A stretch of DNA of 47,388 nt from NCBI GenBank assembly GCA_025057135.1, contig JANWXY010000074.1, forward strand, positions 1 to 47,388, in the 5' to 3' direction. A model generated the notes under the pieces. It saw nothing but the letters and a program-made list of their open reading frames with translations, was not told the origin of the DNA and ran no database searches. The stretch comes from Bacteroidia bacterium (GTDB taxonomy: Bacteria; Bacteroidota; Bacteroidia; SpSt-205). The stretch's first letter is position 1. Every line of letters starts with the position of its first letter. Shown piece after piece: positions 1 to 47,388 of this stretch. A program made the translations under genes and the position numbers.

Positions 1-1
1 C

Positions 2-112
2 ACAGGCGCTGGCGCCCCCCCAACGCTCCTTCAAAGCAATGGCCAAGCTTTCAACACTACCTACAGAATAGCTACCCTCAAAAATGCCGCAGCCTCAAAG
101 GCAGACGCTTAG
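2..112 (+). other. possible C-terminal tail of a gene entering from the left edge
   Basis: Frame 2 of the plus strand is open from the window edge to a TAG at 110-112. It encodes about 36 residues ending ..[14 protein letters not shown]. The end would overlap the ahcY stop by 4 nt in a tail-to-tail arrangement, which is common in this window. The minus strand also has an open, protein-like frame here, so neither assignment is secure. I do not recognise a family. Confidence 0.3.
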
Positions 113-1419
113 TACCTGTACCATTCTGGCTTATACGGTCCTTCTACGGGCACTCCAATGTAAGCAGCCTGTTCGGGCGTCAGCTCGTCCAGTTCAGCCC
201 CGAGTTTGTCTAGGTGGAGACGAGCTACCATCTCATCTAAGTGCTTAGGGAGCGTATAAACTTTGTTTTCGTACTGATTACCTCGTGTCCAGAGTTCTAT
301 TTGCGCAAGGACTTGATTGGAGAAAGAGCAGGACATCACAAATGAAGGATGCCCCTCTGCACAAGCTAAGTTCATGAGTCGCCCCTCAGCCAAGAGGATG
401 ATCTCTTTGCCCTCCACATTATAGACGTCCACATATGGCTTGATGGTATATTTCGTATGACCGTAATGCTTATTCAGCCATGCGACATCAATCTCTAAAT
501 CAAAGTGCCCGATATTTCCCACAATGGCTTTATCCTTCATAGCGAGGAAGTGCCGCCCGACGATGATATCTCGGTTACCCGTAGCTGTAATGATAATATC
601 AGCTAAGGGTACGGCATTATCCATTTTCATCACACGGAAGCCGTCCATGACTGCCTGCAGAGCACAAATGGGGTCTATTTCTGTGACAATCACTTGGGCT
701 CCGGCGCCTGCAAAGGCTTGGGCAGTCCCAGCTCCTACATCTCCATACCCTGCCACTACGACAGTTTTCCCTGCAATCATCACTCCGGTCGCTCGACGCA
801 CCGCATCTACGGCTGACTCACGACAACCATAGATATTGTCAAACTTGGACTTTGTGACGGAATCATTGACATTGATTGCAGGAAAAGGCAATCGTCCCTG
901 AGCCGCATACTCATAAAGTCGTCGCACCCCCGTGGTTGTCTCCTCGGAAACCCCTTTGATATTTTTAGCCAACTCAGGATACTTCTCTATGATGAGCCAA
1001 GTGAGGTCGCCACCATCGTCTAAAATCATGTTGAGAGGACGATCTTTACTACCGAAAAATAGCGTCTGTTCTATACACCACCAGTACTCTTCCTCCGTCT
1101 GCCCTTTCCATGCGAATACTGGTATGCCTGCAGCCGCTATAGCCGCCGCGGCATGATCCTGGGTCGAGAATGGATTACAAGATGACCACCGAACTTCCGC
1201 CCCCAAATCAACAAGCGTCTCTATGAGAACCGCCGTTTCTATCGTCATGTGGAGACAGCCGGTGATACGGGCTCCTTTTAGCGGCTTGCTATCACGATAG
1301 CGCTCTCGGATAGCCATGAGCCCTGGCATCTCAGCTTCTGCAAGACGAATTTCGCGCCGCCCCCATTCCGCAAGGGAGATGTCGGCGACTTTGTAATCCT
1401 GCTGCGTAGTCGTAATCAT
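109..1419 (-). CDS. ahcY: adenosylhomocysteinase (S-adenosyl-L-homocysteine hydrolase)
   Basis: This cytoplasmic enzyme reversibly hydrolyses S-adenosylhomocysteine to adenosine and homocysteine, relieving product inhibition of methyltransferases. The 436-residue protein is full length for the family. The substrate domain includes HMT near residue 57 and the [11 protein letters not shown] stretch, with Lys190 and Asp194 matching the conserved catalytic pair. The NAD-binding glycine motif GYGDVGAG is at 224-231, and the C-terminus ends ..PEWYRY like the conserved KPxxYRY tail. The ATG at 1419 is 8 nt downstream of a TACATTTG element, so the leader would be only a few nucleotides long. The gene is divergent from holB, with 67 bp between the starts used here. 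Confidence 0.97.
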
Positions 1420-1427
1420 ATGTGTCG

Positions 1428-1435
1428 CAAATGTA
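1428..1435 (-). promoter_or_regulatory. -7 promoter element TACATTTG of ahcY
   Basis: Exact match to the Bacteroidota -7 consensus TAnnTTTG, with 8 nt between the element and the ahcY ATG. The rplM gene has the identical octamer at the same 8-nt distance. No convincing -33 TTTG element was seen. Confidence 0.6.
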
Positions 1436-1486
1436 CATCGTAGGAAACAAATCTCCCCCTACAATGATTACTTGCGTTTGTCAGGT

Positions 1487-2599
1487 ATGCGAAAGAATAG
1501 CGACCTTCGAGCAATGCAGTGGTCTGCCGTACCCCACGAGGATAAGGTAAAGACTGAATGGAGCGCTTTATGCAAAGGGCAGCTCCCACACGCCTTACTA
1601 TGGGTCGGTCCCGAAGGTATCGGGAAAACAGCAGCTGCATGGATGGTTACCAAAGCCCTCCTATGCCAAGAAAGTGACTCCATAGACCCCTGCGGGCGCT
1701 GTCAAAATTGCCAACTCATGGACCGCATAGAACATCCTAATCTCCTGTTCATCCCCCCCCTCCCTAACGATATTCCAATAGAGGAAGGTGTCCAGACACT
1801 TCGCATACATCTCCGAGAAAATCCATTCCTTTCTCTCTCAGAATGGGAAGCCATCCTTGCTGGACTTCGGAGTAAGCCTAGCGAGAATAAATCTGCTCTC
1901 GTCTCACCCAAGGGAATCTCCGGCAGAGTGAACTTATCCATCGGGGTAGAAGCTGCCCGTCGCCTCCAAAGCGCTCTCAGTCTAAGTATTCCAAAAGACT
2001 CGTGGCGCATAGTATGGTTCTGGCATGCAGAGATGCTCACCCGTCAAGCAGCTAACGCCCTCCTGAAAGTAGTTGAAGAGCCCCCTGCACAGACTATTTT
2101 TATTTTTACAAGCGCAAGATTGGAGACTCTCCCAGTCACTCTGCGCTCTCGCTGCCATATATGGCGATTTCCCCCTCTATCTAAAGATAAAATAGAGGCT
2201 CTGGCAGGAGAGTCCGTGGGTAATTTGCGATATTTTCTGTCCCAGGGCAGTTATAACCGATTTCAGCGTTTGAAAGAGCCATCGTTTGAGAGTTATATTC
2301 AAGCTTTGCAGGGCTGGCTACGAAGCCTATCGCAAGAAAATAATGACCCAGCTCCATACATAGAAGAGCTACTCAAAGCTCCTCAGCTTAGTGAAATCCT
2401 TTCTATGGGAGCGATATTGATTCGTGAGCATCCGAAGCTTACCCCCCTGCAGAAAGCTATTGGCATGGACACCCTACTCCGCATAGCTGACGAGATAGAG
2501 CTTAATTTGCAGCCTGCTATACTCTTGTGGGAAGCTACTCTTTACCTGAGAAGGCGCTGGCAGCATCCCCAGTTTGAGTGGGAATGGATTTCTGCCTAA
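1487..2599 (+). CDS. holB: DNA polymerase III subunit delta' (clamp-loader subunit)
   Basis: This is a subunit of the gamma/tau clamp-loader complex, which places the sliding clamp on DNA. An AAA+ P-loop GPEGIGKT lies about 50 residues in. A zinc-type cluster follows (C-x8-C-x2-C-x2-C, from CQES to CQNC), as in HolB and DnaX. Further on are LLKVVEEPP and an LRSRC motif. The catalytic loop is degenerate, as expected for delta'. The reading frame also runs from a TTG at 1472. I prefer ATG 1487 because a -7-like TGCGTTTG ends at 1480, but ATG 1514 (MQWSAVPHE..) is also plausible, since homologues usually begin close to that motif. The last 65 bp are antisense to the end of the glycosyltransferase gene. 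Confidence 0.85.
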   Translation: MRKNSDLRAMQWSAVPHEDKVKTEWSALCKGQLPHALLWVGPEGIGKTAAAWMVTKALLCQESDSIDPCGRCQNCQLMDRIEHPNLLFIPPLPNDIPIEEGVQTLRIHLRENPFLSLSEWEAILAGLRSKPSENKSALVSPKGISGRVNLSIGVEAARRLQSALSLSIPKDSWRIVWFWHAEMLTRQAANALLKVVEEPPAQTIFIFTSARLETLPVTLRSRCHIWRFPPLSKDKIEALAGESVGNLRYFLSQGSYNRFQRLKEPSFESYIQALQGWLRSLSQENNDPAPYIEELLKAPQLSEILSMGAILIREHPKLTPLQKAIGMDTLLRIADEIELNLQPAILLWEATLYLRRRWQHPQFEWEWISA

Positions 2600-3332
2600 G
2601 AGCTAAACGCAGGCTTTTCCGATGCCAGCGCAACCATATCACGCCCCATATAGCTTCTTGAATCACATGGCGGCTCATTTTAGAGTGCCCAGCCACTCTC
2701 TCTACAAATACAATCGGCACCTCCTGCCATCTGGCACCCGCTAAAAAGGCTTTATACTTCATTTCAATCTGGAAAGCATACCCGCGAAAACGAATAGGCC
2801 CACCGCTCAGAATCCTTTCCAAAAGCGAACGCCTATACCCTACAAAGCCCGCCGTAGGGTCCCTAACGGGCATCCCCGTGACGAAACGCACATACCAGCT
2901 CGCTCCATAGCTGAGCAAAATACGACTGAGAGGCCAGTTGACGACATTTATGCCCTGAATGTAGCGCGAGCCTATGGCAATATCTACACTCTCCAAGGCA
3001 TCGGCTAAACGAGGGAGATAGTTGGGAGGATGACTAAAATCCGCATCCATTTCATAAATATACTGAGCCGAGGTATGTTCTAATACCCACTGAAACCCAG
3101 CTTCATAAGCTCGACCAAGTCCCTCTTTCTGTGAGCGCCTCAGAATGTGCATGTGAAAATCAGGATGCTCGGCTTTGAAAGTCAGAGCAATATCAGCCGT
3201 GCCATCCGGTGAATTGTCATCTACGACTAAAACGCCCAAAGTTAGAGGGAGCTGACGCAGCGCGTTCAGCATCCCATAGATATTGTCAGCTTCGTTATAC
3301 GTCGGCAAAACTACCCAATGTTCAGGCGGCAT
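2535..3332 (-). CDS. polyprenol-phosphate mannosyltransferase-like GT2 glycosyltransferase
   Basis: This is a GT-A fold family 2 glycosyltransferase of the dolichol/polyprenol-phosphate mannose synthase (DPM1/Ppm1) type. Such enzymes transfer a sugar from a nucleotide donor to a membrane polyprenyl phosphate. The N-terminus reads VVLPTYNEADNI, followed by the nucleotide-binding DDNSPDGTAD (about residues 38-47) and the metal-binding DADFSH (about 96-101). The later GxxxxFRGYAFQIEMKYKA and VPIVFVERVAGHSKM stretches are typical of DPM1 relatives. At 265 residues it has no C-terminal membrane domain, as in the short DPM1 class. It starts inside the last codons of the ABC exporter (11-nt overlap), so the two are probably cotranscribed. 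The sugar substrate cannot be read from the sequence. Confidence 0.88.
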   Translation of the reverse strand: MPPEHWVVLPTYNEADNIYGMLNALRQLPLTLGVLVVDDNSPDGTADIALTFKAEHPDFHMHILRRSQKEGLGRAYEAGFQWVLEHTSAQYIYEMDADFSHPPNYLPRLADALESVDIAIGSRYIQGINVVNWPLSRILLSYGASWYVRFVTGMPVRDPTAGFVGYRRSLLERILSGGPIRFRGYAFQIEMKYKAFLAGARWQEVPIVFVERVAGHSKMSRHVIQEAIWGVIWLRWHRKSLRLALRQKSIPTQTGDAASAFSGKE

Positions 3333-4965
3333 GGGCAGGAGAGAGCTTGATCACTTCATCACAGTAGGCCTGTGTATCGGGACTGTGTGCAACGATCATC
3401 ACGATAGAGTCTTTCGCCAGATAGCGAAGGCCTCTGTATATGAAACCCTCCATCTGAGGGTCTATATGAGCTGTGGGCTCGTCTAATATCCAGACTGCAG
3501 GACGACGCAAGGCTGCCCGCCATAAGGCGACCAGCTGCCGCTCACCAGCAGAAAGCGCCCCTCCACCGACCCCCACCGATTGGTCTAAGCTCCAGGCCTG
3601 TACATATTTCAGAAAACCGAGACGCTCAGCTGCCTCCCAGATTTGAGTATCGGGAATGTCTTCATATAGAGTGAGGTTTTCCCGTAGCGTTCCCTCAAAG
3701 AGCACTGGCTCCTGAGGAATGTAAGCTATCATCTCACGCAAATAAGCTTTATTCCACTGAGGGAGCGGCACCCCACCGAAGCGTATCACCCCCTCCTGCG
3801 GCTCGTAATATCCAAGTAGAAGGTAAAAGAGTGTGCTTTTGCCCGTGCCAGTGGGTGCGGAAATACCGTAGACTTTGCCAGCAACTAACCTCAAAGACAA
3901 TCCTCGTAAAACCTCTCTGTCAGCAGTATAGCCGAAATGCAAGTTCTCTATTTCCAGCGTATAAGGATACTTGAGCTGGGGCATGACCCCGGAGAGAGAC
4001 TCCTCAGTATTCTGGTCCAAAAGGCGAAAGATTCTATCAGCACTGACTATACCCATTTGAAGGCTATTGACTTGATCCGCTATAATCCGAAAAGGACGAA
4101 AGAAAAGCTGTTGATATAAAGTAAAAGCTACTAAGCTGCCGACGGTAGTCTCTCCCTGGTAGATTAGATAGCCTCCAAAAAGCAATACCGCACTCAGTCC
4201 GACGAGAGTTACAGTTTCCATTGTAGGGAAAAACCAGGCAAAATAGCCAATCACTCTACGGTAGCTGAGGTAGTAAAGGCGATTAAGACGGAGAAAACGA
4301 GACCAGAGGGAGGGTTCGGCGCCCATGCTCTCTGTAAGCTCTCTGCTTTGAAAAATCTCTTGAAGATAACCGTTCATACGGGCGATATATAAACGAACCC
4401 GCGCAAAACTTTCTCGGATTTTGCGAGAAAAATATTGAGAAGCCCATAATCCCAGTGGCATCACAAGCAGCGTAATAGCTGTAAGTCTTGTATCTACAAA
4501 TAGCATCAGCCCAACCAAAAATGTGAGCTGCAAAATCTCACCAGCTATGACCAAAAAAGTTTCAGCCAAGGTAGATTGTAGAGTTTGCGTATCTGTCAGC
4601 GTGCGGGTATAGAGGATGCCTGTGGGATATTTCTCTAAAGAAGGTATGGATAAGCGAAGCACTTTTTCAAATAAAGCGCGTCTAAGCTGACGAGAGACTG
4701 CCCATGCGAGCCGCTGAGTGAAAAGCGTCTGCCCACGCTGTACAAGAGCGTGTAGAAAACTCATTCCTACAAGCACGCCTCCCCATAAAAGAAGGGCATG
4801 AGCATCTTTATCTTTCAGAGGATGGTCTATGACATAACGATAGAGATATGGACGCAGAGGCTGAAATAAAGACGCCAGCGTAACTAAGAGCAGAGCAATC
4901 CCAAAAAGCCGCTTCTGCGCTACAAGTAGGCGTAAAAGCCGTAGAGTGACCGCGAAAGACTTCAC
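3322..4965 (-). CDS. ABC transporter, fused permease and ATPase (exporter type)
   Basis: This is a type IV half-transporter expected to work as a dimer in the inner membrane. The N-terminal part (about residues 1-310) holds about six hydrophobic helices of the ABC_membrane class. The ATPase has Walker A APTGTGKST, Q-loop YIPQEPVLFEG, signature LSAGE (a variant of LSGGQ), Walker B VWILDEPTAHID and switch histidine VAHS. At 547 residues it is slightly short for the family but complete. It starts with GTG in a 4-nt GTGA overlap with the carboxypeptidase stop, which indicates translational coupling. The following glycosyltransferase suggests lipid or glycolipid export, but that is only inference. 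Confidence 0.93.
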   Translation of the reverse strand: MKSFAVTLRLLRLLVAQKRLFGIALLLVTLASLFQPLRPYLYRYVIDHPLKDKDAHALLLWGGVLVGMSFLHALVQRGQTLFTQRLAWAVSRQLRRALFEKVLRLSIPSLEKYPTGILYTRTLTDTQTLQSTLAETFLVIAGEILQLTFLVGLMLFVDTRLTAITLLVMPLGLWASQYFSRKIRESFARVRLYIARMNGYLQEIFQSRELTESMGAEPSLWSRFLRLNRLYYLSYRRVIGYFAWFFPTMETVTLVGLSAVLLFGGYLIYQGETTVGSLVAFTLYQQLFFRPFRIIADQVNSLQMGIVSADRIFRLLDQNTEESLSGVMPQLKYPYTLEIENLHFGYTADREVLRGLSLRLVAGKVYGISAPTGTGKSTLFYLLLGYYEPQEGVIRFGGVPLPQWNKAYLREMIAYIPQEPVLFEGTLRENLTLYEDIPDTQIWEAAERLGFLKYVQAWSLDQSVGVGGGALSAGERQLVALWRAALRRPAVWILDEPTAHIDPQMEGFIYRGLRYLAKDSIVMIVAHSPDTQAYCDEVIKLSPAHAA

Positions 4966-6467
4966 GCGGGAAGAGCGAGACCTTCGTATAACTGGGCGAC
5001 CTTCCGCCGAATATACCGAATAAACGGCTTGGCAGAAAGTGGAGCACCCGTAGCTCGCTCACAGAGCTCTTGGATACGATACCGGGCACCATGAGCATGT
5101 ATATTAGTACGCATCCAATGAAGTGGAAGGCTTGCATCCCCTTCTGATAACCGAGCAGGCCATTCAGGATGAGATAAAGTCAATGCCTCGCTAAGCTGAG
5201 CCGCCAACAAGCTGCCGAGAGAATAGGTCGGAAAATACCCAAAACTACCCATTGACCAATGGACATCTTGAAGAACGCCATGAGCATCATCTGGAACTGC
5301 GAGATTTAGGTATTCAGCGACTTTATCATTCCATGCGACGGGAAGCTCCCGCACAGTCAAGTCCCCATTAATCAAGGCACGCTCAAGCTCAAATCGTAAC
5401 AGAATATGTAAGTGATAGCTTACTTCATCAGATTCTATACGGATGAGACCAGGCTGGATTTTATTCACCTGACGCGCCAGAGAAAAAGGCGTATGAGCAG
5501 ATAGCCAGCTCAGCGTGTAATGCGGAAGGACATTTTCGTATAAATATGTCCAAAATTCAACGGATGCCCCTACGTGGTTTTCCCAAAAACGGGACTGAGA
5601 TTCATGTACGCTAAGTGAAGATGCATGAGTTATAGGCCAACCAAGAGGTTCTCTGGGAAGGCCCTGCTCATAAAGGGCATGCCCCATCTCATGAAGAGCC
5701 GCCGATAAAGCAGCTGTAAGGTCTTTTTCATTGATGCGAATCGTGATACGCACATCGTCAGGGGATATACCTGTACAGAAAGGATGTACAGACTCGTCAA
5801 TGCGCCCTCTGGTCAAGTCATACCCCAACTGCTTGACCACAGTTTGAATAAGCGCTTTTTGCTCAGCCGCTGACATATACAGAGGGGGATACTCCACGCC
5901 GCCAATGGGATTTTCTTGGCACAAGCGTATAGTTTCCATTAGAAATGGGCGAAGCTCCGAGAAAAGCTGCTCAATGTCCGTGGGCGTCACACTACGCTCA
6001 AAGAGATGAAGCAAAGCTTCATAGGGTTCGTTTTGATAGCCGATTGCCGCGGCTTTTTCACGAGAGAGTTTTACCAGCTTCTCTAAGTGCGGGCGAAAAC
6101 TCTCAAAGTCCGAGCGGCTCTTAGCGTCTACCCAAGCGCGCTGAGCATAGCTTGCCGCTTCCGAAAATGCCCTGACAAGGTCTGATGGGATTTTTTCAGC
6201 TATCTCCGCATCCTCTAATAGCAAACGAATATCTCTTCTTGTCGCATCATCTATGTCGGACAAAGTATTAGCTTCTCTGAGGAGGGGGAGGATTTTTTCT
6301 ATGATTCGTTGATGAACCATACCCGCCAGAGTACCATGTAAAGCTGCCCGTGAAGCGGCTCCTGCGGGGGGCATGCAAACCTCTTGATCCCAAGCCAGAA
6401 GCTCTAACCCACTGATAAGAAGAGCCTGCGTTCGTAGCTCTACACTTAGCTGCCCCAGGATGTCCAT
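4962..6467 (-). CDS. M32 family metallocarboxypeptidase (Taq type)
   Basis: This zinc (or cobalt) carboxypeptidase removes C-terminal residues from peptides in the cytoplasm. The catalytic HEMGH is at residues 259-263. The third metal ligand is in the conserved HESQSR (H288, E289), and the family's IRI/DVRIT and YFPTYSLG segments are present. The protein has 501 residues, the usual M32 length. The open frame extends to a TTG at 6491, but TATCTTTG ends exactly 4 nt before ATG 6467, so the shorter start is preferred. The gene is followed by the ABC exporter through a GTGA overlap. Confidence 0.95.
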   Translation of the reverse strand: MDILGQLSVELRTQALLISGLELLAWDQEVCMPPAGAASRAALHGTLAGMVHQRIIEKILPLLREANTLSDIDDATRRDIRLLLEDAEIAEKIPSDLVRAFSEAASYAQRAWVDAKSRSDFESFRPHLEKLVKLSREKAAAIGYQNEPYEALLHLFERSVTPTDIEQLFSELRPFLMETIRLCQENPIGGVEYPPLYMSAAEQKALIQTVVKQLGYDLTRGRIDESVHPFCTGISPDDVRITIRINEKDLTAALSAALHEMGHALYEQGLPREPLGWPITHASSLSVHESQSRFWENHVGASVEFWTYLYENVLPHYTLSWLSAHTPFSLARQVNKIQPGLIRIESDEVSYHLHILLRFELERALINGDLTVRELPVAWNDKVAEYLNLAVPDDAHGVLQDVHWSMGSFGYFPTYSLGSLLAAQLSEALTLSHPEWPARLSEGDASLPLHWMRTNIHAHGARYRIQELCERATGAPLSAKPFIRYIRRKVAQLYEGLALPA

Positions 6468-6471
6468 GCGG

Positions 6472-6479
6472 CAAAGATA
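6472..6479 (-). promoter_or_regulatory. -7 promoter element TATCTTTG of the M32 carboxypeptidase unit
   Basis: Exact TAnnTTTG match, separated by 4 nt (CCGC) from ATG 6467. It lies inside the terminal region between the outer-membrane-protein gene and the carboxypeptidase. It implies an internal start within the minus-strand block and a leaderless message. Confidence 0.6.
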
Positions 6480-6487
6480 ACCCAAAA

Positions 6488-7090
6488 TCAACGAGTTTCA
6501 CCCCAGGTGACGTGAATCTCAAAACTCAAACAACGCAGCTTCGCCCCTTCATAAGCCCCAGTCGTCGTGTGGGGTCGTCGCAAAAGGTTGGATAAGCCGA
6601 TTTCATAGTACCCGCTAAGCCCAGTAGTGCCGAACTGTACTGGCAGCTCAATAGTCAGTCCGAGCGGGAGAAAGGCATACCATGGATTGACCGCACGGGC
6701 GGGAGAAAGAGACAATCCACGCTGCTGGTAGCGATACCCTACTGACAGGCCTGCTTTAGGATAAAAAACTTGCCATCGCGGCCCGAAACGAAAAGCCGCT
6801 TCTACGGCTTTATAGGCGGTTATCTGACCTGAAAGAAAGTCTTGATTGACGAGAGGGAAACGAGGCTCCGAGGGAGCGCCTTTATACACCCAAAGCAGAG
6901 CGGCTTCCCAGCCAGCTCCCCACCAGTAGCTTTTTCCATGGACTCCCACCGCCGCATTAGAGAACCATCCCGCAGGAACCGGTTCTCCCTTGTCCGTAGT
7001 GTAGTTGAAACAGCCCCGAAAAGATAATCCGATGCCGCGCTGAGCCCATAGAAAGCTATACAGGCACAGCCATCTCGCGAAGAAGGTCAT
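6488..7090 (-). CDS. putative outer-membrane beta-barrel protein, unknown function
   Basis: I do not recognise a family. The 200-residue product starts with a short signal peptide (MTFFARWLCLYSFLWAQ) that ends in the WAQ motif shared by other exported proteins in this window. The rest alternates aromatic and polar residues (GYRYQQRGLSL, YYEIGLSNLLRR), as in small Bacteroidota outer-membrane barrels, and ends ..EIHVTWGETR. ATG 7090 is chosen because it gives a clean signal peptide; ATG 7108 is possible. The start lies within the last 35 bp of dapD in another frame, suggesting coupling to the upstream thioesterase-dapD unit. Confidence 0.6.
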   Translation of the reverse strand: MTFFARWLCLYSFLWAQRGIGLSFRGCFNYTTDKGEPVPAGWFSNAAVGVHGKSYWWGAGWEAALLWVYKGAPSEPRFPLVNQDFLSGQITAYKAVEAAFRFGPRWQVFYPKAGLSVGYRYQQRGLSLSPARAVNPWYAFLPLGLTIELPVQFGTTGLSGYYEIGLSNLLRRPHTTTGAYEGAKLRCLSFEIHVTWGETR

Positions 7091-7871
7091 TAAGGGCGAG
7101 CTTTTCATCGTGCTCAGGTTTTCTCCAACCGATGATAAGCGCACAAGGGACCTGATAACGCCCCCCGGGGAAGGTTTTTTCACGCATGCCACTAATCACG
7201 ACCGCTCGAGGGGGAACGTATCCTCTATATTCTCGGGCCTCCTGAGCAGTCACATCTATCACAGGAATGCTGGCTGTGAGAATCGTACCTGCTCCGATAA
7301 TAGCTTTTTCACCTACATGGACACCCTCTACTATTATCGCCCTGCTACCAATGAACGCCCCATCCTCTATAATGACTGGGCGGGCCTGAGGCGGTTCTAA
7401 TACCCCTCCTATCCCGACGCCTCCGCTCAAATGTACGCCTCTGCCTATCTGCGCACAAGAACCGACGGTCGCCCATGTATCCACCATACTCCCCTCTCCC
7501 ACATAAGCACCGATATTAACATAGCCTGGCATTAGAATCACCCCTGCCCCTAAATAACTGCCGTAACGAGCCACCCCTGGTGGAACGACACGCACATTAG
7601 GCGAATAGGAGGTCTTAGTCGGTATTTTGTCATAAAAGCTGATATCTCCCGCTGAGATTGGCTCTACCTTCCGCAAACGGAAATACAAAAGAATCGCCGC
7701 CTTAACCCACGCATGGACCTCCCATGAACCATCCCCCTTGGGAGTGGCGCACCGCAGTCGTCCCGCATCTAACTCCCCAATAACTGCTTCTACAGCTTGC
7801 TGGTAAGCTGCTTGCGAAAGCAGGGCTGGCTCCTGCCATGCCGCTTCTATCAGAGAACGGTATGTCTCCAT
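7056..7871 (-). CDS. dapD: tetrahydrodipicolinate N-succinyltransferase
   Basis: This cytoplasmic enzyme succinylates 2,3,4,5-tetrahydropyridine-2,6-dicarboxylate in the succinylase branch of lysine and diaminopimelate synthesis. The N-terminal part has WVKAAILLYFRL and the YDKIPTK-type motif. The central part is a left-handed beta helix of hexapeptide repeats (GAGVILMPGYVNIGAYVGEG, then GAFIGSRAIIVEG). The length of 271 residues is typical. Its ATG follows the thioesterase stop by 1 nt (TAAGATG). The partner dap genes are not in this window. Confidence 0.96.
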   Translation of the reverse strand: METYRSLIEAAWQEPALLSQAAYQQAVEAVIGELDAGRLRCATPKGDGSWEVHAWVKAAILLYFRLRKVEPISAGDISFYDKIPTKTSYSPNVRVVPPGVARYGSYLGAGVILMPGYVNIGAYVGEGSMVDTWATVGSCAQIGRGVHLSGGVGIGGVLEPPQARPVIIEDGAFIGSRAIIVEGVHVGEKAIIGAGTILTASIPVIDVTAQEAREYRGYVPPRAVVISGMREKTFPGGRYQVPCALIIGWRKPEHDEKLALNDLLREMAVPV

Positions 7872-7872
7872 C

Positions 7873-8376
7873 TTACATGAGCTTTAAGGTGGAAGCCTCT
7901 GCGGGGTCTAACTTTCCCGCCATAATGAGACGCATTTCTCGGCGACGCAAGGCACCCTCGTATTGTCGCTTCTCCTCTTCTGTTTCAGGTGCTACCGGAG
8001 GCACTGGGATGGGACATCCACTCTGATCAATCGCCACGAAAGTATAATAGGCTTCGTTGGAGAGGCGCTTTTCATTGGAAGGAAGACTCTGGGCAAAAAC
8101 CTTGAGATAAACCTCCATGGAAGTATGGAAGGCGCGAGTTACATAGGCTTCTATGGTGAGGAGTTCTCCTACTTTGATAGCTGAACGGAAGCTTACATAA
8201 TCCACTGCCGCCGTTACACACACTCGCTGAGAATGCCTATACGCGGCTATGGCAGCAGCTACATCCATCCAGTAGAGCAACTGCCCACCCATTAGATTGC
8301 CGAGAGCGTTGGCATGATTAGGAAAAACCATTTCGGTCAATATGGTATGAGAAACTGAGGGCGGCTTCGGCTCCAT
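7873..8376 (-). CDS. acyl-CoA thioesterase, hotdog fold (YciA/ACOT type)
   Basis: This is a single-hotdog acyl-CoA thioesterase of 167 residues. The family core is clear: TEMVFPNHANALGNLMGGQLL followed by WMDVAAAIAA, with the conserved Asn/His and Asp that act in hydrolysis, then VDYVSFRSAIKVGELL. The C-terminal 40 residues are charged and helical (EEEKRQYEGALRRREMR). The open frame extends to 8508 but that extension overlaps rnhB. A perfect TACCTTTG ends 4 nt before ATG 8376, so that start is used. It heads a unit with dapD. The acyl substrate cannot be predicted. Confidence 0.92.
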   Translation of the reverse strand: MEPKPPSVSHTILTEMVFPNHANALGNLMGGQLLYWMDVAAAIAAYRHSQRVCVTAAVDYVSFRSAIKVGELLTIEAYVTRAFHTSMEVYLKVFAQSLPSNEKRLSNEAYYTFVAIDQSGCPIPVPPVAPETEEEKRQYEGALRRREMRLIMAGKLDPAEASTLKLM

Positions 8377-8380
8377 GCTC

Positions 8381-8388
8381 CAAAGGTA
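8381..8388 (-). promoter_or_regulatory. -7 promoter element TACCTTTG of the thioesterase-dapD unit
   Basis: Exact TAnnTTTG match, 4 nt (GAGC) before the thioesterase ATG, so the transcript is predicted to be leaderless. Its -33 region must lie within the rnhB coding sequence. Confidence 0.65.
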
Positions 8389-8397
8389 GAAGAAAGC

Positions 8398-8405
8398 GAA
8401 CTTTG
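8398..8405 (+). promoter_or_regulatory. -7-like element GAACTTTG of rnhB
   Basis: One mismatch to TAnnTTTG, placed 4 nt (TGAA) before the rnhB GTG, the same spacing as the stronger elements. Only 9 bp separate it from the opposing thioesterase element. Confidence 0.45.
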
Positions 8406-8409
8406 TGAA

Positions 8410-8988
8410 GTGCTTCACCGGGTAGCTGGCGTAGACGAAGCCGGGCGCGGATGTTTGGCTGGGCCCGTAGTAGCTGCCGCTGTGATTCTTCCTATGAACT
8501 TTTCTCATCCCTTCCTCCGTGATAGCAAAACCCTCTCACCATCCCAACGCCTGTGTGTATTTGAGGCGCTTCTCCAAAGCGATGCCGCCATCGGCATAGG
8601 CATGCAAGGCCCCGAAGCCATAGATAAACTCAATATTTTACAAGCCACGCTGCTCGCAATGCAGGAAGCTGTAGAGAGCCTTCCCACTCAACCTGGCAAA
8701 ATACGAATAGATGGCCCGGCTATCCCCCCAGCATTACGTTCAGCAGCTGAGCCCTGCATACACGGAGATAGACTCTTCGCTGAAATCGCAGCCGCCTCCA
8801 TAGTCGCCAAAGTCATCCGAGATAGAGTGATGGTGCACCTGCACGAACTGTATCCAGTTTATGGCTGGGCTAAAAACAAAGGATACCCCACTCCGGCGCA
8901 TCGCCAAGCGATTCAGGAGTTTGGTTTATCCCCTCTGCATAGACGGAGCTTCATCTTAGAGAAAAGAGCGGACAGCGACCTTAGGTAG
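8410..8988 (+). CDS. rnhB: ribonuclease HII
   Basis: This enzyme cleaves the RNA strand of RNA-DNA hybrids and starts removal of misincorporated ribonucleotides. The 192-residue protein begins almost directly with the catalytic GVDEAGRGCLAGPV motif. It continues with RDSKTLS, an acidic IDG, HGDRLFAEIAAASIVAKV and the C-terminal NKGYPTPAHR loop, so the active-site carboxylates are all present. GTG 8410 is used: there is no room upstream, because the thioesterase starts 34 bp away on the other strand. It ends 123 bp before the convergent accC stop. Confidence 0.95.
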   Translation: MLHRVAGVDEAGRGCLAGPVVAAAVILPMNFSHPFLRDSKTLSPSQRLCVFEALLQSDAAIGIGMQGPEAIDKLNILQATLLAMQEAVESLPTQPGKIRIDGPAIPPALRSAAEPCIHGDRLFAEIAAASIVAKVIRDRVMVHLHELYPVYGWAKNKGYPTPAHRQAIQEFGLSPLHRRSFILEKRADSDLR

Positions 8989-9111
8989 GAAAAGCATAAA
9001 CTCAGAAAAATATACCCCTACGTCAAACAGGCCCCTGCCTCTCCGCTAAAAACAGAACGGCGTTTGTTCAGGTAGTCTCAGAGGCACGAAGCATGCAAGG
9101 CTGAGTTTCTG
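8989..9111. other. convergent intergenic region between rnhB and accC
   Basis: 123 bp with no gene. It contains a short inverted pair, AAACTCAG at 8998-9005 and CTGAGTTT at 9101-9108, which could close a long hairpin. There is no compact GC-rich stem followed by a T-run, so termination here is uncertain. Confidence 0.3.
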
Positions 9112-10461
9112 CTACGGTTTCTTCCAGTGCTCTAAGAACCGAGTATTGTATGTCCCTTTGCGAAAACTCTCATCTCGGAGAATCTCCTTCAAAATAGGAA
9201 TAGTCGTGCGTAATCCGGGTCCTTCTATGATAAACTCATCCAGAGCCCTCAGCATCTTATTGATGACCTCCTCTCGCGAAAAGTCAGAAACGATCAGCTT
9301 CGCAATCATGGAGTCGTAGTATGGCGGTATAGTATATCCTGCGTAAATATGACTATCTACTCGTACGCCGTGTCCTCCTGGTTTGTGATAGTCTTGTACT
9401 CGTCCGGGGCTGGGGCGGAAATCTGCGTAGGGGTCTTCGGCGTTGATACGCACTTCCATAGCCCAGCGATTCTGTGGGAAATAGTGGCGGCCCGATACAG
9501 GGACACCCGCAGCAACTTTTATTTGCTCCTTGATGAGGTCAAAAAAGAATATCTCCTCAGTCACCGGGTGCTCCACTTGAATCCGAGTGTTCATTTCCAT
9601 GAAATAAAACTCCCCTGTATCCTGATCCAGAATGAACTCCACGGTACCTGCACTTTCATATCTAATGAATTTAGCGAGCTTGACGGCCGCTTCCCCCATT
9701 CGCTCGCGTAAATCTGGTGTCACGATAGGGCTTGGGGCCTCTTCTATGAGCTTCTGATATCGGCGCTGAATAGTACAGTCTCGTTCAGAGAGATGGGAAA
9801 CGTTGCCATATTGGTCGCCTACGACCTGAATTTCAATATGACGAGGATTCTGGATGTACTTTTCCATGTATAGGCCATCATTTCCGAAGGCGGCTTTAGC
9901 CTCAGCGCGAGCGATTGTCCATGCATCCTCCAAATCTTCTGGTTTCCAGACTATACGCATACCTTTTCCCCCACCACCAGCGGTGGCTTTGAGTAAGACA
10001 GGATAGCCGATATCACTGGCGACCTGCCTCGCTTGGGACAAGCTCTCCAAAACGCCGTCTGAACCGGGCACAGTAGGCACGCCTGCTTTACGGGCTGTTT
10101 CTTTTGCTGTGGCTTTATCTCCCATGGCAGCGATAGCTTCTGGACTCGGCCCGATAAACTTCACCCCGTATTCAGCGCATATACTGGCAAACTTTTCATT
10201 CTCTGACAGGAACCCATACCCCGGATGGACTGCATCAGCTGCTGTCACTTCCACTGCTGACATGATAGCGGGTATATTCAAATAGCTATCTTTGCTAAGA
10301 GGCGGACCGATACAAACCGCTTCGTCGGCAAACCGTACATGAAGGCTTTCCTTGTCCGCTGTGGAATACACCGCTACCGTCGGTATTCCCAGCTCCTTAC
10401 AGGTGCGTATAATGCGCAGAGCGATTTCGCCCCGATTAGCTATCAGAATCTTACGAAACAT
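9112..10461 (-). CDS. accC: acetyl-CoA carboxylase, biotin carboxylase subunit
   Basis: This ATP-grasp enzyme carboxylates the biotin carried by AccB, the first half-reaction of malonyl-CoA synthesis. The protein has 449 residues. The N-terminus is [20 protein letters not shown], the glycine-rich ATP loop is [14 protein letters not shown], and the active-site [18 protein letters not shown] is intact. The C-terminal biotin carboxylase domain is present (RINAEDP and DSMIAKLI). It lies 3 nt downstream of accB in the efp-accB-accC unit. The carboxyltransferase genes are not in this window. Confidence 0.97.
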
Positions 10462-10464
10462 ACC

Positions 10465-10953
10465 CTATTCTATCGGCTCTACCTCAAAAAGAGGCTGATC
10501 GTACTCAACAGGCTGTCCATCCTCCACCAGCAGACGCACAATCCGTCCGGCTATCTCAGACTGTATTTCGTTGAAGAGCTTCATGGCTTCTATGATACAT
10601 ACCACTTGGCCTGGTTGTATAATGTCACCCACTTTGACATAAGGCTCTTTATCAGGGCTGGGGCGCCGATAGAAGGTTCCGACCATCGGTGAGCGGATAT
10701 AGTTTAGCTTCTTAGGAGAAGCAGGAGGGACAGGCTCAGCTTTGGGCGGTTCTATCGTAGAAGGGGGCGGTGCGATAGGCGTGATTGTAGGCAAAGGCTG
10801 GACTGAGGGTGGGGGGACGGACACCGGAGAAACGACATTACCCGAGGTCCCCTTACGCACAGTGAGCCGAAAATCGCCTTCTTCTACTACCACCTCACTC
10901 AGATCGGACTTGCTTACAAACCGTAAGAGTTCTAAAATAGATTTGAGGTCCAT
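10465..10953 (-). CDS. accB: acetyl-CoA carboxylase biotin carboxyl carrier protein
   Basis: This protein carries the biotin that shuttles CO2 between AccC and the carboxyltransferase. Of 162 residues, 1-35 form the N-terminal domain and about 43-80 a Pro/Ala-rich mobile linker. The C-terminal biotinyl domain starts near 85 with the [16 protein letters not shown] thumb motif and carries the biotin acceptor Lys125 in EAMKLFNEI. The start is 5 nt after the efp stop, with no Shine-Dalgarno sequence. Confidence 0.97.
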
Positions 10954-10958
10954 AGGCG

Positions 10959-11525
10959 TTAGTTTTTGACTCGTTCTATGTATTCTTTTTTGCGGGTATC
11001 CACCTTTACTTTATCTCCTGCCTCGACAAATAGCGGTACTTTGATGCGGGCCCCAGAGGATAGAACGGCATTTTTCATGATGTTAGTCACGCTATCGCCC
11101 TTAACTGCCATCTCCGCCTCTACAACATCCAAGACGACAAACTGAGGCAGCTCTACAAATAAAAGCGTTTCCGTATCTGCGTCCCAGAGTGCCTCACATT
11201 TCTGATTTTCAGTAAGAAACTCCACGCCACGAACCTGCTCCTGAGTCGCTGAAAACTGCTCAAAGCTCTCCTCTTCCATGAAGTAGTACAAACTACCATC
11301 GGTGTACAAATACTGGCATGGGCGGCGCTCCACTCGGACAGGTTCTATGCGAGTATTAGAGGGGAAGTTTCGCTCAAATACGCGCCCCGAAACTACATTC
11401 CGCATGCGTGTATAAACGTACGGATTACCTTTCCCGGGTTTGACATGCAGAAACTCTATAACCTCGTACAGCTCATTCTCCAGACGGAGAATCATGCCGT
11501 TGGAGATATCCACGGCTTGTGCCAT
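10959..11525 (-). CDS. efp: translation elongation factor P
   Basis: EF-P binds between the P and E sites and relieves ribosome stalling at polyproline runs. The 188-residue protein has the three-domain length. The loop [10 protein letters not shown] presents Lys32 at the position that is modified in many bacteria. The C-terminal [19 protein letters not shown] is the usual EF-P ending. It heads the efp-accB-accC unit and is divergent from the acyl-CoA dehydrogenase. A weak -7-like CATCTTCG lies 4 nt before the ATG. Confidence 0.97.
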
Positions 11526-11529
11526 GGCG

Positions 11530-11537
11530 CGAAGATG
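11530..11537 (-). promoter_or_regulatory. weak -7-like element CATCTTCG of efp-accB-accC
   Basis: Two mismatches to TAnnTTTG, but at the same 4-nt distance (CGCC) from the start codon as nine other elements here. TTCG endings also occur before tyrS and lpd. Confidence 0.35.
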
Positions 11538-11583
11538 GGAAAAACGCTTTGACTAAAAGGATAATCTAAGTCCAGAGATTTGT

Positions 11584-11591
11584 TACCTTTG
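11584..11591 (+). promoter_or_regulatory. -7 promoter element TACCTTTG of the acyl-CoA dehydrogenase gene
   Basis: Exact TAnnTTTG match, 4 nt (TCGT) before ATG 11596. It sits in the 70-bp divergent region shared with efp. Confidence 0.65.
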
Positions 11592-11595
11592 TCGT

Positions 11596-13392
11596 ATGGC
11601 ACAGGCTATAGCACAGCAGCACATCACACGAGGAGGTGCATTTTTGATAAAGTCCACCCCCGCAGAGGCCATTTTCATTCCCGAAGAATGGAATGAAGAG
11701 CAGCGTCAATTGGCCCAGTTGTGTGAAGAGTTTCTGGAAAAGGAGATTTACCCCCGATTAGACGAGATTGATTACGGGGACCCAACGAAAGTTATGCCCG
11801 AGATTTTGCGCAAGGCGGCGGAACTCGGCTTCCTCGGTCTCACAGTCCCCGAGGAGTATGGCGGATTAGGAGCAGATTTTCTCACAGGTATGCTTTTTAC
11901 TGAAAAGATGGGACCCTCTCACTCTTTCGCCGTAGCTCTACTCGCTCACACAGGTATTGGTACTCTACCTATATTGTATTTTGGTACGCCTGACCAGAAG
12001 CGGAAGTACCTACCTAAAATCGTTTCAGGGGAGCTTTTCGCTGCCTACTGTCTGACAGAGCCTGGCTCAGGTTCCGATGCCCTTAGCGCCCGTACTAAGG
12101 CTATCCCCTCATCGGATGGAAAGACATATTACCTCACAGGACAAAAAATGTGGATCACGAATGGGGGCTTTGCCGACCTATTTACAGTCTTTGCCAAAGT
12201 GAATGGTGAGCAGTTCAGTGCATTTCTCGTGGAGCGCAGCTTTCCTGGGGTGTCCGTAGGGGCCGAAGAAAAGAAGATGGGTATTAAAGGCTCTTCCACT
12301 CGCCAAGTCTTTTTCCAAGATACCCCTGTCCCAGCAGATAACTTCTTAGGAGAGCTCGGGAAAGGACATGTCATAGCTTTCAACATTCTCAATATTGGAC
12401 GCATAAAGCTCGCCGCAGCGACCACGGGCTCTTCTAAACGCCTCGTAGATATTTCTGTCAAATATGCGAAAGAGCGCCATCAGTTTGGCAAACCGATTGC
12501 CAGCTTCACCGCTATACAGCATAAGCTCGCAGATATGGCAATATACACCTGGGCATGTGAGACGGCGACCTATCGGGCTTCAGCAGATATCCAAGCCTAT
12601 GAAAAGTTTCTCCTTGAGAAGGGTGAGCCTTATGAAAAGGCCCTGTTGGGTGCTGCTCAGGAATATGCAGCAGAATGTGCTATTCTCAAAGTTTTCGGCT
12701 CAGAGGTTTTAGACTATGTGGCTGATGAAGCGGTGCAAATTCATGGCGGGTATGGCTATTCCGCAGAATATCCAGTAGAAAGAGCTTACCGCGATAGCCG
12801 CATCAACCGCATTTATGAGGGTACAAATGAAATCAATCGCATGCTTAGCGTAGATTACATTCTACGCAAGGCGATGAAAGGGGAGCTGGACCTGCTAAGC
12901 GCTGCTATGAAGGTGCAAGGGGAGCTCATGAGTATCCCAGAGTTTGGAGAGCCTAACGGGGCGTTTCTCGCAGCAGAGAAAAAAGCTGTGGAAAATCTTA
13001 AGAAGGCTATTCTGATGGTGGCGGGCTATGCCGCTCAGAAGTATATGCAGAAGCTCGCGGATGAACAGGAGATACTAATGGCAATCGCAGATATGCTCAT
13101 AGATACTTATGTGACAGAGTCTATGTTGCTCCGTACAGAAAAGATAGCTCTGACTCAGGGAGAAGCTGCAGCCACGGACCAATTGGCCATGACACAGGTT
13201 TTCCTCACCGACGCTCAAGAACGAGCCGCCTCAGCGGGGCGACGAGCTATCCTTCATGCCGCTCAGGGAGATGAGCGACGCATGCTTCTCATGGGCCTTA
13301 AGCGCTTCACCAAGCCGTTAGAAATAGACACCATCGCCCTTCGCCGGCAGATAGCAGAACGGCTGATAGCAGCTGAGAAATACTGCTTCTGA
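11596..13392 (+). CDS. acyl-CoA dehydrogenase, VLCAD-like with C-terminal extension
   Basis: This FAD flavoenzyme catalyses the first oxidation step of fatty-acid beta-oxidation. Of 598 residues, the first ~30 are variable. The N-terminal helical domain follows (EEWNEEQRQLAQLCEEFLEK), then the flavin-binding CLTEPGSGSDA and WITNGG motifs. The helical C-terminal domain carries the catalytic base Glu408 in YEGTNEINR. The last ~170 residues form an extra helical domain as in the very-long-chain group. The next plus-strand gene, proline dehydrogenase, starts 100 bp later. The electron acceptor (ETF) is not encoded here. Confidence 0.94.
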   Translation: MAQAIAQQHITRGGAFLIKSTPAEAIFIPEEWNEEQRQLAQLCEEFLEKEIYPRLDEIDYGDPTKVMPEILRKAAELGFLGLTVPEEYGGLGADFLTGMLFTEKMGPSHSFAVALLAHTGIGTLPILYFGTPDQKRKYLPKIVSGELFAAYCLTEPGSGSDALSARTKAIPSSDGKTYYLTGQKMWITNGGFADLFTVFAKVNGEQFSAFLVERSFPGVSVGAEEKKMGIKGSSTRQVFFQDTPVPADNFLGELGKGHVIAFNILNIGRIKLAAATTGSSKRLVDISVKYAKERHQFGKPIASFTAIQHKLADMAIYTWACETATYRASADIQAYEKFLLEKGEPYEKALLGAAQEYAAECAILKVFGSEVLDYVADEAVQIHGGYGYSAEYPVERAYRDSRINRIYEGTNEINRMLSVDYILRKAMKGELDLLSAAMKVQGELMSIPEFGEPNGAFLAAEKKAVENLKKAILMVAGYAAQKYMQKLADEQEILMAIADMLIDTYVTESMLLRTEKIALTQGEAAATDQLAMTQVFLTDAQERAASAGRRAILHAAQGDERRMLLMGLKRFTKPLEIDTIALRRQIAERLIAAEKYCF

Positions 13393-13492
13393 CTTTCAGC
13401 TAGATAGTGTAAGTCGTCACCTCTAACATTACTGTTATCTCTCTGATGCACTCTCTGATTCGTCTGGATATTCCATCCTTCATCGGGGCTGC

Positions 13493-14683
13493 ATGAGCAT
13501 ACTGCACGCGACGACGGGGGTGGATTTAGATGATACGCAAGTAGGTTATGCCTATCGCTCTACAGAAGAGCTGCAATTAGCGTATTTTCTATTTCGCCTG
13601 CTGAGATACGGGAGGGTAGTGAAGATAGCTAATAAGCTTGGAGATAAAGCTCTGCGCTGGGGTCTGCCTATTCAACCCATCCTGCGCAATACGCTGGGGC
13701 GCCTATTCCTCGGTGGAGAAACTCTGAGCGCTACCCTCCCCTTGCTCAGGCGTCTAAGGCAGTATAACCTAACAGCGATGTTAGACTATGCTGTCGAAGC
13801 TTCTCATCAAATAGAAGCGCAGGAAAAGGCACTCCAGGAGTATGTACGGATGGTGGAATTTGCCGGGAAGTATCCAGAGCTCGTAGGGTACATCGCAGTG
13901 AAGCTCACAGCGCTAGCCTCCCCCACCCTCTGGGAAAAGCTTAGTCAGGGCGGCTCTTTACCCACTTATCTGATAGACGAAGAGAAGCTTTTTCATGAAC
14001 GCTTCAGCACTCTCATGCAAACCGCCCAGAGATACCAAGTGCCTCTGATGATAGACGCAGAGGAAAGTTGGATTCAGCCGGCCATAGATAGTGTAGCTGA
14101 ACATTACATGCAGCTCTTCAACTCAGGTGATAATATCCTGCTTTACACGACCGTCCAGATGTACCGCAGAGACCGTTTGGCGTATATAGAGAAGTTGCTG
14201 AATGTGGATTATACAGTAGGTATAAAGCTGGTGCGAGGCGCTTATGTAGAAAAAGAGCGGCAGCGCGCCCAAACATACGGCTATCCAGACCCAATCCATC
14301 CTACAAAGGCTGCCACAGATATCGCCTATGATCAGGCTCTAATGATGTGCTTAGAAAACATAGACCGCATGGCGCTCTGTGTCGCTACACACAATCGGAA
14401 CAGCTGCATGAAAGCCGTTCAATATGCCTTTCTCAAAAAATGGGCGCCAGATCATCCCCGCCTTTCTTTTTCCCAACTGTATGGAATGGCAGACCCGTTG
14501 TCCTTTGGTTTAGCCAAGGCAGGCTTTCGGGTGGCGAAGTATGTGCCTTATGGCCCAATTGACAGAGCTTTTCCCTATCTCTCAAGACGGGCGGAGGAAA
14601 ACTCAAGCTTATCAGACCAGAGTGGAAGAGAGCTACGTTGGGTGGCAGAAGAGCTTCTCCGCCGCCGCAAAGGCAGAGACTGA
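13493..14683 (+). CDS. proline dehydrogenase (FAD-dependent)
   Basis: This enzyme oxidises L-proline to 1-pyrroline-5-carboxylate and feeds electrons to quinone. It is a 396-residue stand-alone TIM-barrel of the PRODH type. Recognisable parts are IAVKLTAL, LMIDAEESWIQPAID, the signature GIKLVRGAYVEKER, CVATHNRNS, and the C-terminal YLSRRAEENSSL matching the substrate-binding YLxRRAxEN. The P5C dehydrogenase partner is absent from the window. A perfect hairpin follows 25 bp after the stop. No clear -7 element was found ahead of ATG 13493. Confidence 0.93.
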   Translation: MSILHATTGVDLDDTQVGYAYRSTEELQLAYFLFRLLRYGRVVKIANKLGDKALRWGLPIQPILRNTLGRLFLGGETLSATLPLLRRLRQYNLTAMLDYAVEASHQIEAQEKALQEYVRMVEFAGKYPELVGYIAVKLTALASPTLWEKLSQGGSLPTYLIDEEKLFHERFSTLMQTAQRYQVPLMIDAEESWIQPAIDSVAEHYMQLFNSGDNILLYTTVQMYRRDRLAYIEKLLNVDYTVGIKLVRGAYVEKERQRAQTYGYPDPIHPTKAATDIAYDQALMMCLENIDRMALCVATHNRNSCMKAVQYAFLKKWAPDHPRLSFSQLYGMADPLSFGLAKAGFRVAKYVPYGPIDRAFPYLSRRAEENSSLSDQSGRELRWVAEELLRRRKGRD

Positions 14684-14708
14684 TAGAAGTTTTCACAACT
14701 TAAGAAAC

Positions 14709-14744
14709 CCTGGGGGTAGCCATTACTTTTGAGCTACCCCCAGG
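14709..14744. terminator. perfect hairpin between convergent genes, probable bidirectional terminator
   Basis: A 12-bp perfect stem (CCTGGGGGTAGC with GCTACCCCCAGG) and a 12-nt loop lie between the proline dehydrogenase stop and the DUF1573 gene stop. There is no long T-run on either side, so it may act as a transcript-end or stabilising structure rather than a textbook intrinsic terminator. Confidence 0.7.
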
Positions 14745-14767
14745 TGTAGGTAGATTCTATTGCGCCA

Positions 14768-15937
14768 TTACTTAGCGACAGCCTCTATTTCCCCCTGAAT
14801 GACCAGGTTAGTGGTAGGCTGACGAGGGTCATTCGTAATGACGGTGACAGTTTTAGAATCACGACCAGAGCGGCCTGTGGAATCAAACGTAACCTTTATA
14901 GTAGTACTTTCTCCCGGCTTGAGTTCGGATTTATCGGGATTGGCAGCTGTACAGCCACAGCTGGCTTTTACCTTGCGGATAATGAGAGGCTTTTTACCGG
15001 TATTCGTGATTCGGAACTCGTGGGTTACCTTATCCCCTGCTTTTATTTTACCATAGTTGAATTCGGTAGCGCTAAACTCGGCCCGGGGAGCCACTTTCAG
15101 AGCTTCTTCTGTAAGCTCGCCGAAGTATTCCTCAATATTCGCTGTTACATAAAAAGCCTTATCTGCTTCGGCGGCATCATTGGTGGGGAGTTTTAGGAGA
15201 TGATAAACAAAACCATAATCACCCGCCGCCCCTGCATCGTACTCTACCACTACTTGAACGGTATCTTTAGGAGGAAGGTTGTACGAGCTGACATCCCCTT
15301 TGGACGTACGATAGGAAACTTTGATATGCTTGGGAACTTCTCGAAACTCCTTAAGCTCCATCGGCTTATCGGAATCATTGTATAGGGTTACCGACGAGGT
15401 GCGCTTCTCGTTAGTTTTGATGGTCCCAAAAGAAACATGATTGGCAGGACCGAAGCGTAGATTCCCCACTTTCGTTGGATAAAAGTCCTCAGGCCCCTTA
15501 GGACGAGGCAGTACTTCTCCCTTGATGGTCAGAACATGCGTCTCTTCCTTAGTCGTGTCTTTTTCAGAGCGAATGCGTACAGTGAGAGTTTTAGTAAAAA
15601 TACCGGGGCGCCCCCATGAGCTATACATGGCTTCCACATAACCTTCTTTGCCGGGAGAGACGATGTCTTTACTCCAGTTGGGGGAAGTACATCCACAGGA
15701 AGCCTTCACATCCACGATACGAATCGGATCCTTACTGATATTTTTGAAGGAAAAGCGCGTAGAGGCTGTGCGATCTTCCTCTTTTATTTTTCCGAAATCG
15801 TGTTCTACCTTGGGGAAATCTACCAGTTTCGCCGGAGCGGATTCTACACTTTTCCCTTCGGTATCTGCTTTTTTGTCTTTCTTTTTCTGTGCCCACAGAA
15901 GCGTCAGCAAGGAGAAGCCGATTGCGAGCGTACGCAT
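14768..15937 (-). CDS. exported DUF1573 repeat protein
   Basis: DUF1573 proteins are Ig-like exported proteins common in Bacteroidota, with function not established. The 389-residue protein starts with a signal peptide MRTLAIGFSLLTLLWAQ. A Lys-rich segment follows, then two clear DUF1573 units. Each contains a DFGKI/NYGKI strand and the signature KASCGCT (about residues 78-84 and 322-328). Between them lies a related Ig-like segment (VSFGTIKTNEKRTSSVTL) without the CGC motif, so the fold may be present three times. The ATG is 8 nt after a TACTTTTG element. It is downstream of the SprE-like gene on the same strand, but separately promoted. Confidence 0.85.
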   Translation of the reverse strand: MRTLAIGFSLLTLLWAQKKKDKKADTEGKSVESAPAKLVDFPKVEHDFGKIKEEDRTASTRFSFKNISKDPIRIVDVKASCGCTSPNWSKDIVSPGKEGYVEAMYSSWGRPGIFTKTLTVRIRSEKDTTKEETHVLTIKGEVLPRPKGPEDFYPTKVGNLRFGPANHVSFGTIKTNEKRTSSVTLYNDSDKPMELKEFREVPKHIKVSYRTSKGDVSSYNLPPKDTVQVVVEYDAGAAGDYGFVYHLLKLPTNDAAEADKAFYVTANIEEYFGELTEEALKVAPRAEFSATEFNYGKIKAGDKVTHEFRITNTGKKPLIIRKVKASCGCTAANPDKSELKPGESTTIKVTFDSTGRSGRDSKTVTVITNDPRQPTTNLVIQGEIEAVAK

Positions 15938-15945
15938 ACCGCTTA

Positions 15946-15953
15946 CAAAAGTA
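15946..15953 (-). promoter_or_regulatory. -7 promoter element TACTTTTG of the DUF1573 gene
   Basis: Exact TAnnTTTG match, 8 nt before ATG 15937, in the 27-bp gap after the SprE-like gene. Confidence 0.55.
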
Positions 15954-15964
15954 TAACTTTTTGC

Positions 15965-18577
15965 TCAGCGAAAGCTATCTCTGTTTTGAGCGAAAAACGC
16001 CGCATAATCATGCATTCGCCGCTGAGTGAAGGCTACCCGGAAGTTAGCTTGCGATATGGGGAAAAAATCTTGCGGTGAATGCACACCAAGCTCGGCAAAC
16101 CATGGCTCATTTTCTACGACCTGTATGTACGCAGAGGCACTCCGATAGTCCGGAAACTGCGCTATGTATGCCAGATGGTGAGTGTTATTGTATAGAAAAA
16201 CCGTGAGAGAAAGACGCTGCTCCCCGAAGTTTCGCTCATGGGTACGGGCTAAATGCTGCTTGAGAGCGTCATTCGTAATTTTTTCCTTTGGGACGAGAAG
16301 GATGACAAGGATGGCTTCCCCCTGCCGCTGTTGCAGGACAAACCCACTTGTATTTGCAGAGGCGGCTGAGGTAGATTGAGGAGGGGAAAGGGAGACTTGG
16401 GGATTCGCTTCGGCCACGAGCTGCGTCTGTCCTCTCTCCAACCGCTGCAGCAGCTTTTGCGCTAAGGGCGTACAGGCAGCTTGGGGATACGACTGGATTA
16501 ACTCCCTCAGAACCTGGGTAGCCTTATTAGCATCCCCTACATGCACGTAAGCAGCCGCTACGAGGTAGAGAATAGGTGGCTCAGACGGGGTGCCCTTCCA
16601 GCGCTCACGGGTAGCCTCCGCAAAGCTGATTACACTTAGATACTCGCCTTGCTGGTAGTTATCCAAGATGGCTTGATGGATGTCTAAGTTTGGACTGAGG
16701 GCCATTCTCTCGCGACCTCCGGACAAGATAAGTTTGGCATACTCTGAGGAAGGGTATTTAGTGATAAGTTCTTGCTTGTAAGCTTCTGCTTGAGGGGTGC
16801 CGCTGTGGAGGACATACAAACCATACAGAGCTGGTATTTGGGCCTCGCTGCGATGCGGGAGGCGCTGGCGCAGCCATAAATAGAGACGCTCCGCAGAGTC
16901 TTTTCGCGCAAAAGCCTCCACATACACCTGGGCAAGCATGAGAACCGCCCCAATGAGAGTATCCTCTAAGGCACGCTTTTGAGCGGGGGAGTTCGGTATC
17001 TGAGAAATAAGGCGCTTTTTGAGAGCTGCCATTCGCTGCGGCGTGAGCTGGGCTAAATCATCAGGCATGTCTATTGTAGTAGAGTCAGACGCTTTCCTAA
17101 CCTGAGCACTATCACTGCGACCAGCGAAGTTCGCAGACTTGGTACGGCGCCGCCAGTGATCCTCGTCTGGCCTCTCTCCCCACAGTCTCACAAACTCTTG
17201 TTTTCCATTAGATACCTGTATAGGATTGTCAAAATAAAATCCTCCCCTTCCGCCCATCGAGGCTTGTTGTGAGCCAAAAGAACTACTAAGCGCCATAGAA
17301 GAAGTCTCTTCCTGTCGTCGGGCTTTTTCAGCAGCCCGTCTGGATACCTCATTCTGAATATATGCCTCTACGATACGGTCCTGAGCTTCTGGACCCATTT
17401 CCGCTAAGATGAGCAGGCTATCCGAAGAGCGCATCTTCTCTTTGAGCTGAGCATATTCTTGGAAACGGGCCTGCAGAGCCTTTATTTCGGGCGCCTTGGG
17501 ATGTTTCTCTGGGATGAGAGTGGCTGCGGTGTCAAAGTGCTTCTGAGCGGCAGACAAGTTTTGTAATCTCTCAAAGTAGATTTTCCCTGCCTCATAGTGG
17601 GCTAAGGCCCGTGCAGGAGATTGACCAGCACCGCCAGCCTTTTTATAGGCCATAAGAGCCGCCTCAAACTGACCTTTCTCTGCATACATTTGACCTATGC
17701 GGTAGTAAATCTGATCTCGGTAATCCTCATACTGCGCACTTTGAGCCATCTTTTCTAAACGGCGCACTAACCGCGGGTCCCGCATCCCGCGAATAAGGCT
17801 CAACTGAAACTGCGCCTGAAAAGTCAGCCCATTTGTCGCATTCAACCTGTAAGCCTTACGGAAACACGCTTCTGCAAAAGCAGGCTTGTTCTCGTGAAGG
17901 TAAAGCTGCCCTAAGAGGTAATACCCCCGAGCTCGCCGAAGACGGGTATCTAAGTCCTTTACGCTCCGCTCTAAAAACGGTCGCGCCAGTTCTGGTTGTC
18001 CTTTGGCTATCAGAGCCTGGGCTAAAAGCGCATTCACAGCGGCTTTGTAGGGCTTGAGCTGTTTATGTGGCACGCCCAAAGCCTCAGTTAGTCGCGTCTC
18101 AGCTCTGTAAGGATTGTCTTCTTGAAGAGCTGCATATGCCTGCCACCAATACACCCGAGCTCGGATAGGTGTATGGGGAAAAGCATTCAAAACATAACTG
18201 AAATTCATGTCGGCGTTTGAAAAGTTGCTTCTGAGAACCCAGGTCTGCCCGATTAGAGTTCGGCTATCATCAATATACCGTCCATTTTTGTGCCGGAAGA
18301 TGATAACCTCACATTTTTTAGCCGCTTCCTCTAAGCGAGAATACTGCGCACGAGCGATATTCGGGTCTATGAGCGGATAAATTCGGATAAATCCCTCTGT
18401 GGGGTCGGGGATTTGCCGTTCTATCTCGCGTTGGGCAAGTTTGAACCGCTGCTCTGCATGATAGTAGCCGTTGAAGTAGGAGACGAATGTATGCCAGTTA
18501 CGAGCCAGGGCGTTTTGGCGCTCCGCTCCACACCCGATAAGCCCTAATATCAGTACAAACCCCCATCTCCACCGCAT
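15965..18577 (-). CDS. SprE/PorW-like T9SS lipoprotein with TPR repeats
   Basis: SprE (Flavobacterium) and PorW (Porphyromonas) are outer-membrane-associated TPR lipoproteins needed for type IX secretion. This 870-residue product starts MRWRWGFVLILGLIGCGAE, a lipoprotein signal with Cys16. It then shows the family's diagnostic N-terminal region RNWHTFVSYFNGYYHAEQRF. Helical TPR-like repeats cover about residues 60-400, a low-complexity linker follows, further TPRs run to about 700, and the C-terminal ~110 residues form a conserved domain (VFLYNNTHHLAYIAQFPDY..). ATG 18577 is preferred over a TTG at 18601 because that TTG overlaps a -7 element. The Plug gene two genes upstream supports a T9SS role. 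Confidence 0.85.
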   Translation of the reverse strand: MRWRWGFVLILGLIGCGAERQNALARNWHTFVSYFNGYYHAEQRFKLAQREIERQIPDPTEGFIRIYPLIDPNIARAQYSRLEEAAKKCEVIIFRHKNGRYIDDSRTLIGQTWVLRSNFSNADMNFSYVLNAFPHTPIRARVYWWQAYAALQEDNPYRAETRLTEALGVPHKQLKPYKAAVNALLAQALIAKGQPELARPFLERSVKDLDTRLRRARGYYLLGQLYLHENKPAFAEACFRKAYRLNATNGLTFQAQFQLSLIRGMRDPRLVRRLEKMAQSAQYEDYRDQIYYRIGQMYAEKGQFEAALMAYKKAGGAGQSPARALAHYEAGKIYFERLQNLSAAQKHFDTAATLIPEKHPKAPEIKALQARFQEYAQLKEKMRSSDSLLILAEMGPEAQDRIVEAYIQNEVSRRAAEKARRQEETSSMALSSSFGSQQASMGGRGGFYFDNPIQVSNGKQEFVRLWGERPDEDHWRRRTKSANFAGRSDSAQVRKASDSTTIDMPDDLAQLTPQRMAALKKRLISQIPNSPAQKRALEDTLIGAVLMLAQVYVEAFARKDSAERLYLWLRQRLPHRSEAQIPALYGLYVLHSGTPQAEAYKQELITKYPSSEYAKLILSGGRERMALSPNLDIHQAILDNYQQGEYLSVISFAEATRERWKGTPSEPPILYLVAAAYVHVGDANKATQVLRELIQSYPQAACTPLAQKLLQRLERGQTQLVAEANPQVSLSPPQSTSAASANTSGFVLQQRQGEAILVILLVPKEKITNDALKQHLARTHERNFGEQRLSLTVFLYNNTHHLAYIAQFPDYRSASAYIQVVENEPWFAELGVHSPQDFFPISQANFRVAFTQRRMHDYAAFFAQNRDSFR

Positions 18578-18598
18578 GAAGAGAGACTTAGATATAGA

Positions 18599-18606
18599 CA
18601 AAAATA
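18599..18606 (-). promoter_or_regulatory. -7 promoter element TATTTTTG of the SprE-like gene
   Basis: Exact TAnnTTTG match in the 58-bp gap between the DUF2752 stop and the SprE ATG. It leaves 21 nt to ATG 18577, the longest predicted leader in this set. Confidence 0.45.
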
Positions 18607-18614
18607 AGTATTCA

Positions 18615-18627
18615 CCGCCGAAGGCGG
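18615..18627 (-). terminator. small GC hairpin after the DUF2752 gene
   Basis: On the minus strand CCGCC-TTC-GGCGG is a 5-bp stem with a 3-nt loop, followed by an AT-rich stretch ending TTATTTTTG. It is 9 bp after the DUF2752 stop and directly before the SprE promoter, so it could separate the two units. Confidence 0.4.
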
Positions 18628-18635
18628 CGAGGGCA

Positions 18636-18965
18636 TCACACAGAAGCCTTAGATGCTCCTGTGCGGCTTTTCCAGTAAGAATAAAGCCAGAGAAGGTTTT
18701 TCACCCATATCCAACCTAAAATGGGCACGGCTAAAAGTACCAGTGGATTATATTCCAGGGCCCTTTCCCACTCCAGATGCAAGAAGTGCTGAGTAGCTCG
18801 GGTCAAGCCACATCCAGGGCAGTCTACGTCTGTGAGATTTTTGAATACGCAGAGCGTCGGACCCTTATCAAAGAAGTCTGCGGGGAGTAGAATCAATACC
18901 CCCGGCAAGACAAGCAGGATAATCCTCAGACTATATTCTAAGTGCCGATTCATCATGGGCAGCAT
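18636..18965 (-). CDS. DUF2752 membrane protein
   Basis: DUF2752 proteins are small integral membrane proteins of unknown function. The 109-residue protein has a first membrane segment near residues 12-27, then the family signature DVDCPGCGLTRATQHFLHLEW (about 46-66). A second membrane segment lies near 73-93. Three cysteines are present, two of them in CPGC. The ATG at 18965 overlaps the Plug stop codon as TAATG, so translation is probably coupled. Its placement between Plug and SprE-like genes hints at an envelope role, but that is inference. Confidence 0.85.
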   Translation of the reverse strand: MLPMMNRHLEYSLRIILLVLPGVLILLPADFFDKGPTLCVFKNLTDVDCPGCGLTRATQHFLHLEWERALEYNPLVLLAVPILGWIWVKNLLWLYSYWKSRTGASKASV

Positions 18966-20224
18966 TAGTTTATCCAGTGATGACCAACGACGCGGTCCTC
19001 CCGATCGGTGAAGCCCCGATAGACCGCGATAATAGTATAGGTATTTTCCGCCTCAAAGTAAGAGCCTTCTACAGAGTCAGAGTCAAAAGCATTTTTTTTC
19101 TCATCCCAGAGGGCATATAAATAGTCATACACCCCCTGCTTGAGAAGGATGCGACGGCGATATTCAGCTGCCTCTTTATCATAATATAGCTCAAATCGGC
19201 TGTCAGGGGACCACTGCATAAAGCTACCGACGACATATAAAGGTTTAGAATAAGGCGTCGCTGCCTGAAGCCGAAACTCTACCCAGAAGTAATCGCCCTG
19301 CGTCGCAGCCATATCATCGCGCCCCATCCACTGACGACTGGTATCCATACCTACATCTTGTATTTGAATGATAAAACGACCATTTAGGTCGATCTGCCGT
19401 GTATACGCTAAACCCGCCCTCGGACGCTCAGGCACAAGTAAAATGACGATACCCGTATCTGACCACAGGGTTCTCTCCACCTGAAAGCTGCGCCGTCGCA
19501 ACAGAGACCGCAAATCTAACATCCGAAATTCCACGCCAGCCGACATATCTAAGGCAGGCTGAAACAAATACTCCATATAGTCTGAATGTAGAAATGTTGG
19601 TTTTAGCTCTGTGCGTGCATTATCCCAGCGAGCATTCTGTAGAAGTATGCAGCTAAACTCCTGATACATTTGAGCGCTTCGCAGCTGAGTAGGGAAAACC
19701 TTGAAAGCTATAGTTTGTAGCCCTTGGCGAGCACCAGTCACGACCTGAGCACTCTGCAGGTTAGGCAATATACGAACAAGATTCTCCACTACATAGAAGC
19801 GTCGCCTTAGCACTAAGCGTGAGGGTTCTCTTTCACGAAATACCTCTATGACATAAAATCCGCTGCGCATGAAGCGGTTTTCCATGCGATACAGATAATG
19901 TATGTAAGGTATCCGGGTATTGTATGCAGGAGAAAAGTCCGTGATACGGTCTTGGGGATAGCCATTCCAGTATTCCGCTACGGGCAAAGTGGAGGGCTGC
20001 CAATTTTTATTGCACAAATACACCCGCACCCACAAATCCGAGGGTACCTCCACGCCTACTTCGTCAAACTCTAAGGTGAGATACTGATTCTCCCCTAAAC
20101 CTAAATACGGAAAGCTGAGCGTGTTATTCCCACGATAAAACTGGAGGGAGTATACCTGAGGCTCCGCAATCGTGTCTCGGAGCTGGGCGAAAACTATATT
20201 CACAAAGAGAATGTGAAGCCTCAT
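18965..20224 (-). CDS. T9SS Plug-like protein (DUF5103)
   Basis: DUF5103 proteins include the Plug that seals the SprA translocon of the type IX secretion system in Flavobacterium johnsoniae. The 419-residue product has a signal peptide (MRLHILFVNIVFAQ). It then shows the family pattern YLTLEFDEVG, WVRVYLCNKNWQPSTL, EYWNGYPQDRITDFSPAYNT, IHYLYRM and the RRRFYVVE end of the first domain (about residues 120-130). The later part (YFWVEFRL.., LLKQGVYDYLYALWDE) matches the C-terminal Ig-like domain. The start is set at ATG 20224, 5 nt after a -7-like TATCTTTA; the open frame runs to 20272. It is coupled to the DUF2752 gene. Confidence 0.85.
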   Translation of the reverse strand: MRLHILFVNIVFAQLRDTIAEPQVYSLQFYRGNNTLSFPYLGLGENQYLTLEFDEVGVEVPSDLWVRVYLCNKNWQPSTLPVAEYWNGYPQDRITDFSPAYNTRIPYIHYLYRMENRFMRSGFYVIEVFREREPSRLVLRRRFYVVENLVRILPNLQSAQVVTGARQGLQTIAFKVFPTQLRSAQMYQEFSCILLQNARWDNARTELKPTFLHSDYMEYLFQPALDMSAGVEFRMLDLRSLLRRRSFQVERTLWSDTGIVILLVPERPRAGLAYTRQIDLNGRFIIQIQDVGMDTSRQWMGRDDMAATQGDYFWVEFRLQAATPYSKPLYVVGSFMQWSPDSRFELYYDKEAAEYRRRILLKQGVYDYLYALWDEKKNAFDSDSVEGSYFEAENTYTIIAVYRGFTDREDRVVGHHWIN

Positions 20225-20229
20225 CCGAA

Positions 20230-20237
20230 TAAAGATA
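20230..20237 (-). promoter_or_regulatory. -7-like element TATCTTTA of the Plug-DUF2752 unit
   Basis: One mismatch to TAnnTTTG, 5 nt before ATG 20224. It supports this start over the longer frame. Confidence 0.45.
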
Positions 20238-20301
20238 ATACACGGAGCACCATTTCTAATGAGCATACTCAACGACGGAGTTTCAGACCTCTAAAGAGAA
20301 G

Positions 20302-20334
20302 GAGTGCGCCAGAATATATAAAGCTGGCGCACTC
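20302..20334. terminator. perfect 11-bp hairpin between cargo and Plug genes
   Basis: GAGTGCGCCAG pairs perfectly with CTGGCGCACTC around an 11-nt AT-rich loop. It lies 68 bp upstream of the Plug -7-like element and about 80 bp beyond the cargo stop. It could be a second terminator or an RNA end structure; no T-run follows. Confidence 0.55.
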
Positions 20335-20389
20335 AGCCATTATACCAACCCAAGCTCAAGGCAGAGCATTCTAAACTCTCCTCCAAAAT

Positions 20390-20409
20390 CCCCTGAACCC
20401 TCTCAGGGG
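20390..20409 (-). terminator. probable terminator of the large T9SS cargo gene
   Basis: On the minus strand CCCCTGA-GAGGGT-TCAGGGG forms a 7-bp stem 3 nt past the stop codon and is followed by ATTTTGG. Confidence 0.55.
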
Positions 20410-20412
20410 TAC

Positions 20413-23400
20413 CTACTCTATCATCAGCCGTTCTCGCAGAAATCTTTCCCCCTGTTGAACCTCTATTAGATAAATACCCGTAGGCAAGGCAGGAAGCTTC
20501 ATATTATGCGGCTCTTTACTTCTGAGAGCGCACCTCTCCAGAAGCAAGAGCTGACCGCGCAGGTCATATAGCCTAACTTCTGCCTGACCGGAAAATTCCG
20601 AGCGTATCTGGAGCATATCATGTGCAGGGTTCGGATATACTCTGAGGGTGCCCGAGCTCCCGCTCAGGATTTTAGTAGTGGGCGTGTGGAGGATTAAGGT
20701 CAAGTAGATCGTATCAACTTTCTGACAAGTGCCATTCTGACTAATCAATATGACGGTATCAGCGGTCTGACCAGGCACGTAGCACTCTTGATGAGGTCCT
20801 GAGCCAGTATAGATTACATCGTTGATGACCCATGTGTAAGTGTATCCCGAAAGTACTGGGGAAGGTTGATACTGTATGCAGACTGTACCCGTATCTTCTA
20901 TCTCTACAAAGCTACCATGAGGATAGGGACTGCCATTGACCAGTATATCATCTACGACTGGAAGCGAATCTGCGAGTATATAGACTGTGTCGCGTGGGAC
21001 AGAGGTTGTCGGAGCGCATAAAGATAGATTGGCAGAACGCAGCTCTACCACGACGGTATTTATGCCTGGTCTATTGATAAGGGCGACATATTGAGGCCCT
21101 GTCACGCCGGAAATCTGCGTACCATTCAAGTACCATACATGGGTTATGGCGGGATTCGTGATTCCAGTATTTAGAGTATCGCGAGTAACGGCTCCACGCC
21201 AACATACCCGGCTGGTGTCATAAGCAAAGAATGGAGGCGAAGGCAAGGCAGGCAAACTACCTGGATCAAATCGGAATTCCTGAACATTGAGCACAAAAGG
21301 TCCTGTCGCAGAAGAATAGCCCTCTACTACGATAATCAGAGTATCTCCTGCGGCTAAACGCATACCACCTCGGTAGGGACTATATACAGCCGATGCACCC
21401 GATGCCGAAGGATCATGATAAATATCCAGTGCTGCTTGCCATATAGTATTGGAAGAGCCGCACCTACCACCATCTGTATAGAGCGTGCGTCCCGTGGGTC
21501 TATGAATAACATGGAGATACAAATCATTACCTGAGCCGAAGCTCGTAGAGTTGCAAGTGGAAACGCGGATGGAGTCTAAGCAAGCACGAAGAATGTACAT
21601 GTAAAATACATCCGCTGAGGATTGATTACCCGGTCCTGTGTAGGTGTTCGTAAAGGGGGCGAGGTTGTTTCCATTCACGGTAGTGTCCGTTCTATTTGGG
21701 TCCCGAGGGGTAATGTCAAGGGGGTCTAAAATAGTATTACCCGTAGCCGTAGCGGTCAAAACCACGACGTTGGAGTACTCTGGGCTGCCAGAACATCCAG
21801 AAGGAGGTAGAGCCGCCAGTCTGATATAATAAGTCCCCGGAGCGGTCGGAGTGTAAGTGAAAGTTGGACCTGAGTAGGAAGCGATGACATTCCACCCACC
21901 AGAAGCGCTTGAATCCTGCCACTGCGCAGGGAGACTGACTGTGCCAGAAACCGTTATAGTGAAAGGGGTATTTGCAGGTTGGCTGGTAGTCGCCGCGGAT
22001 ATGCTTCCCACATTGAGAGAAGAAGGACATGTAGCTGTACCATTTGCAACATTAGAGGTATCATTCTGGAGACCTGGACAAGTCTGGTGATAGCGCGCCA
22101 CCCGAGCTACGATACGAAAGTCATATGTTCCAGCCTGAGAAGGCGTATAAGTGATAGAGGAGGAAGAGTACGGCTGGAGGGTCGTCCATGGTCCTCCATT
22201 GATGGAGATTTGCCATTCTGCGGGGTGAGTAACAGTACCGCTGGCAGTAATAGTAAAAGCTTGAATGCCCGCTGTCACACTCGCAGGCGAAATGCTTATA
22301 CTACCGGCACTGATTGAAGAAGGACAAGGAGGAACAGGCATTTCATCAGCTCCAATATCAGAAGCGCTTGGCGTACCCGTACCACGGGCTTCGCCATCTA
22401 TGTCTATGTTTATATTCACTGGCGTGGTGATAACCGCTCCCCCACCTTCCAAGGGAAGCTCAGCTGCGGATAAAGGCAGATGCAGGTCCGTATTAGATAA
22501 AAACGGCAGAGCATTCGAAAGCTGGATGCTATTCTGCTCACGGCCACCACCCACAGCTGAACGCCAAGCTGTAAGAGTAGCATAGCGTGTAGTTCCGAGA
22601 GCCCCGACGAACGCATACCCAGACCCGTTAGCGTTGCTTACATAATATGCATTATTATCTAACTCCGCAAATACACTCCCACTACTCCCGCCATATGCAA
22701 TGGCCACAGTGGTTCTATTAGCAGTGGGGGAGCCTGCGGGCGTCTGAGTGTTTTGAAAAATATTATTTCTCACATACACCCCACCGGTAATCCCGGAAGA
22801 GATAGCTAAACAGCTCGGTGTGGATGTAGTGGGAGGCGATGTAGTAGGGGGAACGCCGTACATATGAATAGAGTTGTGATACACGTATATTCCCGCATTT
22901 GCAGAACTTCCCCTCAATATAATCCCATAAGCATTCCATGTACCTGCTGGCGAACTCCAACCATCCGCCAAAATCCCAGCGATGAAGTTGTTGTATATGT
23001 AGATATTAGCTCCTGTCAAGTTACCGATATATACTCGGATTCCATTTGCATCCCATTCCCCCGTCCCTTGGTATTCTATGGTATGAATCCAATTTCTGGC
23101 AATATGGGTATTTACACAAGGTTCAGCCGTAGGAGAAGTACTGGCACCAGGCGCTGCTCCTAACAAGATACCAGTAAAGCCGTAATAGGTATCACTTTGG
23201 GCATTGAATATCGTATCCCTCTCTATGGTCAGTCCATCCTGATGAGCTGCTACAATGCCGGATCTATAGTCACCTCCCCCACCCCAGCTGCGCACGAGGT
23301 TCGGATGACCTATTTTACATCTACGGATAGCGTTGTTTACATCTCTATTAGTGGCGGAAGCCCCATACAGAATGATACCTTCCTGAACCCGATATACCCA

Positions 23401-23994
23401 GCAGCCCTCTATGATATTGTTATTGTTGCCTCCCGTGGGGGCTGCGCCTGGGAATGTACTCGCTCCACCGAGATAAACCCCCACCCGAGTAAGGTCTTTA
23501 CTTCCTCCATCTACCTCTATGTTTTGAATCCTGATATTCTGGCAAGGATTAGAAGCGGTAGGAATGAGCCCTATCACACCCAATCCAGTAGCTGCGGTTC
23601 CAACCTTGAAACGGATGAGTCGATTGGGCCCTCCATCTACGATGAAGTTTCTGATCCCATTCAACCTCAGCACAAACCGTTCTGAAGGTGTCGGGGATGG
23701 ATCCAACGATATCTCAGCTATGGTGGTCCTGTCAGAAGCCACGGTTAGGGTCACGGTGTGATTATTCATCCCCGGGTAAGGATTCACTATCAGTGGCGAA
23801 GTATAACTACCCTCCCCTGTGTAGTTGGAAAGTATCTCAAAAACAACGTTTCCACTAATCCCTTGGCTGTTGAGCGCAGCGATGGCGTCCGTAACGGTAG
23901 GATAGTTTCCCCCAGGACCGATAGTATAAGTCCCATTCAGCTGAGCCCACACCAAGGAGCAGCCCAAGAGAGCGAGATATCCGTGCTTTTTCAT
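20413..23994 (-). CDS. large secreted beta-helix protein with T9SS type A sorting domain
   Basis: This 1193-residue protein is predicted to be secreted through the type IX system and anchored at or released from the cell surface. The signal peptide is MKKHGYLALLGCSLVWAQ. Next comes a Bacteroidota-type opening (GTYTIGPGGNYPTVTDAIAALN) and a right-handed parallel beta-helix rich in Asn and Gly to about residue 550. Two tandem ~98-residue Ig-like modules start CPSSISAGS and CPSSLNVGS (DNA about 22326-21740). A longer adhesion-like region follows. The last ~75 residues are the sorting domain (LRVYPNPAHDMLQIRS.. LPTGIYLIEV). There is no catalytic motif I can name, so adhesin, matrix protein or glycan-binding protein are all possible. 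The ATG is 8 nt after a -7-like TAAACTTG. Confidence 0.88.
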   Translation of the reverse strand: MKKHGYLALLGCSLVWAQLNGTYTIGPGGNYPTVTDAIAALNSQGISGNVVFEILSNYTGEGSYTSPLIVNPYPGMNNHTVTLTVASDRTTIAEISLDPSPTPSERFVLRLNGIRNFIVDGGPNRLIRFKVGTAATGLGVIGLIPTASNPCQNIRIQNIEVDGGSKDLTRVGVYLGGASTFPGAAPTGGNNNNIIEGCWVYRVQEGIILYGASATNRDVNNAIRRCKIGHPNLVRSWGGGGDYRSGIVAAHQDGLTIERDTIFNAQSDTYYGFTGILLGAAPGASTSPTAEPCVNTHIARNWIHTIEYQGTGEWDANGIRVYIGNLTGANIYIYNNFIAGILADGWSSPAGTWNAYGIILRGSSANAGIYVYHNSIHMYGVPPTTSPPTTSTPSCLAISSGITGGVYVRNNIFQNTQTPAGSPTANRTTVAIAYGGSSGSVFAELDNNAYYVSNANGSGYAFVGALGTTRYATLTAWRSAVGGGREQNSIQLSNALPFLSNTDLHLPLSAAELPLEGGGAVITTPVNINIDIDGEARGTGTPSASDIGADEMPVPPCPSSISAGSISISPASVTAGIQAFTITASGTVTHPAEWQISINGGPWTTLQPYSSSSITYTPSQAGTYDFRIVARVARYHQTCPGLQNDTSNVANGTATCPSSLNVGSISAATTSQPANTPFTITVSGTVSLPAQWQDSSASGGWNVIASYSGPTFTYTPTAPGTYYIRLAALPPSGCSGSPEYSNVVVLTATATGNTILDPLDITPRDPNRTDTTVNGNNLAPFTNTYTGPGNQSSADVFYMYILRACLDSIRVSTCNSTSFGSGNDLYLHVIHRPTGRTLYTDGGRCGSSNTIWQAALDIYHDPSASGASAVYSPYRGGMRLAAGDTLIIVVEGYSSATGPFVLNVQEFRFDPGSLPALPSPPFFAYDTSRVCWRGAVTRDTLNTGITNPAITHVWYLNGTQISGVTGPQYVALINRPGINTVVVELRSANLSLCAPTTSVPRDTVYILADSLPVVDDILVNGSPYPHGSFVEIEDTGTVCIQYQPSPVLSGYTYTWVINDVIYTGSGPHQECYVPGQTADTVILISQNGTCQKVDTIYLTLILHTPTTKILSGSSGTLRVYPNPAHDMLQIRSEFSGQAEVRLYDLRGQLLLLERCALRSKEPHNMKLPALPTGIYLIEVQQGERFLRERLMIE

Positions 23995-24002
23995 ACGCGA
24001 TA

Positions 24003-24010
24003 CAAGTTTA
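24003..24010 (-). promoter_or_regulatory. -7-like element TAAACTTG of the cargo gene
   Basis: One mismatch to TAnnTTTG, 8 nt before ATG 23994, in the 27-bp gap after tyrS. Confidence 0.4.
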
Positions 24011-24021
24011 GCAAATAGTCC

Positions 24022-25278
24022 TCATATTTCGGGGACTTCTATCCATGCGAAATTTTTCTTTCCCCTCTGTAAGAGCCAGTACCGATTACGAAGAGGCTTA
24101 ACGCCAAACAACGGTTGGTTTTCATCGGTAATCCGCTGACGGTTTATGGAAAGTCCTCCTTGCTGGAGAAGCTGTCGGGCTTCGGATTTGGAACGAAAGA
24201 AGCCTACCTGGACTAACGCCTCTATTATGGTCTTTGAGTTTTCTCTCTCAGGCAGGCGAAAAAGAGGCATTTCAGCTATCACGGCTTCAAAGACTCCATC
24301 AGGCAAAGCCTCAATCTCTCCTAAGTCCGCCGCTCCAAATACAATCTCAGAGACCATCTGCACTGTGTGGGCTATGGGTTCGCCGTGGATGCGCGCTGTC
24401 ATCTCGTATGCCAAGGCCCGCTGAGCCTTTCGCTGCTCGGGCTGCCGAAAATGGTCTGCAAGCAAAGCCTCTACTTCCTCCCATGGCTTCCAACTAAACA
24501 CTCCAAGGAGTCGGGGCATGTCTGCATCTGCTTGATTGAGCCAGAACTGATAAAACTTATACGGGGAAGTCTTCTCAGGAGCTAACCAGACATTTTCACC
24601 GCTCTCGCTTTTGCCGAATTTTGTCCCATCTGAGCGGGTCAAAAGCGGACATGTCATCCCATACACCTCCTCTCCAGTGAGCTTTCTAATAAGTTCTATG
24701 CCTGTGGTGATATTGCCCCACTGGTCACTGCCTCCGATTTGAAGCCGACAATTGCGCTCTCTGAAGAGATGCCAAAAATCATACGCCTGTAAGAGAGGAT
24801 ACGCAAACTCGGTAAAGGAGATGCCGCTCTCCAAACGGGAATGGACCGTTTCCTTAGCTAAAAGGTAGCTGACCGTGATATGCTTGCCCACATCCCGGAG
24901 AAAATCTATCAAGCTAAATCCTCCCAACCAGTCGTAGTTATTCACCACAGTGAGAGGAAAAGGGAGCAGCTTTTGTACTTGCTGGATGAGCTTTTGGGCA
25001 TTAATCTGGATGGTCTCTATCGGCAGAAGGGGACGCTCTGATTTTTTGCCTGAAGGGTCCCCGATGCAAGCCGTAGCTCCGCCAATCACCACTATCGGAT
25101 GAATACCCATCTGAGCTAAATGATAAAGAAGCTGTATGGGCGCCAAATGCCCTATGTGTAGCGAGTCGGCTGTGGGGTCTATGCCTACATATGCCGCTTT
25201 GATGTCCTCTGGTGTGGTGGGCAGGGGAGTAAAGTCTTGAATCAGGTTCCGCCTAATGAGGTGGTCTATCCATGTCAT
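24022..25278 (-). CDS. tyrS: tyrosyl-tRNA synthetase
   Basis: This class I aminoacyl-tRNA synthetase charges tRNA-Tyr. The 418-residue protein carries the HIGH motif as HIGHLAP near residue 41. The KMSKS equivalent GTKFGKS lies about residue 220, as in the TyrRS subtype with a KFGKS loop. A C-terminal S4-like RNA-binding domain is present (SKSEARQLLQQGGLSINRQRI). The start at 25278 has TAACTTCG exactly 4 nt upstream. It lies 29 bp after the methyltransferase stop on the same strand. Confidence 0.97.
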   Translation of the reverse strand: MTWIDHLIRRNLIQDFTPLPTTPEDIKAAYVGIDPTADSLHIGHLAPIQLLYHLAQMGIHPIVVIGGATACIGDPSGKKSERPLLPIETIQINAQKLIQQVQKLLPFPLTVVNNYDWLGGFSLIDFLRDVGKHITVSYLLAKETVHSRLESGISFTEFAYPLLQAYDFWHLFRERNCRLQIGGSDQWGNITTGIELIRKLTGEEVYGMTCPLLTRSDGTKFGKSESGENVWLAPEKTSPYKFYQFWLNQADADMPRLLGVFSWKPWEEVEALLADHFRQPEQRKAQRALAYEMTARIHGEPIAHTVQMVSEIVFGAADLGEIEALPDGVFEAVIAEMPLFRLPERENSKTIIEALVQVGFFRSKSEARQLLQQGGLSINRQRITDENQPLFGVKPLRNRYWLLQRGKKNFAWIEVPEI

Positions 25279-25282
25279 ACAG

Positions 25283-25290
25283 CGAAGTTA
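25283..25290 (-). promoter_or_regulatory. -7-like element TAACTTCG of tyrS
   Basis: One mismatch to TAnnTTTG, 4 nt (CTGT) before the tyrS ATG. Confidence 0.45.
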
Positions 25291-25307
25291 GAGGAGGGCG
25301 GCGCATT

Positions 25308-26192
25308 CTAAGCTCGGCGCGCTCGCACATGCCAGAAAGGCATCCGCTCCGAAAATACAATCTCAACAAAACCCGCTTTTCTAAGCATCTCTTCTATTTC
25401 CCCTCGAGTGAAGCGCTTTTCTAAGGAAGTTCCAAATCGGTCCAGCGCATCGTTTCGCATAATATAGAAGCTTTTATCCACATAGTAGGACAACGGTAGT
25501 TTCTCATACACAGCCAAGCCCATCCACCTAAGAGCTCGGGCCAAAAAAACCAACGGCAAATAAACACTCCATGCTAAAATCTCAGCCGCAATCCTGCGAA
25601 AAGTTATAGACCGGTGAGAAATGAAGCGACGCAAAGCGTCTACTACACGAAAAAGCATTCGATACGCCCAGCTCCTATTGTCCAAGGCATAGTACAGATA
25701 CAGAAGCACATATCCGCCCTTCTTCACTTTTCGGTATAACTGCGCAAGAGCTCCCTCTGTGTCAGGGATGTGGTGCAGAACTCCCAGAGAAATAGCCAGA
25801 TCAAAACTCTCGTCTGGAAATGGTATATTATGCAGAGAGGCGCAGGTAAGTCGCACATTAGACACTCCGGTAAGGAGAGTCTTAGCCGCCGATAAAGCCT
25901 CAAATGAAGCGTCTATGGCCTCTATCCATTTGACTCGGGAAGCCATGTAGAGACTAAAACGCCCGCTTCCACATCCAGCATCCAGCACCACCCAGTCCGC
26001 TCGCCAGATATCCTTCATGATATCAAAGTACTCCTCTCCCAGCTTCTCTATTTCGTTTGAAGAGAAACTATGAAAAGCCTGCCACTCTTTACCGAAGCTT
26101 TTTACGACATCTTCAGATGCCCCATGCACTGGGAATACTGCTATCCCATTTATCACCTGAGCAGGTTGGCTCTCATACGACAAAGGCTCCAT
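25308..26192 (-). CDS. class I SAM-dependent methyltransferase
   Basis: This is a Rossmann-fold methyltransferase of 294 residues. Motif I is VLDAGCGSGRFSLYMA (about residues 70-85). It is followed by an acidic IEAIDAS loop, FDLAISLGVLHHIPDTEGAL and GGYVLLYLYY, the Methyltransf_11 pattern. The C-terminal ~120 residues contain a hydrophobic stretch (ILAWSVYLPLVFLARALRW) that may associate with membranes, as in some lipid or sugar methyltransferases. The substrate cannot be inferred. It is divergent from the Fur-like gene. A TTACTTTG element (one mismatch) lies 5 nt before the ATG. Confidence 0.85.
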   Translation of the reverse strand: MEPLSYESQPAQVINGIAVFPVHGASEDVVKSFGKEWQAFHSFSSNEIEKLGEEYFDIMKDIWRADWVVLDAGCGSGRFSLYMASRVKWIEAIDASFEALSAAKTLLTGVSNVRLTCASLHNIPFPDESFDLAISLGVLHHIPDTEGALAQLYRKVKKGGYVLLYLYYALDNRSWAYRMLFRVVDALRRFISHRSITFRRIAAEILAWSVYLPLVFLARALRWMGLAVYEKLPLSYYVDKSFYIMRNDALDRFGTSLEKRFTRGEIEEMLRKAGFVEIVFSERMPFWHVRARRA

Positions 26193-26197
26193 TATGC

Positions 26198-26205
26198 CAA
26201 AGTAA
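26198..26205 (-). promoter_or_regulatory. -7-like element TTACTTTG of the methyltransferase gene
   Basis: One mismatch to TAnnTTTG, 5 nt before ATG 26192, in the 65-bp divergent region shared with the Fur-like gene. Confidence 0.4.
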
Positions 26206-26243
26206 GCACCTTCTGAAAAGTACGCTGAATACAGCTTTTTATT

Positions 26244-26251
26244 GATTTTTG
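26244..26251 (+). promoter_or_regulatory. -7-like element GATTTTTG of the Fur-like gene
   Basis: One mismatch to TAnnTTTG, 6 nt before ATG 26258. The TTG start at 26249 falls inside the element, which argues for the ATG. Confidence 0.4.
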
Positions 26252-26257
26252 GAGCAA

Positions 26258-26752
26258 ATGCAAATCGGTAGCTCTCTCACTCAGGCACTAGCCGTTTTGG
26301 AGAAATACATAGCTCAGAAAGGCTTGCGCCGTACCGAAGAGCGATACGAGATTCTCCGGGCTATCTACGAGGAGCTTACACACTTTGACGCCGACACACT
26401 GCACCGACACCTTTCCGAAAAAGGCAGTCGCGTCAGCCGTGCCACTGTGTATAACACCTTAGAGCTACTATTGGAATGCGGTCTGGTGAGACGATACACC
26501 TTCGGAGAAGGTAGAACCTTATATGAGCGAAGCCTTGGACGGCGCCAGCATGACCACTTGATTTGTATAGAATGTGGGCATATAGAGGAATTCTGTGATC
26601 CTCAGCTCGGAGCTGTAATACAAGGCGTAGGCATGCTTTTCAATATGCAACCTATTCGGCATGAACTCGTTATCTATGCAGAATGCACGCGCTCCATTTG
26701 CCCTAATCGTAAAGAATCCGCTACCTTTGCCAAAAATGAGCTTCAACCCTGA
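26258..26752 (+). CDS. Fur-family transcriptional regulator
   Basis: This is a metal- or peroxide-responsive winged-helix regulator of 164 residues. The DNA-binding part contains GLRRTEERYEILRAI and the recognition region GSRVSRATVYNTLELLLECGLV. The dimer domain has QHDHLICIECGHIEEF and a second cysteine pair (AECTRSICP), giving a Cys4 structural zinc site. The usual His-rich sensory residues are partly present, so Fur, PerR and Zur cannot be told apart by eye. It lies 7 nt before the STAS gene and heads a unit that includes purA. It may also bind the divergent region it shares with the methyltransferase. Confidence 0.9.
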   Translation: MQIGSSLTQALAVLEKYIAQKGLRRTEERYEILRAIYEELTHFDADTLHRHLSEKGSRVSRATVYNTLELLLECGLVRRYTFGEGRTLYERSLGRRQHDHLICIECGHIEEFCDPQLGAVIQGVGMLFNMQPIRHELVIYAECTRSICPNRKESATFAKNELQP

Positions 26753-26759
26753 CCTGCAT

Positions 26760-27098
26760 ATGACTTACACACAAGAAACCCAAGGTAAAGCCATCGTATT
26801 CCGATTGGAAGGTAGCCTGATGGGAGACTCCACTCAACAGCAGTTCAAGGAGGCTATTTTGAGCCGATTAGATGCTGGCCAAAAGCACTTCATCTTAGAT
26901 TTATCAGCGGTCAGAAATGTAAATAGTTCCGGATTAGGGTCTCTCATCACGCTTTTTTCACGAACGCGCTCCGCAGGCGGGGAATTCATCTTAGCTTCTG
27001 TCCCAGCAAATGTTCGTAATCTCCTCCATATCACCCGATTAGATACAGTCTTCCCCATTCGGGACACTCTACAAGAGGCTCTACAATCTATCCAGTGA
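26760..27098 (+). CDS. STAS-domain protein (anti-sigma-factor antagonist type)
   Basis: This is a 112-residue single STAS domain of the SpoIIAA/RsbV class, whose members are controlled by serine phosphorylation. The phospho-site region is present as RNVNSSGLGSLI. The N-terminus (GKAIVFRLEGSLMG) and C-terminus (LHITRLDTVFPIRDTLQEAL) fit the fold. No kinase or phosphatase partner is nearby, so its target is unknown. ATG 26760 is used; an in-frame ATG at 26736 overlaps fur. The TGA stop overlaps the purA GTG start (GTGA). Confidence 0.88.
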   Translation: MTYTQETQGKAIVFRLEGSLMGDSTQQQFKEAILSRLDAGQKHFILDLSAVRNVNSSGLGSLITLFSRTRSAGGEFILASVPANVRNLLHITRLDTVFPIRDTLQEALQSIQ

Positions 27099-28288
27099 GA
27101 CTCTCGCGTGCAGATGTCGTTTTAGGACTCCAATGGGGCGATGAAGGGAAAGGCAAAATCGTAGATGCCCTCGCAGCCCACTATCCAGTCGTAGCCCGTT
27201 TCCAGGGCGGACCAAATGCTGGTCACACTCTCTATATCAATGGGCAGAAGGTTGTCCTTCATCAAGTGCCCTCAGGTATATTCCACGAAGGGGTATATTG
27301 CTTTATCGGTGACGGGGTCGTTTTAGACCCCGAAGTGCTTCTGACGGAGGTACGCGGGCTGCAAGCATTAGGACTTTCACCGACGGAGAAGTTAGTAATC
27401 GGAAAAGGCGCCCATTTGATCTTACCTGTACATCGGTGGTTAGAGACTGTCTCCGCTGAGGGAGAAAAAATCGGTACCACGCGACGCGGTATCGGTCCTG
27501 CTTACGCAGATAGGTATGCTCGTCGGGGCATTCCCATAGAATGGATAGATGCCTCTGATTTTTCAGAGAGGGTATATGCCCTACATGAATATCACACGAA
27601 ACGTTTCCCCCATGCCCCCCCGCCTGAAATATCAGCGGGATTCTGGGAAGGAATAGAGCTTCTACGGCGCCTGCCCCGAGTATCCACATCGGAATGGCTG
27701 CCGCAGTTTGAGTCGCTTCTCGCTGAGGGCTCACAAGGAACGATGCTGGATATTTACGCCGGCACCTATCCATATGTAACCTCCTCTCATACGACTATCG
27801 CAGGAGTACTGGCAGGACTGAGCATTCCTCCCCAGGTTATCGGAGAAGTATTTGGCGTTACCAAAGCCTATGCCACGCGCGTGGGAGAAGGCCCTTTCCC
27901 CACAGAAGTCTTCGGCGAAGAGGCACAGTGGTTACAACTGCGCGGCAACGAACGCGGCTCTACCACAGGAAGGCTACGCCGCTGCGGCTGGTTAGACTTA
28001 GTAGCCCTCCGATATGCTGTCCAAATAAATGGCGTCACCCGTCTGACCCTCACCAAAGCTGACGTTCTATGTGGGCTCCCTACCGTCAAAGTGCGCGTAG
28101 GAGGCTCCGACACCGCTCCTCAGTATGAAACTCTGCAGGGCTGGCAGAGCTTAGAGGAAGAAAGCTTTCACGATTTTGTAAAGTTTGTAGAAAACTTCCT
28201 AAATGTGCCGGTTTGGGGTATTTCCACAGGACCGTCCAGAGAGGACTGGTATGTGCGAACCCCTTCTCATGGTACCCACGTCTCCTGA
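27095..28288 (+). CDS. purA: adenylosuccinate synthetase
   Basis: This enzyme joins IMP and aspartate with GTP to form adenylosuccinate, the first committed step to AMP. The 397-residue protein starts close to the catalytic loop VVLGLQWGDEGKGKIVD. It has FQGGPNAGHT, GIGPAYADR, the GSQGTMLDIYAGTYPYVTSS segment and the GTP-site LTKADVL. It is slightly shorter than the E. coli enzyme but has all motifs. The GTG start overlaps the STAS stop by 4 nt. The 3' end is antisense to the end of the small lipoprotein gene by 22 bp. Confidence 0.97.
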   Translation: MRLSRADVVLGLQWGDEGKGKIVDALAAHYPVVARFQGGPNAGHTLYINGQKVVLHQVPSGIFHEGVYCFIGDGVVLDPEVLLTEVRGLQALGLSPTEKLVIGKGAHLILPVHRWLETVSAEGEKIGTTRRGIGPAYADRYARRGIPIEWIDASDFSERVYALHEYHTKRFPHAPPPEISAGFWEGIELLRRLPRVSTSEWLPQFESLLAEGSQGTMLDIYAGTYPYVTSSHTTIAGVLAGLSIPPQVIGEVFGVTKAYATRVGEGPFPTEVFGEEAQWLQLRGNERGSTTGRLRRCGWLDLVALRYAVQINGVTRLTLTKADVLCGLPTVKVRVGGSDTAPQYETLQGWQSLEEESFHDFVKFVENFLNVPVWGISTGPSREDWYVRTPSHGTHVS

Positions 28289-28701
28289 ACCAAATCACCT
28301 CCATCTCCACTGTATTCCCAAACAAGCTGATTATCAGTGAGCTGGATAATTTCTCTATTCATGAAAAAACTCTGACCCTCCACAACGATAAAGCGCTCCC
28401 CATTGGAAAAGCGCCACCGAGCCGAAAGTGAAGGCGGATCTTCTGGCGAATTTTGCTCACAAGGATTGGGATTTTGAAGCGAGGCATTACCATCCGAAGA
28501 GAAAGTCCAGCGATCATCCGCCCGGCAAGGAGGTATCGGTTGGCTACTCCCCCGAAAACTAAGAGTCTGCAATCGCCACGTACGGCTACTGCCGCCTGTA
28601 AGGCGTTGGGTCATGGTAGATGAAGAGCCACTCGGGTCCGGGTTATCAGGTTGGCACGCCCAGAAAAAGATAAGCACGCTCACGCCTCCTATCCAACGCA
28701 T
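28267..28701 (-). CDS. small lipoprotein, lipocalin-like
   Basis: The 144-residue product has a lipoprotein signal MRWIGGVSVLIFFWAC with Cys16 followed by a Pro/Ser linker. The body (SSRTWRLQTLSFRG.., DRWTFSSDGNASLQ, ARWRFSNGERFIVVEG, IIQLTDNQLVWEY) resembles the lipocalin-like lipoproteins widespread in Bacteroidota, in which a W-x2 start and an ITxLTxxxLVL end recur. A four-cysteine pattern may give disulphides. The frame continues upstream to 28788, but a perfect TACATTTG lies 6 nt before ATG 28701. The ligand is unknown. Confidence 0.75.
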   Translation of the reverse strand: MRWIGGVSVLIFFWACQPDNPDPSGSSSTMTQRLTGGSSRTWRLQTLSFRGSSQPIPPCRADDRWTFSSDGNASLQNPNPCEQNSPEDPPSLSARWRFSNGERFIVVEGQSFFMNREIIQLTDNQLVWEYSGDGGDLVQETWVP

Positions 28702-28707
28702 ACTTGA

Positions 28708-28715
28708 CAAATGTA
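28708..28715 (-). promoter_or_regulatory. -7 promoter element TACATTTG of the lipocalin-like gene
   Basis: Exact TAnnTTTG match, 6 nt before ATG 28701; it decides the start. Confidence 0.55.
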
Positions 28716-28805
28716 GCAAAAACAAACATCGTCCGAGAAAACCAGCGCATGGCTTAGAAACCCTTTTAGGAGACGGGCTCTCAGGCATATCCGGCCCCCC
28801 TCATA

Positions 28806-28823
28806 GCTAATCTCTTCATTAGC
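28806..28823 (-). terminator. weak hairpin after the TPR lipoprotein
   Basis: GCTAAT pairs with ATTAGC around a 6-nt loop, about 27 bp after the lipoprotein stop on the minus strand. The stem is short and not followed by a T-run. It would end the long rplM-rpsI-rpsB-hisS-lipoprotein unit. Confidence 0.3.
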
Positions 28824-28849
28824 CACTCTCAGTTTCACGCAAACTCTCT

Positions 28850-29410
28850 CTACTGAGCGGACTGAGAGCCTTTGAGGATTTGCTGTATTAGCTCATCTGG
28901 GGACTTGCCCAGATTTTGAAGAGAGAGTCGGGCATCTTTTGCCAGTTCATGGTCTGGATAGTATTGGAGAAAATCTTCGTACCGTTCGCGGGCTCGGGTC
29001 GTATCGTTAAGCATCGTCTCATATAAAAACGCCTCATAGAATAGCGCCTTAGGCGCCAAAGGAGACTTCTGGCGAAAGCGCTGATCCACCTGACGAAGGA
29101 GCTCCACAGCTTTTTGAGCATCTCCAAAATATGTCCCATAAATCTCCGCCGACTCTATTAGGAACCTGGGAACGGCAGGGTGATTAGGGTACTTCCTGAT
29201 AAACGCTTCTTCTTTACGCACAAGTTCTAAGGCGGTGGTCATAAAGACGGAGCTCTGCGCACCGTGAGAATTCAAAAGAGTTCGCAATCTCTTTTGCACC
29301 TCATCAATCTCATCTAACTCTGGCAAACGGGGGGAGCAGGCCAGCACAAGAAAAATTGCCTTACCTGCAAGCCTCAGCCACCTCTGAAAGAGGTACAGTT
29401 TTTTGGACAT
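28850..29410 (-). CDS. TPR-containing lipoprotein
   Basis: The 186-residue product has an N-terminal segment with an LVLAC lipobox (Cys25), then helical TPR-like repeats. These include FIRKYPNHPAVPRFLIESAEIYG, ALFYEAFLYETMLNDTTRARE and RYEDFLQYYPDHELAKDARL. This resembles the BamD/tetratricopeptide lipoproteins common in Bacteroidota, but it is shorter than BamD (about 240 residues), so I do not assign that name. ATG 29410 lies inside the end of hisS (50-nt out-of-frame overlap). A shadow frame of this gene in another phase was ignored. Confidence 0.7.
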   Translation of the reverse strand: MSKKLYLFQRWLRLAGKAIFLVLACSPRLPELDEIDEVQKRLRTLLNSHGAQSSVFMTTALELVRKEEAFIRKYPNHPAVPRFLIESAEIYGTYFGDAQKAVELLRQVDQRFRQKSPLAPKALFYEAFLYETMLNDTTRARERYEDFLQYYPDHELAKDARLSLQNLGKSPDELIQQILKGSQSAQ

Positions 29411-30698
29411 GGTGAGCAAGGTATTTGACCAGAACGGTTTCAGTACTTTCTTCCTGAGCGCCGACAATGGCGACGATTGGCCAGCCCCGACGCTGAGCAT
29501 ATTCTATCTGTTTGCTGAGCTTTTTCGGCGCAGGAAAAGCAAAGCCCGAAAGCCCCGCTCTATGTAAAACTTGTACAACCCTCTGAACATACGCTGGCGA
29601 TGCATCTATCCAGGCGACGAGAATGGGAGCGCTGGTTTCACCAGACAAGTGACGAGGTTCAAGAAGAGTAAGTATACGTTCTATACCAAACGATAGCCCC
29701 ATCGCAGGCAAATCCGGTCCCCCAAAGTCGGAAACTAAGCTTGCATAAGCTCCACCAGCCGCAATGCTACCTACTCCGCTGTTAGGCACCCGAATTTCGT
29801 ATATGTAGCCCGTGTAATACTCTAATCCACGAGCGAGTGTAGAGTCCCATCGGATAGCGAGAGTATCGTCAGACATTCCGCTAATCAAGCTATGAAGAGC
29901 TTCTACATCCTCCCTGAGAGCGGGCACATTCTGAAGTTCAGCTCGGAGCTGGGGAGAAAAGCCCTCTTCGGGATTGAGCCATGTAGGTAGGATATATCCC
30001 TCTTCTTTGAAGGAAGCGACCACTGGCGCCCAGCCGATTTTGTCCACTTTGTCTAAGCGTCCGCAGAAAGCGGAAAAATGTTCGGCATGCCATCCCACCT
30101 CCTGAGCAGCATGCTCCAGAAGTTTCCGATGATTGAGATGAAGCACCGCGCCATGGATGCCCAGAGCTTGAAGCCCTCGCCGTGCAATATCTATTATCTC
30201 TGAAAGGGGTATGATGCCCTCCGCACCAATGATATCTACATCACACTGATAAAACTCCCGAAATCGGCCGCGCTGAGGGCGATCAGCGCGCCAAACAGGT
30301 TGAATCTGATAGCGTTTAAAGGGGAATACCAGCTCTCCGGCATGCTGCGCCACCCACCGAGCCATTGGTACCGTGAGGTCGTAACGCAGAGCCTTCTCGG
30401 CAATGTACGGAAGGAGAGAAGAAGAGGTAGACTTAGCGGGCTCTGGAACATCTGCGAGAAAGTCGCCTGAGTTGAGGATGCGGAAAAGGAGTTTATCACC
30501 TTCTTCACCGTACTTTCCAGTCAATACAGACAAGAGCTCAACCGCGGGCGTTTCCAGAGGCTCGTAGCCATACTGCTCAAAAATCTCAGAGAGCACACGA
30601 AATGCCCATCGCCGAGTACGCACTTCCGCTGGACCGAAATCCCTAAAGCCCGACGGAAGCGCCGGGCGAACTTTCTCAGCCCTCGGCGCTTTTGGCAA
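29361..30698 (-). CDS. hisS: histidyl-tRNA synthetase
   Basis: This class II synthetase charges tRNA-His. The 445-residue protein has the N-terminal PSGFRDFGPAE, motif 2 (LRYDLTVPMARW, then RPQRGRFREFYQCDVDIIG), the histidine A box LARGLEYYTGYIYEI, motif 3 (GLSFGIERIL), and an anticodon-binding domain from about residue 340. It must start with TTG at 30698, because there is no ATG or GTG between the rpsB stop and the conserved N-terminus. This overlaps rpsB by 23 nt in another frame. It belongs to the rplM-rpsI-rpsB unit. Confidence 0.95.
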   Translation of the reverse strand: MPKAPRAEKVRPALPSGFRDFGPAEVRTRRWAFRVLSEIFEQYGYEPLETPAVELLSVLTGKYGEEGDKLLFRILNSGDFLADVPEPAKSTSSSLLPYIAEKALRYDLTVPMARWVAQHAGELVFPFKRYQIQPVWRADRPQRGRFREFYQCDVDIIGAEGIIPLSEIIDIARRGLQALGIHGAVLHLNHRKLLEHAAQEVGWHAEHFSAFCGRLDKVDKIGWAPVVASFKEEGYILPTWLNPEEGFSPQLRAELQNVPALREDVEALHSLISGMSDDTLAIRWDSTLARGLEYYTGYIYEIRVPNSGVGSIAAGGAYASLVSDFGGPDLPAMGLSFGIERILTLLEPRHLSGETSAPILVAWIDASPAYVQRVVQVLHRAGLSGFAFPAPKKLSKQIEYAQRRGWPIVAIVGAQEESTETVLVKYLAHHVQKTVPLSEVAEACR

Positions 30699-31398
30699 GG
30701 GACTCCGCTTTCGCCGCCTCTATCCCCTCCCGAATAGCCGCAGTAATCACCCCTGTGATCAACTCTATGGACTTTGTAGAGTCGTCATTCGCAGGAATAG
30801 GGAAGGAAACCTTTGTGGGGTCGGCGTTTGTATCTACCATAGCAAAGGTGGGAATGTTGAGGCGATTAGCTTCGGCGACGGCGATCTCCTCTTCTACAAT
30901 ATCTACAATATAGACCCCAGCTGGGGGGAAGTGCGGCATACGAGCGATGCCCCCTAAAAAGCGTTCGAGTTTTTCTTTTTCTCGTAGCTTGAGGAGCCGT
31001 TCTCTTTTTGAGATTTTTTCAAAGGTTCCATCTCGCATCATGCGTTCAATCGCCTCCATCTTCATGATAGAGCGTCGGATGGTTTTGTAGTTAGTGAGCA
31101 TTCCCCCCAACCACCGCTCTGTAACGTACGGCATACCTACCGACTCAGCCATTTCCTTGAGGATTTCTCGCGCTTGTTTTTTGGTACCCACATAGAGGAT
31201 AGCTCGACCTTGTCGGGCAATTTCACGAGCGGCTTTGGCGGCATCTTCTAAGAGGCGCTGAGACTTGAGAATGTCTATGAGATGTATTTTGTCTTTCTCC
31301 ATGAAGATGTAGGGGCGCATGCGAGGATTCCATCGGCTACGCACATGCCCCAAATGAACGCGTGCTTCTAAAAGCTGTTCTACAGTAGGGATATACAT
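30676..31398 (-). CDS. rpsB: 30S ribosomal protein S2
   Basis: A 240-residue ribosomal protein S2. Key stretches are LLEARVHLGHVRSRWNPRMRPYIF, GRAILYVGTKKQA, ERWLGGMLTNYKTIRRSI and IPTFAMVDTNADPTKVSFPIPANDDS. It starts 1 nt after the rpsI stop (TAATATG). It is usually followed by tsf, but here hisS follows. Confidence 0.98.
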   Translation of the reverse strand: MYIPTVEQLLEARVHLGHVRSRWNPRMRPYIFMEKDKIHLIDILKSQRLLEDAAKAAREIARQGRAILYVGTKKQAREILKEMAESVGMPYVTERWLGGMLTNYKTIRRSIMKMEAIERMMRDGTFEKISKRERLLKLREKEKLERFLGGIARMPHFPPAGVYIVDIVEEEIAVAEANRLNIPTFAMVDTNADPTKVSFPIPANDDSTKSIELITGVITAAIREGIEAAKAESLAKSAEG

Positions 31399-31399
31399 A

Positions 31400-31804
31400 T
31401 TATCGTTTGGAAAACTGGAAGCTTTTTCTGGCTTTCTTGTGTCCGTAGTGTTTGCGTTCTACTTGACGAGAGTCTACGGTGAGGAGTCCCGCCTTCCTTA
31501 GAAAGGCTCTACGGCTATCGTTTTCGCGCAGGAGAGCTCGGGCGATTGCTAAACGCAGGGCTTCAGCTTGTCCCTTCACCCCGCCCCCATCCGCATAAAC
31601 GATAATATCATACTTCTGAGGCTCCAAACCCAAGACTTCAAAAGGACGCAGTATCTCCAACTGGTAGATTTCTGAGCTGAAGTATTCTTTCCACGGCCGG
31701 CGATTGACGAGAAATGTGCCATTGCCCGGACGGAGATACAATCGAACGACGGAAGTTTTCCGTCGCCCTACTGCATGAATGTATGTATGCAGAGTAGCGT
31801 TCAT
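31400..31804 (-). CDS. rpsI: 30S ribosomal protein S9
   Basis: A 134-residue ribosomal protein S9. The N-terminal AVGRRKTSVVRLYL is present, as is the central GGGVKGQAEALRLAIARALL. The C-terminal KAGLLTVDSRQVERKHYGHKKARKSFQFSKR ends in the conserved SKR tail that contacts P-site tRNA. Its ATG overlaps the rplM stop as ATGA. Confidence 0.98.
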   Translation of the reverse strand: MNATLHTYIHAVGRRKTSVVRLYLRPGNGTFLVNRRPWKEYFSSEIYQLEILRPFEVLGLEPQKYDIIVYADGGGVKGQAEALRLAIARALLRENDSRRAFLRKAGLLTVDSRQVERKHYGHKKARKSFQFSKR

Positions 31805-32244
31805 AAAGAAAGGGTTATCGGTTTAGGTTGCTGAGCGGCATGGGGATGCGTGCTCCCCTCGTAAATGAAAAGGTTGCGCAGCATGCGGTCTTGCAGGCGA
31901 TTCTTAGGGAGCATGCCCTTGACTGCATGGCGAATCACTGCTTCGGCTGATAGACGGTAGATAGGTACATGGCGCTGCCCTCCTGGATATCCCGTATGCC
32001 GAATATAGGTTTTTTGCGCAGGCTTACTCCCTGTGAGGACCACTTTGTCAGCATTTATTACGACCACGGCTGCACCGAGATTCCACTGAGGTGCGAAGTA
32101 GGTCAGATGCTTGCCTCTAAGCAAACGAGCGATAGCACTTGCAAGCCGCCCCAAGGGCACACCCGTGGCATCTACCAGCACCCATTCCCTGACGCGTCCC
32201 TTGGGTACTACCATGGGCGTCCGATATAACGGTAGGTTTTTCAC
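31801..32244 (-). CDS. rplM: 50S ribosomal protein L13
   Basis: A 147-residue ribosomal protein L13, with WVLVDATGVPLGRLASAIA, LRGKHLTYFAP, VINADKVVLTGSK, YIRHTGYPGG and AVKGMLPKNRL. It starts with GTG at 32244, 8 nt after TACATTTG. It heads the rplM-rpsI-rpsB-hisS unit and is divergent from the pterin dehydratase gene, with 46 bp between the starts. Confidence 0.98.
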   Translation of the reverse strand: MKNLPLYRTPMVVPKGRVREWVLVDATGVPLGRLASAIARLLRGKHLTYFAPQWNLGAAVVVINADKVVLTGSKPAQKTYIRHTGYPGGQRHVPIYRLSAEAVIRHAVKGMLPKNRLQDRMLRNLFIYEGSTHPHAAQQPKPITLSL

Positions 32245-32252
32245 AGCGGCGG

Positions 32253-32260
32253 CAAATGTA
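32253..32260 (-). promoter_or_regulatory. -7 promoter element TACATTTG of the rplM-rpsI-rpsB unit
   Basis: Exact TAnnTTTG match, 8 nt before the GTG start; same octamer and spacing as ahcY. Confidence 0.6.
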
Positions 32261-32278
32261 CAAACTTCTCTTCATATC

Positions 32279-32286
32279 TACCTTTG
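32279..32286 (+). promoter_or_regulatory. -7 promoter element TACCTTTG of the pterin dehydratase-dut-patatin unit
   Basis: Exact TAnnTTTG match, 4 nt (CTCT) before ATG 32291. Confidence 0.65.
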
Positions 32287-32290
32287 CTCT

Positions 32291-32596
32291 ATGCAAGCCT
32301 ATACCAAAGACGAAATCCTACAGCGTCTGACCTTCTTCCCTGAATGGAGTTTTCAGCAAAATGCCTTAGTTAGACAATATGAGTTTGAAGATTTCCTGGA
32401 AGCTTGGGCTTTCTTGACACGAGTCGCGCTATTGGCAGAGCGGCACAATCACCATCCAGAAATCTGGAATGTGTATAACAAGGTTCGTCTGAGCTGGAAT
32501 ACCCATGAAGCTGGCGGCGTTACAGAAAAGGACTTTACCTTGATTGAAGAGGTAGACCGTGCCTATGGCTCCATTCATCGTAAAAGTCCGAAATGA
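32291..32596 (+). CDS. 4a-hydroxytetrahydrobiopterin dehydratase (pterin-4a-carbinolamine dehydratase)
   Basis: This small enzyme (101 residues) dehydrates 4a-hydroxytetrahydropterin in pterin recycling. The signature is the histidine triad [20 protein letters not shown] (about residues 50-69), followed by [12 protein letters not shown] near the C-terminus. A longer frame from 32111 is open but antisense to rplM. The TACCTTTG element 4 nt ahead fixes ATG 32291. No aromatic amino acid hydroxylase is in the window. The end overlaps dut by 32 nt. Confidence 0.94.
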
Positions 32597-33008
32597 GTCG
32601 GGCTTGCCCCTGCCAGAATATGCCACACCAGGAGCCTCCGGATTAGACATTCGAGCCGCGATCAAAGCGCCTATTGTCCTCGCTCCAGGAGAGTGGCGCG
32701 CCATTCCTACGGGGCTCTACATAGAACTGCCAGAAGGGTATGAAGCGCAAGTACGGCCTCGGAGTGGCTTGGCCCTGCGCCACGGCATCACCCTGCTGAA
32801 TAGCCCCGGTACCGTAGATGCTGACTACCGCGGTGAAATCCAAGTTATCTTAATCAATCTTGGGCGAGAAGCCTTCCGTGTGGAACCAGGCATGCGGATT
32901 GCTCAGCTTGTTATCACACCCGTAGTTCGTATCACATGGGAATTGGTGGAGGAGCTTACCGACACTTCGCGCAGTGATGGTGGATTTGGACACACAGGTA
33001 CCCAATGA
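32565..33008 (+). CDS. dut: deoxyuridine 5'-triphosphate nucleotidohydrolase (dUTPase)
   Basis: This trimeric enzyme hydrolyses dUTP to dUMP, keeping uracil out of DNA. All five motifs are visible in 147 residues: [37 protein letters not shown] and the C-terminal [14 protein letters not shown] 6 nt upstream is possible. It overlaps the pterin dehydratase by 32 nt and the patatin gene by ATGA. Confidence 0.97.
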
Positions 33009-35116
33009 GGTTCCTACCGCATGGTCTTCAAGCCATTCTCCGCTTTTATCCCTTTCAACTGCCCCTATATCAGTTTCGTAGACATTTATTCCTTTCGCTT
33101 CTATGGGTGATACTTTGGCTAATAGCCCTCGGACAGATTGGACGCTCTTTTGGTGTATCAGACATATTTTACACGCCGGCCACCGGGTTATATCCCACCT
33201 TTGCTTCTACTTTTGCTTGGGGGATAGCCTATGGTATATTTGTAATCGCCTATCATCTCACGACTTATCTCTTGGACGGACATCATGCAGGCTTTCTCTT
33301 GCGGGAAAAACACCCTTTCCTCCTATATGCTATAAATAATAGCCTCCTTCCCCTCAGTTTTTGGTTATTTTACCTCCACATCTACACTCAGCAGCATCAC
33401 CAAGACCCCAACTTTGGTGCCCAAATATTGGGTCATGCGACTGGAACTTTGGGAATCACTACCGCCCTTCTTATCGGACTGGATAAATTTTCTGGCGATA
33501 TTTTTCAGCTGAGACGATTAGGGCTTCTCCCCCCACAGAGGGTATATATGGATGTAACAAAAGCCCGAGCCACTGCGGCTGAAACCCACTATTACCTCAC
33601 CTTACACCGAGGCATACAAAGCAGCGCAGATTATATCCTTACGGACAAAAAAGCGCTAACGAAACTTCTGCTTCGGCATCATCGCAATGCCTTCATGGTA
33701 GAAATTGGTCTGATTGTACTTATCAGCATTTGGGGATACATACAGACGCTCTCGGGCGTATATCTGCCAGCCGCAGCAGCCTTTCTTATTTTTTGGGCTA
33801 TTCTGTATATGCTTTTAGGAGCTGTGAGCTTCTGGATAAGGAAATGGGGAGGATGGGCACTCCTCGCCTTGGGCGGCGTACTGGTTCTACTCATTTATCA
33901 AGGGAGCTTATGGGAAAGCTATTCTGCCTACGGACTTCGCTACACCGCCTCCCCTATGGACACCGTCCGAAGCCCATCAGAGGACTCTCTGGACCTTATA
34001 ACCTGCTTGGAGGCTTGGCATAAAAAACAAGGGAGTAAAGCCCCACTGGTATGGGTACAAGTTTCTGGAGGTGGCTGGCGTTCTGCTTTTTGGACACTTG
34101 TCAATCTTCAATACTTAGATAGTTTGTCTAAAGGGCTGCTGTGGCAGCGGTGCTTTGCTATTTCTGGGGCTTCTGGCGGCTTAATCGGCGCTGCTACTTG
34201 GAGAGAGTTAGGGCTATTCTATCCCAAACGGCGCTTTGACCTATCTGAGGCGTATTTCCTCACTCAAGATGCCCTAAATCCCATCCTCTCTACTGCTGTT
34301 ACGAGTTTTTTCAGTCCAACCTCACGCTTTCAAGATAGAATAAGCCGTGAGAAGCACCCAATGACCAGAGAATATGCATTTGAACAGGCATTGATACGAA
34401 ACAGCCGAGCTTTTGGTGAAAGGCGGGTCGGAGATTACAAGGGGTTTGAGCAGCGAAGCCAATGCCCTCTGTTGTTTATTACGCCAGTACTCATCCCTAC
34501 GGGCAGACAGCTGCTGATTAGCAGTCAGTCATGCGGCATCCTTCTGCGCCAAGGATACATTCAAGAGCTGCGTCAGCTGACCCCAGACGCTGACCATCTA
34601 AGGCTTACCACAGCCCTCCGAATGAATGCCTCTTTCCCTTTCATTCTCCCCCCCGTGCGGCTTCCCACAGCCCAGAAGTTAGAAGCTGTGGATGCAGGAG
34701 CTATGGACAACTTCGGCGAGATTATTGCACTGCGCTTCCTATGGAACTTGCGGGCCGCCATAGCCAAATATGCCTCCCGAGTGATACTAATAGAAATCCG
34801 AGATTTACCCCCAGAAGCTCCTACTGAACTTCAAGAACGCTCCTCAGCGCTGCAGGATTTTATACGGCGTTTGGGGGGATTTTATACATCATTCACAGGA
34901 GCAAGGCAAATCTTATCTCGCCTCTCCTATGAAGTACTGGGGGCTAATTTTCCCATCCCTGTGGAAAAATATACACTGGCTTGCCGTCCCAGAAGCGGTC
35001 GCATTCCTCCGTTGGGATTTACTTTACATCCCACTGATCAAGCTGTGATGCTTAATACGCTCACAGATAGTGTGCATATCGGACAGTTAGAGCGCATTAT
35101 TCAAGCTATGAAGTGA
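33005..35116 (+). CDS. membrane-embedded patatin-like phospholipase
   Basis: This 703-residue protein has two parts. Residues 1 to about 310 contain roughly six or seven hydrophobic segments (for example [16 protein letters not shown] and [17 protein letters not shown]). Residues about 345-600 form a patatin acyl hydrolase domain with a Gly-rich oxyanion loop SGGGWRS (about 354-360), nucleophile Ser390 in GASGG, and Asp563 in DAGAMDN. The last motif has DAG where DGG or DGA is usual. Patatins cleave acyl esters of phospholipids. Its ATGA overlap with dut suggests cotranscription, though the functions look unrelated. Confidence 0.85.
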
Positions 35117-35117
35117 G

Positions 35118-35125
35118 TAACTTTG
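35118..35125 (+). promoter_or_regulatory. -7 promoter element TAACTTTG of the small lipoprotein cluster
   Basis: Exact TAnnTTTG match just after the patatin stop and 4 nt (CTTG) before GTG 35130. It favours GTG 35130 over the TTG at 35127. Confidence 0.6.
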
Positions 35126-35129
35126 CTTG

Positions 35130-35393
35130 GTGCGATATATCCTTTTCCTTTTTTCTGCGAGTGTGATTGTCAGTTGCAGCTCCCCCTCCTCTACTTCGGC
35201 TGCTTCCCAAAGTATGACGACAGAAAAATCGCTGACTATCCCGGTAGAGCAGTTAGCCTTACCTTACTGTCCTGAATGTGAGATGAGGTTTAGTCAGTTT
35301 CCCGTAGCAGATACTTTGACATATGACAAAAAGATATATGGCTTCTGTAGTGAAGGCTGTAAAAAAGCCTTCTCTAAGCGAATGGGCATTTAA
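35130..35393 (+). CDS. YHS/TRASH-like metal-binding lipoprotein
   Basis: This 87-residue product has a lipoprotein signal MRYILFLFSASVIVSC with Cys16, a Ser-rich linker, and a small cysteine module. The module runs CPECEMRF (Cys47, Cys50) to YGFCSEGCKKAF (Cys73, Cys77). The CxxCxM..FCSxGCxxxF pattern is that of YHS/TRASH domains, which bind metals such as copper. A periplasmic metal-handling role is inference. Its last ~55-70 bp also encode the start of the next lipoprotein in another frame. Confidence 0.75.
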   Translation: MRYILFLFSASVIVSCSSPSSTSAASQSMTTEKSLTIPVEQLALPYCPECEMRFSQFPVADTLTYDKKIYGFCSEGCKKAFSKRMGI

Positions 35394-36264
35394 GCTTCTG
35401 CTAAGCTTCACGGTAGGTGCGTTGATAGCAGGATGTAGTCAGACCTCCGAAGAGTCTCAGGCTTCCTCCTCTCAAGATACGCTTTATGCGATACCTTGGG
35501 AGGAGGTTCAAGTGTATATGAAAGCGGCTCCCTCTCCTGTACAGGTTGCTGTATGGCTTAAGCAAGAAAAAGTGCCTTTTGTTAGAGAGCCTTTACATGA
35601 CCCTACTTTGGCTGCGAGATACGGGGGCATTCAGGGGGCTGCTAATCTCGGCATTTATTTGACAGACATGGCTTATGCTTATGCTACGCAGCACTATCAG
35701 GAAGCGTATGAGTATCTCTCTTCCGTCAATCGGTTAGCGGCCAGATACGGAATAGATGATATCCTATCCATAGACCGAATACGGGCTTTAGACAAGCTGC
35801 AGGATAGCCCTGACAGCGCCCAGAAACTTCTCTCAAAATACTATGGGGAAATGCAGCAGCGATTAGAAGAGACTGGCCAGCAGGTAATGCTTAGGCACAT
35901 GATACTTGGTGGCTGGATAGAGAGCCTGCATATAACCCTTATTCTGATAGAAAAGGAACCGCATAAGCAGCAGCTCACGGAGATGATTTCCCTCCAAAAA
36001 AATCTGCTCCCTTTACTTATCAAGCTGTATGCGGTGGACTCCACGAAAGCCCCTTCTTCCCAGCGTATTGTGAAGTATTTGCTCAATATCCAGCAGTCTT
36101 TGGACAAAACAGTCCCAGAAACTACTCAAAAGCAGCCCCTAACGAAAGTAGACAAGGGACTAATACAAATGCGCTTTGACGCTATGACTAAAATCTCTCC
36201 TGAACAGGTGCAACTCATAAAACAACCTCTCAGCGAACTCCGTCAACACATGGTAAAAATATGA
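35338..36264 (+). CDS. hypothetical lipoprotein
   Basis: I do not recognise a family. The product (308 residues from ATG 35338) has a lipoprotein signal with LLLSFTVGALIAGC (Cys33 from this start). The mature part is mainly helical and rich in Gln, Leu and Glu, without further cysteines or a known motif. Possible starts are ATG 35323, ATG 35338 and GTG 35350; the last gives the shortest n-region. All overlap the YHS lipoprotein in a +1 frame. The stop overlaps the next gene as ATGA. Confidence 0.65.
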   Translation: MASVVKAVKKPSLSEWAFKLLLSFTVGALIAGCSQTSEESQASSSQDTLYAIPWEEVQVYMKAAPSPVQVAVWLKQEKVPFVREPLHDPTLAARYGGIQGAANLGIYLTDMAYAYATQHYQEAYEYLSSVNRLAARYGIDDILSIDRIRALDKLQDSPDSAQKLLSKYYGEMQQRLEETGQQVMLRHMILGGWIESLHITLILIEKEPHKQQLTEMISLQKNLLPLLIKLYAVDSTKAPSSQRIVKYLLNIQQSLDKTVPETTQKQPLTKVDKGLIQMRFDAMTKISPEQVQLIKQPLSELRQHMVKI

Positions 36265-36698
36265 GTACCGCCCTGCGTCCCATTTTCTGGCTAATAGTTG
36301 CCTCCACATTACACTTAGCCGCGCAAACTCCCTGTAAGCAGCTCATCCCAGCCTGCCGAGATGCGTATATGGAAAACTTCAGCTGGGATGGACGATACTG
36401 GCGAGCAGAACTATACGGCGGTGAGACCTCCGAAATATATTACACCTTTTTCAGAGGCATTCGCTACCGACTCATCCCTTGTGGAAGCTCCTCTACCAAA
36501 AACACCCCCCACATCCGCATCTACAATGCTAACAGAACTCTCTTGTTAGACACCCGCCAACAGGGGGATAGAGCCTACTGGGATTTAGAACTCAGTACGA
36601 CTCAGCTCCTACTCATAGAACTGTATTATCCTAATGGGGATGGTTGTGCGGCTCTCCTAATAGGCCACCGTGCCCCTATGGAAGCCTCCACACGATAA
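36261..36698 (+). CDS. hypothetical exported protein
   Basis: A 145-residue product with no family I recognise. A signal peptide (MSTALRPIFWLIVASTLHLAAQ) is followed by PCKQLIPACRDAY and a beta-rich body (YYTFFRGIRYRLIPCG, PHIRIYNANRTLLLDTR, YWDLELS) ending with GDGCAALLIGHR. The strand pattern resembles small Bacteroidota jelly-roll or pre-peptidase-like domains. Four cysteines could form two disulphides. It is coupled to the upstream lipoprotein by an ATGA overlap and lies 19 bp before nuoM. Confidence 0.6.
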   Translation: MSTALRPIFWLIVASTLHLAAQTPCKQLIPACRDAYMENFSWDGRYWRAELYGGETSEIYYTFFRGIRYRLIPCGSSSTKNTPHIRIYNANRTLLLDTRQQGDRAYWDLELSTTQLLLIELYYPNGDGCAALLIGHRAPMEASTR

Positions 36699-36705
36699 TA
36701 AGGGC

Positions 36706-36713
36706 TACCTTTG
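36706..36713 (+). promoter_or_regulatory. -7 promoter element TACCTTTG of nuoM
   Basis: Exact TAnnTTTG match, 4 nt (CAGA) before GTG 36718; it excludes the longer frame from 36670. Confidence 0.65.
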
Positions 36714-36717
36714 CAGA

Positions 36718-38232
36718 GTGATCGTCTGGTGGATAGCTACAGCTTTTATCGGTGGGATTTTTGCTCTGCTCATACCCTCAAGATGGACATGGCGCATAGC
36801 TTCTCTGACCATAGCAGGCGTAGGCGCATGGCTCGCTGGTGAGTATGCTCTGCATGCGCCTCTGGAGGTGACCCACGGATTGAGCACTTTACAATTTCGT
36901 GTGCCATGGTGGGGATTTCTCAGCCCGCAGGGTTGGGTTGGACGCTACAATATACAGCTCTTTTTTGCCGCTGATGGTGCCGCATTCCTTTTGGGGAGTT
37001 TAGTCAGCTTGGTTTTTCTAATACTTAGCTTTTGGAATGGCTGGTCTTTCTCTCAGCCCCGATTACAAATCTCTGCATTTCTAATCCTGCAAGGCTTCGT
37101 CCTCTGGACGATATTTGCCTATGATCTGATAGCTTTCTATGTGGGATTTGAGGCTGTGCTTTTACCGATGTACTACCTCATTTTGACCCTTAGTCCGAGT
37201 GGGGATGGTACCCGAAAAGCCGCTATGGAGTTTCTCCTATACACCCTCTTAGGGTCAGTACCCATGCTGGGGGGTATTTTGTATGGAGCTTCGGAAATCA
37301 ATCGGCTTTATGGGGTTTCTTTTACGACCAGTTATTACGACTGGCTCAAATACCCTCTGCCCGAAAATGTACAACTGGGCGTATATCTGACCTTTGTTTT
37401 GGCCTTTTGGGTAAAGTTGGGTCTTTTCCCTCTACATGGTTGGGTGCTAAGTCTATACAAACAGGCCCCTCTTTCCCTGGTAGTCATTTCCTCCGCCCTG
37501 CTGACAAAACTCGGAGGGCTTGCCTGGCTGCGCTGGGCTCCGGCTTTTCCTCAAGCCCACTTTTCAATCAGTCCATACGCAGGGGCTTTGGCGGTCGTAT
37601 CTCTCTTAGGGGCTGGACTGGCTGCTTATTTCCAAAAAAGTCTGAGAAGCTGGCTTGCTATGGGAACAGTCTCCCACTTAAGTATGGTAGCATTAGGCAT
37701 AGCGGCGACATCGCCTGCGGCCGCAAGTGGTGCTGCATGGATGATGATTAGCCATGGAATGATAGCAGCCGCTCATCTCCTACTTGTGAATAGCCTTCTG
37801 GAAAGGCTGCAAAGTGATGAGATTGACGCCGCAGGCGGCATCGCCCGTTCCATGCCACAGCTCGCTGCGCTTTGGGTACTCGTGGCTCTCGCTTCAGTCG
37901 GGCTGCCCGGACTTATTCAGTTTCCAGCTGAGCTTCTTATATTGACAGGGACTTACACTTCCTACACTCTCAGAAGAGGAATTTTCATCGCTGCACTGCT
38001 TGGGGTATTAGTCTCCGCAGCTTATACGCTACCTGTTATTAGACGGGTGCTTTTTGGTTCTGAGAGACGCTCTTTCACAGACCTGTCGTCTTCGGAAACC
38101 GCCCCACTTTGGATAATCGGGGTTTTGATTGTGATTTTGGGTTTCGCTACCGGCCCCTTTTTGGTGGAGATACAGCGAACGGTGGGGCCGCTCATGCGGG
38201 CGATTCTTTTTCAGAGTTTAGGGATTCAGTAA
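36718..38232 (+). CDS. nuoM: NADH-quinone oxidoreductase subunit M (complex I antiporter-like subunit)
   Basis: This is a proton-pumping membrane subunit of complex I, with about 14 helices in 504 residues. Diagnostic points are the helix-5 glutamate in FYVGFEAVLLPMYYLI, the helix-7 lysine in FWVKLGLFPLHGW with the following LYKQAPLSLVV, GTVSHLSMVALGI, and SHGMIAAAHLLLVNSLLERL. LASVGLPGLIQFPAELLIL follows, as in NuoM. Helix count and length fit NuoM better than NuoL or NuoN. GTG 36718 is chosen from the -7 element. Only nuoB lies nearby, so complex I genes are dispersed in this genome, or these belong to a partial cluster. Confidence 0.88.
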   Translation: MIVWWIATAFIGGIFALLIPSRWTWRIASLTIAGVGAWLAGEYALHAPLEVTHGLSTLQFRVPWWGFLSPQGWVGRYNIQLFFAADGAAFLLGSLVSLVFLILSFWNGWSFSQPRLQISAFLILQGFVLWTIFAYDLIAFYVGFEAVLLPMYYLILTLSPSGDGTRKAAMEFLLYTLLGSVPMLGGILYGASEINRLYGVSFTTSYYDWLKYPLPENVQLGVYLTFVLAFWVKLGLFPLHGWVLSLYKQAPLSLVVISSALLTKLGGLAWLRWAPAFPQAHFSISPYAGALAVVSLLGAGLAAYFQKSLRSWLAMGTVSHLSMVALGIAATSPAAASGAAWMMISHGMIAAAHLLLVNSLLERLQSDEIDAAGGIARSMPQLAALWVLVALASVGLPGLIQFPAELLILTGTYTSYTLRRGIFIAALLGVLVSAAYTLPVIRRVLFGSERRSFTDLSSSETAPLWIIGVLIVILGFATGPFLVEIQRTVGPLMRAILFQSLGIQ

Positions 38233-38324
38233 AAGAAACGATCACAGGCTCTGCTAATATCACCAACTAAAAGCTTCATCGCCACACTTTTTTGAACAAG
38301 GCGTTATGGCACCTCAGAGATGCG

Positions 38325-38332
38325 TACTTTTG
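38325..38332 (+). promoter_or_regulatory. -7 promoter element TACTTTTG of nuoB
   Basis: Exact TAnnTTTG match, 11 nt before ATG 38344. The alternative ATG at 38320 lies upstream of the element, so the shorter protein is favoured. Confidence 0.5.
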
Positions 38333-38343
38333 TTTTCGGATGT

Positions 38344-38859
38344 ATGGACTTAGAAAAAGCGCTCAATCAGCAAGGATTTTTACTGGCTCGCTTAGATGAC
38401 CTAATCAGCTGGGCGCGAGTTGGGTCGCTCTGGCCCATGCCTATGGGGCTTGCTTGCTGTGCGATTGAGATGATGGGGGCTGCTGGCCCGAAATATGATA
38501 TTGCTCGGTTTGGCATGGAGCGATTCTCTTTCTCACCGCGACAGGCGGATGTGATGATCGTAGCGGGCTGGTGTACCTACAAAATGGCCCATGCTATCAA
38601 ACGCATCTGGGATCAAATGACTGAACCCAAATGGTGCATAGCTATGGGGGCCTGTGCCTCTACAGGTGGAATGCACCGCGTATATGGGGTCGTTCAAGGG
38701 GTGGATCAGTTTTTGCCCGTAGATGTCTACGTGCCAGGATGTCCTCCGCGTCCGGAGGTTTTATTGCACGCATTGATAGAACTCCAGAAAAAAATCCAGA
38801 AAGAACACTCGCCAATTCGGGACCGCCTGCACTCTGCATCGGAGAGCAGAGTAGGTTAG
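38344..38859 (+). CDS. nuoB: NADH-quinone oxidoreductase subunit B
   Basis: NuoB sits in the peripheral arm of complex I and holds the terminal [4Fe-4S] cluster N2. Cluster ligands are visible as [10 protein letters not shown] (tandem Cys), MGACAS and YVPGCPP. The 171-residue form starts [17 protein letters not shown], like typical NuoB proteins. The frame is open from ATG 38320, which would add eight residues. It is preceded by nuoM, with about 110 bp between. Neighbouring nuo genes are absent. Confidence 0.95.
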
Positions 38860-39043
38860 ATATCCACCGCCTCAAGGCTTTCTGTAAGAGACCTTAGTCC
38901 TCACCTCACTGCTCTGGAAGGCAAAGGATGGAGATTAGGACATTTTTCTGAGAAGTCACAGCCTCAAACTTATCTCTGGAGTGCGTAGTGTACTGCAAGT
39001 TACTTTCTTTTGGCCGTAGATTGGGTTTTTTACCTTTGCAGCC
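38860..39043 (+). other. intergenic region before the penicillin-acylase gene
   Basis: 184 bp without a recognisable gene. The only supported signal is the promoter at its 3' end: TTTG at 39009-39012 followed 18 bp later by TACCTTTG, the best -33/-7 pair in the window. Confidence 0.4.
39031..39038 (+). promoter_or_regulatory. -7 promoter element TACCTTTG of the penicillin-acylase-family gene
   Basis: Exact TAnnTTTG match, 5 nt before ATG 39044, with a candidate -33 TTTG 18 bp upstream. Confidence 0.65.
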
Positions 39044-41146
39044 ATGCGATACCTACTAATCGTGGGGGCTGTATGGGCTCAGTGGGTGGAAATCTACCGA
39101 GACACATTTGGGACGCCTTTTATTTTTGGGAAAAGGGATGTGGATTGTGCATATGGTTTAGCGTGGGCTCATTCTGAGGATGACTTTGGGCGAATCCAGT
39201 ACCTCATAGCCCTCTCCAAAGGCCGCCTCGGACGCTTGATAGGAAAATCGGGGGCTGCGATGGACTACTTCGGGTACTTCACGGGGGCTGCACGCCTGGC
39301 TAAGCTCCAATACGATAGCCTCTCCCCTCAAGTGCGAGCCGTGATGGAAAGCTACGCCGCAGGATTAAATGACTTTGCTCGCCAGTATCCGAAAGCTGTG
39401 TTGGATAAAAAACTATTTCCCGTTACGGGCGAGGATATACTACGAGGCTATATAATCGTGCTATCCGGCATGGTTGGCGCAGGTCAAGCTCTTCAGGCTA
39501 CTATGGCAGGTCAGCCAGAGAAGTACGAGTTCAGAGTAGCAGGCTCTAACGCCATAGCGGTCAGCTCCCGAAAAACGGCAGATGGAGAAACCTACCTCCT
39601 CATAAATCCCCATGTACCAATAGAGGGAGTAATGCGCTGGTACGAAGCCTTTCTCCACAGTGAGGAAGGCTGGCATGTTTTAGGAGGATTTTTTCCCTGT
39701 ACGATAGCCCCGGGATTAGGTACGACGCCAACAGCTGGATGGGCACTTACCTTCAACTGGCCTGACTTTGTGGATATTTACCAGCTGCGCCTCCATCCGA
39801 AAAATAAACGCCTGTACGCCATAGACGGTCGCTGGGATACACTCCGAGAAGAAACGGTTCGCTTACACATCCGTCTCATGAGAAATCCCCAAAGCTTCAC
39901 TCGGGGCTGGCCTATCATGAATCCGCCTCGGCTGCGAGGCCCTGTCTTATCAATCCGAAAGACAATAGAGTATAGTGCCTTTGGTCCCGTGGTACGCACT
40001 AAGAAAGGGGTATTCGCTCTCCGATTTCCAGCTGAGAGGATGTACAAAGCCCCCCAGCAGTGGTATGAAATGAGTCGCTCTCGTAGCTTCTCAGAGTTTA
40101 GAGCTGCGTTGAGGCATCAGGGCATCCCCCACTTCAATGTGGTTTATGCGGATCGCTCCGATACCATATATTATCTCTTCAACGCCACGCTTCCTGAACG
40201 GCATCCTGCATACAACTGGCAGGGTATTTTGCCCGGTGATACATCCGCTACTTTATGGAAACGCTACCTCACGATAGATGAGCTCCCGCAGGTATTAGCT
40301 CCGAAGTGTGGTTATGTTTTTAGTGTAAATAATAGCCCCTTCGCTGTAAGCTGCCCAGAAGAAGCGCCCAAAGAAAGTCATTTCCCACCCCAACACGCCT
40401 GGTACTGGAATCGTCATAATAATCGCGAGCGCCGAATGTACCAGCTCATGGAATCCAAAGACCGCATCTCATGGGCTGACTTTCACTCTATAAAGTATGA
40501 CCGACAGTATCCAGTAGATGGTCCTATACGAAGCCTATGGTCTGCTTTCGCCTCTCTGCCAGATACTCAATCCAGTTTGCTACGGGAGGCGCTTGAAGTT
40601 ATTAGAAATTGGGATTTCACAGGGCTGAGCTATAGCCGAGCTGCTACGCTCCTTGTGTTAGCCAGTACTTATGCCTTCAAAAAGGCGGGGCTTCCTGGTT
40701 ATAACTGGCTGGAAGAAGGCAAGATGCGCCTATCTCACGATTTATTGTGGGAGTCTCTGGGATATGCCACGCGGGAGCTTTACCGCTTTTATCGTCAGGT
40801 AGCGCCGCCTCTCTCCGAAGTACAAGCAATAGAAGTGAGACAACGGCGATATCCGTTAGATGGGCTGCCGGAGCAGCTCGCCCCCACTTATGCCGAATGG
40901 GACCATAAAAAAGGTTTTCTTAGAGTCGTGGCTGGTGATACTTACATTCAGTTTGTGCGGTTCAATCGTGCCTCAGAATATCCTCATATAGAGACCGTCC
41001 TGCCCCTCGGTGTATCAGGCGACCCAGGGAGCCCTCACTACGATGATCAACTGCCACTTTATATCGCCCGCCGATGCAAACCTATGACCCTCAACCCTCA
41101 AGAAATACGCAATACAGCCAAACTGCATAAACGATTTGAGCGCTGA
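39044..41146 (+). CDS. penicillin acylase (S45) family Ntn hydrolase
   Basis: S45 enzymes are exported N-terminal nucleophile hydrolases that cleave amide-linked acyl groups (penicillins, acyl-homoserine lactones, or other amides). The 700-residue precursor opens with MRYLLIVGAVWAQ, a short signal peptide. An alpha-chain region contains DVDCAYGLAWAHSEDDFGRIQ. The expected autocleavage site is GSNAIAV, giving Ser168 as the beta-chain nucleophile. Later conserved parts include YADRSDTIYYLFNATLPER and the C-terminal GVSGDPGSPHYDDQLPLY. The substrate is unknown. The gene stands alone under its own promoter. Confidence 0.88.
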   Translation: MRYLLIVGAVWAQWVEIYRDTFGTPFIFGKRDVDCAYGLAWAHSEDDFGRIQYLIALSKGRLGRLIGKSGAAMDYFGYFTGAARLAKLQYDSLSPQVRAVMESYAAGLNDFARQYPKAVLDKKLFPVTGEDILRGYIIVLSGMVGAGQALQATMAGQPEKYEFRVAGSNAIAVSSRKTADGETYLLINPHVPIEGVMRWYEAFLHSEEGWHVLGGFFPCTIAPGLGTTPTAGWALTFNWPDFVDIYQLRLHPKNKRLYAIDGRWDTLREETVRLHIRLMRNPQSFTRGWPIMNPPRLRGPVLSIRKTIEYSAFGPVVRTKKGVFALRFPAERMYKAPQQWYEMSRSRSFSEFRAALRHQGIPHFNVVYADRSDTIYYLFNATLPERHPAYNWQGILPGDTSATLWKRYLTIDELPQVLAPKCGYVFSVNNSPFAVSCPEEAPKESHFPPQHAWYWNRHNNRERRMYQLMESKDRISWADFHSIKYDRQYPVDGPIRSLWSAFASLPDTQSSLLREALEVIRNWDFTGLSYSRAATLLVLASTYAFKKAGLPGYNWLEEGKMRLSHDLLWESLGYATRELYRFYRQVAPPLSEVQAIEVRQRRYPLDGLPEQLAPTYAEWDHKKGFLRVVAGDTYIQFVRFNRASEYPHIETVLPLGVSGDPGSPHYDDQLPLYIARRCKPMTLNPQEIRNTAKLHKRFER

Positions 41147-41163
41147 AACGTAAAGGATTTATG

Positions 41164-41171
41164 TAGATTTG
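41164..41171 (+). promoter_or_regulatory. -7 promoter element TAGATTTG of the transhydrogenase operon
   Basis: Exact TAnnTTTG match, 8 nt before ATG 41180. The upstream GTG at 41171 would start on the last base of the element and is therefore unlikely. Confidence 0.6.
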
Positions 41172-41179
41172 TGCCGCAG

Positions 41180-42295
41180 ATGAAAGTAGGATTTCTCAGA
41201 GAAAGTTCCTATGCCGAACGGCGAGTAGTGCTCTTGCCAGATACGATTAAGCGACTCGGCGAACGTGGCTTCTCCTTCGTAATGCAAACAGGAGCCGGCG
41301 CTGACGTACATTACGCAGACAGGGAGTATGAACAGGTTGGGGTACAGATTTTTTCTGATGCTGTGTCTGTGGTGAAAGAAGCAGACATTCTACTGCGCCT
41401 TCGTATGCCCACTCGTGAGGAGCTGGATAGTTACCCTGATAGTAAGGTCCTGATAGGGATTTTACAGGCATGGCAACACGAAGCAGAACTGCAGCGGTTA
41501 GCAGCAAAAAAATGGTCGGTATTTGCTCTGGAGAGGATACCTCGGATTACACGCGCGCAAAGTATGGATGTTCTGTCTTCTATGGCAGCTTTGGGCGGCT
41601 ATAAAGCGGTACTACTTGCAGCGGCACACTTTGGACGCGTGTTTCCTATGCTCACCACGGCAGCAGGCACACTTACACCTGCACGCGTGCTGGTGATTGG
41701 CGCGGGTGTAGCAGGCCTTCAAGCTATAGCCACAGCTCGGAGACTCGGCGCCCAAGTGGAAGCCTACGACATCCGAGCCGCCGCCAAAGAACAAGTGGAG
41801 AGTTTAGGCGCAAAATTCCTCCCTCTAACCTTAGAGAGCTCCGGAGAAGCATCTGGCGGATATGCCCGTGAGCTCACCTCCGAGGAGCAAGCAAAGCAGC
41901 GGGAAGCTCTCTCTGCCTACGTGGCACGAGCGGATATTGTAATCACCACAGCCGCCGTTCCAGGGCGCCCAGCCCCTAAGCTCATCACCGCAGACATGCG
42001 GCGAGCCATGAAACCCGGCAGCGTCATCGTGGATTTAGCCGCAGAAACTGGCGGCAACTGCCAAGAGACTATTCCTGGCGAAACCCAAGTACTTGATGGG
42101 ATAACCCTTATAGCCCCTCTCAATCTCCCCGCCTCAATCCCTATCCATGCTTCTCAAATGCTGAGCCGAAACTTCATGGAGTTTCTAAGCCTTTTCCGTA
42201 AAAAAGACGGCACACTATCTATTCATACAGATGACGAACTGCTCAAAGGAACCTGTCTCCTCTGGCAAGGTGAATCTCTCCTACAAACAGCATAA
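41180..42295 (+). CDS. pntAA: NAD(P) transhydrogenase subunit alpha part 1 (NAD-binding)
   Basis: This is the NAD(H)-binding domain I of proton-translocating transhydrogenase, a cytoplasmic 371-residue protein related to alanine dehydrogenase. The N-terminus is KVGFLRESSYAERRVVLLPD. The core has the QSMDVLSSMAALGGYKAV segment, the Rossmann motif VLVIGAGVAGLQAIATARRLGA and AYDIRAAAKEQVESLGAKF. AETGGNCQETIPGE follows. It is the first of three genes in the split arrangement also known from Rhodospirillum. Confidence 0.95.
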   Translation: MKVGFLRESSYAERRVVLLPDTIKRLGERGFSFVMQTGAGADVHYADREYEQVGVQIFSDAVSVVKEADILLRLRMPTREELDSYPDSKVLIGILQAWQHEAELQRLAAKKWSVFALERIPRITRAQSMDVLSSMAALGGYKAVLLAAAHFGRVFPMLTTAAGTLTPARVLVIGAGVAGLQAIATARRLGAQVEAYDIRAAAKEQVESLGAKFLPLTLESSGEASGGYARELTSEEQAKQREALSAYVARADIVITTAAVPGRPAPKLITADMRRAMKPGSVIVDLAAETGGNCQETIPGETQVLDGITLIAPLNLPASIPIHASQMLSRNFMEFLSLFRKKDGTLSIHTDDELLKGTCLLWQGESLLQTA

Positions 42296-42298
42296 TGT

Positions 42299-42580
42299 AT
42301 GACAGAAATCTTATTTGCCATTTTCATTTTCACTTTGGCTGCATTTTTGGGATTTGAGCTCATAAGCAAGGTTCCGCCTACGCTTCACACACCGCTGATG
42401 TCTGGCTCTAATGCTATATCGGGTGTGACGATTATCGGGGCACTTGTCGTGGCTGGTGAAAGCGGGTCTCCACTGCTGACGATACTCGGGGTATTGGCAC
42501 TCATATTGGCTACGATAAATGTGGTAGGCGGATTTTTAGTTACCGACCGTATGCTCCGCATGTTCAAGAAGCGCGATTGA
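42299..42580 (+). CDS. pntAB: NAD(P) transhydrogenase subunit alpha part 2 (membrane)
   Basis: A 93-residue membrane subunit with three hydrophobic helices. It contains the conserved FELISKVPPTLHTPLMSGSNAISGV segment and ends with VGGFLVTDRMLRMFKKRD, typical of PntAB. It starts 3 nt after the pntAA stop. Its stop is 2 nt before the preferred pntB ATG. Confidence 0.95.
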   Translation: MTEILFAIFIFTLAAFLGFELISKVPPTLHTPLMSGSNAISGVTIIGALVVAGESGSPLLTILGVLALILATINVVGGFLVTDRMLRMFKKRD

Positions 42581-42582
42581 GT

Positions 42583-43959
42583 ATGGAGAGCATCATTCAG
42601 ACAGCATATTTATTAGCCTCGGTGAGCTTTATTGTAGCGATAAAGATGCTTGGCTCGCCGAAAACTGCTCGCACAGGCAATCTTTTAGGCGCCGCTGGAA
42701 TGTTTTTAGGCATCATAGCCACCCTACTTCATCGAGAGGTTGTGAGATACGAGTGGATCGCAGCAGGGCTCGCCGTAGGTACTGGGTTAGGGGCATGGAT
42801 GGCACTCAGCGTTCAAATGACAGCGATGCCTCAAATGGTGGCTATTCTGAACGGCTTTGGAGGGGCAGCCTCTGCTCTCGTAGCTATTGCTGAAGCTGAG
42901 AGGATTCTCCTAAGTACTTCATCCGAAGCGGCCTACTTCACCCTCTCTACAATCGGACTAAGCGTACTCATCGGTGCTGTGACTTTTTCAGGAAGTTTTA
43001 TTGCATTTGCCAAACTTCAGGAGCTCATAACTGGTCGCCCCATCACCTTTCCCCTTCATCACTATCAGAGTTTGATTCTGCTGATAGCATCCATTGTGGG
43101 TACAATCGGATATACCCTTGGAGGAGGGACACTCCTTTTATATGGGCTGAGTGCGGCGGCGTTTCTATTAGGCCTATGGATAGCTTTACCAGTCGGAGGA
43201 GCTGATATGCCAGTGATTGTTTCTTTCTTAAATTCCCTTTCGGGGTTAGCTGCGGCAGCGACAGGCTTTGTACTAAACAACTATCTGCTGATCATATCAG
43301 GCACCCTCGTAGGGGCGTCGGGACTTATCTTGACTCAGATAATGTCTAAAGCGATGAACCGCTCTCTCTGGAGCGTGCTCTTCAGCGCAGTAGGCAAAAG
43401 TAGCGCTACCGGTACTACCCAAGATAAAAATATACGCTCCACTACGGCTGAGGATGTCGCTCTAATGCTCAGCTATGCCCGAGAAGTCGTCATCGTACCC
43501 GGCTATGGTATGGCTGTCGCCCAAGCCCAGCACGCTGTCAAAAAGCTCATGGATGCTCTGACCGTCAAGGATGTAAGGGTTCGTTTTGCTATCCATCCGG
43601 TGGCAGGGCGCATGCCCGGCCATATGAATGTCCTCCTTGCAGAAGCCGACATCCCTTATGAGCATTTATATGAAATGGAACAGATTAATCCCGACTTTCC
43701 TCAGGTGGATACCGTTCTTGTGATTGGTGCGAATGATGTCGTCAACCCCGCAGCCCGAAAAGACACCTCCAGCCCACTCTACGGCATGCCGATTCTGGAC
43801 GTAGATAAGGCAAAAACTGTGATTGTCCTGAAGCGCTCCATGAACCCTGGATTTGCAGGGGTAGAAAATGAACTTTTCTATCAGCAAAACACCTATATGC
43901 TATTTGGCGATGCCCGACAAAGTATAGAAGCAATCACGCAGGCCCTGAAAAATATGTGA
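42583..43959 (+). CDS. pntB: NAD(P) transhydrogenase subunit beta
   Basis: The subunit carries the beta membrane helices and the NADP(H)-binding domain III (458 residues). About nine hydrophobic helices precede residue 270. Domain III includes VIVPGYGMAVAQAQHAV, FAIHPVAGRMPGHMNVLLAEA, VLVIGANDVVNPAA and LKRSMNPGFAGVENELF. With pntAA and pntAB it couples hydride transfer between NADH and NADP+ to proton movement. A TTG at 42577 that overlaps the pntAB stop would add two residues. Confidence 0.96.
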   Translation: MESIIQTAYLLASVSFIVAIKMLGSPKTARTGNLLGAAGMFLGIIATLLHREVVRYEWIAAGLAVGTGLGAWMALSVQMTAMPQMVAILNGFGGAASALVAIAEAERILLSTSSEAAYFTLSTIGLSVLIGAVTFSGSFIAFAKLQELITGRPITFPLHHYQSLILLIASIVGTIGYTLGGGTLLLYGLSAAAFLLGLWIALPVGGADMPVIVSFLNSLSGLAAAATGFVLNNYLLIISGTLVGASGLILTQIMSKAMNRSLWSVLFSAVGKSSATGTTQDKNIRSTTAEDVALMLSYAREVVIVPGYGMAVAQAQHAVKKLMDALTVKDVRVRFAIHPVAGRMPGHMNVLLAEADIPYEHLYEMEQINPDFPQVDTVLVIGANDVVNPAARKDTSSPLYGMPILDVDKAKTVIVLKRSMNPGFAGVENELFYQQNTYMLFGDARQSIEAITQALKNM

Positions 43960-44017
43960 GCAAAGTCGTCACCTGGATAGATTTTTTTCAGCATTTAGAG
44001 AGGGCAGAATAACGCTC

Positions 44018-44040
44018 CTGAGACTCAAGCAGTCTCTCAG
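44018..44040 (+). terminator. weak hairpin after pntB
   Basis: CTGAGA pairs with TCTCAG (6 bp) across an 11-nt loop about 60 bp beyond the pntB stop. A run of seven T lies upstream at 43982-43988 rather than downstream. The nonamer AGACTCAAG occurs at 44021-44029 and again at 44056-44064. Termination is possible but not well supported. Confidence 0.3.
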
Positions 44041-44106
44041 TGACTTTCTCTTGCAGACTCAAGAACCTATCTCTGCGACGGGCACTAATGTGTGCGACAG
44101 GTGTCG

Positions 44107-44114
44107 TACTTTTG
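44107..44114 (+). promoter_or_regulatory. -7 promoter element TACTTTTG of the tRNA-Val/tRNA-Thr/cytochrome unit
   Basis: Exact TAnnTTTG match, 9 nt before the mature 5' end of tRNA-Val, leaving only a very short 5' trailer for RNase P. Confidence 0.6.
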
Positions 44115-44123
44115 TTCTCCATC

Positions 44124-44197
44124 GGGAACTTAGCTCAGGGGTTTAGAGCGCCTGCCTTACAAGCAGGAGGTCGGTGGTTCGATTCCACCAGTTCCCA
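44124..44197 (+). tRNA. tRNA-Val (anticodon TAC)
   Basis: A complete 74-nt cloverleaf. The 7-bp acceptor GGGAACT/AGTTCCC has discriminator A44197. The D stem is GCTC/GAGC, and anticodon stem CCTGC/GCAGG holds loop CTTACAA (anticodon TAC). The T stem is GGTGG/CCACC with loop TTCGATT. No CCA is encoded; the next tRNA begins after a single nucleotide. Confidence 0.97.
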
Positions 44198-44198
44198 C

Positions 44199-44270
44199 GC
44201 CATCTTAGCTCAGCGGTAGAGCAGCTGATTCGTAATCAGCAGGTCGGCGGTTCGAGTCCGCCAGATGGCT
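44199..44270 (+). tRNA. tRNA-Thr (anticodon CGT)
   Basis: A complete 72-nt cloverleaf. The acceptor GCCATCT/AGATGGC has discriminator T44270. The D stem is GCTC/GAGC, and anticodon stem GCTGA/TCAGC holds loop TTCGTAA (anticodon CGT). The T stem is GGCGG/CCGCC with loop TTCGAGT. No CCA is encoded. The GTG of the cytochrome gene is 1 nt downstream. Confidence 0.97.
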
Positions 44271-44271
44271 C

Positions 44272-45939
44272 GTGCGCTGGGGCATATTTTTTCTCAGCCT
44301 CGGGGTGGCTCTTTATGTATCTTGTCAGAAAAGCGCCATTTCTTCGCCTGACTCACCTCATTACGTGGGAGATAGCGCCTGTCAGTCCTGCCATGCGGAT
44401 ATTGTAAAGGCATATCAAGCTACTTGGAAAGCGCATTCTCTTGTACCCATTACCAGTCAGCTTGAACGAATAGAAAATTTCGCCCAGTCAGCGGTATATG
44501 ATAAGCACACAAACTTCTATTACCGCGCGGTCTGGGAAGGGGACTCCCTTTTCCTATATGAGTATCGTCTGCAAGGAAAAGACACGACATACCTGCGTCG
44601 GGAACGCTTAGACTTTGTCATCGGCTCAGGGCACCAGACCCGTTCATATCTCCTATGGCGAAACGGTTTTTTATATGAAGCGCCTCTGACATGGTATGTA
44701 CAGCCCCAGAAATGGGACCTCTCCCCGGGCTATGCGGATGGAAAGAATAGCCGATTCAGCCGGGAGATTCAGCCGCCTTGTCTAAGCTGTCATGCGAGCG
44801 GCTGGGAAGCTATTCCTTGGACATACAATCAATACCGCCAGATAGGCGGAGCTATCGGTTGCGAATCTTGCCATGGTCCTGGTAGCTCTCACATACAGAA
44901 TCCTCAGGACACCAGCTACTGGTGGAGCCGCTGGACCCCAGCTCAGCAAATGGATGTATGCAGCCGTTGCCATTTGGAAGGCATCGCCGTAGAAAAGCAA
45001 GCCGGCTGGAAGCCCAAAGAGAGTCTCTCCAAATACTGGGCGATATTCCTTCCAGAAAGAGCCGAACTGGGGCAGTTTGGAATCGCTTCACATGCTGAAC
45101 GGTTATTGCGCTCTGCTTGTTTTCAGAAAGGCAAAGCGACCTGTACGACCTGTCATAATCCTCATCCCACTCAGACGGTTCTTTCGTACGAAAACCGCTG
45201 CCTAAGCTGCCATCGTACAGGCTGCAAAAATCCTAATCATGCTTCCACCGGCTGTGTAGGCTGTCACATGCCCAAAGGAAAATCCAGTGACATTCCTCAT
45301 ACTCGCTTTACAGACCATTACATCCGCGTAGTGAATGCCGCTAAGATAGACTCGCCTAAGCACCCCAAGCTTATTTGTGCAACGGAGAAGAACCCTGACT
45401 CTACCCTCATCGCCCATGCCTACCTGAAATGGTACTCCGAGGATAAACCAGAACCGTGGGTTTTAGAGTATGCTTTGAGTTACCTCCCCAAAAACAAGGC
45501 ACCCGAAATACAAGCCCGAGCCTATCTCTTAGCAGGGGATTATCGCCAAGCGCTGCCCTTAGCGGTCCAAGCCCTCCAAACCGACACTACCCTAAACTTG
45601 CTGGAGATGTATGCTTATCTTTTAGAACTAACAGGTCAAGTTGACCGTGCTCTAAACGCTTGGGCGGAGCTGAAACGGCGAGCTCCGGCTTATCCCGAAG
45701 CGCAGTTTAGATATATCCTTCTCGCTTTTCAGAGTGGGAAGCTCAGCCCTCAGTCGGCCTATGAAGAGATGGTCAGCTTGACTCGTATTCAGCCATGGAA
45801 TGCACAGTTTCACTATAATGCCGCCGTACTTGCAGGTATTTTAGGGCGACGAACAAATGCTAAACTCCATCTACAATCGGCATTGGCTTATGAACCTGAC
45901 TACCAAGCCGCTATTGAAGCGCTTAGAAGGCTTCCATAA
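44272..45939 (+). CDS. multihaem cytochrome c with C-terminal TPR repeats
   Basis: This exported 555-residue electron-transfer protein has seven CxxCH haem-attachment motifs. They begin at Cys37 (CQSCH), Cys170 (CLSCH), Cys197 (CESCH), Cys230 (CSRCH), Cys291 (CTTCH), Cys310 (CLSCH) and Cys328 (CVGCH). The N-terminus MRWGIFFLSLGVALYVSC is a lipoprotein-like signal, though Tyr at -3 is unusual. Residues about 385-555 are TPR-like repeats. The layout resembles the cytochrome c554-type multihaem/TPR proteins. GTG 44272 is needed to keep the signal peptide. No separate -7 element is seen, so the gene seems cotranscribed with the two tRNAs. Confidence 0.9.
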   Translation: MRWGIFFLSLGVALYVSCQKSAISSPDSPHYVGDSACQSCHADIVKAYQATWKAHSLVPITSQLERIENFAQSAVYDKHTNFYYRAVWEGDSLFLYEYRLQGKDTTYLRRERLDFVIGSGHQTRSYLLWRNGFLYEAPLTWYVQPQKWDLSPGYADGKNSRFSREIQPPCLSCHASGWEAIPWTYNQYRQIGGAIGCESCHGPGSSHIQNPQDTSYWWSRWTPAQQMDVCSRCHLEGIAVEKQAGWKPKESLSKYWAIFLPERAELGQFGIASHAERLLRSACFQKGKATCTTCHNPHPTQTVLSYENRCLSCHRTGCKNPNHASTGCVGCHMPKGKSSDIPHTRFTDHYIRVVNAAKIDSPKHPKLICATEKNPDSTLIAHAYLKWYSEDKPEPWVLEYALSYLPKNKAPEIQARAYLLAGDYRQALPLAVQALQTDTTLNLLEMYAYLLELTGQVDRALNAWAELKRRAPAYPEAQFRYILLAFQSGKLSPQSAYEEMVSLTRIQPWNAQFHYNAAVLAGILGRRTNAKLHLQSALAYEPDYQAAIEALRRLP

Positions 45940-45945
45940 AGTGCG

Positions 45946-45953
45946 TACCTTCG
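45946..45953 (+). promoter_or_regulatory. -7-like element TACCTTCG of lpd
   Basis: One mismatch to TAnnTTTG, 4 nt (TCCG) before GTG 45958, in an 18-bp gap. Confidence 0.5.
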
Positions 45954-45957
45954 TCCG

Positions 45958-47355
45958 GTGCAGCGTTACGATCTCGTCATTATTGGTAGCGGGCCTGGTG
46001 GCTATGTAGCTGCCATACGCGCAGCCCAACTCGGCTTATCGGTCGCTCTCGTGGAACGTTATCCCAGCCTTGGTGGAACTTGCCTGAATGTCGGCTGTAT
46101 CCCCTCTAAAACCCTTCTGGACTCCTCTGAGTTGTACTACGAAGCTCAAAAGCATTTCTCCGAACATGGGATTTTTATAGAAAACCTTTCCCTAAGCTGG
46201 GAAAAGATGCTCGCCCGAAAAAGCCAAGTCGTAAAACAGACAGTTGGCGGGGTAGAATACCTAATGAAAAAAAATAAGATAGAAGTCTTTCACGGACACG
46301 GACGCTTCATCTCCGCTAATGAAATCGCTGTAGAAGGTGGTCCGACCCTCTACGGCAAATACATCATCATCGCCACTGGCTCTAAACCTGCCAGTTTGCC
46401 TCATATTTCTATAGATAAAAAGCGCATCATCACCTCCACAGAAGCACTGAGCCTGAATGAACTTCCACGGCGCTTAGCTATCATCGGAGGTGGTGTCATA
46501 GGCGTGGAGATGGCTTCTATTTTCGGACGATTGGGTACAGAAATCACGATTATAGAGTATTTAGATAGGTTACTGCCCGGGATGGATGCCGATGCTGGGG
46601 AAGAGGCTCGGAGGATTCTCACAGCAGATTATGGTGCAAAAATTCTTTTAGGACATAGCGCCCAAAGTGCTGAGGTCAGGGAGGAAAGAGTGTATCTCAC
46701 AGCTGCCCCACGCGCAGGCGGAAGTACCATCAACATAGAAACCGATTACGTACTGGTAGCTGTGGGACGGCGCCCTTATACGGACGGATTAGAGCTTGAA
46801 AAGGCAAGCTTAGCGGTAGATGAGCGGGGACGCATCCCTGTAAATTCGCAGCTCCAAACCGCTGTACCACATATCTATGCTATTGGCGACGTCATACAAG
46901 GGCCTATGTTGGCCCATAAAGCCTCGGAGGATGGAATTTTCGTAGCAGAGCAGCTCGCTGGACGAAAGCCACATTTAGATTATTTACAAGTTCCCTCAGT
47001 CGTGTATATCTGGCCGGAAATCGCTGGAGTTGGCTACACGGAAGAAATGCTTCGGCAAGAGGGACGCCCCTATCGCACAGGGAAGTTCCCTTATAGAGCC
47101 TCGGGACGAGCGAGAGCCGCTCACGAGACTCGGGGCTTTGTGAAAGTAATAGCTGATGCTAAGACCGACTTGCTTCTCGGCATGCATATTGTAGGTCCGC
47201 GGGCTGCTGACTTAATCGCCATTGGAGTGGCGGGATTAGCCTACGGGGCATCAGCGGAAGACATTTTTAGATTGCCATTAGCTCACCCTACCTTTAGCGA
47301 AGCGCTGAAAGAAGCCGCACTCGCCGCGAGTGAAGGGGGACCTCTGCATCTGTGA
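45958..47355 (+). CDS. lpdA: dihydrolipoyl dehydrogenase (E3)
   Basis: This FAD flavoprotein reoxidises dihydrolipoamide in the 2-oxoacid dehydrogenase and glycine cleavage complexes. The 465-residue protein has the FAD motif LVIIGSGPGGYVAA, redox-active cysteines Cys42 and Cys47 in GGTCLNVGCIPSK, and the NAD-binding IGGGVIGVEMASIF. The second FAD motif is IYAIGDV, and the C-terminal catalytic dyad is H443/E448 in HPTFSEAL. No E1 or E2 gene is in the window. Only 33 bp of sequence follow it, with no feature seen. Confidence 0.96.
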   Translation: MQRYDLVIIGSGPGGYVAAIRAAQLGLSVALVERYPSLGGTCLNVGCIPSKTLLDSSELYYEAQKHFSEHGIFIENLSLSWEKMLARKSQVVKQTVGGVEYLMKKNKIEVFHGHGRFISANEIAVEGGPTLYGKYIIIATGSKPASLPHISIDKKRIITSTEALSLNELPRRLAIIGGGVIGVEMASIFGRLGTEITIIEYLDRLLPGMDADAGEEARRILTADYGAKILLGHSAQSAEVREERVYLTAAPRAGGSTINIETDYVLVAVGRRPYTDGLELEKASLAVDERGRIPVNSQLQTAVPHIYAIGDVIQGPMLAHKASEDGIFVAEQLAGRKPHLDYLQVPSVVYIWPEIAGVGYTEEMLRQEGRPYRTGKFPYRASGRARAAHETRGFVKVIADAKTDLLLGMHIVGPRAADLIAIGVAGLAYGASAEDIFRLPLAHPTFSEALKEAALAASEGGPLHL

Positions 47356-47388
47356 TATCAAGCCGGCTTTCTCAGAGCTGCTACTGGT

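Follow-up and report, generated by a model that had tools for sequence, protein, structure and literature searches.

Where can an mRNA begin when the start codon of its gene lies a single nucleotide behind a tRNA gene? This question was raised by the 47,388-nucleotide stretch of DNA analyzed here (the window; Bacteroidia bacterium, GTDB lineage SpSt-205, GCA_025057135.1, contig JANWXY010000074.1, positions 1 to 47,388), in which the initial annotation had noticed the order tRNA-Val, one nucleotide, tRNA-Thr, one nucleotide, GTG of a seven-haem cytochrome gene, with no encoded CCA, no room for a leader, and no −7 element other than the one before tRNA-Val. It had inferred that the RNase Z cut freeing tRNA-Thr would leave an mRNA with a 1-nt leader, tying cytochrome expression to tRNA synthesis and processing. 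Both tRNAs were found by ARAGORN and by Rfam, and the following features were assigned:

44107..44114 (+), −7 promoter element TACTTTTG (TAnnTTTG), with the predicted transcription start at about 44119
44124..44197 (+), tRNA-Val(TAC), no CCA encoded; C44198 follows the discriminator
44199..44270 (+), tRNA-Thr(CGT), discriminator T44270, no CCA encoded
44271..44271 (+), a single C (position 74) between tRNA-Thr and the start codon; predicted cleavage at 44270|44271 (RNase Z, after the discriminator) or at 44271|44272 (after C74)
44272..45939 (+), seven-haem c554-like TPR lipoprotein cytochrome, start codon GTG
45958..47355 (+), dihydrolipoamide dehydrogenase-like gene 18 nt downstream, possibly on the same transcript; this partner is variable in relatives

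The observation was thereby confirmed to the base. The ORF encodes 555 amino acids with seven CXXCH motifs and a lipoprotein signal (MRWGIFFLSLGVALYVSC); the Cytochrome_C554 profile matched above its cut-off, but over one stretch only. The reading frame is closed 39 nt upstream by a TAA inside tRNA-Thr, with no start codon in between, which rules out an upstream start and makes GTG 44272 the first usable one. A downstream start was also rejected, because the next in-frame GTG (+33) would cut the lipoprotein signal and all relatives keep the first start. tRNA-Thr folds as a cloverleaf next to tRNA-Val (z −3.6), and the only TAnnTTTG at the locus is the one before tRNA-Val.

That the junction is not a matter of chance was shown by comparing 60 related genomes (near relatives are uncultured "Bacteroidia bacterium" genomes such as KatS3mg025). 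Nine of the ten sampled congeners carry the cytochrome (protein identity 59–69% to the window), and the tenth, in which it was not found, is 81% complete. In those nine and the window, that is, in 10 of 10 same-genus genomes carrying the gene, the tRNA-Thr discriminator is followed by exactly C and GTG (in one case C and ATG), with the same N-terminus and lipobox; seven CXXCH motifs were present in 10 of 10 same-genus homologues. In a second genus of the family, the sequence is CTT followed by GTG (a 3-nt gap), and tRNA-Val is absent, but a TATCTTTG stands before tRNA-Thr. A TAnnTTTG element also lies before tRNA-Val in every relative in which that stretch could be read. The gene after the cytochrome changes between species (lipoamide dehydrogenase in some, another gene in others), whereas the tRNA–cytochrome link does not. 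Homologues outside the family have no adjacent tRNA. An assembly artefact was rejected, as the junction was recovered from ten further genomes, one of them a single 2.27-Mb contig.

The arrangement is not special to the cytochrome. All tRNAs of the window's genome and then of three congeners (the four genomes are referred to as G000, G005, G002, and G010) were read with their 3′ flanks, start codons were scanned directly next to each tRNA, and orthologous junctions were matched by BLAST. Of the tRNAs not followed by another tRNA, 12/28, 12/34, 13/34, and 13/32 abut a start codon 1–8 nt after the discriminator, about a third, compared with 0/25, 0/10, and 0/11 (0 of 46) in three leadered Bacteroidia controls (G052, G047, and G033; 12/34 versus 0/46, Fisher 9e-6). 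Gene calls for these statistics were mechanical, and the control sample is small (three genomes plus one Flavobacterium). A simple comparison of CDS–CDS with tRNA–CDS gaps using a naive longest-ORF caller was too noisy, because over-long ORFs overlapped tRNAs, and was replaced by the direct scans. At least 13 orthologous junctions were found, most with identical leader length across species. Start positions counted from the discriminator, in the order G000, G005, G002, G010 (a dash where not seen), were: Thr(cgt)-cytochrome 1,1,1,1; Val(cac)-dxr 1,1,1,1; Met-osmC-like 1,1,1,1; Ser(tga)-fbp 1,3,1,1; Leu(tag)-tig -,1,1,1; Trp-secE 2,2,2,2; Arg(tcg)-rplY 2,2,2,2; His-DUF2480 2,2,2,-; Phe-phoD-like 3,3,3,3; Gln-prsA 4,4,4,4; Leu(taa)-small protein 4,3,4,4; Thr(ggt)-beta-barrel 2,-,4,3; and Asp-ligA 7,7,8,1. 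Family models confirmed the identities, and for Dxr and Fbp they begin at residue 1–2, which supports the start codons; tig rests on a weak partial match (50 bits, cut-off 180). The partners are mostly housekeeping genes, so that the idea of a link specific to electron transfer was rejected. At tRNA-His and tRNA-Trp of G005, the encoded CCA overlaps the ATG of the downstream gene (CC-ATG), so the A of CCA would be the A of the start codon.

Outside the genus, 8/15 such tRNAs abut an ORF in the second genus, with partly different partners (purK-like, an ATPase-like gene), and 3/14 in the next family of the order, including a tRNA-His 4 nt before a gene resembling histidyl-tRNA synthetase (hisS), which would place a tRNA and its cognate synthetase in one unit (these names were given by eye). 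In Flavobacterium araucananum, the count was 1/23, a 60-codon ORF.

Do the junction genes have promoters of their own? For 50 junctions in four genomes, the best match to TAnnTTTG 3–9 nt before the start codon was 1 to 3 of 6 positions, less than at random positions, and no full element lies inside any of these tRNAs; only this motif was scanned. Most junctions have an element starting 12–19 nt before the tRNA, and several others lie behind a partner tRNA that carries the promoter. In the four genomes, promoter elements mostly sit 7–9 nt before tRNA position 1, implying 5′ leaders of only about 3–5 nt for RNase P to remove.

The spacing of promoters suggests that the lineage is leaderless in general. 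In F. psychrophilum, TAnnTTTG spans −12 to −5 (PMC9723704), so that +1 lies four nucleotides after the G. In 40 stretches of G005 (13–20 kb each), 138 of 213 TAnnTTTG elements near ORF starts lie 3–8 nt before the start codon, with a peak of 59 at exactly 4, which by this geometry puts +1 on the start codon. In a control Bacteroidia genome, it was 12 of 107 (Fisher 3e-21), and altered motifs showed no such peak. In the window itself, 8 of 11 elements have this spacing (11596, 36718, 39044, 6467, 1419, 15937, 28701, and 41180). Start codons at spacing 4 are ATG in 45, GTG in 13, and TTG in 1 case, so that the inferred +1 is A or G in 58 of 59, largely because ATG and GTG supply it. By inference, most promoter-proximal genes with this element have leaders of 0–4 nt, the same range as most tRNA junctions would have after cutting. 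Published maps of Bacteroidota give 5.5% leaderless mRNAs in F. psychrophilum (PMC9723704) and 3.7% of 5′-UTRs under 10 nt in B. thetaiotaomicron, which makes this lineage unusual in that respect as well.

The enzymes required for excision appear to be present. RNase Z-like genes were found in six of six genomes (262–284 bits, just under the curated NCBIfam cut-off of 293), full length, with HxHxDH, and with B. subtilis RNase Z (1y44) as the best PDB match. RNase P RNA was found in four of four genomes, and a PF01743 nucleotidyltransferase of the CCA-adding type in four of four, although this Pfam family also includes poly(A) polymerases. CCA is encoded in only 0/40, 3/44, 0/45, and 2/45 tRNAs, but C74 in 37/40, 43/44, 40/45, and 42/45. 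That C74 encoding is special to this lineage was rejected, because it holds in control Bacteroidia (e.g., 34/34) and Flavobacterium (33/33), too; Bacteroidia tRNA genes almost always encode C74 but not C75 and A76, which hints at a 3′ maturation that keeps C74 or at a trailer preference.

The reading that best accounts for these data, with a probability of roughly 0.74, is tRNA punctuation in a bacterium with leaderless mRNAs. In this view, one promoter before tRNA-Val transcribes tRNA-Val, tRNA-Thr, and the cytochrome gene as one RNA, from which RNase P and RNase Z cut out the tRNAs; the RNase Z cut at the 3′ end of tRNA-Thr would leave an mRNA with a 5′ monophosphate beginning at 44271, with a leader of one nucleotide, or at 44272, with none, if the cut follows C74. 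A cut after C74 is conceivable because S. coelicolor cuts most CCA-encoding tRNAs between the two Cs (PMC4681348). Ribosomes of this lineage, which appear to start mostly on leaderless or near-leaderless mRNAs, would then initiate on the 5′-terminal GUG, and the same design would serve about a dozen other genes. A 5′ phosphate helps leaderless translation in E. coli (PMC9031893), and GUG works in several leaderless species (PMC4633059). The sequence comparison itself establishes the gene order, the conserved spacing, the lack of own promoters of the scanned type, the leaderless promoter geometry, and the presence of the enzymes; co-transcription, the cut and its position, the resulting mRNA 5′ end, and initiation on it are inferred from sequence alone. 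UUG starts fit this view less well, being over-represented at junctions (11 of 50, ten of them at +1) compared with primary leaderless genes (3 of 138), although the Fisher value of 4e-5 overstates the difference because orthologues are not independent. They occur exactly one nucleotide after the discriminator at dxr, tig, and osmC-like, and in G000 and G005 dxr has no other canonical start nearby. As UUG does not support leaderless initiation in mycobacteria (PMC4633059), either the processed end permits what RNA polymerase cannot provide, or these partners start differently. Furthermore, the predicted 5′ end of the processed cytochrome mRNA has a moderately stable hairpin from about nt 4 (−14.2 kcal/mol, z −0.4), and a 5′-monophosphate mRNA could be decay-prone.

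The interpretation in the initial annotation is partly supported: its mechanism is well supported by comparison, whereas the cut is inferred. Two findings that would have spoken against it, an own promoter of the cytochrome and homologues starting at a downstream codon, were looked for as far as sequence allows; no own promoter of the TAnnTTTG type was found, and all homologues in the family start at the same codon with a lipobox. However, the arrangement is genome-wide and, thus, not a cytochrome-specific regulatory link, and because C74 is encoded in nearly all tRNAs of the class, the cut might leave no leader at all.

Other explanations appear unlikely. Genome compaction alone could have brought coding sequences up against tRNAs, with the uncleaved read-through transcript being translated by internal, SD-independent initiation next to the folded tRNA. 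Same-strand CDS–CDS gaps are indeed short (median 9 nt in G005 versus 52 in G052, from the noisy ORF calls mentioned above), Bacteroidetes do not need SD sequences (PMC6847099), and the UUG starts at junctions resemble leadered initiation. Yet the acceptor stem ends 2 nt before the start codon, leaving no unpaired leader, there is no upstream translation to couple to, the nucleases that must free the tRNA are present, and junction leaders match the 0–4 nt inferred for primary mRNAs. Still less likely is a separate promoter inside the tRNA gene, or one not of the TAnnTTTG type, giving the cytochrome its own primary leaderless transcript. Alternative sigma factors do use other elements (PMC9723704), which the scan for one motif would have missed. 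However, matches at all 50 junctions are lower than random, and tRNA sequence is under its own constraint, so that about a dozen independent hidden promoters are improbable. Moreover, the +1 would be C, or U at several UUG partners, although primary leaderless starts in this genome are ATG or GTG in 135 of 138. Least likely is that RNase E/Y-type cuts downstream plus 3′ exonucleases, a route established in E. coli (PMC4681348), mature the tRNA at the expense of the mRNA, so that both come from alternative fates of one transcript. Exonucleolytic trimming would destroy the mRNAs of secE, tig, ligA, and prsA, and the lack of CCA favors the RNase Z route.

The closest counterpart is the tRNA punctuation of animal mitochondria, in which tRNAs lacking encoded CCA directly abut coding sequences, RNase P and RNase Z cuts define mRNA 5′ ends, and mRNAs are leaderless or nearly so. 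Here, by contrast, the setting is a 2-Mb bacterial chromosome with many promoters and only about a dozen junctions, the mRNA lies on the 3′ side of the tRNA, RNase P RNA is of the bacterial type, RNase Z of the ElaC type, and the cut is inferred. Leaderless mRNAs of Actinobacteria and Deinococcus-Thermus likewise have a promoter element a few nucleotides before the start codon and AUG and GUG starts, but the element here is the Bacteroidota −7 element TAnnTTTG, and some 5′ ends would come from tRNA processing rather than from transcription initiation. In the dicistronic tRNA-sRNA genes of Nanoarchaeum equitans and plants, the RNase Z cut at the tRNA 3′ end creates the 5′ end of the next RNA (PMC3491384), which there is a C/D box sRNA and not an mRNA. 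Bacterial operons mixing tRNA and protein genes, such as thrU-tyrU-glyT-thrT-tufB of E. coli, share the co-transcription of tRNA and mRNA, but there the mRNA keeps a leader with a ribosome-binding site, whereas here no leader would be possible after the cut. No report of tRNA excision making leaderless mRNAs, or mRNA 5′ ends genome-wide, in bacteria was found in the open-licence literature searched.

A more far-reaching reading, which remains tentative, is that a free-living bacterial lineage uses tRNA excision as a regular way to make mRNA 5′ ends. RNase Z would then be an mRNA-maturation enzyme for housekeeping genes (secE, tig, ligA, prsA, dxr, and rplY), with the cut after C74 giving exactly leaderless mRNAs that begin at AUG, GUG, or even UUG, a U start that RNA polymerase rarely makes, and the supply of these proteins would be tied to tRNA output.

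If punctuation is indeed what occurs, the rule by which animal mitochondria cut their transcripts at tRNAs also operates on a bacterial chromosome, which would show that leaderless translation opens the way to it and that it can arise without extreme genome reduction. It would also make RNase Z a direct determinant of mRNA production for housekeeping genes, and mark a Bacteroidia lineage with unusually common leaderless mRNAs in a phylum where they are rare.
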